From positions 1-32,315 of IMG/VR virus record IMGVR_UViG_3300011116_000575: a stretch of 32,315 nt of DNA. The stretch is one strand, 5' to 3'. This stretch comes from a virus. The notes below the pieces were generated by a model, which saw only the letters and a list, made by a program, of their open reading frames with translations, searched no databases and was not told where the DNA came from. Every line of letters begins with the position of its first letter. Positions within the stretch are counted from its first letter, which is position 1. This document shows positions 1 to 32,315 of this stretch, piece after piece. The translations under genes were made by a program, and so were the position numbers.

Positions 1-378
1 ATGTATTGGGTAATAAAAAGGTGCAGATATTATTAATTTGCCACCTGGCTTTACAAAATCATATAAGCTTTGAATGGCAAATACAGGATTATAGATATAC
101 TCAAAAACCTCTAAACAAAATACAGTATCAAACATGCCTTTATATTCAATTAAGCCTTGTTGCATTTTGCCATACCTATTCAAATCAAATTCTATATCTA
201 CATCATTATTTTTTTCATGAGGGTTTGGTAAATCAGCTATTAAATAATGCTTTACTTGCCAACTATTTACTCTTTTAGGCAAAGACTGTTGGCTTCCACC
301 AATATCTAATAACCATTCTGATTTTATATCTTGTTTGCTTAACCATTCTTCTAACCTTTGCCTATAAACACTACTCAT
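1..378 (-). CDS. SAM-dependent methyltransferase, class I (3' end outside window)
   Basis: The leftward frame opens with ATG at 378 and stays open to the window edge, giving at least 126 residues (MSSVYRQRLEEW...). It reads LLDIGGSQ (a motif-I-like glycine loop near residue 25), an acidic strand end DIEFDLNRYG, then FDTVFCLEVFEYI near residue 80, and KPGGKLIISAPFYYPIH at the edge. That succession is typical of class I Rossmann methyltransferases, where the late 'F..EV.EHI..P......KPGG.L..S.P' block is very well conserved. The ATG overlaps the TGA of the glycosyltransferase (ATGA), so the two are probably translationally coupled. The sugar neighbours suggest that it methylates a glycan or a nucleotide-sugar-derived group, which is inference. 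The family call is firm and the substrate is unknown. The stop codon lies to the left of base 1. Confidence 0.85.
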   Translation of the reverse strand, partial: MSSVYRQRLEEWLSKQDIKSEWLLDIGGSQQSLPKRVNSWQVKHYLIADLPNPHEKNNDVDIEFDLNRYGKMQQGLIEYKGMFDTVFCLEVFEYIYNPVFAIQSLYDFVKPGGKLIISAPFYYPIH

Positions 379-1223
379 ATTTTCTCCATATTCTTTATAT
401 AATCATTATTCATTCTGTCTAAACTAAAATACTCCCTACCATATTCTTTGAAATGATACATAATTTCATCAGCAGAACCTTTCTTAAAAAAGTTATCTAC
501 AAAATCTATCTTGCAACCACTAAGTAAAGCTTCTATCAAAGTGTTTGAGCAAGCATCTTGCCAGTAAGTATAAATAAGCTTTTCAACATTCCTATAAACA
601 TCAGCCATCTGATTAGGATTAGCTATAACACCAAGAAACTGGTATTTTTCATCTGCATAAAAATCAAAGTTATATTCCACCATCTCTGGGCTAAATTGTC
701 CGCATAGATATAAAAAGCTATCAGGCTCTTTATAAGTAACCCTTGTAAAGTAATCTCTGGCAACTTCCCAGTTCTTTGTTTCATCTCTGTTATACCTGCT
801 ATATAAATAAGTATTTTCTTTAGCAGTTCTATTTTTATTATGATAAATATCTGCATCACTGGAATTCAATATTACTGTTGATTTATAAGTTTTTAGAAAT
901 GGCTCAAGCAATTCTTTTACTGCTTCACTTTGGTAAATAACTAAATCTGCAATACCAGCAAAATCTTTCATTCTGCTCATACCAGTATTTCTATTTCTTG
1001 AGTTTCTGATTACATTATCTACTCTTAATACAATTTTTTTATTATCTGTTTTGGCTTTAATAACATCATCTCTGCTGACCATACTTGCAGAAGTAATAAA
1101 ATAAACATCTGCTTGATTATAGTCAGATGTATATTTATCTTGTAGGCTTTTTACAAAGTTATTAGCAAAAGACCACCCCCCACCAATCCTATTAGGTTCA
1201 TAATTAGCTAAGTATATTTTCAT
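375..1223 (-). CDS. Glycosyltransferase, GT4-like (group 1)
   Basis: This 282-residue protein probably transfers a sugar from a nucleotide donor. It starts MKIYLANYEPNRIGGGWSFA, with the glycine-rich N-terminal loop of GT-B enzymes. A central segment lists residues such as RVDNV and NSSDADIY, followed by YSRYNRDETKNWEVA and then LYLCGQF. The C-terminal donor-binding block has YTYWQDACSNTLIEALLSGCKI near residues 220-245, where the 'E.....EAL..G' pattern of GT4 enzymes appears in a variant form. The length is short for the family (usually 350-400). It overlaps the deacetylase upstream by 20 nt and ends in an ATGA overlap with the methyltransferase, so the sugar genes look like one coupled unit. 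No signal peptide or TM segment is visible, so it is probably cytoplasmic. Donor and acceptor cannot be read from the sequence. Confidence 0.8.
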   Translation of the reverse strand: MKIYLANYEPNRIGGGWSFANNFVKSLQDKYTSDYNQADVYFITSASMVSRDDVIKAKTDNKKIVLRVDNVIRNSRNRNTGMSRMKDFAGIADLVIYQSEAVKELLEPFLKTYKSTVILNSSDADIYHNKNRTAKENTYLYSRYNRDETKNWEVARDYFTRVTYKEPDSFLYLCGQFSPEMVEYNFDFYADEKYQFLGVIANPNQMADVYRNVEKLIYTYWQDACSNTLIEALLSGCKIDFVDNFFKKGSADEIMYHFKEYGREYFSLDRMNNDYIKNMEKI

Positions 1224-1848
1224 TGAGTAAATCCATAAATTTTACAAAGTTTTCCCATTGGTTGTTTTGGTGTATTTCAGCAGAGTGTCCCCAGAAATGA
1301 AAATCAACATCTTCCCCCCTGCTTTCTTTTTCTAAAGCTTTGGCAATCATTTTCTTTCCAAATTCCAGCCAAGAGCAACCATACTCTCTTCTATCACAAC
1401 CAACATGAATTGTTGTGTGCCTAGCATATTTATTTTCTGCAGGGTTTAATTCACCAACCAGTGTTGTTCTAGCTTCTGTATATTCAGCAGCTTTTACAAC
1501 TTCTGCTATATCTGAAGTATAGTACCCTCTTGGGTAACAAAATTTATTAACTTTTTTATTAAGATATTCTTCCCAATACATTTTGCTTTCATATATTTCA
1601 AATACTTGGTCTTCTTCACTAACCCTTGTAAGTAAAACATGATTTACAGAATGAGAGCCAATTTCAAACTCAGATGCCAACTCTTTTAATTGTTCATCAT
1701 TAAGTGGGTCTATTCCTCTCATTAAAAGGTATTTTCTCCAATTAACAGGTATATAAAAAGTTGTAGGTATCTTAAAGTTATACATCATATTGGCAGTTCT
1801 TAAATCATATATACTGCCATCATCAAAACTAGCTGTTACTTTTATCAT
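1204..1848 (-). CDS. Polysaccharide deacetylase, NodB homology domain
   Basis: This 214-residue protein has the catalytic pattern of carbohydrate esterase family 4. FDDG lies at residues 8-11 (Asp9 and Asp10; catalytic base and metal ligand). The metal-binding pair is SHSVNH (His66 and His70). YPRG follows at about 105-108, and a late WGHS near residue 187 fits the C-terminal His motif. Members remove N-acetyl or O-acetyl groups from polysaccharides such as peptidoglycan or chitin-like glycans. No signal peptide is visible; the protein begins directly with the first strand (MIKVTASFDDG), so it may act on a cytoplasmic precursor. It sits between a dehydrogenase and a glycosyltransferase, overlapping both by about 20 nt. 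Its natural substrate is unknown. Confidence 0.9.
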   Translation of the reverse strand: MIKVTASFDDGSIYDLRTANMMYNFKIPTTFYIPVNWRKYLLMRGIDPLNDEQLKELASEFEIGSHSVNHVLLTRVSEEDQVFEIYESKMYWEEYLNKKVNKFCYPRGYYTSDIAEVVKAAEYTEARTTLVGELNPAENKYARHTTIHVGCDRREYGCSWLEFGKKMIAKALEKESRGEDVDFHFWGHSAEIHQNNQWENFVKFMDLLNENILS

Positions 1849-2659
1849 TTTCTCCTACATGAAATTCATTAAGTTCTAAAATAGTATCAAACAGTTTTGC
1901 CATATCTTCAGCACCAACTGATTTGGCATAGGCAGATAGTGCAGGAACATCTTTGTCCCAGCATTTGCTCTTCCAGCCTTTGTTGAAACTGACTGCTCTT
2001 AGGTGCATGCTGTCTGTTCTAGGGTCAGATTGCCAGGCTTGGTGAATTCTTACAAAGTTTGTGCCAGATTTCTGTGCAAGGCTCAAAAGTGTATTTATGA
2101 ATGTAACTTTTAATGCTCCATAGCTATTCTCTACTAGCTTTGTAATTTCTGCTTCTAATGCACTTGTAATATGTATCTTTACATCTGGGGACATCTTATT
2201 CCATAAAACTTCAGCACAAGCTGTAGCTGTTTCTTCTTCACCACCTACAATTAGCATCTGATGCATTCTAGGGTCAGTTTGGTGTGGGTATTTCCAAAAA
2301 TGTATTGGGTAAGTACCCTCTCCAATAAACTCAACAGAAACTGCAATTTTCTTGCCAGTCTTTTTAACTAATTTATCTGTAGTGCCAGGTTGCAAAGCTG
2401 ATTTAATTAAAATCAAAGGTGTTTTAATCCAATCTACTACTTCTTCTACAATACTTATATCAAGTGAGCCATCTTCTTTGTGTGGTGTAAATACTGCCAC
2501 AAGTGCAATATCACATTCATTTACTTCATCTTTAGTTGTTTCAGAAACCTTTTTGTTATTCACTAACTTATCTGAGTAAGGGTCATAAATTACTGCATCA
2601 GGAAATAGCTGACTATATGCCTGACCTACTACTCCATAACCTACTATTGCTACTTTCAT
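1829..2659 (-). CDS. UDP-glucose/GDP-mannose dehydrogenase-like NAD-dependent enzyme, short form
   Basis: This is an NDP-sugar 6-dehydrogenase-like protein of 276 residues. The N-terminus has the Rossmann dinucleotide loop GYGVVG (residues 7-12). It then shows FTPHKEDGSLD, equivalent to the family's 'PTP...DG..D', and SALQPGTT, equivalent to 'ST..PGTT'. EFIGEG (110-115) matches the 'EFL.EG' active-site strand. AEITKLVENSY (170-180) matches the helix carrying the catalytic Lys (Lys174) and Asn (Asn178), and KCWDKD (Cys233) takes the place of the catalytic 'CFPKD' motif. The key catalytic residues are therefore present, but the C-terminal UDP-binding domain of full-length enzymes (400-450 residues) is missing. 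It may oxidise a sugar nucleotide to a uronic acid that feeds the neighbouring glycosyltransferase. The missing domain leaves specificity and even full activity open. Confidence 0.8.
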   Translation of the reverse strand: MKVAIVGYGVVGQAYSQLFPDAVIYDPYSDKLVNNKKVSETTKDEVNECDIALVAVFTPHKEDGSLDISIVEEVVDWIKTPLILIKSALQPGTTDKLVKKTGKKIAVSVEFIGEGTYPIHFWKYPHQTDPRMHQMLIVGGEEETATACAEVLWNKMSPDVKIHITSALEAEITKLVENSYGALKVTFINTLLSLAQKSGTNFVRIHQAWQSDPRTDSMHLRAVSFNKGWKSKCWDKDVPALSAYAKSVGAEDMAKLFDTILELNEFHVGENDKSNS

Positions 2660-2928
2660 TGTTGTTCCTTGTCTAAATTGGTTAAGTCTATTTTACCATT
2701 ATTTATAAAATTATTAAACTCAGCTATATCTTTATTAGATATTGCTTTTGGTCTATGTACTGCATCTATATCTATTACAGGTATTTTACCTTTGTTTCTT
2801 CTAAGAACAGCCCATGCCATGAACATTTCTTCTAAAAATTCAGCAGGTAAATTATACAAATATTCTATGAACTCTGGGTCAAAGTTTTCACTGCCAAAGA
2901 TATTATTTCCTGAGCCTTTGTACTTCAT
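2656..2928 (-). CDS. Hypothetical protein (90 aa)
   Basis: I do not recognise this family. It is soluble and acidic to neutral, with no TM segment or cysteine pair. A helical middle (FIEYLYNLPAEFLEEMFMAW) is followed by AVLRRNKGKIPVIDIDAVHR and an acidic tail. The ATG has a GGAG seven bases upstream. It overlaps the preceding nuclease by 26 nt and touches the dehydrogenase start, so it is embedded in the coupled leftward operon. It could be a small accessory of either the nuclease pair or the sugar cassette, but nothing in the sequence decides between them. Confidence 0.65.
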   Translation of the reverse strand: MKYKGSGNNIFGSENFDPEFIEYLYNLPAEFLEEMFMAWAVLRRNKGKIPVIDIDAVHRPKAISNKDIAEFNNFINNGKIDLTNLDKEQQ

Positions 2929-3280
2929 CTCTTAACTCCTTTAATTCTGCTCTCAAGTCCATATAATCTTCAATTTTCATTACAGATAATATAGGTCTAT
3001 GATTGCCTGTTATATGTAGGATTGGCTTTTGAAATTGTCCTGCTTGCTCACTGGCTTGCTTCCACCATGCCCATAGCTTTACAGTTTCTTGGCACTTTAC
3101 TTCATCACTCCAATCATCAGCTTCACCTTTGAATATATCTGACTTGTGAAAAGCCATAGCACCTGACATTGGCATTCTTTGAGCTTTAGGAAATAGCTTA
3201 TATCTTCTATATAGTTCAGCTACTTTCATTTCTGCCCTATTGCCTTTTGCCTTTTTACTAGCTGGTGTATTTGCTTTCAT
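2903..3280 (-). CDS. Holliday-junction-resolvase-like PD-(D/E)XK nuclease
   Basis: This 125-residue protein opens KGNRAEMKVAELYRRY, like the 'G...E......L...G' helix of Hjc-type resolvases. It continues with MPMSGAMAFHKSDIF, whose Ser-Gly and Asp match the conserved 'SG..G..DI' block. SDEVKCQ near residue 62 supplies the E-x-K of the nuclease core. The spacing Glu-(~30)-Asp-(~12)-Glu-Val-Lys fits the PD-(D/E)XK fold, and the C-terminus is a charged helix (LRAELKELRDEVQRL). Such phage enzymes cut branched DNA before packaging. It overlaps the next nuclease gene by 23 nt and lies in the same operon as a putative annealing protein, consistent with a recombination module. The exact subfamily is inferred from motifs only. 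Confidence 0.65.
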   Translation of the reverse strand: MKANTPASKKAKGNRAEMKVAELYRRYKLFPKAQRMPMSGAMAFHKSDIFKGEADDWSDEVKCQETVKLWAWWKQASEQAGQFQKPILHITGNHRPILSVMKIEDYMDLRAELKELRDEVQRLRK

Positions 3281-3770
3281 AATTCATAAATTCTGGTGTA
3301 TGTAACCACCTTTTCCAATTTATAGTATCAGTATCTATTCTATAACACCAAGAATTTAATTTATCAGAAAATACTTTATTGTTAATTTGCTTAATGCCTT
3401 GAGGTTTAATCAGGGCATAATGTTCTTTTATTGCATACAGAATGATGCCATTATTCTTAACTAAATATTCAATTTGATTACTCTTAAAATCAGTATAATC
3501 CTGAAGCTTGCCCATTTGAACTTTTACTTCAACTTGCAAGATATTGTTATCATGAATTAGTAGGTAATCTGGAACAAACTCCCAGTATTGAGCAACACCC
3601 TCTGTGTCTTCTTCCTGCTCAATATAGTCATACCAAACTCCTTTTTCAATATGCTTGTCTATAATAAATTGTTCTATGGCAAGCTTCTGATTATGTTTTC
3701 CTATTTTTAAGTTTCTAGCAAATTGTTCATCAGTTCTTACATCTTTAGCATAATCATATCTGTCTGACAT
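3258..3770 (-). CDS. Putative PD-(D/E)XK-type nuclease
   Basis: This 170-residue protein has WEFVPDYLLIHDNNILQVEVKV at about residues 63-84. That supplies the PD, a loop, then E-V-K, which is the catalytic signature of the PD-(D/E)XK superfamily. KSNQIEYLVKNNGIILYAI follows, resembling the amphipathic helix plus strand that usually come after the core. An upstream helical region (KIGKHNQKLAIEQFIIDKH) could provide the first acidic residue. AAAGGTAG precedes the ATG at 3770. It directly overlaps a second nuclease of the same superfamily, which is an unusual pairing. Roles in recombination, host DNA degradation or defence are all possible, and I cannot choose between them. Confidence 0.6.
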   Translation of the reverse strand: MSDRYDYAKDVRTDEQFARNLKIGKHNQKLAIEQFIIDKHIEKGVWYDYIEQEEDTEGVAQYWEFVPDYLLIHDNNILQVEVKVQMGKLQDYTDFKSNQIEYLVKNNGIILYAIKEHYALIKPQGIKQINNKVFSDKLNSWCYRIDTDTINWKRWLHTPEFMNYESKYTS

Positions 3771-3868
3771 CTACCTTTACCCTCAGAGCCTTAATAATCT
3801 TGAATATCAGTTTGTTTTGTTTTTTTAAGTCTAAAATATTTGGGCTTATTTTTGTTTTTGTTTTTATT

Positions 3869-4027
3869 TCAATTTTGTAAGTACGCATAGCAGTATTTTG
3901 GTAATTCATTTAATGGTGTATTTTCACAAGTGTGAATATTTATTAAATCTTGTATATCTGCAATAAGAACACCAATTAGTGCTACAGCTATGAATATCAG
4001 TATTATTAGAATGTACTTTGTTTTCAT
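3869..4027 (-). CDS. Small single-pass membrane protein (52 aa)
   Basis: A 52-codon gene starts at ATG 4027 behind an exact copy of the extended ribosome-binding motif AATTAAACAAGGAGA (4035-4049). Residues 4-24 (KYILIILIFIAVALIGVLIA) form one strong hydrophobic segment. A short tail with two cysteines follows (HTCENTPLNELPKYCYAYL). Orientation is probably N-in with the cysteine-bearing tail outside, where the cysteines could pair. The next gene downstream starts about 100 nt away. A short early phage membrane protein of this kind could act in superinfection exclusion or membrane remodelling, but no family is recognised. Confidence 0.6.
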   Translation of the reverse strand: MKTKYILIILIFIAVALIGVLIADIQDLINIHTCENTPLNELPKYCYAYLQN

Positions 4028-4047
4028 TTCACCCTCTCCTTGTTTAA

Positions 4048-4188
4048 TTATTTTTTTAGTTCTGAATTGTGTGCATCTACAATAGCTTTTTTAATTACTA
4101 TCTTGGCAAAATACAGGCTACCAAAAGTGAATAGGTTTAATATGATGTACCAAACATATTCTATTGGTGTAAGTTCTTGCTTCTTCAT
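4048..4188 (-). CDS. Small membrane protein (46 aa)
   Basis: ATG at 4188 overlaps the TGA of the preceding KGG gene (ATGA) and has AAGGAG just upstream. The 46 residues are MKKQELTPIEYVWYIILNLF and onward, with a hydrophobic stretch at about residues 11-32 that could span the membrane once, followed by a lysine-rich end. Its TAA leads straight into the extended RBS of the next small membrane gene, so the two membrane peptides are adjacent and probably co-expressed. No family is recognised. Confidence 0.55.
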   Translation of the reverse strand: MKKQELTPIEYVWYIILNLFTFGSLYFAKIVIKKAIVDAHNSELKK

Positions 4189-4445
4189 CTTTGCTCCTTA
4201 TATTCTTTAATTATTTTCTCAATTTCTGCAATTTTCTGTTCATCTAATGCTGTTCTCTTGTTTCCTTTTCTGCTTTTTAATCCACCAAGCTGACCAGCAA
4301 GTTTAGCTATTTCTTTGTTGTAGGCAAAGCCACCGCCTTTGGATTTCTTACCACCTATTGCTCCAATTTTTTTATAGTGGTCTGCACCATATCTTTGTTT
4401 TACTGTTGCGGCTGCTTTCAAACCGCCCTCTCTTGTTGCTGCCAT
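4185..4445 (-). CDS. Small basic KGG-motif protein
   Basis: This 86-residue, very basic protein is rich in Gly and Lys: REGGLKAAATVKQRYGADHY, then KKIGAIGGKKSKGGGFAYN, then AKLAGQLGGLKSRKG, ending in a charged helix (ALDEQKIAEIEKIIKEYKEQ). The repeated 'IG..GG..S.GGGFA' and 'A...GG..S' units match the KGG/stress-induced-motif proteins often seen in phages and small-genome bacteria, whose function is unproven. The composition suggests nucleic-acid binding, which is inference. An AAGGAG lies nine bases before the ATG. Its stop overlaps the start of a small membrane protein. Confidence 0.65.
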   Translation of the reverse strand: MAATREGGLKAAATVKQRYGADHYKKIGAIGGKKSKGGGFAYNKEIAKLAGQLGGLKSRKGNKRTALDEQKIAEIEKIIKEYKEQR

Positions 4446-4446
4446 T

Positions 4447-5016
4447 TTAATATGCTCCTTTCAATAATTCTTGTAATGTATCTGGGTTAGCTTGGTCTAT
4501 CTCTTTGATTAACCTAGCTACACCAGAAGTGTTTAGGTTCTCACCCCCTGTGATTGCTTTAACAATCTTTTGTTTGTCTGCTGGGTCTGTGATGCCCTTA
4601 TCTTCTAATAGTTTGCTGATTGTGCCAACTTGAGTAGGTGATAAGCTCATTCTTGATTGCATCTCTGCTTTGTTAAGCTCATCTACACTTGCAAGGCTAT
4701 CTATCACACCAATCCCCATCATGGCTAAGGCTCTACCTATAGCACTTGTTTCACAGTTTTCAATAGCACTTGTCTTGTTAATATACCCATCACCCCATAG
4801 GGCTTGTGAATAGCCAGTAAAACATCTCTTAGCATTATCTACATCAGGCACTACTACCGCTTTGATTACTACCCTTTCATCTTCTGGCTTGCTTTTAAGA
4901 TAAGTCTTAATCCTGCCATTAGGGTATTCAGCATTGAAGTAAAGTATTCTGTCTGCAACAAGTACATACTTTTTGCCTTTGATATCTATTGCCTTATTAC
5001 TTAGTGATTTGTCCAT
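4447..5016 (-). CDS. Putative ERF/Rad52-type single-strand annealing protein
   Basis: This 189-residue protein has a central block GYINKTSAIENCETSAIGRALAMMGIGV (about residues 75-102). The 'K...E..ETSAIGRAL..LGIG' signature is frequent in phage ERF-like and related annealing proteins. The N-terminal half reads like the alternating strands of that fold (KKYVLVADRILYFNAEYPNG). The C-terminal third (SPTQVGTISKLLEDKGI and after) is a helical tail. Such proteins anneal complementary single strands in phage recombination. Two probable PD-(D/E)XK nucleases are encoded downstream in the same operon, a context that fits. The extended RBS motif sits at 5022-5036, just upstream of the ATG. The fold assignment rests on one motif, so other DNA-binding roles remain possible. 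Confidence 0.55.
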   Translation of the reverse strand: MDKSLSNKAIDIKGKKYVLVADRILYFNAEYPNGRIKTYLKSKPEDERVVIKAVVVPDVDNAKRCFTGYSQALWGDGYINKTSAIENCETSAIGRALAMMGIGVIDSLASVDELNKAEMQSRMSLSPTQVGTISKLLEDKGITDPADKQKIVKAITGGENLNTSGVARLIKEIDQANPDTLQELLKGAY

Positions 5017-5149
5017 TTGTTTCTCCTTGTTTAATTAGTTGTTCTACATATATCAGGGCTAGTTCTGTGTCCCAGCCATCAGATATCAGTTCATCATACA
5101 AATACCATTCTTCATCAGTTAGTTGTTCTGTGTCCCATGAAGTTTTCAT
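4997..5149 (-). CDS. Small hypothetical protein (50 aa)
   Basis: The ATG at 5149 is contained in TAATG with the stop of the upstream zinc-ribbon gene, which is typical of coupled translation. The 50 residues (MKTSWDTEQLTDEEWYLYDE and onward) are acidic and contain a repeated pattern, SWDTEQL and GWDTELAL. The last 20 nt overlap the start of the annealing-protein gene, and the next gene's extended RBS lies inside this reading frame. No family is recognised. It is included because of its tight junctions, but its reality is not certain. Confidence 0.5.
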   Translation of the reverse strand: MKTSWDTEQLTDEEWYLYDELISDGWDTELALIYVEQLIKQGETNGQITK

Positions 5150-5418
5150 TATTCACCATACCTTTCTGCTTCAGCCCATGCATCATAGTCTGGGGTGGGC
5201 AATTCATAAGTCCCACATAGTGTGCAGTGATAATCATTGTTATCATCTACATCTATTTCATCATGCTGACACTCAAGTATCTTGCCACAGTCATCACAAG
5301 TTACTGGGTTTTCAAATCCTTGCAACTTAGCTGTGTGCAAAGGGCTAAGATATTTATGCTCACAATAACTTTCTTTAATGCTTTTGTTGATTTGGTCTAG
5401 TTGTTTTATTAAATCCAT
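5149..5418 (-). CDS. Small zinc-ribbon protein (89 aa)
   Basis: Two CxxC knuckles are visible, CDDCG near residue 41 and CTLCG near residue 65, with extra Cys/His between (ECQH). This gives a zinc-ribbon-like module with an acidic linker (DEIDVDDNND). The ends are a short N-terminal helix and an acidic C-terminus. Proteins of this type in phages often bind nucleic acid or a host polymerase, but no specific family is recognised. A one-mismatch copy of the extended RBS (5424-5438) precedes the ATG. Confidence 0.65.
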   Translation of the reverse strand: MDLIKQLDQINKSIKESYCEHKYLSPLHTAKLQGFENPVTCDDCGKILECQHDEIDVDDNNDYHCTLCGTYELPTPDYDAWAEAERYGE

Positions 5419-5436
5419 TTTACTCTCCTTATTTAA

Positions 5437-5685
5437 TTATTTATATTCTTTTTTTAGTTGGTCTAATGTAATCAAACCTTGATTGTAAAGTATTTCACCA
5501 TATTCTTTTGAACCCCTAGATAGATTGTTTTCATAGTCAATACATTGTTTGCAAACTTTACTGTGAAAGTAACCAACCAACTTATCATCTCCTTTTTCAT
5601 TGTATTCCCAATCTTCTATTGGCTCTGAAATAAACCTTGAATAACACTTTTTACAAATCCACTCAACTGATTTTGGCTTCTTCAT
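5437..5685 (-). CDS. Small zinc-finger protein (82 aa)
   Basis: The protein has CKKC at residues 11-14 and CKQC at about 45-48, separated by an aromatic, acidic stretch (DWEYNEKGDDKLVGYFHSK). This is a plausible four-cysteine zinc site. The C-terminus is a lysine-rich helix (LITLDQLKKEY). It is the second cysteine-knuckle protein in a row but is not obviously homologous to the neighbour beyond the cysteines. An exact copy of the extended RBS (5691-5705) precedes the ATG. Confidence 0.65.
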   Translation of the reverse strand: MKKPKSVEWICKKCYSRFISEPIEDWEYNEKGDDKLVGYFHSKVCKQCIDYENNLSRGSKEYGEILYNQGLITLDQLKKEYK

Positions 5686-5752
5686 ATTTCTCTCCTTGTT
5701 TAATTATTTGATAGTTCTAGTATATGGTAGTTGTGGTTTTCATGCAAGTGTT

Positions 5753-5926
5753 TTATTTGTTTAATTTATCAGCATATACTATGGCTTCTGCTTCAGTTTC
5801 AAAGCTTTTGATTTGCTCAATCTTGTTTGTTTTGCCATCTACCATAGTTACTTTTTTTACATTGTATCTTTTGCTGGAATTTGCACCTAACCAAGTCCAG
5901 CTTATGGTATATGTTGTATTCTTCAT
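5753..5926 (-). CDS. Small hypothetical protein (57 aa)
   Basis: ATG at 5926 is preceded by CAAGGA within a variant of the extended RBS. The 57 residues start MKNTTYTISWTWLGANSSKR and end FETEAEAIVYADKLNK. The pattern of two strands and a helix resembles the small one-domain proteins (strand-strand-helix, with an 'A.A.A..L' helix) common in phage early regions. No cysteines or membrane segment are present and the function is unknown. About 57 nt separate its ATG from the stop of the gene upstream. Confidence 0.55.
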   Translation of the reverse strand: MKNTTYTISWTWLGANSSKRYNVKKVTMVDGKTNKIEQIKSFETEAEAIVYADKLNK

Positions 5927-5983
5927 ATTGCTTCCTTGTTTATTATTGGTGGGCAGTTTTTTGAGCTGCCCAGCTCAGTTTTG

Positions 5984-6238
5984 TTATTTTAATAAATCCC
6001 ATTTTGATTGAAGTTTGTATTTTTCTAAACTTTCTTGTTCTCTTTCATATAGTGGGTAGCTTTTGTGTGTAATTTCTTTAGCATCTTCTAAGTCTTTTTG
6101 GCTTAGTGTGTAGTTTTGTCCTGTGGTTAAGTTATACACTACATCTGTGTCATATCTTCCATAAGTTACTGCTATTACATCTCCTGGTTTAGTAAAAGTG
6201 CTTTGTGTGTTTGCTTTGTAAAATGATAATGTTTCCAT
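5984..6238 (-). CDS. Hypothetical protein (84 aa), first gene of the leftward operon
   Basis: I do not recognise this protein. It begins METLSFYKANTQSTFTKPGD, then VIAVTYGRYDTDVVYNLTTG, which reads as a small beta-barrel (SH3-like) followed by a charged helix (YEREQESLEKYKLQSKWDLL). An exact extended RBS (6243-6257) precedes the ATG. It lies about 65 nt downstream of the predicted start site of the strong leftward promoter at 6310-6339. It is therefore probably the first translated gene after infection, a position often taken by host-takeover or regulatory proteins (inference). Confidence 0.6.
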   Translation of the reverse strand: METLSFYKANTQSTFTKPGDVIAVTYGRYDTDVVYNLTTGQNYTLSQKDLEDAKEITHKSYPLYEREQESLEKYKLQSKWDLLK

Positions 6239-6309
6239 ATTTTCTCCTTGTTTAATTATTAGTTAGTTGTTTGCTTGGCTATTCACTTTTCAAAGTACCT
6301 TATGTATAT

Positions 6310-6339
6310 ATAATAACAAAAGCATAAGTACCCTGTCAA
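6310..6339 (-). promoter_or_regulatory. Leftward promoter of the early/accessory operon
   Basis: Read leftward, a perfect TTGACA (6339-6334) is followed after 18 nt by TATTAT (6315-6310), with transcription expected from about 6302. It lies upstream of all leftward genes from 6238 to 1 and is the only strong leftward promoter seen there. The AT-rich -10 element overlaps a TATAAT readable on the plus strand (6309-6314). Confidence 0.75.
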
Positions 6340-6496
6340 GTGTTTTTTCAGACTTTTTTTTAACTTTTTTTTATCTGGTTTTTGTGCTAAACTGCTGTTT
6401 GTTGTGGGTTTTTTGCAACTCCTTGTTTAATTGCCCACAACTACTTGGTTCATATTCTCCAAGCAAATTAGCCACTAGAACTTTAGTGGCTTTTTT
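6321..6496 (+). ncRNA. Candidate rightward small RNA carrying an anti-RBS loop
   Basis: No rightward gene lies between 6240 and 6471, yet a textbook rightward terminator ends at 6496. A TATAAT at 6309-6314 with a weak TTTTCA 16 nt upstream could start a transcript near 6321. Within it, GTTGTGGG (6401-6408) pairs perfectly with CCCACAAC (6434-6441). The 25-nt loop contains CTCCTTGTTTAATT (6419-6432), the exact complement of the extended RBS used by several early genes. A trans-acting antisense RNA that blocks those start sites is a reasonable reading. The alternative is that this is a relic RBS of a lost leftward gene; a short leftward peptide frame there supports that only weakly. The 5' end is a guess. 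Confidence 0.35.
6471..6496 (+). terminator. Rho-independent terminator (rightward)
   Basis: The perfect stem GCCACTA/TAGTGGC (6471-6477 and 6484-6490) has a 6-nt loop and is followed at once by six T. The opposite strand has no T run, so it acts rightward. No rightward gene ends here, which points to a non-coding transcript. Confidence 0.85.
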
Positions 6497-6500
6497 GATA

Positions 6501-6514
6501 TATTAAATTTAATA
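6501..6514. promoter_or_regulatory. 14-bp palindrome, possible operator
   Basis: TATTAAATTTAATA is a perfect 14-bp palindrome directly after the first rightward terminator. It could be an operator for a dimeric regulator. Being AT-only, it could also arise by chance in this composition. Confidence 0.3.
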
Positions 6515-6598
6515 GCCAAGTATAGTACCTACCTCACTAGAGTTTTACTCACCTTAATATTACAAGAAAAGTATCATACAGTTATTGGGCGAACTAAT

Positions 6599-6634
6599 AC
6601 AACCTTTGCATCTTGGAAGCAAGGTTGTTTTTTT
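6599..6634 (+). terminator. Second rho-independent terminator (rightward)
   Basis: ACAACCTTTGC (6599-6609) pairs with GCAAGGTTGT (6619-6628), with one bulged T, and is followed by a run of T to 6634. It is the second rightward terminator in 140 nt without a rightward gene in front of it. Either another short RNA ends here or the region is insulated against read-through into the 6807 unit. Confidence 0.8.
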
Positions 6635-6806
6635 ATAAAAGTCTTGCCAACAAAAAATAAATGAGTAATAATAAGTACCAAGCAGATTAGCATTTGCTTA
6701 CAAACACTCTGCAGAGTTATAACAACTAAAGAAAAAACCCACCTATAAGGCAGGTCTTGAGATTAGCATTACCTAAATTATAGCAGGGTTAGATAGGAGT
6801 GGTCAA
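6635..6806. promoter_or_regulatory. Upstream region of the rightward island, with repeats
   Basis: No gene is visible here. It holds a weak rightward promoter candidate (TTGCCA 6644-6649, AATAAT 6667-6672, 17-nt spacer) and a second one, TTGAGA (6757-6762) with TATAGC (6779-6784). It also holds the perfect 12-bp palindrome ACTCTGCAGAGT (6706-6717) and the direct repeat AGATTAGCATT at 6684-6694 and 6760-6770. The spacing of 76 bp (about seven helical turns) would suit two operator sites bound on one DNA face. All of this is pattern only. Confidence 0.4.
6732..6755 (-). terminator. Probable leftward terminator
   Basis: Read leftward, ACCTGCC and GGTGGGT (6755-6749 and 6743-6737) form a 7-bp stem using two G-U wobbles around a TTATA loop. 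It is followed by five T. On the plus strand the wobble positions become mismatches, so the structure favours the leftward transcript. It would stop late transcripts running antisense through the rightward island before they reach the control region. Confidence 0.5.
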
Positions 6807-7100
6807 GTGTTTTCTAGCAAAGAAATTCTAACTAACAATGTAACATTGAACAATGATATAAATTTAATAAAAAACAATGTTAAAACAAACAATGTTAATC
6901 ACAAAAGAGTAGAAGTATTAGCTAATGATTTAGCAGATAAATTAAATTCACCCAATTCTTATAAGCTTTTTTGCAAAGTTGTTTATAAGAACCCAGAGCC
7001 TGTAATACAAAGATGTTTGGGTCTAACTTTAGAAGCAGATAATGTTTTTAATAAGGGTGGTTATTTTATTAGTCTAATTAAAATTTATGGCAACTTATAA
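6807..7100 (+). CDS. Small protein of unknown function (97 aa), GTG start
   Basis: The start is GTG at 6807 with TAGGAG seven bases upstream; no ATG fits better. The first 35 residues are Asn-rich and probably disordered (NNVTLNNDINLIKNNVKTNN). After this, RVEVLANDLADKLNSPNSYK leads into LFCKVVYKNPEPVIQRCLGLTL and a GGYFISLIKIY end. The pattern 'LA..L.D..N...Y......YPE..I...L......KN.G..F..L' resembles a small helical protein I associate with Patescibacteria and their mobile elements, of unknown function, possibly related to replication or regulation. That resemblance is from memory and weak. It is the first gene of the rightward island and so could be a regulator. Confidence 0.6.
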   Translation: MFSSKEILTNNVTLNNDINLIKNNVKTNNVNHKRVEVLANDLADKLNSPNSYKLFCKVVYKNPEPVIQRCLGLTLEADNVFNKGGYFISLIKIYGNL

Positions 7101-7108
7101 CTCAGCAT

Positions 7109-7137
7109 TTGCATTTTAATTATGCTTATGCTATAAT
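7109..7137 (+). promoter_or_regulatory. Rightward promoter
   Basis: TTGCAT (7109-7114), a 17-nt spacer, then a perfect TATAAT (7132-7137). It follows the 6807 gene by 9 nt and would start a transcript near 7144, just ahead of the extended RBS of the two-TM protein. It provides separate expression of that gene and the transglycosylase. Confidence 0.7.
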
Positions 7138-7168
7138 GGTTACAGTTTCAATTAAACAAGGAGAAAAA

Positions 7169-7366
7169 ATGAAACAAATAAAAAACATATCAACTAAAAC
7201 AATTACTTTCTTTCAAAGGGTAATTAACATATTCTGGATTGCTGCCATAGCAGTATTAGGATTATATCTTATAGATATTATTCAACTTCCAGTGTATATA
7301 GTTAAAGCATATAGTTTTGCTTTGCTTATCACAGCATTAGTACAGCTATATAAGAGCAGTAAATAA
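7169..7366 (+). CDS. Small two-TM membrane protein (65 aa)
   Basis: ATG at 7169 is chosen because an exact extended RBS ends five bases before it. An upstream in-frame ATG at 7109 lies inside the promoter and lacks an SD. The protein has a basic N-terminus (MKQIKNISTK) and two hydrophobic segments, at about residues 18-35 (IFWIAAIAVLGLYLI) and 43-60 (IVKAYSFALLITALV), with a short tail KSSK. It is small enough to be a holin-like or immunity-type membrane protein. It directly precedes a secreted cell-wall enzyme, so a role in export or lysis is possible. A separate holin candidate already accompanies the endolysin at 8409-8591. Confidence 0.65.
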   Translation: MKQIKNISTKTITFFQRVINIFWIAAIAVLGLYLIDIIQLPVYIVKAYSFALLITALVQLYKSSK

Positions 7367-7416
7367 GGAATATTCATATAAGAATATTTATAGTTTTAGC
7401 AAGCATAGTTCTAACA

Positions 7417-7800
7417 TTGGCTACCTTGCCACATACTAACCCAAAAAATGTTCGCACCTCACAAGTAACTGGTCATCAAAACATAGCTAAGCCTGTTTTA
7501 GCAAAGTTTGAGCCACAAATAGCAAGTAGTGCAGAAAATACCCAAAAAGCCGCTACAAGCCCTGAAAATAGCTCAGATGCAAAGATGTTTATCTACTTAA
7601 AAGAAAGTAATAATAATCCATCTGCTATTAACAAAAGTTCAGGAGCTTGCGGTCTGGGTCAGGCTTTGCCCTGCTCAAAGATGCCATGTAGTCTGACTGA
7701 CTATAATTGCCAAGACCAATTTTTTACCGCCTATATGCAAAACAGGTATGGTACTTGGGAAAATGCCAAAGCTTTTTGGCTAAGTCATAACTGGTGGTAA
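7417..7800 (+). CDS. Secreted lysozyme-like (SLT/RPF-type) transglycosylase
   Basis: The C-terminal domain reads MFIYLKESNNNPSAIN (Glu of the 'ES..NP' motif, the presumed catalytic acid), GACGLGQALPCSKMPC (the 'GL.Q' motif with paired cysteines) and YMQNRYGTWENAKAFW. This is the compact transglycosylase/resuscitation-factor-like domain common on secreted proteins of Actinobacteria and Patescibacteria. The frame stays open upstream of the TTG at 7417. Read from ATA at 7378 (seven bases after AAGGAA) it gives RIFIVLASIVLTLATLPHTN, a clear signal peptide. The true start is therefore probably 7378 with a non-canonical codon, or the start codon is mutated. A Ser/Ala/Pro-rich linker (about 30-60) joins the signal and the domain. 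It cleaves peptidoglycan outside the membrane, for entry, lysis or host-surface remodelling. Confidence 0.75.
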   Translation: MATLPHTNPKNVRTSQVTGHQNIAKPVLAKFEPQIASSAENTQKAATSPENSSDAKMFIYLKESNNNPSAINKSSGACGLGQALPCSKMPCSLTDYNCQDQFFTAYMQNRYGTWENAKAFWLSHNWW

Positions 7801-7831
7801 TAAAATACCCCTGAAATTACTCAGGGGTATT
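7801..7831. terminator. Hairpin between convergent genes
   Basis: The perfect 11-bp stem AATACCCCTGA/TCAGGGGTATT (7804-7814 and 7821-7831) has a 6-nt loop. Leftward it runs into TTTTATTA and should terminate the 7817-8029 gene, whose TAA lies in the loop. Rightward the T run is poor, but the stem begins three bases after the transglycosylase stop, so it may serve both. Confidence 0.8.
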
Positions 7832-8029
7832 AAAATAACCAAACAATTCCCTAAGCCTTTGCTCAGAGAGTGCTTGTCTTACAAGAACCAATTCATTGGC
7901 AATCTTAATTCTTGATTGCTGCAACTTGTCTATTCTGAAAGCCAGCAGCCTGTTTCTTTTGTAAAGTCCTGCAAGGTTTCTGTCTATCTTCTCAAGCTTT
8001 TGCTTGAGGTATTCAATCTTATCTTCCAT
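7817..8029 (-). CDS. Small coiled-coil protein (70 aa)
   Basis: ATG at 8029 is preferred because AAGGGGG lies five bases upstream; an ATG at 8050 has no SD. The protein is almost wholly helical with heptad character: MEDKIEYLKQKLEKIDRNLA, then LYKRNRLLAFRIDKLQQSR, ending LFGYFNTPE. It is basic and soluble. Its only apparent transcription comes through the terminator of the 117-nt RNA at 8059-8175, so its expression may depend on read-through of that structure. The SD region GGGGTT repeats the sequence of the terminator's 3' arm. The function is unknown; a nucleic-acid-binding or regulatory role would fit size and charge. Confidence 0.65.
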   Translation of the reverse strand: MEDKIEYLKQKLEKIDRNLAGLYKRNRLLAFRIDKLQQSRIKIANELVLVRQALSEQRLRELFGYFNTPE

Positions 8030-8058
8030 AGCAACCCCCTTGCCAATCAAAGTATAAC

Positions 8059-8175
8059 AAAAAACCCCAGATGGTGGTATTCCTTTTAATCCATTTTGAG
8101 GAACAGAGTTTTTCTCTGATGAATGCCTACTCTCTCTGGGGTTAGTAGATGTTAGCGAACTAAGCTCTCTACTGT
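8059..8175 (-). ncRNA. Structured small RNA of about 117 nt with own promoter and terminator
   Basis: A perfect consensus promoter ends at 8182, and a terminator stem AACCCCAGA/TCTGGGGTT (8143-8135 and 8071-8063) with six T (8064-8059) closes the transcript. Between them are a 5' hairpin AGTAGA/TCTACT (8173-8168 and 8149-8144) capped by TTAG-TTCG-CTAA, an internal hairpin CAGAG/CTCTG, and TTCCT/AGGAA. A longer pairing GGCATTC/GAATACC with one mismatch lies inside the terminal stem. There is no start codon with an SD. It does not match any riboswitch, ribozyme, tmRNA or 6S family I know. It could be a stand-alone regulator or a leader controlling the 8029 gene. Confidence 0.7.
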
Positions 8176-8181
8176 ATAACC

Positions 8182-8210
8182 ATTATATCAAACAACTTAT
8201 GCTTTGTCAA
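8182..8210 (-). promoter_or_regulatory. Perfect consensus promoter of the 117-nt RNA
   Basis: Leftward TTGACA (8210-8205), exactly 17 nt, then TATAAT (8187-8182). Both hexamers and the spacer match the sigma-70 consensus, which is rare and implies very high constitutive output. Its start would lie near 8175. Confidence 0.9.
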
Positions 8211-8225
8211 TAGTTTTAGTTAATA

Positions 8226-8250
8226 TAAAAAGACCTGATGAGCAGGTCTT
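8226..8250 (-). terminator. Terminator of the late operon
   Basis: AAGACCTG/CAGGTCTT (8250-8243 and 8237-8230) forms a perfect 8-bp stem with a 5-nt loop, followed leftward by TTTTATATT. It comes after the last lysis gene and 16 nt before the -35 of the small-RNA promoter, separating late transcription from the RNA unit. Confidence 0.8.
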
Positions 8251-8264
8251 CTTAAAAGGTTGAA

Positions 8265-8317
8265 ACTGACACAGAAACATTAAGTTTCTTTATTTATTTT
8301 ATACTGACACAAAAACA
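8265..8317. repeat. Direct repeats ACTGACACARAAACA with inverted repeat between
   Basis: ACTGACACAGAAACA (8265-8279) and ACTGACACAAAAACA (8303-8317) are 38 bp apart. GAAACATTAAGTTTC (8274-8288) is an inverted repeat overlapping the first. They lie between the last lysis-region reading frame and the late terminator. They may be protein-binding sites or part of the late mRNA 3' structure; nothing else is visible in this stretch. Confidence 0.4.
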
Positions 8318-8332
8318 AGTGCAAGTTTTATT

Positions 8333-8431
8333 TTATGTACAACTTTCACATTCTGCAAGCTCTGCTGGGTCTATAGGGCATACTTGAGCTAGAAAGTCCT
8401 GTTCTTCTTCACTCTGCTTTCTTGATGCCAT
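8333..8431 (-). CDS. Tiny overlapping reading frame (32 aa) after the holin
   Basis: ATG at 8431 lies inside the 3' end of the holin gene in another frame and runs to TAA at 8333. It gives MASRKQSEEEQDFLAQVCPI, then DPAELAECESCT. An acidic peptide with three cysteines, it has only a weak SD (AAGAG) next to its ATG, so it may be a coupled lysis accessory or spurious. No family is recognised. Confidence 0.3.
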   Translation of the reverse strand: MASRKQSEEEQDFLAQVCPIDPAELAECESCT

Positions 8432-8591
8432 CTCTTAATGCTCCCAAGCCCAAAGCAGCTAGAATGATATTTATATACTCTACATTACTTGGTTGCAAAT
8501 AACCTAGTTGAACCAAAGTATTAAATATTATAGCTACAATAACCAGAATATATGTTTTTTTGCCATGTAGGAAACTTAATAATTTTTTCAT
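8409..8591 (-). CDS. Holin
   Basis: This 60-residue protein begins MKKLLSFLHGKKTYILVIVA, with a basic N-terminus and a first hydrophobic helix (about 13-30). A second hydrophobic segment follows (INIILAALGLGALRDG, about 41-56), with a charged end KKAE. The 'GKKTYI' start and the 'LAALGLGALR.GI.K' end are typical of a widespread family of small phage holins. It lies 3 nt after the CHAP endolysin in the late operon. It would form inner-membrane lesions at the end of infection to release the endolysin. A holin role rests on topology, pattern and context. Confidence 0.8.
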   Translation of the reverse strand: MKKLLSFLHGKKTYILVIVAIIFNTLVQLGYLQPSNVEYINIILAALGLGALRDGIKKAE

Positions 8592-8594
8592 CTT

Positions 8595-9428
8595 TTACCC
8601 TTTCTTTGTTAATTTACCTAATAAGTCAGCAATCCATTTAAGTATTCTTTGAATAATATTTAGCTTGTTTTCATCTTGAGCCAGCTGTTTTTTCAAATCT
8701 TCTATTTGTTTAGTCATATCTGCAACAGATTTTTCTAATTCAGCAACTCTAGCTGTAAGCCTAATATTATCATTTCTTAACCCCTCATTGTCAGTTTTTA
8801 ACTTTACATTTTCAGCTAATACTGTGGGGTAATTCTTTGTAAAGTCATTGGTGTATTTCCATTCATCACTAGCCCTTAATCTTTTAAGAGCTTCTGCTGG
8901 TGGCAACCCATTCCATTGGCTTGCAACCTGAGCATTTTCAGCTTCCCTATGAAGTCCTGTCCTATATAATTCTTGTCCTGCTTCTGTATTCATTATTTGT
9001 ACTCCTTGTGGGTTTAATTGTCCGCCCTTTGGTATAGCCCACCCTATAACATTGGTATAATTGTAAGTTTTAACATGCATTCCTGAGCCATAAGGGTCAT
9101 TCTGCTGGTAGCAATCAAAGGTATTCACATTAGCTGCTGTTACTACACCTGTGTGTCCCCAGCCACCACCAACATTACCATTCCAAACCATAATAGCTCC
9201 TCTTGGTGGAACACCTGTTGGTGTATTCTTAACCCAATCAAAAGCATCTAATCTTGTGCCAAACATATCTTTTGCACCTGCTACTGGGAATGCAGGGCAA
9301 CCACCTATTCCAAGTTCTACATTGGTGTAGCTTTGAACTCCAGCTACACATTGTCCTAAGATGCCACCACAACTATTTATTCTTTGTCCATTTGTCCTAG
9401 CATAAAAATTATCTACAATATCTGCCAT
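8595..9428 (-). CDS. CHAP-domain endolysin with C-terminal coiled coil
   Basis: Residues 1-135 form a CHAP amidase/peptidase domain. The catalytic Cys is in GGILGQCVAG (Cys27), PRGAIMVWNG follows, and the catalytic His is in WGHTGVV (His92), with CYQQN after it. Residues about 150-190 link to a long heptad-rich helix (ENVKLKTDNEGLRNDNIRL, then VAELEKSVADMTKQIEDLKK), ending in a basic, partly hydrophobic tail (IQRILKWIADLLGKLTKKG). CHAP enzymes cut peptidoglycan cross-links or the amide bond. The coiled coil may oligomerise the enzyme, and the amphipathic C-terminus may touch the membrane. There is no signal peptide, so release through the adjacent holin fits. It could also be virion-associated, because the fibre genes are directly upstream. 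Confidence 0.85.
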   Translation of the reverse strand: MADIVDNFYARTNGQRINSCGGILGQCVAGVQSYTNVELGIGGCPAFPVAGAKDMFGTRLDAFDWVKNTPTGVPPRGAIMVWNGNVGGGWGHTGVVTAANVNTFDCYQQNDPYGSGMHVKTYNYTNVIGWAIPKGGQLNPQGVQIMNTEAGQELYRTGLHREAENAQVASQWNGLPPAEALKRLRASDEWKYTNDFTKNYPTVLAENVKLKTDNEGLRNDNIRLTARVAELEKSVADMTKQIEDLKKQLAQDENKLNIIQRILKWIADLLGKLTKKG

Positions 9429-9429
9429 G

Positions 9430-9675
9430 TTATCTCCTTAAAAAATTAGTAACTTCAAAAGTTACTATAGTTGTTATTACTGCTGTAATAATTCCTATCA
9501 ACCATTTTTGAACATTATTCTGCCTTTTGAAGCCATCAAATTGTTCTTTAGTAACAAACTTTTCAGATAATAAAACTTTGATTTCTTTTATATCTGATTT
9601 CATTTCAGTTAAATCACCATGCAAAGTGGTGGTTTGTTCTTTTAATACTGCTACTTCTGTTTCTAAATTTTTCAT
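9430..9675 (-). CDS. Coiled-coil protein with C-terminal TM helix (XhlA-like lysis accessory)
   Basis: An 81-residue protein with heptads in residues 1-40 (METEVAVLKEQ-type: LETEVAVLKEQTTTLHGDL, then MKSDIKEIKVLL), a charged linker, and one TM segment at about 55-75 (VQKWLIGIITAVITTIVTF). It ends in NFLRR. Topology and operon position next to endolysin and holin match the XhlA/hemolysin-like accessory proteins of phage lysis cassettes. An AGGAG precedes the ATG by six bases. Homology to XhlA itself is not proven. Confidence 0.65.
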   Translation of the reverse strand: MKNLETEVAVLKEQTTTLHGDLTEMKSDIKEIKVLLSEKFVTKEQFDGFKRQNNVQKWLIGIITAVITTIVTFEVTNFLRR

Positions 9676-9682
9676 ATTTCTC

Positions 9683-10240
9683 CTAAGTTTGTGAAACTAA
9701 AAATCCTGTAAAGTAATTATAATTTGCAGTACCTACATCTAATGCAAAAGCAGCATTTCCATAAGCCCTAACAGTTACTGCATTTGTAGCACTTAATTGT
9801 ACTGTGGCTGACCCACTACTACCTAAAATACCAACAGCATTAGATAAAGCTCTGCTACCCCTAGCAGTTTCTGTTCCACTTACAAATAATGAAAACAATA
9901 CTGTTTGCCCGCCAGCAGAAGTAGCTGCTGAACCACTCCAGCTGAAATGATAAAAACCATTTACAGGTACAGTATAAGTTCCTGTAGATGTAGAAAAGTT
10001 ATTATTAGTATCATAAGCTTCTGTATCATAAACAACTGTTGCAAAAGTATTGTTGCCTGTATTAGCTGCAGCAGTTCTTTTTGCATGAAATTTATAAGGA
10101 TTGCTAATAGAAGTAACATTAGTAGCTAAGTTAGCTATACCTGTACCATCATTAAAACTGGCATCATTAGTGCCTAGTATATTCCATTTACTAGCACTTG
10201 GTTGTTCTCCATATATTACTGACCATGATGAATATGCCAT
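9683..10240 (-). CDS. Tail fibre paralogue with C1q-like C-terminal domain
   Basis: Residues 1-30 are the shared attachment module (MAYSSWSVIYGEQPSASKWN). From about 45 on, the protein reads like a C1q/TNF-like jelly roll: FHAKRTAAANTGNNTFATVV, YDTEAYDTNNNFSTSTGTY, TVPVNGFYHFSWSG and YNYFTGFLVSQT. This is the order of conserved aromatic and glycine positions of C1q heads. Such trimeric domains end receptor-binding fibres in several phages. It is the last of three tandem genes with the same N-terminal module and different C-terminal domains. It probably decorates the tail tip and binds the cell surface (inference from family and position). Confidence 0.75.
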   Translation of the reverse strand: MAYSSWSVIYGEQPSASKWNILGTNDASFNDGTGIANLATNVTSISNPYKFHAKRTAAANTGNNTFATVVYDTEAYDTNNNFSTSTGTYTVPVNGFYHFSWSGSAATSAGGQTVLFSLFVSGTETARGSRALSNAVGILGSSGSATVQLSATNAVTVRAYGNAAFALDVGTANYNYFTGFLVSQT

Positions 10241-10242
10241 TG

Positions 10243-11223
10243 TTATGCCCTTTCTATTGTGTAAATGCCTGTTCTTGTACTATCACCATTTATAGTCATA
10301 GTTCCAGTAAAAGCATTATTCCTGAATTTTATATTAAGATAAGTCAAACCGCTATAAGTTCCGCTATTAAAAAATTGTGTAAAAAATATTCCTGTAGGTG
10401 TGCTATTATTTACAGCATAGTGAGGGTCTGCAATTTGTGTAGTGTAAGTATTATAAGCAGTTGCTAAATAAAGCGGAAATACCCAATAATCTGAACTTGC
10501 TGTCCAACCTGAACATACAGCTTCATAAAAAGTAAATTTATAATTTGTATTAGCTTCAGCCTTAAATGCAACATAGTTCATACCATTCCAAGCTACTGAT
10601 GAACCGCCAGGTGAGCCTGTAGTAGCTGAGCCAGCCCTAGTATATGCAGATAATAATCTACCTATTGGGTCCCTATTGCAAATCCTATTACCTAAACTAT
10701 CTATAATTACATTTGAACTAGGATTATTATTCCAGCCTGCCACACCTGAACTTGGTGAATAAATATCTCCTGTAGTTGCTGAAATAATACCTTGATTTAT
10801 TCTATATTTACTAGCAATAGAACCAGCAGCAGTAACTATTATTGCAAGTCTTATGCTATTTGCAGCAAGAGCAGGAGAACTAGCATTATTAGCCACTTCA
10901 GAATAAGTTAAAGTTCCATTACTATCTACATCTACATAAGTATCTTTAGATGCAGTAAAAAGCCTTGATGTTACTGCTGAAACAGAAACCTTTTGTCCAT
11001 TTATATATACAGTACCTGCAGTCATTGAGCCATATCTGGTAGAACCATAGCTATCACCTGTCCAAACACAGCCAGATGCAACATAATTCACAGTAGTATC
11101 ATCTGTAAAACTATCTATATTACCAAGCCTAGTGTTGGCATCTTCATCATTTGTACCTAGTATGTTCCACTTAGCCGCACTAGGTTGCTCTTGATATACT
11201 ACTGACCAACTCTGATAAGCCAT
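10243..11223 (-). CDS. Tail fibre paralogue with unrecognised C-terminal domain
   Basis: The same N-terminal module begins the 326-residue protein (MAYQSWSVVYQEQPSAAKWN, then LGTNDEDANTRLGNIDSFTD). It then has a beta-rich middle with GCVWTGDSYGSTRYGSMTAG and VYINGQKVSVSAV, a typical fibre repeat. The C-terminal part contains ATTGSPGGSSVAWNGMNYVA and a carbohydrate-binding-like stretch (FYEAVCSGWTASSDYWVFPL) that I cannot assign. It is the longest of the three and may be the main host-range determinant. No strong SD is visible before its ATG, which suggests coupling to the upstream fibre gene. Confidence 0.7.
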   Translation of the reverse strand: MAYQSWSVVYQEQPSAAKWNILGTNDEDANTRLGNIDSFTDDTTVNYVASGCVWTGDSYGSTRYGSMTAGTVYINGQKVSVSAVTSRLFTASKDTYVDVDSNGTLTYSEVANNASSPALAANSIRLAIIVTAAGSIASKYRINQGIISATTGDIYSPSSGVAGWNNNPSSNVIIDSLGNRICNRDPIGRLLSAYTRAGSATTGSPGGSSVAWNGMNYVAFKAEANTNYKFTFYEAVCSGWTASSDYWVFPLYLATAYNTYTTQIADPHYAVNNSTPTGIFFTQFFNSGTYSGLTYLNIKFRNNAFTGTMTINGDSTRTGIYTIERA

Positions 11224-11224
11224 A

Positions 11225-11803
11225 TCAGTATTTAATTATATAGTTAAGGGTAATGTAAGGCTGCACATTGTTGTGAGCTGCTCCACCACCTGTATTCTGT
11301 GCAGAGAAACCCCAGAAGTTGGCAGGAGAGTTTTGGTCAGCTCTACCATAGGCAGCACCAAATCCGCCAGCACCCCAACCAATACCAGAGTTAATAGTGT
11401 GAGAGTGAGAGGGCATTTCATTTGATGTAAGGGTATGAGTTTTAGCTCCACCAGTTTTGCCTAAAGCATTAAAGTCTGTATCACTTGAGTTATAACCAAC
11501 AGGTACATTACCTTTTAAGTTAGGTAAGTTAAATGTTGTAGCTCCATCACCATTACCATAGGTTGTACCTATAACTGCAAATAAAGCAGAATAAGTAGTT
11601 CTTGAAACTGCATTACCATTACAAATTAAATAATTGGTAGGTGCAGAACCTGTACCCCAAAGCATAATTCCACCTACTGGTACAACACTTGCTTCTACAG
11701 ATGTAATTCTAGTATTTGCATCTGCATCATTACTTCCTAATTTATTCCATTTTGTAGCTGTTGGTTGTTCCCCAAATACTACTGACCAAGCTTCATAAGC
11801 CAT
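11225..11803 (-). CDS. Tail fibre paralogue with tail-collar domain
   Basis: The N-terminal module (MAYEAWSVVFGEQPTATKWN) is followed at about residue 35 by a clear phage tail-collar/microcystin-dependent-protein domain: VPVGGIMLWGTGSAPTNYLI, CNGNAVSRTTYSALFAVIG, TTYGNGDGATTFNLPNLKG, then EMPSHSHTIN and NNVQPYITLNYIIKY. These 'G....P..yl.c.G', 'FNLP.l.g', 'mP.H.H' and 'QP....ny.i' elements are diagnostic. The collar domain is found on short and long fibres that bind the cell surface. It is the first of the fibre trio and is preceded by GAGGGAAG as SD. Confidence 0.85.
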   Translation of the reverse strand: MAYEAWSVVFGEQPTATKWNKLGSNDADANTRITSVEASVVPVGGIMLWGTGSAPTNYLICNGNAVSRTTYSALFAVIGTTYGNGDGATTFNLPNLKGNVPVGYNSSDTDFNALGKTGGAKTHTLTSNEMPSHSHTINSGIGWGAGGFGAAYGRADQNSPANFWGFSAQNTGGGAAHNNVQPYITLNYIIKY

Positions 11804-12144
11804 TACACTTCCCTCAAAATAAATTTATCTAATATTATATCTTTACCAGTAATCACTATATCTATATTCTGTAAATTTTGTGTGATTTGGTTTATTTCCT
11901 GTGGCTGTGGATTAGATTTATCAGCTATAGTATCTTGTTCTTGCTTAGTCATTAGTGAGTTATTACCGCATAAACACTGCCAGCCCAAGTATCTATCTAA
12001 TCTTTCCCTACCAGAAATAATTGTAAAAGGTTCTGTTTGTTTTTCTTCAAGCCAATCTATTCTTTTGCCTATAGTAGTATCTGCAATCTTAACTTTTCTC
12101 TGACCATTACATTCTTGGCAAATTACTTGATAGTGCTTTTCCAT
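11803..12144 (-). CDS. Small cysteine-knuckle protein (113 aa)
   Basis: The N-terminal CQECNGQ (residues 9-12) and the later CLCG (about 58-60) could form one zinc site. Between them lies GKRIDWLEEKQTEPFTIISG. The C-terminus (NQITQNLQNIDIVITGKDI) is strand-like. It sits between baseplate-type genes and the fibre trio, so it may be a small tail-tip structural or assembly factor. The conserved TAGTTATTGACTA element lies directly upstream, so it may begin a transcript covering fibres and lysis genes. No family is recognised. Confidence 0.6.
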   Translation of the reverse strand: MEKHYQVICQECNGQRKVKIADTTIGKRIDWLEEKQTEPFTIISGRERLDRYLGWQCLCGNNSLMTKQEQDTIADKSNPQPQEINQITQNLQNIDIVITGKDIILDKFILREV

Positions 12145-12150
12145 AATAAA

Positions 12151-12185
12151 ATTGTTATTCCTTTCTTATTTCTAGTCAATAACTA
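12151..12185 (-). promoter_or_regulatory. Putative late promoter, copy C
   Basis: TAGTTATTGACTA (12185-12173) overlaps the TAG stop of the gene upstream. TTGACT could be a -35. The hexamer at 17 nt is AACAAT, poorer than in the two other copies. The 13-mer identity with those copies is the main support. Confidence 0.45.
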
Positions 12186-12593
12186 TAAGATAGCATCATT
12201 ACTTATTTTAGTTGAATAAATTACATAATAAATGGTATATGTATCAGAAGTTGAGCCACCCAACTTTTGTAATTGTAAATTTATTCTTAATTTATCACCA
12301 TCTTTATCTACATAACTAAATGCTTCTAAGCTATTAGTTGGGCTTCCAAATGTAGTATCTAAAGTTATAGGGCAAGCAAAAACATTACCTGAACTATCTT
12401 TAATAAATAAATCCCAGTCATTTTGAGCTATAGCTAATAAACTGCTTGTATAGCTTGAAGTTTTATAAGCCCAAGTTCCATAATAATTAGAAGTAGTGCT
12501 GTCAGTTGTAATAATTTCAGAATACCTCTCAACTATATTAGGTACATCTTCATTTATCTCAAGTATTGTTTTATCTGTACTTTCACTATTCAT
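12183..12593 (-). CDS. Baseplate/tail-tip protein, STDK paralogue 3
   Basis: The start is set at ATG 12593 because it gives MNSESTDKTILEINED, aligning with the MKPQSTDK and MNPQSTDK starts of the two upstream paralogues; a longer frame upstream runs through the previous gene. The 136 residues are beta-rich (WAYKTSSYTSSLLAIAQNDW, FGSPTNSLEAFSYVDKDGD, TYTIYYVIYSTKI), as expected for a small virion domain. It overlaps the preceding gene's end by 8 nt. Its stop TAG begins the conserved late element. No known family; a tail-tip decoration is inferred from position. Confidence 0.6.
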   Translation of the reverse strand: MNSESTDKTILEINEDVPNIVERYSEIITTDSTTSNYYGTWAYKTSSYTSSLLAIAQNDWDLFIKDSSGNVFACPITLDTTFGSPTNSLEAFSYVDKDGDKLRINLQLQKLGGSTSDTYTIYYVIYSTKISNDAIL

Positions 12594-12942
12594 AAACACC
12601 TGAATAAACAAAATAATAACATCTTGTTGTTCTTGGGTCTGGCAAAGTTCCATAAATCCTATACCCAGTTATTTTCAATAAGCCATTTCCATCATCTTGT
12701 AATCTAAAATATTTATCAGATTGGTTCATCTTAGTAATTGTATCACCTTGTTCAACATCTTGAGTATAAACTTCTACAATATTTTTATTGGCAAACAATA
12801 TTTCTTTTACAATTACAGATGTACTCCATGTTCTCAAAGGATTGTTAGCTTCTTGAACAATATCAAAAGAACCAGTAGATATAATTCGCATTTGGTCTTT
12901 ATTAGTGTCTATTATTACTTTATCTGTGCTTTGTGGTTTCAT
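12586..12942 (-). CDS. Baseplate/tail-tip protein, STDK paralogue 2
   Basis: A 118-residue protein starting MKPQSTDKVIIDTNKDQMRI. Its ATG overlaps the stop of the first paralogue. After the shared N-terminus it continues with strands (STGSFDIVQEANNPLRTWST, VIVKEILFANKNIVEVYTQD) and ends CYYFVYSGVYE. The related C-terminal pattern in paralogues 1 and 3 (an aromatic strand such as YYFVYS, YYVIYS or LAYFVIRS) suggests whole-domain homology, not only a shared N-terminal tag. The function is unknown; position suggests tail-tip structure. Confidence 0.6.
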   Translation of the reverse strand: MKPQSTDKVIIDTNKDQMRIISTGSFDIVQEANNPLRTWSTSVIVKEILFANKNIVEVYTQDVEQGDTITKMNQSDKYFRLQDDGNGLLKITGYRIYGTLPDPRTTRCYYFVYSGVYE

Positions 12943-13313
12943 AATGTTGTATTTATACTTCTTATAACAAAATATGCAAGTTTAGATGTTGGGCTTTCAT
13001 AATCTGTAAAACTGCCACCAAATCTCATGTTAGTGCCATCTGTATAATTATAAAAATAACCACTCTTAAAAGGTGCTACTAATGAATTAAAATTATTTTT
13101 ATATATTCTTTTAGCTCCTGAATATGTAGCCACAAAAAAACAATTACAAGAAAAATAACTTCTGGTAGGCAAATAGTTAATAGTAATTTCATTCATATAA
13201 CCAATATTAGGGTCAAATTCTTCAGGGTAAAAATCTGTAGATTGAAAATCAACTAATCTATCTATTTTAACATTGGTATCTCTAGTAATTTTATCTGTTG
13301 ATTGTGGGTTCAT
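12939..13313 (-). CDS. Baseplate/tail-tip protein, STDK paralogue 1
   Basis: ATG at 13313 gives MNPQSTDKITRDTNVKIDRL, matching the starts of the next two genes; an upstream GTG/ATG extension would overlap the preceding gene. The 124 residues end FGGSFTDYESPTSKLAYFVI. The middle has VDFQSTDFYPEEFDPNIGYM, repeating the QSTD string a second time. It is the first of three tandem paralogues just after the large tail protein. It is probably a small virion protein produced by tandem duplication. Confidence 0.6.
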   Translation of the reverse strand: MNPQSTDKITRDTNVKIDRLVDFQSTDFYPEEFDPNIGYMNEITINYLPTRSYFSCNCFFVATYSGAKRIYKNNFNSLVAPFKSGYFYNYTDGTNMRFGGSFTDYESPTSKLAYFVIRSINTTL

Positions 13314-13338
13314 AATCTTTTTAATCAACCTTAATAAT

Positions 13339-14880
13339 TTATGGAGCAATCCCATCTGAACCGCCTATTGTTGATATTCCAATTCTAAAGTATGTAACTA
13401 TATTTCTTTGTAATAGTTTTAATTCTTGTATAAAGCCATCTTGAGCAGATAATTTAGAACTTATTCCCCATACTCTCCAGTATTTACCTTGCCAACTAAT
13501 TAAATCCCCTAGTTGCAATTCTGGTATAGCCCTTATAGTAAGCTCAATCAGTTTTTGTGGTTGGCTATAATCATCTAATACCATATTAGCAAAACTATTA
13601 GCCCATACACTTGAGTTAATGTAATTATTTTCAATCTTGTATGGTCTTTCTTCAAAAGCAGTTACAGAAGCATCTCTTTTTTCCCTGAAGTAAATATCAT
13701 TTATAACTTTTGCTGGTCTGCCATAAATAGTCATAGCTGTTATAAAAACTGTATAGCTGGCACTATTGGTTATTTTTAATTTGCTAGCTCTAGCAAAATC
13801 ATATTTCTTAATAGTAACAAAAGATGTTGCATCAGCTCCAACACCATCAGATTGAGTATTAGCTACAAACACAGGTGCATCAACAGATAGCATTGGGTCA
13901 TCATAATTTATAAATTGTTCTATAGTAGAATTTGCTGGCACTTCTATAGAAGTAGATAATTTCCATACTATTTGATTAGGTTGTTTGGCTCTTGGTTTAG
14001 CTATCACCTCAACTACATTTATTATATGTTCTGTGTTTGGTGTAACTTGTTCAATCACTTGTGAAGTAGATATTATTCTTTGTACCTGATTATAAGGGTT
14101 ATTAGTCCAAGCTTGTCTATTTTGGAATTTAAGTATGCCCTCTTCTGTTTGCCAAAAATAACCATTTTCAGCTTGCACTATTTGGTTAATAATATCTCCA
14201 AACCTATCACCAACATTAAATTCTGCAAAAGGTATAATGTTTATTCCATAATCTAAATCATATTGGCTGGTAGAAAATCCTGAGTTTATAAGCAGGTTTT
14301 GTATTACTTGGTCAGACCTAAGACCAGTAAATATTGCAGCATTATCTACATAGGTATTTTGTAAATAGTTTATAAAGTCAGTACCCTGTAATTGAACTGT
14401 CCTATCTCTTTCATTTATTACAGGAGCTTTTGTTGTGATGCCTATAAACTGTGGAATGTTATTATCTACACCATTGTAATTAAACCCAGCATTTACAATA
14501 AAAGGTCTTCTAGGTAAATATACAGAAGTAAATAATGCAGAAGTGCCACCATTATAATCTGGCAAATACCTACCGCTAGTATTATTTAATACTGCTCCAG
14601 CCTGAGCTTTAGCAATACCGCCAATAGGTTCATTCAATTCCCTTTCCCATTCTACCCTTACTAAATTGCTTGTTTCATCTTCATAGAGGTATTTATTCCA
14701 ATCAGAAGTAACATCACCCATTGAATTTATAGTATCAGAACTGCCTATGGCACTAGAGCCTACAGTAAATATCTTAGTAGTAGCTTTATAATCCTTTTTC
14801 CAAGCAACCTGAAGATTAGAAGATATTTGCCTTGTCTTATCTCTTTCTTCAGCAGTAAAAGCAGAATTTACTGACAGCAT
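13339..14880 (-). CDS. Phage tail/baseplate protein (tail-tip hub-like)
   Basis: This 513-residue protein directly follows the small distal-tail-like gene, where siphoviruses place the tail-associated hub. It includes KAQAGAVLNNTSGRYLPDYN, VYLPRRPFIVNAGFNYNG, FIGITTKAPVINERDRTVQL and GTDFINYLQNTYVDN, a pattern seen in phage tail proteins with a gp27/hub-like fold. FGDIINQIVQAENGYFWQTE and a late WANSFANMVLDDYSQPQKLI, then ELQLGDLISWQGKYWRVWGI, are also typical. A short motif is repeated near both ends, TVGSSAIGSSDTIN at about 39-52 and RIGISTIGGSDGIAP at the C-terminus. No lytic domain is visible. It likely forms the central tail-tip ring. Confidence 0.65.
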   Translation of the reverse strand: MLSVNSAFTAEERDKTRQISSNLQVAWKKDYKATTKIFTVGSSAIGSSDTINSMGDVTSDWNKYLYEDETSNLVRVEWERELNEPIGGIAKAQAGAVLNNTSGRYLPDYNGGTSALFTSVYLPRRPFIVNAGFNYNGVDNNIPQFIGITTKAPVINERDRTVQLQGTDFINYLQNTYVDNAAIFTGLRSDQVIQNLLINSGFSTSQYDLDYGINIIPFAEFNVGDRFGDIINQIVQAENGYFWQTEEGILKFQNRQAWTNNPYNQVQRIISTSQVIEQVTPNTEHIINVVEVIAKPRAKQPNQIVWKLSTSIEVPANSTIEQFINYDDPMLSVDAPVFVANTQSDGVGADATSFVTIKKYDFARASKLKITNSASYTVFITAMTIYGRPAKVINDIYFREKRDASVTAFEERPYKIENNYINSSVWANSFANMVLDDYSQPQKLIELTIRAIPELQLGDLISWQGKYWRVWGISSKLSAQDGFIQELKLLQRNIVTYFRIGISTIGGSDGIAP

Positions 14881-15237
14881 CTAAACCTCTGTGAGTATTA
14901 AAGTAAAATCTGTAAGGTAATCTGTACCAAGAACTGAGAAACCCCTAGATTGTAAATCAACATGAACTGTTGTTTGTGTTATTGGGTAATTGGCTTCTGT
15001 ACTTTTCCAAGTCTTAGCTGTGTTTGTTGCAAGATAGCTATCATATATTGTTTTAATTGCATCATAATCAGCTTTTTGAGCATTCTTATAATTAAGTTCC
15101 CAAACCCTTTTATTACTACCAAAATAATCCCTAGCAATACTACCAGATAAAGTTCTTATCTGTGCTACCTGAGTAGAATTACTTTCAGTAATTTTATTAG
15201 GGTTTTTTATATCTACACTATCTAATGTAAAGCTCAT
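14881..15237 (-). CDS. Small tail protein, distal-tail-like
   Basis: A 118-residue protein with the pattern FTLDSVDIKNPNKITESNST, RTLSGSIARDYFGSNKRVWE, LNYKNAQKADYDAIKTIYDS, and a final TDFTLILTEV. The motif 'G....D.....K..W.L.....' followed by 'F....D......L.E' recurs in small phage tail proteins located between tape measure and hub, which correspond to the distal tail protein's N-terminal ring domain. It overlaps the end of the tape-measure gene by 4 nt. It probably forms the ring joining the tail tube to the tip. Confidence 0.6.
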   Translation of the reverse strand: MSFTLDSVDIKNPNKITESNSTQVAQIRTLSGSIARDYFGSNKRVWELNYKNAQKADYDAIKTIYDSYLATNTAKTWKSTEANYPITQTTVHVDLQSRGFSVLGTDYLTDFTLILTEV

Positions 15238-17081
15238 ACTAATAACTCCTGTACTGTCATATTTTTACTATCTGCTATATCTTTCAAACTATCAAGTATC
15301 TTTACAGACAGATTTCTCATTTCTTGTGGGCTACCTGCAAATACTCCAATTTGTGGTGAAATATTTATAATTGTAGTGCCGCCTTTAGCTGCAGCTAATT
15401 TATCATTAGGTGTAACAGAACTTCCTCTTGGCAAGCTAACAAGTTCTGGTCCTTTTTCACCAACAATAGCTAAACCACCTGAAAAGTTTTCAACACCTCT
15501 AGCAAATCTTGGCAATCTTACTTTGCCAAGCCCTGTTCCAGCTATAGCACCATTTATTGCACCCTCAACCATACCTATTACTGCATTGGCAATACCTTTT
15601 CCTATACCTGCTGCCATATCACCCCAATTTATATTTTTTATTCTATTCCAAGTACCAGTCATAGTATTCCAAATGCTATCACCAAGAGCCTTAAAAGCAT
15701 TTAAGATATTATTTAATACACCACCCCAATCTATACTCAAAAGCCAATTTATAGCATCTGTAATAGCTTTAGCAATCCAAAAACCTATTTTTTGTGGCAG
15801 TGTGGCAAAGAAACCTATAATAAAACCTATTGTTTCCCAGAAATGGTCTTTTAGATAAGTTATTTTTTCAGTAAGCCATTTAGTCATATTAGCAGCTGCT
15901 TCAGGTAATGTTTTAGTAAAAAAATTAGATAAATCAGTAAATATATTTATTATAATAGTAATATATTGCAACCAAAATTTGAAAGCTTCAATTACTGTAT
16001 ATATTATTCCTACCAATATTACTCCTAAAACTGGCATCATTGGTTCTAATACATCTTTCCAAAATCTTTGTAATGCTGGGTATAATTCTTCATTCCATAC
16101 TCTTACAAGGTCATCTAAAGCTGGTTTTAATACTTCCCAAGCTTTTTGTAATCCTGGTCCTACACCTGAAAATAAATCTTCTAGCCTTGGTTTAAGAAAA
16201 TTAACTACTCTTTTACCAGCTTCAACTAAACCATCAAAAAACCCTATAATCTTATCTTTATTAGTATCAACCCAAGTTAAAAGACCATTAGCTCCTTGAG
16301 TAAGATAATAAAATATTCCACCCTTTTTTATTTCACCCTCATCAGATATTCCTACAATTTGCCTGCCAATTCTACCAAAATTATCTGAAAGGTTGCTCAT
16401 TACACCGCCAAGAGTAAGAGCTTGTTTTTCCATAAGACCATTAAACTTACCACCCTCTTGGCTCATACTAAACAAAGCTTTTTCTACATCTGCAAAACCT
16501 ATTTGTCCTGCTTCAACCATTTTTTTAATTTCACCCTCAGTTTTACCCATTTGAGTAGCAAGGGTTGCAAGCATTGGAACACCAGCTTCTGTAAATTGCC
16601 TTAATTCTTGTCCAGTAAGCTTTGTAGCAGCTTTTACCTGACCAAAGGCTAGTATGAGCTGTGGCAATTTATCTTTGCCTACACCAGCAGCAATATTACC
16701 TAAAGCCTTAAATGTAGGAATAATCTTATCTGCTTCAATATTATATGCAAGTAATTGTTTAGCACCAGTTACAACTTCAGGCAATTCAAAGGGTGTCTTA
16801 GCAGCAAAATCAGAAACTTCTTTAAGCATCTTCTTTGCTTTGTCAGCAGAACCAAGCATAGTTTCAAAAGCAACTCTGCTTTGTTCAAAATCAGTAGCAC
16901 CTTTTAAGACATTTTTACCAGCATCTACTAAACCATTAAAAGCAGCACTAACAGCATTAACAGCTAAACCACCAACAGCAAAAGCACCAGCCATTGTACT
17001 GAATTTATTGCCAACACCAGCAATAACCCCACTGGCTCTATCTTCTGCTGTTATTACTGCTTTTATGTTAGCTGTTGCCAT
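15234..17081 (-). CDS. Tape measure protein
   Basis: This 615-residue protein has the tape-measure signature in residues 60-210: TDFEQSRVAFETMLGSADKA, AAKTPFELPEVVTGAKQLLA, KDKLPQLILAFGQVKAATKL, TGQELRQFTEAGVPMLATLA and MVEAGQIGFADVEKALFSMS. Long helices follow, with hydrophobic segments at about 350-385 and 415-445 that could insert in the host membrane at DNA ejection. The C-terminal part (GEKGPELVSLPRGSSVTPND) is a common tape-measure ending. At about 1.5 angstrom per residue, the length suggests a tail near 90 nm, a siphovirus tail. The short chaperone pair is encoded directly upstream, as usual. Confidence 0.95.
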   Translation of the reverse strand: MATANIKAVITAEDRASGVIAGVGNKFSTMAGAFAVGGLAVNAVSAAFNGLVDAGKNVLKGATDFEQSRVAFETMLGSADKAKKMLKEVSDFAAKTPFELPEVVTGAKQLLAYNIEADKIIPTFKALGNIAAGVGKDKLPQLILAFGQVKAATKLTGQELRQFTEAGVPMLATLATQMGKTEGEIKKMVEAGQIGFADVEKALFSMSQEGGKFNGLMEKQALTLGGVMSNLSDNFGRIGRQIVGISDEGEIKKGGIFYYLTQGANGLLTWVDTNKDKIIGFFDGLVEAGKRVVNFLKPRLEDLFSGVGPGLQKAWEVLKPALDDLVRVWNEELYPALQRFWKDVLEPMMPVLGVILVGIIYTVIEAFKFWLQYITIIINIFTDLSNFFTKTLPEAAANMTKWLTEKITYLKDHFWETIGFIIGFFATLPQKIGFWIAKAITDAINWLLSIDWGGVLNNILNAFKALGDSIWNTMTGTWNRIKNINWGDMAAGIGKGIANAVIGMVEGAINGAIAGTGLGKVRLPRFARGVENFSGGLAIVGEKGPELVSLPRGSSVTPNDKLAAAKGGTTIINISPQIGVFAGSPQEMRNLSVKILDSLKDIADSKNMTVQELLV

Positions 17082-17265
17082 TTTTTGCTTCCAATCTTTC
17101 CTTATCTTTTATATAAGCATATATTTTTAAGTTTAGGAATAACTGGTCTATAGGTTCTTGTTCAATCTGGGTGGCACTAAGCCCAAACATTTTTCTGTAG
17201 TGAAAGATTGCTAGTTCAAAAGGTGCTTGTCCGCTATTGTTGTAGATAGCATCTTCCAGTGCCAC
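17068..17265 (-). CDS. Tail assembly chaperone, frameshifted C-terminal part (gpT-like)
   Basis: The 65 codons from GTG 17265 read MALEDAIYNNSGQAPFELAI, then FHYRKMFGLSATQIEQEPID and a helix LNLKIYAYIKDKERLE. The position between the gpG-like chaperone and the tape measure, and the small size, identify it as the downstream half of the tail chaperone pair. No Shine-Dalgarno precedes the GTG. The frame is open 18 nt further upstream and meets a properly phased slippery heptamer, so it is probably made only as a 171-residue fusion with the 17268-17582 product. It overlaps the tape-measure start by 14 nt. Confidence 0.75.
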   Translation of the reverse strand: MALEDAIYNNSGQAPFELAIFHYRKMFGLSATQIEQEPIDQLFLNLKIYAYIKDKERLEAKNGNS

Positions 17266-17267
17266 TT

Positions 17268-17582
17268 CTAGTTTGGGTTTATTTTACCCATTAACTGTTG
17301 AAAACAATCTACTATTACATCACCTGGTAAATCAAACAAATCTTCTACTTTTACAGCTTGGTTGTCTATATTACCATCAAGAAATCTTTTAGTAAGTTCT
17401 TCCTTGATAAAATCAAGTGATTTGATACCTTGTTTAGTTTCATCAGTATCAGCAATAGTTTCATAAATCTCAGCTATTTTTTCATAGTCTTTGAAAGGAA
17501 TACTTTGAAATGTTAAATAACTATCTTTATATTCTTCACCTAAACTTTCTAAAGTAATTTTTTTTCTAATTACTATAGCCAT
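17268..17582 (-). CDS. Tail assembly chaperone (gpG-like)
   Basis: A 104-residue helical protein (MAIVIRKKITLESLGEEYKD, IPFKDYEKIAEIYETIADTD, FIKEELTKRFLDGNIDNQAV, LPGDVIVDCFQQLMGKINPN). Size, helical content and location between the major tail protein and tape measure fit the short tail assembly chaperone that coats the tape measure during tube polymerisation. Its 3' end carries A AAC CCA followed by AAC TAG, where about a few percent of ribosomes would be expected to slip -1 in related systems to make the longer partner. Confidence 0.75.
   Translation of the reverse strand: MAIVIRKKITLESLGEEYKDSYLTFQSIPFKDYEKIAEIYETIADTDETKQGIKSLDFIKEELTKRFLDGNIDNQAVKVEDLFDLPGDVIVDCFQQLMGKINPN
17274..17280 (-). 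promoter_or_regulatory. Probable -1 ribosomal frameshift site, A AAC CCA
   Basis: In the frame of the upstream chaperone the codons are ATA AAC CCA AAC TAG, so A-AAC-CCA (17280-17274) is an X-XXY-YYZ heptamer in the right phase. Slippage joins ...INP to KLEVALEDA... of the downstream frame. The stop is only 3 nt downstream of the heptamer. Confidence 0.65.
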
Positions 17583-17583
17583 T

Positions 17584-18549
17584 TTAATAACCTGTTCCTG
17601 AGAAAGTATTTACTAATGTACAGGCACTAATAATATCTAGCCCATTAGCTGCATCATAGTTGCCTTTGAAGTTAATAGATTGTGAAACAATAGTATCTAA
17701 AGCCCTGTCTTGTTCCCATTCAGTGAAATCAACTCTAGGTAGGGTCATATTAAATTGGCTGTTAGATGCCCTATTAAAGCTAATACTCATAGCTTTTTTG
17801 TTGCCAGATAGCATTAGTTCCCTGTAAGTTTCATCTTCTTTGTTTAGAGTTATAGTACCCTCAACACTAAATTGCTGATTAAGTATATCTTCTGGTTCAA
17901 CTGTACCAAGTACACTATCTACCATAGCATTAGTGTTAATAGTTAATTCTAAGCTTTTTACAGATATGCCTGTAGCTGCACCAAGTCCAGCAACAGTATC
18001 AGCAGTTTTTAATACTAAGTGTTGATGTAGAAATTTATTTCCTAAGCCAGTAAAGTCTGCAGTTTGTGAAGTCCATTGTCTGCCACCTCTACTCATAAAG
18101 CCAACAGTAAATACTACTAAAGCATTTTGTTCAACTTTAATTTTGAAACTATCAACAACAGATAGTGGGTAAAGCCTTGCAGTATCTGGGTCTTGATATA
18201 AAAGACTTAAACTTTGATGTTGGTTACTGTTATTTACTGAATAAGTGTGGGTATAAGTACCACTTCCAGTAGTAACTGGTGATGAACCAAATAAACTTGT
18301 TAGAAAAATTCCTAACAATTTGTCATCTAAATTACTTTCTATTTCACCATTTGCCATTTTTTGTGTAACAAAAAGATTATCACTATCTGCAATTTTGCCT
18401 AGTGCTTCATCTTCCCTTGCAGTTTCAACTTTGTCATCAAAACTGATGGTACTTCTTGGAACCCAGAAACCATTAGCAGTGGTGGCAGTTCCCCTGCTAC
18501 TTTCTTTGGCAACCAAGAGAGTTCCTCTTCTTCCTATAAATTTGCTCAT
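17584..18549 (-). CDS. Major tail (tube) protein
   Basis: This 321-residue protein starts MSKFIGRRGTLLVAKESSRG, followed by TATTANGFWVPRSTISFDDK, the common opening of phage tail tube proteins. GEIESNLDDKLLGIFLTSLF, TGSGTYTHTYSVNNSNQHQS and VDSFKIKVEQNALVVFTVGF follow, then ELTINTNAMVDSVLGTVEPE and QQFSVEGTITLNKEDETYRE. The 'V...E.....T....GF' and 'S.EG.I....D' elements recur in phage tube proteins of the lambda gpV/HK97 gp-type fold. The gene is upstream of the chaperone pair and has its own putative late promoter, in agreement with high expression. The tube is the polymer around the tape measure. Confidence 0.85.
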   Translation of the reverse strand: MSKFIGRRGTLLVAKESSRGTATTANGFWVPRSTISFDDKVETAREDEALGKIADSDNLFVTQKMANGEIESNLDDKLLGIFLTSLFGSSPVTTGSGTYTHTYSVNNSNQHQSLSLLYQDPDTARLYPLSVVDSFKIKVEQNALVVFTVGFMSRGGRQWTSQTADFTGLGNKFLHQHLVLKTADTVAGLGAATGISVKSLELTINTNAMVDSVLGTVEPEDILNQQFSVEGTITLNKEDETYRELMLSGNKKAMSISFNRASNSQFNMTLPRVDFTEWEQDRALDTIVSQSINFKGNYDAANGLDIISACTLVNTFSGTGY

Positions 18550-18584
18550 ATTAGATAATATTCCTTTCTATTTTATCTGTTATT

Positions 18585-18619
18585 ATAATCTGCATTATTT
18601 TATTTGTAGTCAATAACTA
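18585..18619 (-). promoter_or_regulatory. Putative late promoter, copy A (major tail protein)
   Basis: TAGTTATTGACTA (18619-18607) begins with the TAG stop of the upstream gene. TTGACT is followed after exactly 17 nt by GATTAT (18590-18585), itself overlapping a TATAAT at 20 nt. The leader then contains AAAGGA before the tail-protein ATG. Confidence 0.6.
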
Positions 18620-19060
18620 TACAGTAAATATGCTATGTACTTTTAATATAACTTCCGCACTTCTAGCCCAGCCACCCTCATATTCCACATAACCAAAGTT
18701 ACCTATGGCTGCTTCAACAAAAACCACTTCTACAGCTCCTGAGAGGGTATAATCACTATCTATGGCATCTATAGCCCTATCAGTTAAGTCTTGAATAGCT
18801 TTTTCAGCTGTGTCCATTACATTATCAGGTGCATCTCCAACTAATCCCTGACCGCCTTGCATCAAGATTAAAACCCTATACCCATAAACTCTTTGATTTT
18901 CAGCATTAGTAAAAAATTCATTATCTACACCTGTTGCAGTAACAAATACTGCAGGAAATCCAGTTGGATTTAATTTTTCAAATGAATAAACTTTATTAAA
19001 ATCTGGCAAAGCAGATAATTTATTTATTATTTCTTTTTTTATATCTATAAAAGCTCCCAT
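18617..19060 (-). CDS. Tail terminator protein
   Basis: This 147-residue protein (MGAFIDIKKEIINKLSALPD, FNKVYSFEKLNPTGFPAVFV, TATGVDNEFFTNAENQRVYG, YRVLILMQGGQGLVGDAPDN, VMDTAEKAIQDLTDRAIDAI) has the order of helix, strands and a long helix seen in tail terminators of the lambda gpU/SPP1 gp17 fold. Its location immediately before the major tail protein and after the HK97 gp10-like gene is the usual one. It would cap the growing tail tube and join it to the head. Its TAG stop forms part of the putative late promoter of the tail protein. Confidence 0.7.
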   Translation of the reverse strand: MGAFIDIKKEIINKLSALPDFNKVYSFEKLNPTGFPAVFVTATGVDNEFFTNAENQRVYGYRVLILMQGGQGLVGDAPDNVMDTAEKAIQDLTDRAIDAIDSDYTLSGAVEVVFVEAAIGNFGYVEYEGGWARSAEVILKVHSIFTV

Positions 19061-19431
19061 TATACCTCTCTTCCTATTTGGTCAAATACATTTTGCATAC
19101 CTTTTGTAAATTGGTCTTGTACATATTGTTCATTACTCATAACTGCATTATACAAGAAAGGTCTAGCTCTCATCTTATAAGTTCCCTCATGAACATAAAT
19201 TGCATAATTTGCTTTTGGTTCCAATTCACCATAAAAGTTTCTAAACATGCTTTGGTGTGATGCTCTTAAATAACCTGTATCTACAGGTGTATTTCTTTTG
19301 CTATCTCCCTCAATTTTGAAAATAGATAATTGTATAGCAGCATTTATATATTTCAAAGTTAATTGAGGTGCTTTGCCAAAAGCCCTTTTAATTTCTGCTA
19401 AATTTTTAATTTCAACTTTAATTGCTGGCAT
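19060..19431 (-). CDS. HK97 gp10-like head-tail connector
   Basis: The 123 residues show the HK97 gp10 pattern: IKVEIKNLAEIKRAFGKAP, SIFKIEGDSKRNTPVDTGYL, RASHQSMFRNFYGELEPKAN, and YAIYVHEGTYKMRARPFLYN. The elements 'TPVDTG.LR.S' and 'YA..VH.GT....ARPFL' are diagnostic. Members are neck or tail-completion proteins encoded between head closure and tail terminator. It overlaps the next genes by 1 and 14 nt on either side, as expected for a tightly packed head-tail joining block. Confidence 0.85.
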   Translation of the reverse strand: MPAIKVEIKNLAEIKRAFGKAPQLTLKYINAAIQLSIFKIEGDSKRNTPVDTGYLRASHQSMFRNFYGELEPKANYAIYVHEGTYKMRARPFLYNAVMSNEQYVQDQFTKGMQNVFDQIGREV

Positions 19432-19741
19432 CTTGAGCTACCAAGATTAAATGTTTATGGTCAAGTAATCCTGCTCCCTTATAATAATTTACAGATTTAA
19501 CAGAATAGGTTTGCCCATTAGAAGTAATTTGGTCAGCTTCTTTTACAGGCACTTCTGGAGCAACCCAAGCTTCATATACTGTGCCAATCCTGCCACCATC
19601 AACCATACCAATCCTATTAGTATCTGCAGGTTGAATATCTGCTGCATAAGCTGTGTATGTAGCTGAATAATTGCTTGAATAACCAGAAGTCTTCCGCAAT
19701 CTCCTGATTGTTATCTCATGGCTTATAAAGAACATAGCCAT
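19418..19741 (-). CDS. Head closure/head-tail adaptor protein (SPP1 gp16-like)
   Basis: A 107-residue beta-rich protein: MFFISHEITIRRLRKTSGYS, YTAYAADIQPADTNRIGMV, TVYEAWVAPEVPVKEADQIT, SNGQTYSVKSVNYYKGAGLL, DHKHLILVAQDAS. The 'I....G..Y.V..V.....G...H....' pattern is that of head-tail stoppers. Order and size agree: it follows the gp6-like adaptor and precedes the gp10-like protein. It would close the portal after packaging. The call rests on fold-type pattern and gene order. Confidence 0.7.
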   Translation of the reverse strand: MAMFFISHEITIRRLRKTSGYSSNYSATYTAYAADIQPADTNRIGMVDGGRIGTVYEAWVAPEVPVKEADQITSNGQTYSVKSVNYYKGAGLLDHKHLILVAQDASN

Positions 19742-19742
19742 T

Positions 19743-20363
19743 TTATCTTTGTCCTGATATTACAATTTCTGTATATCTATCTAATGTTGTTTTAATGCCA
19801 AGCTGAACAAAGGTATCTTCCATGCTTCCACCAGCTTTTGTAGCTGCATAAGTAATCTTTCTTGTACCCTCTTCTTTGCTTTGCACATTGGCATCAGCAG
19901 GGTTATTGTCATATAAATAACCTGATAAAGCTACACAAGCTTCAGCTATATCACTAGGTATTGTGGCATACCCATAACTATAAGTTACTTTCCATCTATC
20001 ATAATTGCCTACAAAGCTTGCTACCCCATCTACTACTCCTGCTTCCCTATCTATAAAATATTCATCTGTTGGAACAGTAGTGAAATCATTATCATTTAGG
20101 CTAGTATCTCTTGCTTCTATCTTAAATGTAGTTGTAGTAGTTACAGGTCTATTTCTTAAAAGTAATTGCTGTTCAATCCTACCATCATAGTATTCAACAA
20201 CATTTGTTTGTTCATCAAATCTCCTGTTGCAATAACCAATAATCATTTCAGTGGCTTGGTTTATTTTTCTTATAAGCAAATTATCTTGGCTTGTACCTGT
20301 TATACCAAGAGTTTCTTTAACATCTGCTAATGTTGTAAGTGCATAAGATAATAATTGTGCCAT
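19743..20363 (-). CDS. Head-tail connector, HK97 gp6/SPP1 gp15-like
   Basis: The 206 residues begin with ALTTLADVKETLGITGTSQD, NLLIRKINQATEMIIGYCNR and RFDEQTNVVEYYDGRIEQQL, typical of gp6-like adaptors ('L..VK..LGI....DD.L...I..A...I..Y..R.F'). A beta insertion follows (YFIDREAGVVDGVASFVGNY, WKVTYSYGYATIPSDIAEAC), ending with helices that should contact the portal. It binds the portal ring and recruits head-closure protein. Gene order right after capsid and a small gene supports this. Confidence 0.8.
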   Translation of the reverse strand: MAQLLSYALTTLADVKETLGITGTSQDNLLIRKINQATEMIIGYCNRRFDEQTNVVEYYDGRIEQQLLLRNRPVTTTTTFKIEARDTSLNDNDFTTVPTDEYFIDREAGVVDGVASFVGNYDRWKVTYSYGYATIPSDIAEACVALSGYLYDNNPADANVQSKEEGTRKITYAATKAGGSMEDTFVQLGIKTTLDRYTEIVISGQR

Positions 20364-20504
20364 CTAGTTTTCTTTCTGAGTAAATATTGCTTTATGAGCT
20401 ATTGCAACACCCTTTTTGATAAGGTCTAAGCCAAGTTTATTATCTACTTGGGTCTTTTCACCTTTTCTATATTTCTTATAGTCTTTCAAAAATTTTATGC
20501 TCAT
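20364..20504 (-). CDS. Small protein after the capsid gene (46 aa)
   Basis: ATG at 20504; the TAG stop is adjacent to the ATG of the connector gene. The sequence MSIKFLKDYKKYRKGEKTQV, then DNKLGLDLIKKGVAIAHKAI fits a small family pattern common in phage head modules ('F..dy..y..G.....d...a..L...G.A'), of unsettled function. It lies just downstream of a strong hairpin that follows the capsid gene. No obvious SD precedes it; GATAGAAT is the closest purine stretch. Confidence 0.6.
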   Translation of the reverse strand: MSIKFLKDYKKYRKGEKTQVDNKLGLDLIKKGVAIAHKAIFTQKEN

Positions 20505-20517
20505 TTTTATTCTATCT

Positions 20518-20542
20518 GGGGGGTTATTTCAGAACTCCCCCC
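20518..20542 (-). terminator. GC hairpin after the capsid gene
   Basis: GGGGGG (20542-20537) pairs with CCCCCC (20523-20518), with a 13-nt loop, 18 nt past the capsid stop. No T run follows, so it is more likely a partial terminator or an RNA-stabilising end that raises capsid output relative to downstream genes. Confidence 0.5.
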
Positions 20543-20559
20543 AAAACTGCTAAGTTTCC

Positions 20560-21783
20560 TTAGTTAAGACCAGTAATCTTGCGAACAGCATTGGTCAAAG
20601 TCAATTCACCATCAACCCTACTTTCACAACGCACAAATACCAAGTTCTTTTCAAAAGCACTTGAACCTGCAACAGTAGCTTCAGTAGAGAAATCAACAGT
20701 GATGCCTTGCCTATCTACAATTGTGTAGTAGCTGAAATCACCTAAGAAAATTTGGTCAGTAGGTAGGTCATTTTGCTCAAAAACAGGCAAACCACCCAAG
20801 CGGGTAGTAGGACCATCTGCAACCATAGTTAGCAGATAATCATTTGTGTTGTTTTTAAGGGCATTTACCCTAGCCCAAGCTTGCTGGTGTCCTACCCAGA
20901 CTGCATTTCTGCGGTAACCCTGCGGTAAGTCCCAGTAAAGCTTTTTGATAGCATCTGCAAAAGAGCTATCACTTGAACCTGCATCTCTGCTGGCAATAGA
21001 GTAGTTGGTTACACCAGTAGGCTTACCAGTTCCATTTCCAGTCCAGAAAGCATTTTCTTCATTTTCCCTAAGGCTTCTAGCCATTAGTCCAGCAACATAA
21101 TTTACTACTGAACCACCTACACCCAGACTTGCATCATCAGCCAATTCTTGCGAAAGACCAACAATTACAGCCTGTGAGTAAGGAGTGAAAACTAGCTCAT
21201 TAAACTGAGCTGTTGAAGTAGCTTTGGCAGCAGCTTCACTTCTCCAAGAAGCTTTAGGGCGGCTGTCAAGAGCAGGTAGGTGAAAAGTATCAGTAGAGAT
21301 AGTCATCTGATTAGCAAGATTACGCATTACTACATCATCTCTCTTATCTTCAACTATCATGTTTGCAAATTCATCTGGTACTAGGTAACCACCGCTTGCA
21401 GCAGTACCCTCAGTTAGAAGTTGCAACTTCTCTTTATCACCAGTTAGAAGAGCATTGGCAAAAGCTACAGTCTTCTGAGTAACTTCATAGTGTTGCTTTC
21501 CAGCAGATTTTCTAGCATCTATAACAACTTTATTGCTAGCAAGGTCATCTACACGCACCTTGCCAAGAGTTTTATCAACAATATAGTTTTCTTTTTTGGT
21601 AGAAACTTTTGGAGCAGCAGCTTCAGCATGTTTGCTAATGGCTTCAAGAACTTTATCAAACTTCTCAGTAGCCTTAGAAACAAGCTGGTCAGCTAGTTCA
21701 TCAACAGCTTTTTCAACATCTTCAGTTTCTTCAACTGATTTAGTTTCTTCTACAATTTCTTCTTCTTTTTTAATGTTTTCCAT
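20560..21783 (-). CDS. Major capsid protein, HK97 fold
   Basis: The first ~115 residues are acidic and helical (KKEEEIVEETKSVEETEDVE, then ELADQLVSKATEKFDKVLEA), corresponding to the delta/scaffolding domain usually removed by the prohead protease. The capsid domain begins near LTEGTAASGGYLVPDEFAN, continues with DVVMRNLANQMTISTDTFHL, WRSEAAAKATSTAQFNELVF, VGLSQELADDASLGVGGSVV and ENAFWTGNGTGKPTGV, all characteristic of HK97-like capsids. Unlike neighbouring genes, its DNA uses several CGN arginine codons and contains about ten CpGs. This could reflect translation selection in a very highly expressed gene. The protease gene overlaps its start by 14 nt. Confidence 0.95.
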   Translation of the reverse strand: MENIKKEEEIVEETKSVEETEDVEKAVDELADQLVSKATEKFDKVLEAISKHAEAAAPKVSTKKENYIVDKTLGKVRVDDLASNKVVIDARKSAGKQHYEVTQKTVAFANALLTGDKEKLQLLTEGTAASGGYLVPDEFANMIVEDKRDDVVMRNLANQMTISTDTFHLPALDSRPKASWRSEAAAKATSTAQFNELVFTPYSQAVIVGLSQELADDASLGVGGSVVNYVAGLMARSLRENEENAFWTGNGTGKPTGVTNYSIASRDAGSSDSSFADAIKKLYWDLPQGYRRNAVWVGHQQAWARVNALKNNTNDYLLTMVADGPTTRLGGLPVFEQNDLPTDQIFLGDFSYYTIVDRQGITVDFSTEATVAGSSAFEKNLVFVRCESRVDGELTLTNAVRKITGLN

Positions 21784-22546
21784 TTTTCAATTCCTTTTTA
21801 TGCTCAACTATCAACTTTTGAGTTGCTAGTTTTGCAATTTTTGCTAACTGTGCCTTTTTAGCAGATGAAGTTCCTTTTTCAAGAATTCTATCATTTGCCT
21901 TAACAACTACTTTCAATAATGAAAGTTTTTGTCTGACATCAGCTTGTCCGACCTGTGGATTTAGGGTTTTATGCCTATTCACCAACTCATTAACTTCTTC
22001 TTTCAATTCTTCTATTTCTATTTTAAGTTCTTCTATAATTTTGTCTTTATCTTCAATATCAACACCAACTGATTTAATAACATCTTCAGCAAAACCTGCA
22101 CTTTTAAGTGCTTTATAAGCAACAATTCTTGCTTCAGGATTTGCAGGAACATTTACAGCAGATATTTCTAATAATTCTTGCTTAGTGTAAGTGTTGCCAT
22201 CTGTATCAAGTGGTTTGAAACCAACAGAAAATGAATTCAATATCTTTTCTTCAAACATCTTTTTAATTGCTTGAGCTTCAGGAGTATAATCATGAAATAT
22301 TGGTTCAAATACTAACTGAGCCTTTTTACCTGTACCATCTACCCTTATGTTTTTAGCTGTACCTATTGCAGGTATATCATGATTGTGAGACCAAAGTAAA
22401 ACTGGATTTTTCTTAAAGTTTTTTAATTCCCAGCCACTTACAGAAACACTTTCATTCTGTCTATCTACAACAGATGTACTAGCTATTGCTAAATAGCCTT
22501 TGTCATTTTTAATTACTTCTGCATTTGTATATTTTAATTCTTCCAT
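21770..22546 (-). CDS. HK97-family prohead protease with coiled-coil extension
   Basis: The protease domain (about 1-150) shows GYLAIASTSVVDRQNESVSV, WELKNFKKNPVLLWSHNHDI (catalytic His at 54 or 56), FEEKILNSFSVGFKPLDTDG (catalytic Ser at 105 or 107) and LLEISAVNVPANPEARIVA. A heptad-rich segment follows at about 168-200 (DKDKIIEELKIEIEELKEEV), with a basic C-terminus (AKKAQLAKIAKLATQKLIVE). This extension may act as internal scaffold. It cleaves the capsid N-terminal domain during prohead maturation. A putative late promoter lies just upstream, so protease and capsid can be made as a separate strong unit. Confidence 0.9.
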   Translation of the reverse strand: MEELKYTNAEVIKNDKGYLAIASTSVVDRQNESVSVSGWELKNFKKNPVLLWSHNHDIPAIGTAKNIRVDGTGKKAQLVFEPIFHDYTPEAQAIKKMFEEKILNSFSVGFKPLDTDGNTYTKQELLEISAVNVPANPEARIVAYKALKSAGFAEDVIKSVGVDIEDKDKIIEELKIEIEELKEEVNELVNRHKTLNPQVGQADVRQKLSLLKVVVKANDRILEKGTSSAKKAQLAKIAKLATQKLIVEHKKELKNGKH

Positions 22547-22563
22547 TTATATTCCTCTTTTTA

Positions 22564-22598
22564 ATAATCATTAAATATTGCATAGTAGTCAATAACTA
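22564..22598 (-). promoter_or_regulatory. Putative late promoter, copy B (protease/capsid)
   Basis: TAGTTATTGACTA (22598-22586) starts with the TAG stop of the upstream fibre-like gene. TTGACT and GATTAT (22569-22564) are separated by exactly 17 nt, as in copy A. AGAGGA precedes the protease ATG. Confidence 0.6.
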
Positions 22599-25592
22599 GC
22601 CAACACCCATTATTGGTAATCTGTAATAACCTGTAACTGGTGCTGTAATAGCAGGTGCTGAAAACACATAAGCATACTTCATGTTAGATGCTGTTGGTGT
22701 GCCTGTTGAAGTATGCTCAAAAGCAAGCAAATCATCATTAGCTATACTAAGTGTGCCTGACCAACTACCTGTGGTAGCTGTGCCAGTTAAAGTTATTGCC
22801 GCAGCAGTTCCTGAAGCATTTTTTCTTGTAGTTATAGTTCTAGTATTAGTAGAACTTGGTGCAGCAGATAAATCTACTCTTAATGCTGTAATAGTATGTT
22901 GGTAACATTGAGCATTTATATTAGCTTCTGTAGCATTCCATACATCAAAACTTGAGGAATAAGTAGTTCCAGAAACATTGGCACTATCACCACCAAATTG
23001 CACACCATTACCAGCAGTATTACTAACATATTCACAACTTATTGAAATTCTAGTTTGAGCAGATGGTGCAGTTGGTGTGCTGGGTACTATTTTCCAATAA
23101 AGTGTATCACCATTAGTTACTGATATAGTTGAACCAGTATAAGTTGCAGTTTGAGATGTAACTGTCATCACTGCTGCAGTATCTGAACCATTTTTAACTA
23201 AAGTTACTGTGTAGGAACCAGCTGATATAGCTGCATCTAATCTACAAATAAAGTTTTGTAGTACTCCTGTATCATTTGGCATTGTTGAGGTGGCAGCTGC
23301 TGTACCAGTATCTACACCACCTTGGTCTTGCACTCCTAAATATCTGTTAGCGGTAGTAGATAATAAACCAACACTTGTAGCCATCCAAAACTGATAATCT
23401 GATGTATAACCTATTCTCCATTTATTGTTAGATGTAGAAGCAGGAGTTCCTGTAGGAACATTAGCTAACTGTACTGTTGTACCACTTAATCCTGTAGTCA
23501 TATCTGTATTATCTGAAGCGGTTGTTGCAGTATCTGCTATAGTTGCGGCTAATGGTGCTACAGATGAAGCACCACCATTCATATATACTGTCATAGCCCT
23601 ATTAGTGCCAACTCCTGGTGCAGTTCCTAATGTAACTGCTAAATTATGAAAATTAGCTTGGGCAGGTAAAAGCAAAGCTTGTGCTTGGTTTGTTGTACTC
23701 CAAGCTGTGGCATTACCTGTATCTATAGGTTGGTATCTTTGTGTAGCAGCCATAGCAGTAGAGTTACCTACATTTATTGGGTATTGGTAGCCACCAAAAG
23801 CATATATACTATATTTTCTAGAACTTTCTTCTGTAAAACTTGCCATATTAGCTGGCATTGTTCCATCATAAGTTTTGTTAAAACTATAAGAAGTACCTGA
23901 ACCAGTATCATAAGATAAACTGATACTGTAACCACCGCTAGAACCATCATATACAGCTAATCTGTAAGTTGCTGCAGGTAAAGTTGGCAAATTATTATAC
24001 CCTGAAAATAACCAAGAATTTAAGCTACCCTGAATAAATCCATTACCTTGATTAAGTAAATTGCCTGCATTGTCATATATACCTGTTATACCAGCACTTG
24101 GAGCAGAAGTAGTATAACAATAAACTCCACTAATATTGGTTAATGAAGAAAGTGTTGCATCTGTAGCTTTTATGTAATTATTTATAGCCGCTGAAGAAGC
24201 ACCTATAGTTGTATAACCAAAAGTAGGGTCTATAGTTATTGGGTAAGTGGCATTGTCTAAGAAATCTTGTGGAATAATGATGTTTAATAAATCATTTTCA
24301 GTATCTATTTCCATATCACCCCACACTTCTTTACCATTTGCATCTATAATGATAGGTCTGTAAATATGAAATGCTTTACCTGTTTTATATTTGTTGTTTT
24401 GTTTTTCATTGTGATAAACCGCATAGGAATTAACTACCCTAGGGCTTCTAAAGTCTTCTTTTCTTTTTTCTGCTGGTATTTCATCTTGTTTATAAAATGT
24501 TAAATTTTTGGTAGTAATACTTAATGGGTAAATATTGCTATCTGGCTTGCTTTCAAGTGTAATATCAAACTCTAAGCCTTTTTCTAGCTGTTCTAATGAG
24601 TTTAATCTATAAACATCATTCCTAACTGCATTCTGCACCCATTCTTCTGTGTGGGCTTCAGTTATCTTGGCAATAGTAGCTTCTTCTGCAGGTGTGTATT
24701 CTCTAGTTTCTAGTGGTAAGCCATATATTTCAGCATATCTATTTATCACTTCTACTACTACATTATTAGTTATAGCTGGGTTGATTGCTTTAAGACCATG
24801 AGCATATTGGTCATTTCTAGGTTGTGCATCTGCATCTTTGTGATATTTAAGTGCAGTATTGTAATCATGGTCTATATTTATATAAAAGTAATAGTTGCCA
24901 TCTATGTAAGCTGTGGAGAAAAATTTTACTTTTTTATTTCCATCTTGGAAATACAACTTATAAGGATTGTCAGAAGTTAATACTTCAATACCATAGTTAT
25001 CAAGCACTTCAGTAACTGCTTGCACCATTGAGTTGTGTAGTTTTTCTAAATCATCTCTGCCATCTATGTAATGAACACAAATAAGTGGCAAGCCTGGGTC
25101 TAGGGTCATAGGGTCATTCCAGTTGGCTGCAGCAATCCTGACTTCTGGTATATCTATTTTACTTGGGTCAATAAACTCACTGGCTGGGTAAAATCCATAG
25201 TAACCTATAGAAAGTTCATTAGCCCAGTGTAATCTAATTGTTTGATTTTGCCAGATATGATACCTATCTACTTCATAAGTAGCAGCAATTCTTTGGGCTG
25301 TACATTCACCCTCATTTATAAATTCAATCTTATCTTGTTTAAGTTCTGCAGGGTTTAAGTTATAAAATCTAGCTGTGGTATCACCCTGTTGCCATACAAT
25401 CTTGTCATCTTGCAGTTGCATTGTATGGTCAATAGTTTCATCATGTACTACTCCAACAGATAAATTAGCTTCATTCTGCCAAGCTTCAAGTTTAACTCTA
25501 GGTAATGCTTCATCTTGTTTTTCATCACCTACTTTAACTACTAATTCTTCAGTGTTTTCTACCTGATAAGTTGTATCATTTATAGGCTGCAT
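22596..25592 (-). CDS. Large virion protein 2 (998 aa), fibre/adhesin-like
   Basis: A 998-residue, mostly beta-strand protein without a signal peptide. Residues 1-90 form an N-terminal unit (LEAWQNEANLSVGVVHDETI). Residues about 130-330 contain a mixed alpha/beta region (LEKLHNSMVQAVTEVLDNYG, YIDGNYYFYINIDHDYNTAL). Next comes FRSPRVVNSYAVYHNEKQNN with HIYRPIIIDANGKEVWGDME and NATYPITIDPTFGYTTIGAS, a block I recall from large virion or surface proteins of phages and small-genome bacteria. The C-terminal half is Ser/Thr/Ala/Gly-rich with tandem beta domains. It sits between head genes, an odd place for a tail fibre, so a capsid-attached fibre is possible. The catalytic role of the alpha/beta part, if any, is unknown. 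Confidence 0.55.
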   Translation of the reverse strand: MQPINDTTYQVENTEELVVKVGDEKQDEALPRVKLEAWQNEANLSVGVVHDETIDHTMQLQDDKIVWQQGDTTARFYNLNPAELKQDKIEFINEGECTAQRIAATYEVDRYHIWQNQTIRLHWANELSIGYYGFYPASEFIDPSKIDIPEVRIAAANWNDPMTLDPGLPLICVHYIDGRDDLEKLHNSMVQAVTEVLDNYGIEVLTSDNPYKLYFQDGNKKVKFFSTAYIDGNYYFYINIDHDYNTALKYHKDADAQPRNDQYAHGLKAINPAITNNVVVEVINRYAEIYGLPLETREYTPAEEATIAKITEAHTEEWVQNAVRNDVYRLNSLEQLEKGLEFDITLESKPDSNIYPLSITTKNLTFYKQDEIPAEKRKEDFRSPRVVNSYAVYHNEKQNNKYKTGKAFHIYRPIIIDANGKEVWGDMEIDTENDLLNIIIPQDFLDNATYPITIDPTFGYTTIGASSAAINNYIKATDATLSSLTNISGVYCYTTSAPSAGITGIYDNAGNLLNQGNGFIQGSLNSWLFSGYNNLPTLPAATYRLAVYDGSSGGYSISLSYDTGSGTSYSFNKTYDGTMPANMASFTEESSRKYSIYAFGGYQYPINVGNSTAMAATQRYQPIDTGNATAWSTTNQAQALLLPAQANFHNLAVTLGTAPGVGTNRAMTVYMNGGASSVAPLAATIADTATTASDNTDMTTGLSGTTVQLANVPTGTPASTSNNKWRIGYTSDYQFWMATSVGLLSTTANRYLGVQDQGGVDTGTAAATSTMPNDTGVLQNFICRLDAAISAGSYTVTLVKNGSDTAAVMTVTSQTATYTGSTISVTNGDTLYWKIVPSTPTAPSAQTRISISCEYVSNTAGNGVQFGGDSANVSGTTYSSSFDVWNATEANINAQCYQHTITALRVDLSAAPSSTNTRTITTRKNASGTAAAITLTGTATTGSWSGTLSIANDDLLAFEHTSTGTPTASNMKYAYVFSAPAITAPVTGYYRLPIMGVG

Positions 25593-25596
25593 AGAC

Positions 25597-28137
25597 CTAT
25601 ACCTCTACATAAGTAATTGAACCACCTATTGCACTTGCTGCAGATAAGTTAGCTACTAGGGCTGTATTGGCACTAGTTTCAAACCAACCTACTGGGTTGT
25701 AAGGAAGTACTATACCACCATTAGCACCAAAATTGGCTTTATTAGTTGAACCTGCCCATAAAGCAGTACCACCTGCACCATTGGTTATATAGATGTTATT
25801 GGCTGCAGCTGAAATAAAGTTTATAGCAAGTATTCTAAGTTTTTTAGTGGCATTAGCTGCAATCAAAGTGTTGTTTCCTGAAGAAGCAGCAGAAATGGCT
25901 GCAAACTTAGGTGTAAGAGCAGTTGTGCCATCATACATTGTAGATGTTTCATTAGAACTAGATACTTTACCTACTAGATTAGTGCCTGCATTTAATCCTA
26001 CTACACCTGTGCCATCTGTTGGCAAAGCAACCCTAATAGAGCCAGAAGCTGTACCATTTCCTGTTGCTACTGCTGAACCATTTACTTTAGTTATATCTGC
26101 TGCCACAAGGTCAGTAGTTCCATGAGTGGTTTGGTCAGTTTTAACAGTAGCATTTAAGCTAGAAGCTGTAGCTTGAGTTACTGCTATAGTTGTAGGATTG
26201 CCAGATTTAATGTTTATATCTAGTGCATTAGAAGTAGCACCAATTACATTGCCAGAACCATCTACAACTTGAGTTTTTTGTGAGCCATCAGATTGTTTAG
26301 TGGAAGTGGCTGCAAGTGTTGGCAAAGGTAATGATGCAGCACTTATAGCTACAGCAGACTGATTAGAAGCAATAGTTACAGGAATACTATTTGCCATAGT
26401 ATTTTGTCCAACTATGCCTGTAATATCACCTATGGCTGTAGTGAGTGAGCCTGAGGGGGTTACTTTTACATTATTGTAAGTTCCGCCACCTGCAGTTGAA
26501 TAACCTGTTATAACAGCTCTATTAAGTGTAGCAAGGGTATTGTCAGTAATAGTATCTGTAACCTTTTGGAAGTTAGATGTTGTACCAGCAGCCCAACAAG
26601 CAGTTTTCATAGTTAGTACTGTTGCACCTGCAGTGCTTTTTTGTACATCTAATGTTATTGGAAGATTAGGATTAGCTACAGTAGGGACTGATGCTGAATT
26701 AGGGTATTTAATAATATGAAATGTTACCCATTGCCCATCTGGTGAATATATTTCAAAATAAATTGAAGCTGCACCTAGCCACCCATATCTTATTCTGAAT
26801 AAATTATCTTTAGTAAAATCTGCTGTTTCTGGTGTTCCATTTCTAGTGAATTCTGACCCCACTTGTCCAGTTAGAGTATCTTCACTAAAACTGGCTTGAG
26901 CAGTAGTTGTATCTACAGCTCCAGTCCTTTTGGTAACACCAAAGCTTGTTCCCTCATACCCTATAAAAAATCCATTATTAGTATCATATATACCTATTCT
27001 TTGATAAGAATTTGCTAATCCTGCACTAAAGATTGCTGTAAATGCTGCATAACTTTCAGCATGAGGTCTATATTTTACTGATGTATTAGTAACAGCTTTT
27101 ACACCACCACTTGTATTTGCTCCAGTAGTAAAAGTTGCCTGACCCCCTGAAGTACTGGCATCACCTGTACTAGTTTTAGTAACAGTTAAGTCAGATATGG
27201 CATCAGGGTCAGTTGTACTGAAATCTATTTCTACCTGGTTATATCTTGAACCACCAATAGCACTACCAAACAAGTCTATTGCAGGGCTGTCTATATTTAA
27301 TGATACAGAAGCATTTACATCTAATTTGCCACCAGTTACAGTTGCTACTTCACCACCAGCATCAACAATCTGTGTTTTCTGTGAGCCATTGGTTTGATTT
27401 GTATCAGTTGCAAGACCTGTTGTGCTAACAGTAGCATTTACATCTAATTTACCATTGGTTACTGTAGCTTGCTCACCACCAGCATCTTTAATAATTACTT
27501 CACCAGCAACTCCACCGCCACCAGAGCCACCACCACCTCTAGCACCTGACCAGCTAGTATCATCAAATACTAACCTATTACCAGACATATATACTCTTCT
27601 GAAAGGTACAAAGTCTTCTGGGTTTTGTCCTGGTGGGTTTGTTTCAAGATTACCTAACTGTTCAGCAATATTAGCTAAGTTTTTATTTACTTGTTTTAGG
27701 CTTTCTTCTGATGCAAGCCATTTAGGAAGCTGTTTAATTTCTGCAACATTAGTTATATCTAGTTTTTTAGGTAGTTTAATTTCTTTTAGGTTTTCAATAG
27801 CTGATTTAGTAACTTCTTCTAGTTTGTTTATATGCTTTACCCTTAAACCTTTTTCCAACAAGGATTGCTGCAAAGTAACTAAACTATTATTAACCTCAAT
27901 CAAGCTTTCATTGTTAATGCTTTCTTTTTCCAAAGCTTTATCAACAACTGTGTATAACTTTTCAATTTCTGTGTATAACTTAGTAAGATTTTCAGTAACT
28001 TTCTTATCATACTTATCAAAACCTTTTATTTCAGGTATTGGCATAGTTAAAATCATTTCAGGTTCAGCATCTTTCAAAGCTTTCTTTTGCTTTTCAAGTT
28101 CAATTTTTTTCTTGATTTCTTCTTTGTTGTATTTCAT
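25597..28137 (-). CDS. Large virion protein 1 (846 aa), coiled-coil stalk and beta repeats
   Basis: Residues 1-165 are helical with coiled-coil character (VTENLTKLYTEIEKLYTVVD, SLIEVNNSLVTLQQSLLEKG). The segment 198-212 is a natural glycine hinge (GARGGGGSGGGGVAG). Then come repeats: DAGGEQATVTNGKLDVNATV (218-237), DAGGEVATVTGGKLDVNASV and a degenerate DGSGNVIGATSNALDINIKS. A jelly-roll-like middle follows. The C-terminal domain (NTLIAANATKKLRILAINFI, ANGGIVLPYNPVGWFETSAN, SAIGGSITYVEV) resembles a domain found at the ends of many phage virion proteins next to portal genes. This looks like a trimeric fibre with N-terminal stalk. Location beside the portal suggests head decoration or head fibre. 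Confidence 0.6.
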   Translation of the reverse strand: MKYNKEEIKKKIELEKQKKALKDAEPEMILTMPIPEIKGFDKYDKKVTENLTKLYTEIEKLYTVVDKALEKESINNESLIEVNNSLVTLQQSLLEKGLRVKHINKLEEVTKSAIENLKEIKLPKKLDITNVAEIKQLPKWLASEESLKQVNKNLANIAEQLGNLETNPPGQNPEDFVPFRRVYMSGNRLVFDDTSWSGARGGGGSGGGGVAGEVIIKDAGGEQATVTNGKLDVNATVSTTGLATDTNQTNGSQKTQIVDAGGEVATVTGGKLDVNASVSLNIDSPAIDLFGSAIGGSRYNQVEIDFSTTDPDAISDLTVTKTSTGDASTSGGQATFTTGANTSGGVKAVTNTSVKYRPHAESYAAFTAIFSAGLANSYQRIGIYDTNNGFFIGYEGTSFGVTKRTGAVDTTTAQASFSEDTLTGQVGSEFTRNGTPETADFTKDNLFRIRYGWLGAASIYFEIYSPDGQWVTFHIIKYPNSASVPTVANPNLPITLDVQKSTAGATVLTMKTACWAAGTTSNFQKVTDTITDNTLATLNRAVITGYSTAGGGTYNNVKVTPSGSLTTAIGDITGIVGQNTMANSIPVTIASNQSAVAISAASLPLPTLAATSTKQSDGSQKTQVVDGSGNVIGATSNALDINIKSGNPTTIAVTQATASSLNATVKTDQTTHGTTDLVAADITKVNGSAVATGNGTASGSIRVALPTDGTGVVGLNAGTNLVGKVSSSNETSTMYDGTTALTPKFAAISAASSGNNTLIAANATKKLRILAINFISAAANNIYITNGAGGTALWAGSTNKANFGANGGIVLPYNPVGWFETSANTALVANLSAASAIGGSITYVEV

Positions 28138-30482
28138 TCTTTTACCTCTAGTAATTCTTCTAAGTTTTTGGTATATTCCCTAAGCTCTTTAAGTTCTTGT
28201 TTATTCTTGTCTATACTTAGAGTTCTAATATCTTTTAATACAGGAATTATAGTACATCTGCAATTTACATGCAGTGGTGGAGCATCTACCTTTGCATAAT
28301 CTAGGGTTATAGGTGTTTCAGCATCACCTAAGTAACTTTCACCCTTTTTGAAAAATACTTTATCAACTCCTACAATCCTGCCATTCAAAGGACCGCAATA
28401 GGCACAAGTCCTGCTATCTTCAGCTGTAAGCCATTGTTTAGCTTCTACAACCCCTGAAGCATTGAAAGCATCTATTGCTCCATAGTTACTAGCCCTTAAT
28501 ACTTCACTTCTAGTTACCCTATTAGCTTGGGTTTTAGTCCAAGTATCAAATACTTGAGTTATAGCAGAACTTATTTGTGGTACAGATTGTCCGCTTTCAA
28601 TACCAGATTGCAATATGCTATTTAGTTTCTCAACATCTGTATTTACCATGCTTTCTGTAAATAGTGCAGTGCTTTTTTGTATGTTCTCTAACAGTTTCTC
28701 ACTAGGTATATAGCCTTTTTGTGTGCCAAGTAGATTGAATGCTTCCAAAGCAGATAGTTTAGCAATTTCTTCTTGCAAAGGTGTGAATAAATCTATGCCA
28801 GCCTGTATTTCAGCTTCAGGATTAAATAAAGTAAATTCTTTTTTCTTATATTTCTTATTTATAGCAGTAGGCAGATTAGATATTGCTTTGCTTTCTAAAT
28901 CAGATATAAATTGTTGTATTTTATTTTCAAAGATTTGTTCATAAGCATTAACAAGTTTGTCTTGTTTTTCAAAGTAAGCCCACACCTGGTCATTAGTAAA
29001 GTCTTTGCTTTCCCTAAGTTCTTCTACTACAGGTTTAGGTTTATTCTTTTTAGCAACAATCTTTTCTGCTACATCATGAGCTTTGGAATAAACATTCTTG
29101 TATGCTGAATAGTTTTCAAATATCTTATTCTTTCTAAAGTGCTTTTTATAATTTACTAGTTGAATATTTTTAGGCATAGATTTTACATCTTCCCTATCAT
29201 CTTCAATTTCAGGTGGTTCAGGCAATTCAGTTGCTTGAATACCGCCTACTAATTGGTCCCCATTATCTAGTGGGTCATAATCAGCTTCTTCCCTAGCTTC
29301 ATTTAATGTAATAATGCCAGCTTCATATAAATCTTTAGCCATTTTAACTTCTTCAGTACTATCTTCTGGTACTGGGTCTTCAAAAGTAAGGATTAGGTTA
29401 TCACCATATCTAGGAACTAGAAATTCATTAAGAGTATCAACAATCCTTTTCATCTTGGGCTTAATTACATTCTGTTTCCAAGAAAGTAAGGTTGCTTCAG
29501 CATTAGCCCTATTTACATCTTCAGTTATACCAAGTGAAGTCTTGGTGTTTTTGAACATAGCCATGATTTTATCTCTCATAGCAAGTTCTAGTTCTAAGAA
29601 TTGCATTTCTTTTGTAGATTGGCTAAGTGTAACTGGTTTTAAGCCATTCCCAAGTATCATAGATTTGAAAGCATTTTTAACACCACCATAAGTCCTTTTC
29701 AAATCAACTTGAAGCCTATGAATATCATCTTTGGTAATTCTTTGGTCAGATGTTAGCACAACAGATGGCACAGCACCATTTTTGAAAAACATCTTAATCA
29801 TTTCTTGAGCAAGATTATCTGTGTCTATATCTATTGCTGATGCTTCAACTACTGATTTACCTCTGTAAGGATTAACTGGGTTAGGAGTTTTAATATGTAT
29901 GATTTCTTCAGGAGCATATCTAACTTCAACAGTTTTTCCATCTACAGTATCTTTGTATATATATTCAGTAACCATATAGTTATCATTAGCATCACCTATC
30001 ACTAATTCAACTTTATCAGGCTGTAGCAGGTACATATTGGTGATATTAGAGCCAACACCCTCTATGGCTATAAAACAATCACCAGTAAGCTCTAAAAAGG
30101 TTTCAACAAGATAAATAGCTTGGCTACTTGGGGTAAAACTATTCCACTGGTCTAATAAGTCTAATATTGGGTGGTTTTCTACCTCAACAAATACCATCTG
30201 CCCATTCTGCATTTGAGCTTGGTACAGTTCAAATTCCATTTTGCTAATTTCTTCTGCAAGTGCAGTAACATTAGCAAATACCCAGCCATTAAAGCTGCTT
30301 AATAATCTTTCAGATATAGTTTTATAATTGCTTAGGTTTTTATTAGATAAATCAAGAAATGCTGCACCCATTTCTGATTGCACTATTTTTTCTACCACTT
30401 TCTCACTCTGTGGTTGTGCATCACTCCCAGTCATTATCTGACCAATAATAGGTAACTTTGCCCTCATTGTCTTTTTCAACAT
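28134..30482 (-). CDS. Portal protein fused to MuF-like head morphogenesis domain
   Basis: Residues 1-430 are an HK97-family portal: AFLDLSNKNLSNYKTISERL, HPILDLLDQWNSFTPSSQAI, LVETFLELTGDCFIAIEGVG, VVEASAIDIDTDNLAQEMIK, MFFKNGAVPSVVLTSDQRI, and RANAEATLLSWKQNVIKPKM, followed by the usual hinge VPRYGDNLILTFED. Residues ~560-760 are a MuF (SPP1 gp7-like) domain: TQANRVTRSEVLRASNYGAI, WLTAEDSRTCAYCGPLNGRI and PPLHVNCRCTIIPVL. The protein is a 782-residue natural fusion of two usually separate proteins. The start overlaps terL by 62 nt. AAAGGA lies almost against the first ATG, so a later start at residue 6 or 17 is possible. Confidence 0.9.
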   Translation of the reverse strand: MLKKTMRAKLPIIGQIMTGSDAQPQSEKVVEKIVQSEMGAAFLDLSNKNLSNYKTISERLLSSFNGWVFANVTALAEEISKMEFELYQAQMQNGQMVFVEVENHPILDLLDQWNSFTPSSQAIYLVETFLELTGDCFIAIEGVGSNITNMYLLQPDKVELVIGDANDNYMVTEYIYKDTVDGKTVEVRYAPEEIIHIKTPNPVNPYRGKSVVEASAIDIDTDNLAQEMIKMFFKNGAVPSVVLTSDQRITKDDIHRLQVDLKRTYGGVKNAFKSMILGNGLKPVTLSQSTKEMQFLELELAMRDKIMAMFKNTKTSLGITEDVNRANAEATLLSWKQNVIKPKMKRIVDTLNEFLVPRYGDNLILTFEDPVPEDSTEEVKMAKDLYEAGIITLNEAREEADYDPLDNGDQLVGGIQATELPEPPEIEDDREDVKSMPKNIQLVNYKKHFRKNKIFENYSAYKNVYSKAHDVAEKIVAKKNKPKPVVEELRESKDFTNDQVWAYFEKQDKLVNAYEQIFENKIQQFISDLESKAISNLPTAINKKYKKKEFTLFNPEAEIQAGIDLFTPLQEEIAKLSALEAFNLLGTQKGYIPSEKLLENIQKSTALFTESMVNTDVEKLNSILQSGIESGQSVPQISSAITQVFDTWTKTQANRVTRSEVLRASNYGAIDAFNASGVVEAKQWLTAEDSRTCAYCGPLNGRIVGVDKVFFKKGESYLGDAETPITLDYAKVDAPPLHVNCRCTIIPVLKDIRTLSIDKNKQELKELREYTKNLEELLEVKE

Positions 30483-31956
30483 TCCTTTCTTTTTTATCTT
30501 CTTCTATTACAGCATAATTTATGTAATTTTCATTCCATTTAGAGTAAGCATACTCTGCCAAAGCCCAGCTGTCAGGGTAATCATCATGAGCATTTGGGTC
30601 ATTTGGGTGGGCTACTGATAATAGCTGTCCTTTGTATTCCTGTTGTAAATCTAAAAGTTGCATTCTAAACTTCTCTGCTTCTTTTGTATCTAGTATTGGA
30701 AGTGTAGTCAATAACTCCTTAATTGTTACTTTCAAGTTTTTATATATCATATCTTTACTGACCGCACTGAACTTCAATCTATATAATCCACTATTTTCAT
30801 CTACCCATCTGCTTTCTTTCTCAAACATATCTGGCATAAAATCACCTTGCCCAGTGCTATCAAGTGCTAAGGCTAAAACATTATAATTACTTAAAAACTG
30901 GTTAATAATATCAAATTGGTCTTTATAGTTATCACCCCTTAGTTCAAGCCAGTTGATAAGTTCCTTTTTCTTTTTATCTTTATTAAATCTTACAATAGTA
31001 ACTACTGTACTATCAGGGTTTTTAGCAGTATCTATACCAGCAAAACAATCATGGGTTTTTTCTTGATATGTTCTTCTTTTTCTTTCTGCATCTATCAAAG
31101 CTTCTAATTCTTCTGCAGTAGTAAATTGCCCAGAACCAATTAGCCATTCTAAATAATATGGTCTTTTTATCTCATCACTATCTCTGCCATATTTTATAAT
31201 CTCTTCCCTTATAGATTGTTCATAGATTAAATGTATTGGCTTTTTAGTTATTTCATACACTTTAAGCTTTTGCTCTGCAATCTTATCAAAATCCAACACT
31301 AAAGCTTCACCAGATTGTATCAGCCTATAAAAATAACAAATCTGAGTACCAGCAGTGCCAATAAATACTCTTGGAGCATTAGTGAATTTACCCATAGGAA
31401 ATATCTGTTCTTTTATAATCTTATCTTCTAAATCTTGGCTTTCTTCAAATACAATTAAATCTAATGTTTTACTTTCTGGCTTAGAAGTTTTAGTTACAGG
31501 GAATATATAGCAACTAGAACCATTGGGCAGCACTATTGTTTTGGCATTACTTTCTTCTTTAGCATTTCTTTGGCTTTCATCATCTATTGTAGTTAAATCA
31601 GTAGATTTCATTAAAGCCAGTTTTAATCTATCAAAATCTGTCTTGGCTTGTTCTTGTTGTGGTGCAAATATGCCAATAGCAATCTTTCTTTTGAAAGCAC
31701 TTGTAAAATATATAAGTATAAATTCTATTACATGAACTATTGTTGTAGTCTTGCCAGCTTGCCTACTAAATTCAATAGGCACTTCAATTTGTTTTAGCTT
31801 CTTAATATCTTCTGGAGTTGCATCTATTGTAAGTTGTAAGTTAGTTATTAAAGCTTCAAATATTTTCTTAGCAACATTTAGCTGATAGTCATAAAAGACT
31901 ATATCATGCTTAGCTTTCAGATGAGCCTGAAATAGGTTCATCACCTTTTCTATCAT
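30421..31956 (-). CDS. terL: Terminase large subunit
   Basis: A packaging ATPase-nuclease of about 511 residues. The Walker A-like loop is FSRQAGKTT (about 63-71), the Walker B is LDLIVFEES (about 165-173) with the catalytic Glu. IGTAGTQICYFYRLI contains a motif III-like strand. The nuclease domain has CFAGIDTAKNPDSTVVTIV (Asp about 309), LALALDSTGQGD, and DDYPDSWALAEYA near the end, giving the acidic triad of the RNase H-like fold. ATG 31956 is preferred: AGGGAG lies five bases upstream, while the GTG six bases earlier is too close to that SD. It overlaps the small subunit gene by 47 nt and the portal start by 62 nt. Confidence 0.95.
   Translation of the reverse strand: MIEKVMNLFQAHLKAKHDIVFYDYQLNVAKKIFEALITNLQLTIDATPEDIKKLKQIEVPIEFSRQAGKTTTIVHVIEFILIYFTSAFKRKIAIGIFAPQQEQAKTDFDRLKLALMKSTDLTTIDDESQRNAKEESNAKTIVLPNGSSCYIFPVTKTSKPESKTLDLIVFEESQDLEDKIIKEQIFPMGKFTNAPRVFIGTAGTQICYFYRLIQSGEALVLDFDKIAEQKLKVYEITKKPIHLIYEQSIREEIIKYGRDSDEIKRPYYLEWLIGSGQFTTAEELEALIDAERKRRTYQEKTHDCFAGIDTAKNPDSTVVTIVRFNKDKKKKELINWLELRGDNYKDQFDIINQFLSNYNVLALALDSTGQGDFMPDMFEKESRWVDENSGLYRLKFSAVSKDMIYKNLKVTIKELLTTLPILDTKEAEKFRMQLLDLQQEYKGQLLSVAHPNDPNAHDDYPDSWALAEYAYSKWNENYINYAVIEEDKKERNVEKDNEGKVTYYWSDNDWE
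30683..30716 (-). promoter_or_regulatory. Possible late-promoter-like element inside terL
   Basis: AGTTATTGACTA (30716-30705), twelve of the thirteen bases of the late element, occurs within the terL reading frame. TACAAA lies 17 nt after TTGACT. It would serve the portal gene. Because it is coding sequence and the -10 is poor, it may be fortuitous. Confidence 0.3.
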
Positions 31957-32287
31957 CACCACTCCCTATTGGCTCTATGCCAAACTCTTTTAATAAAGTA
32001 TCTACTGGATTTACTTTTACATCTAATTCTTTCTTATCTCCAAAGGTTTCCCTATCTAATCTTTCTAATAAGAATTCTGGTCTAGCCCTTTTACTTTTAT
32101 CACTAAAAAATTTAGCTTTTGCCATCTCATAGCGGTCTAAAAAATCTGCATCTGTTTTAAGCCAATTATCTAAAGTATTCATAGTTATTCCAGCATTAGC
32201 ACAAGCATATTTTTTAACAGGCAATATTTTCATATAATCTATTACTGCTTGTTTTTTTAATTCTCTTCTTTGTTGTGCATCAGTCAT
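31910..32287 (-). CDS. terS: Terminase small subunit
   Basis: A 125-residue protein with an N-terminal helix-turn-helix-like DNA-binding region (MKILPVKKYACANAGITMNT, LDNWLKTDADFLDRYEMAKA), a basic middle (SKRARPEFLLERLDRETFGD) and an acidic, Ser/Gly-rich C-terminus that could contact TerL. The 'A....GIT..TL..W...D..F...Y..A' pattern is typical of small terminases that recognise the packaging site. It is the first gene of the visible late operon; AAAGGT precedes the ATG. Only 28 nt upstream of it remain in the window, so the operon promoter and the pac/cos region are probably beyond the right edge. Confidence 0.8.
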   Translation of the reverse strand: MTDAQQRRELKKQAVIDYMKILPVKKYACANAGITMNTLDNWLKTDADFLDRYEMAKAKFFSDKSKRARPEFLLERLDRETFGDKKELDVKVNPVDTLLKEFGIEPIGSGDDRKGDEPISGSSES

Positions 32288-32315
32288 ATATTTCTACCTT
32301 TATTTTAACTGTTTT

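Follow-up and report, generated by a model that had tools for sequence, protein, structure and literature searches.

The DNA analysed here (the window) spans 32,315 bases, has a GC content of 34%, and makes up an entire virus record of the IMG/VR type. It contains a capsid gene (Phage_capsid, 9.7e-56) and also encodes a tape-measure protein, and its genes are laid out as leftward early genes (375-6238), a few rightward genes (6807-7800), and leftward structural genes from 8409 onward. One of the early genes (4447-5016) encodes a protein that was assigned to an ERF-like family judged by its relatives; it falls in a PHROG of unknown function and had no Pfam match. Searches of phage records by DNA returned none resembling the window, and a search for relatives of the first early protein found none.

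The extended ribosome-binding site (RBS) of the window reads AATTAAACAAGGAG, and the plus strand at 6419-6432 carries its complement, the 14-mer CTCCTTGTTTAATT, which is the proposed pairing element. The exact 14-mer is present in 6 copies in the 32,315 bases, five forward (4036, 5023, 5692, 6244, and 6419) and one reverse (7150), compared to an expected count of 0.00 and a maximum of 0 in 100 dinucleotide-preserving shuffles of the window. Four forward copies serve as RBS for the leftward genes 3869-4027, 4447-5016, 5437-5685, and 5984-6238, the reverse copy does so for the rightward gene 7169-7366, and a sixth gene (5149-5418) has a 13/14 match. These exact matches to four leftward genes and one rightward gene, none of which arose in shuffled sequence, confirm the claim of an earlier note on this DNA that CTCCTTGTTTAATT perfectly complements the extended RBS before several early genes. 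The copy at 6419 is the sole one among the seven (six exact and one 13/14) that does not stand immediately 5' of a gene start. When a looser variant, AATAAACAAGGAAG, in front of gene 5753-5926 is counted, the site is carried by 6 of the 14 listed leftward early genes and by the one rightward gene. By contrast, late genes carry no copies with two or fewer mismatches.

The 14-mer at 6419 lies in the loop of a plus-strand hairpin (6401-6441), and its arms GTTGTGGG (6401-6408) and CCCACAAC (6434-6441) pair perfectly over 8 bp, as the earlier note had described. The hairpin has a predicted energy of -15.3 kcal/mol (z -4.1), which 1 of 200 shuffles equalled or bettered. Within it, a predicted 4-bp helix (6415-6418/6423-6426) closes a CUCC tetraloop (6419-6422). 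Owing to this inner helix, the full 14 nt are not freely open in the predicted structure, and the loop pairing site costs 9.3 kcal/mol to open. A second small hairpin (CUUGG/CCAAG; 6444-6463) was predicted in the fold of the RNA 6395-6496. Its loop, UUCAUAUU, is complementary to AAUAUGAA, which lies at the start codons of genes 5437-5685 and 5753-5926; this loop is possibly a second, weak pairing seed. An intrinsic terminator follows at 6470-6496, 37 nt past the motif, with a 9-bp stem (6470-6491), a 4-nt loop, and a T-run. The note's further description of a clean rightward terminator with no gene in front of it also holds, in that the sole plus-strand ORF before the terminator is one of 79 aa with a TTG start and a hydrophobic, low-complexity product. 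For the RNA 6395-6496 as a whole, the predicted folding energy is -33.9 kcal/mol (z = -5.3), a value equalled by none of 200 shuffles.

Plus-strand promoter candidates for the hairpin RNA are weak and were recognized by consensus match only. One is an extended -10 (TGC plus TAAACT, 4/6; 6385-6393) with a poor -35, from which transcription would start near 6400, 1 base before the hairpin. The other, TTTTCA-16-TATAAT (6287-6314), would start transcription near 6321. On the minus strand, a leftward early promoter, TTGACA-18-TATTAT (11/12; 6310-6339), likewise predicted by consensus match only, is divergent and about 60 nt from the hairpin. A search of viral contigs for the exact hairpin gave no match. 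In Rfam scans of the window and in a relaxed scan of 6240-6820, no family reached threshold, and the best score of any family was that of MicC (21.8 bits compared to a gathering score of 90).

Accessibility-corrected energies (duplex energy plus opening costs) were calculated for the loop against 42 gene starts (14 early, 26 late, and 2 rightward), and ranks 1 to 7 went to precisely those seven genes that carry the extended RBS (-9.5 to -6.1 kcal/mol), followed by an eighth at -3.5 kcal/mol. On the minus strand, the net energies were -8.8 kcal/mol for the extended RBS of the first early gene, 5984-6238 (target 6244-6257), -6.1 kcal/mol for the weaker variant target of gene 5753-5926 (5931-5944), -9.1 kcal/mol for gene 5437-5685 (5692-5705), -9.5 kcal/mol for the 13/14 target of gene 5149-5418 (5425-5438), -7.4 kcal/mol for gene 4447-5016 (5023-5036), and -8.8 kcal/mol for gene 3869-4027 (4036-4049). 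The plus-strand target of the rightward gene 7169-7366 (7150-7163) gave -8.1 kcal/mol. When the loop was subjected to 2000 mononucleotide shuffles, its summed duplex energy to early starts was reached once.

A relative of the window, locus L008, was found via its ERF-like protein (64% identical) and has its gene neighbourhood in common with the window. Its RBS is wholly unlike that of the window, with GGAGAACGCGA standing before two early genes (starts 4980 and 5426). In the interval from the end of gene 4555-4854 to the early promoter, and just upstream of that promoter, L008 has a 10-bp hairpin (TACCGTCAGG-CATGAACTCGCGTTCTCCA-CCTGACGGTA, then TTTTGTTT) with a loop, TCGCGTTCTCC, that is an 11-nt perfect complement of the L008 RBS. 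A second locus, L038, keeps the hairpin, the promoter that follows it, and a TATAAT from which transcription is predicted to start 1 base ahead of the hairpin. Relative to L008, the sequence upstream of this block differs and one stem pair (C-G/A-U type) is changed to G-U. In overlapping sets of 29, 80, 8, and 24 loci of the window's lineage, the feature was present only in L008 and L038; most of the other loci either lack it or end short of the region. Two further matches in the hairpin scan were rejected, L052 where by coordinates the loop is the other strand of the gene start beside the ERF-like gene, and L063 where the match is a run of A.

An RBS pattern scan returned 91 stretches and, among them, no near relative of the window; used as a background for the hairpin scan, they yielded by chance one strong further case, in an unrelated lineage. 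Its locus L125 encodes an ERF protein (PF04404) and has genes with the RBS GGAGAACCA. The gene adjacent to its hairpin is encoded by 20 loci, and the hairpin comes right after the stop codon of this gene in 18 of them; the remaining two (L243 and L247) both end before the hairpin site. Since the 18 include many contigs that are almost identical, this evidence amounts to three states and not 18. The family has three distinct hairpins, and a strong second hairpin comes next in all three groups. Between groups 1 and 2, whose proteins are 45% identical, 5 of 8 stem pairs are changed on both sides and the loop motif, GTGGTTCTCC, is kept. In the third group (L245 and L246), the loop is TGTTCTCC and the RBS at two genes is GGAGAACA. 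Taken as sequence comparisons, the change of loop and RBS together between the window and L008 gives good support to the anti-RBS reading, and the change within the L125 family points the same way more weakly. Independent variation of loop and RBS in related phages, which the earlier note held would tell against pairing, was seen in neither of these two lineages (L008/L038 and L125); the cluster K mycobacteriophages described below gave a mixed picture.

As a swap control, loops were matched to the RBS sets of other phages, with 203 loci and 129 hairpins treated as independent even though some of the loci are related. Matches to at least two of a phage's own RBS were seen 2 times at 10 nt (0.05 expected) and 4 times at 9 nt (0.25 expected). 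After filtering out hairpins that overlap the Shine-Dalgarno (SD) sequence of an opposite-strand ORF, 1 match remained at 10 nt (0.05 expected) and 3 at 9 nt (0.24 expected). Two of these three matches at 9 nt (L035 and L080) lack a T-run and were rejected as cases. L008 was lost under the overlap filters because of an antisense ORF, and L125, found in the scan of the 91-stretch set, is absent from the swap-control scan, which required 4 G-C stem pairs. Complementing without reversing gave 0 matches at 9 nt in both sets scanned. L182 and L162, which match only 8 nt of the common SD, were set aside.

The complementarity, the hairpin, the terminator, and the change of loop with RBS in a relative can all be read directly from the sequences, and from them we conclude that 6400-6496 probably specifies a plus-strand antisense RNA of about 100 nt that represses translation of the phage's own early genes. 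A short RNA composed of the anti-RBS hairpin, the small second hairpin, and the intrinsic terminator would be transcribed rightward from near 6400 or 6321. In the cell, its loop would pair with the extended RBS of six leftward early genes and one rightward gene, and this pairing would cover the SD and keep ribosomes off. The gene set would be turned down together, probably later in infection, and the extension beyond the SD, which is private to the phage, would spare host and late genes. The comparison of loop and RBS in L008 and L125, together with the compensatory stem changes in the L125 family, supports the anti-RBS RNA proposed in the earlier note. Its wider statement that the early operon is shut off in concert is unsupported, because no more than 6 of the 14 listed leftward early genes have the site. 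Since hairpins with loops matched to the RBS also occur in viruses with other RBS, one RNA may nevertheless switch off several early genes at once. The switch from early to late genes in phages is mostly thought to be transcriptional. If the reading is correct, a single RNA matched to a private RBS that many early genes share would constitute a switch at the level of translation, sparing host and late genes alike.

Pairing predictions carry no sign of effect, and the same RNA might instead activate or time translation, or act as a sink, for example by holding the RBS open, stabilizing mRNAs, or being bound by early mRNAs. We consider this unlikely, given that the predicted pairing covers the SD itself and that initiation is blocked in the precedent of c4 RNA of phages P1 and P7, as described in PMC12197685. 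It is quite unlikely that the copy at 6419 is a relic of a leftward gene, as the earlier note had considered; in this reading, a decayed or moved gene left its RBS on the minus strand and the hairpin is incidental. The minus strand does read as an RBS, RBS copies stand scattered before unrelated genes across the early region, and the antisense strand of L008 even has an ATG 11 nt after GGAG that opens a 52-aa ORF. However, this ORF is down to 24 aa in L038, where the hairpin is kept, and in the window no ATG or GTG lies at a useful distance downstream. Moreover, the true RBS copies have extra flanking letters in common, whereas the match at 6419 ends within 14 nt. In the L125 family, a stop codon precedes the hairpin and compensatory changes preserve the stem, which a relic would not show. 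Finally, it is very unlikely that the locus is a transcription element only, whose terminator and hairpin insulate divergent regions and whose loop is a DNA operator or a chance match. With the early promoter about 60 nt from the hairpin, a terminator would be useful anyway, but the 14-nt match is not one of chance (0 in shuffles), and in both L008 and the L125 family the loop tracks the RBS rather than a promoter motif.

The nearest phage precedent for the proposed antisense RNA is c4 of P1 and P7, an RNA that is encoded by the phage and blocks translation of a phage mRNA through pairing of its loops with the RBS region (PMC12197685). The loop in the window is likewise complementary to an RBS region, but c4 acts on one antirepressor unit, whereas the window loop matches a motif common to seven gene starts. 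The C4 Rfam family had no match at threshold in the window and none in the relaxed scan of 6240-6820, and we do not place the element in that family. In small RNAs of the LhrC and rhizobial types, a CU-rich unpaired stretch pairs with the SD of several mRNAs and is followed by an intrinsic terminator. The window element also combines a CU-rich stretch that matches several SDs with an intrinsic terminator. Those RNAs are chromosomal and generic in their anti-SD sequence, whereas the window match reaches beyond the SD core to 14 nt and fits specifically the early RBS of the phage itself. Multi-target anti-SD RNAs of this kind are described for Listeria (LhrC, with UCCC motifs) and rhizobia (anti-SD loop RNAs) (PMC4132741, PMC10746234, PMC3927594). 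The element shares with this class complementarity to the RBS of several mRNAs (seven gene starts), presentation in a loop, albeit one partly occluded by the inner helix, and an intrinsic terminator; covariation of loop and target was found in two lineages only, with cluster K mixed. The open-access literature searched contained no description of a phage RNA that pairs with several of its own RBS, and no RNA matched to the sequences described next.

Cluster K mycobacteriophages have a 13-bp start-associated sequence (SAS), a conserved extended RBS before many non-structural genes (Pope 2011, PMC3203893). A single reverse SAS copy away from gene starts is present in each of the K1 phages Anaya, Adephagia, Angelica, and CrimD, and the authors leave undecided whether RNA or protein binds the SAS (PMC3203893). 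SAS function is still called unknown in a 2024 paper (PMC11373665). In the 34.6 kb of Adephagia examined, the single reverse SAS makes up the loop at the tip of GCGCGG-CCTCCTATCC-CCGCGC, a hairpin embedded in a longer stem. This hairpin is positioned in the gap between genes 92 and 93, where late transcription appears to begin (PMC11373665). Blast returned 164 related records, and by alignment the hairpin region could be placed in Amgine, Shandong1, Yuna, and Keshu. In 9 of 13 cluster K sequences, Adephagia included, 16 consensus pairs were predicted, several of them changed on both sides and 5 broken in at least one sequence; this count excluded Yuna and Keshu, which lack an anti-SAS loop, and SirPhilip and Marshawn, where the region was only partly matched, and it leans towards structure. 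In Unicorn, Ekdilam, and Amgine-like phages, the loop deviates although the SAS does not change, and Keshu, Pixie, and TM4 gave no reverse SAS or loop match. The evidence that the cluster K hairpin may pair with the SAS is mixed, and we take it as a lead.

Like the window, cluster K combines an extended RBS before many genes with a reverse copy in a hairpin loop (K1, Adephagia), but its hairpin is GC-rich with no U-run terminator seen. The window itself is not a cluster K SAS system, as its RBS is not the 13-bp SAS consensus. It is quite possible, although we would not yet favor it, that unrelated lineages each evolved a private extended early RBS and a hairpin RNA with its exact complement, as a recurrent RNA switch that turns early genes off. 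The matched hairpins would then lie beside an early promoter (window and L008), after an early gene (L125), or in a late leader (K1). If true, this would explain the start-associated sequences, which have been without a known role since 2011. Such an RNA switch could recur in unrelated phages, and for the cluster K SAS it suggests a role that can be tested.

Several other features of the window and its relatives were noted. On the plus strand, a second rightward terminator-like hairpin without a gene before it lies at 6600-6637, in a region (6500-6637) whose fold is unremarkable (z -0.2). On the minus strand, 6734-6806 contains a leftward promoter, TTGACC-18-TATAAT (11/12), with a leftward terminator-like hairpin (6758-6734) within about 20 nt; transcription that ends almost immediately would perhaps reflect an attenuator or a tiny RNA. 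Also leftward, a 12/12 promoter within 8055-8210 is followed by a structured stretch ending in CTGGGGTTTTTT (z -2.6), possibly a leader RNA or a second small RNA. The word GCATAAGT or its reverse complement (near-repeats in one case) occurs within the predicted promoters at 6310-6339, 7108-7137, and 8182-8210, and is a possible candidate operator. The start of the rightward gene 6807-7100 contains repeated AACAATGTT-like words, the L008 counterpart has ATCGAT repeats, and the counterpart in a distant relative, L010, has AATGTCAATG words; the repeated words inside 6807-7100 are possibly iteron-like candidate binding sites. At 3301-4310 of L010, a tyrosine recombinase gene is followed by what appears by eye to be the 3' end of a tRNA-like gene, an arrangement that likely marks a predicted attachment site. 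On the minus strand, three consecutive genes (9683-11803) open with a common MAYxSWSVVxxEQPSAxKWNxLGxND module, which L008 has too. Finally, a related ERF-like protein (63% identity, residues 1-119) is encoded on a 141-kb contig (L113) of a Candidatus Magasanikbacteria MAG, which gives a hint of the hosts of this phage group.

Follow-up and report, generated by a model that had tools for sequence, protein, structure and literature searches.

The antisense RNAs c4 of phages P1/P7 and sar of phage P22, both studied experimentally, act at ribosome-binding sites and have antirepressor mRNAs as their targets (PMC12197685). The OOP RNA of lambda is transcribed from the pO promoter and is antisense to cII, and other phage small RNAs have host targets, as in the pairs PreS-dnaN and AgvB-GcvB (PMC12197685). 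Here we describe a predicted RNA of about 117 nt encoded in a phage record, hereafter the window, meaning the whole 32,315-nucleotide stretch of DNA that was analysed. Like c4 and sar, the RNA is small, structured and phage-encoded, and it is proposed to pair with a phage mRNA where translation starts; unlike their antirepressor targets, the candidate here is a tail-collar gene encoded elsewhere and predicted from sequence. OOP is likewise a short phage RNA with its own promoter, but it is antisense to cII, whereas the window RNA does not lie opposite any convincing gene. Like PreS and the other phage small RNAs that act in trans, it is trans-encoded and intergenic, and is presumed to work by base pairing; PreS, however, is Hfq-dependent and has a host-gene target (PMC12197685), whereas the target proposed for the window RNA is a phage gene. 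We consider it probable that the locus is a stand-alone phage small RNA gene. Our best explanation of the locus as a whole, to which we assign a probability of roughly 0.45, is a free-standing small RNA that acts in trans by pairing.

The window encodes tailed-phage proteins (major capsid, portal, terminase and tail), and nearly all of its genes lie on the minus strand. On that strand, the order runs from the early genes (6238 downward), across the record ends, to the terminase and structural genes and then to the lysis genes. Only the small membrane-protein gene, the transglycosylase-like gene and one further ORF occupy the plus strand (Table 1). The record is probably incomplete at its ends (1-375 and 32287-32315), where terminase genes and a glycosyltransferase-like gene lie at opposite ends, because about 5 kb separates these genes in L026, a relative with a 94% identical terminase. 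At 375-2659 on the minus strand is a block of UDP-glucose/GDP-mannose dehydrogenase-like, polysaccharide-deacetylase-like and glycosyltransferase-like genes, kept in many relatives, with a Pfam family match for the dehydrogenase-like gene only. The one genome match, L046, is a contig of a Cloacimonadota MAG and may be a binning error.

Table 1. Features of the window and comparable cassettes in related phages; gene starts are uncurated calls from a simple script.
Feature	Position	Strand	Basis or remark
Window	1-32,315		IMG/VR virus record IMGVR_UViG_3300011116_000575
Further ORF	6807-7100	plus	
Small membrane-protein gene	7169-7366	plus	
Transglycosylase-like gene	7417-7800	plus	
Terminator after coiled-coil gene	7800..7832	minus	fold, z -5.6
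69-aa coiled-coil gene	7817..8026	minus	own SD (AAGGGGG); extended -10 (TGTTATACT) just past the RNA's U-tract
Predicted ~117-nt non-coding RNA	8059..8176	minus	fold, no Rfam match, no minus-strand ORF of ≥20 aa
Terminal stem, 3′ arm and U-tract, UCUGGGGUUUUUU	8059..8071	minus	intrinsic terminator; the stem encloses a loop of ~62 nt
Candidate antisense segment UUCCUCAAAAUGGAUU, RNA nt 74-89	8088..8103	minus	mostly unpaired in predicted fold
Terminal stem, 5′ arm, AACCCCAGA	8135..8143	minus	
5′ hairpin with UUCG tetraloop	8144..8173	minus	MFE and centroid structures
Sigma-70-type promoter TTGACA-17-TATAAT, extended TG	8182..8210	minus	exact-pattern scan and shuffles
Late-operon terminator, upstream of RNA promoter	8216..8256	minus	fold, z -5.7
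Small putative holin	8591-8409	minus	lysis gene
CHAP endolysin	9428-8595	minus	lysis gene
Candidate target AAUUUAUUUUGAGGGA, RBS of tail-collar gene 11803-11225	11810..11825	minus	just upstream of AUG
G007 cassette	L030:5384-5260	minus	T-run 117 nt away, exactly as in the window
G025 cassette	L101:800-918	plus	z -4.6
L119 cassette	L119:7465-7360	minus	

The RNA follows a promoter that the preliminary description had read as a perfect consensus, without naming its strand. An exact-pattern scan confirms the reading and places it on the minus strand, with the -35 hexamer TTGACA at 8210-8205, the -10 hexamer TATAAT at 8187-8182, a spacer of 17 and an extended TG besides. This is the sole exact match in the window; after dinucleotide shuffling, a window would contain TTGACA-N16-18-TATAAT 0.055 times on expectation, and 0.005 times with the TG. 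In several relatives, an extended promoter of this type also stands ahead of the membrane-protein gene or of its counterpart, which suggests that the host uses such promoters. Late terminator, promoter, RNA, coiled-coil gene and second terminator follow one another on the minus strand, and both flanking terminators fold well, in agreement with the location first described, between the late-operon terminator and a small coiled-coil gene.

In lambda, a constitutive-looking promoter followed by a terminator gives rise to a short transcript from the late promoter until antitermination sets in. The same succession of elements here would fit a terminated transcript of which the promoter or the act of transcription matters, and not the RNA. 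We regard this as improbable, given that the downstream side offers no more than a single small gene and another terminator, while the late operon lies upstream.

The RNA is predicted to fold with a minimum free energy of -32.6 kcal/mol (z -2.6 to -2.9), and 2 of 200 shuffles fold equally well. Its 5′ hairpin, described earlier as capped by TTCG, is present as AGUAGA...UUAG-UUCG-CUAA...UCUACU. The terminal stem, AACCCCAGA/UCUGGGGUU, comprises nine perfect base pairs and runs into U6, a combination matched in 0.8% of 1000 shuffles (P=0.008); its description as a stem doubling as the terminator holds. Helices inside the loop that the terminal stem closes are weak, poorly defined and unproven. 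On its own strand, the RNA contains no ORF that reaches 20 aa, in line with the earlier finding of no translatable frame; the two plus-strand ORFs that overlap it (24 and 57 aa) show no sign of being coding. Promoter, terminal stem and fold each beat their shuffled controls. A locus with no function, in which the promoter arose by chance and the intergenic fold is of only moderate stability, would be in keeping with the moderate z of the fold and with conservation that could not be shown, but an exact extended promoter and a terminal stem with the shuffle frequencies given above, at one place, make this very improbable.

With its own promoter, its own terminator and no coding capacity, the predicted RNA has features expected of phage-encoded small regulatory RNAs. 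We would rate it a member of this known functional class, which is not a sequence family. A scan against Rfam 15 at gathering and permissive thresholds gave nothing credible, consistent with the view that it represents no known RNA family; the best permissive match, TEG147 (RF03535), reached 21.4 bits (E=0.095) against a gathering score of 56.1 and was rejected as chance-level. A tRNA/tmRNA search found none, BLAST and DNA similarity searches of phage and plasmid collections with the RNA returned nothing, and no viral contig scanned carried the exact pattern of the terminal-stem region. The preliminary description had looked to homologues keeping the stems for support; BLAST gave no homologue in the related phages, and a single-sequence covariance model, run over 0.98 Mb of their DNA, recovered the RNA itself alone; a further 15 full records gave the model no match. 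Relatives were gathered via terminase, endolysin, transglycosylase and tail proteins, and the longer ones were examined whole; the two nearest by terminase (94%) and the nearest by tail protein (93%) are short contigs that end short of the RNA region. The stems and fold are without comparative support, because no homologue was found among the searched relatives and the contigs of the closest kin miss the region. The distinct, terminated non-coding RNA gene with a consensus promoter, as first proposed, is supported; stem-keeping homologues were not found in the DNA searched.

A strong promoter, a stable terminus and the lack of close relatives would also fit a fast-evolving RNA directed at the host, which would pair with a host mRNA or imitate either a host RNA or a ligand bound by an RNA-binding protein of the host. 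Other small RNAs of phages do have targets in the host (PMC12197685). The Rfam scan, however, gave no match pointing to imitation of a known RNA, and we judge a host-directed role unlikely.

A second terminated RNA, of about 40 nt, lies behind TTGACC-18-TATAAT (TG) at 6732-6806 of the window, on the minus strand. It is kept in the relative L119 (9222-9302 minus), with 76% identity over 113 nt (E=1e-12). In a hand alignment of the two terminator stems, four pairs changed on both sides still pair (C-G/A-U, G-U/C-G, C-G/G-C and A-U/U-A), so this predicted hairpin, unlike that of the 117-nt RNA, has comparative support. Terminated RNAs of 42-45 nt and similar build occur at L110:832-873 plus and L138:12795-12839 plus, with no sequence match to that of the window. 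A short motif appears twice, inside the short RNA and just downstream, in the window (6690-6775 minus), in L119 (9180-9268) and in L110 (834 and 928), taking the forms AATGCTAATCT, ACGCAAATCT and ACGATAGAAAGTCCA, respectively. A palindrome after the terminator, AACTCTGCAGAGTGTTT, is kept between the window and L119. The recurring motif or palindrome is a possible operator or antitermination site.

To return to the 117-nt RNA, intergenic DNA of the relatives was scanned for a strong promoter followed by a terminator. This yielded three further cassettes, each with a strong promoter, an RNA of 97-117 nt and a terminator (G007, G025 and L119; Table 1). Their build and general location are common with the window, and the adjoining genes differ; the G025 cassette lies on a contig end, where placement relative to lysis genes cannot be read. 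A common sequence family with the window RNA was rejected, since alignment gave no credible conservation, and we treat the cassettes as analogues only. No such cassette was found in the scans of L044, L110, L122, L123 and L125, in which the transglycosylase or lysis region is covered. As the cassettes share no sequence, and as each phage has other genes as candidate targets, they may be unrelated.

These cassettes bear on whether the RNA could instead serve the 69-aa coiled-coil gene as a structured leader of the attenuator or riboswitch-like kind, with a conditional terminator and expression of the gene by read-through. Promoter, RNA, terminator, SD and ATG do follow in sequence on one strand, and in prefixes of 90-100 nt the CCAG arm is drawn into a competing fold; this fold is far weaker, however, at -15.1 kcal/mol against the value given above for the complete terminated fold. 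The coiled-coil gene could have a promoter of its own in the extended -10 that directly follows the U-tract. The hypothesis is further weakened because coiled-coil genes in the relatives L002, L030 and L119, equated with that of the window by size and composition only, have no such RNA ahead of them, and the comparable cassettes adjoin other genes. Cassettes of the same build beside different genes favour a free-standing small RNA over a leader, and we consider the leader unlikely. The coiled-coil protein itself had no match in Pfam or PHROG. Among the roles listed in the preliminary description, that of attenuator is possible but is weakened by an association between RNA and gene that is not kept in relatives; that of a packaging RNA found no supporting feature. 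The best-supported role of those considered is now a base-pairing regulator, which was absent by that name from the earlier list.

For the free-standing small RNA, pairing was scored by matching every RNA, without gaps, against the complement of the phage genome that encodes it. Ungapped matching was adopted after RNAduplex energies, which allow long internal loops, had not separated targets from shuffles in any phage (P 0.11-0.38), and this change of method weakens the P values that follow. Nucleotides 74-89 of the RNA form 16 contiguous pairs, 3 of them G-U, with the ribosome-binding site of the gene starting at 11803, which encodes a Collar domain (PF07484, E=4e-23). Once the cost of opening both partners is deducted, the net energy is -11.2 kcal/mol, and no other trans match on either strand of the record scores as high. 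Its P value is 0.003 by shuffling (300 RNA shuffles, all ribosome-binding sites) and 0.022 by genome position for the single best match; overall, the matches of the window RNA are not enriched at ribosome-binding sites (1 of 56, P=0.72). In an offset control, the score of 31.4 was reached in about half of the offsets, which we read as the same site re-matched, because the genome has a single 31.4 match; the control was flawed in that the site was not excluded and windows could re-match it, and it was replaced by the genome-wide positional test.

Among the analogues, the L119 RNA matches three or four ribosome-binding sites, the top three unreached in 300 shuffles. Three of its ten top matches are ribosome-binding sites (P=0.003 by position), and it has an 11-nt perfect match at that of the adjacent membrane-protein gene; by these matches, it is a better-supported antisense candidate than the window RNA. 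The G007 RNA has one such match, with P=0.01 by shuffling but without significance in the positional test, and the G025 RNA has none by either test. Taken on its own, the proposition that the window RNA acts by base pairing stands at slightly less than even odds, and the collar-gene ribosome-binding site is a doubtful, if specific, candidate for its target. The next two fibre genes follow the collar gene with almost no gap and may for this reason be co-regulated. All three are tandem fibre-like genes (9683-11803 minus) with a common N-terminus of about 30 aa, MAYxxWSVvygEQPsAxKWNxLGtND, and with C-terminal parts that differ (Collar/Gp10, none found and C1q).

In the model of a free-standing small RNA, host RNA polymerase would start at the strong promoter of the RNA, which directly follows the late-operon terminator, and the transcript would end at the terminator made by its own terminal stem. 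A mostly unpaired segment containing UUCCUC would then cover the Shine-Dalgarno region of the collar gene, lowering its translation and perhaps also that of the two closely following fibre genes. The promoter, the terminal stem, the lack of coding capacity and the isolated place between two terminators are what the computation shows; trans action by base pairing is the part of this model that we infer.

It is conceivable, though we think it quite unlikely, that the lineage has a small-RNA slot near the boundary of lysis and early genes, holding fast-changing cassettes for RNAs of 100-120 nt that pair with ribosome-binding sites of the phage's own genes, such that new sequences and targets would keep replacing old ones at a constant position and in a constant build. 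The targets would be the tail-collar gene in the window, and the membrane-protein/transglycosylase operon and others in L119. To our knowledge, small RNAs of phages from uncultured hosts have been little explored, and a structural-gene target in the RNA's own phage is unusual; no phage small RNA with a tail-fibre gene as its target came up in a literature search. Should the pairing be real, the RNA would adjust post-transcriptionally how much tail-fibre protein is made, and the cassettes of its relatives would show how quickly such regulators turn over.
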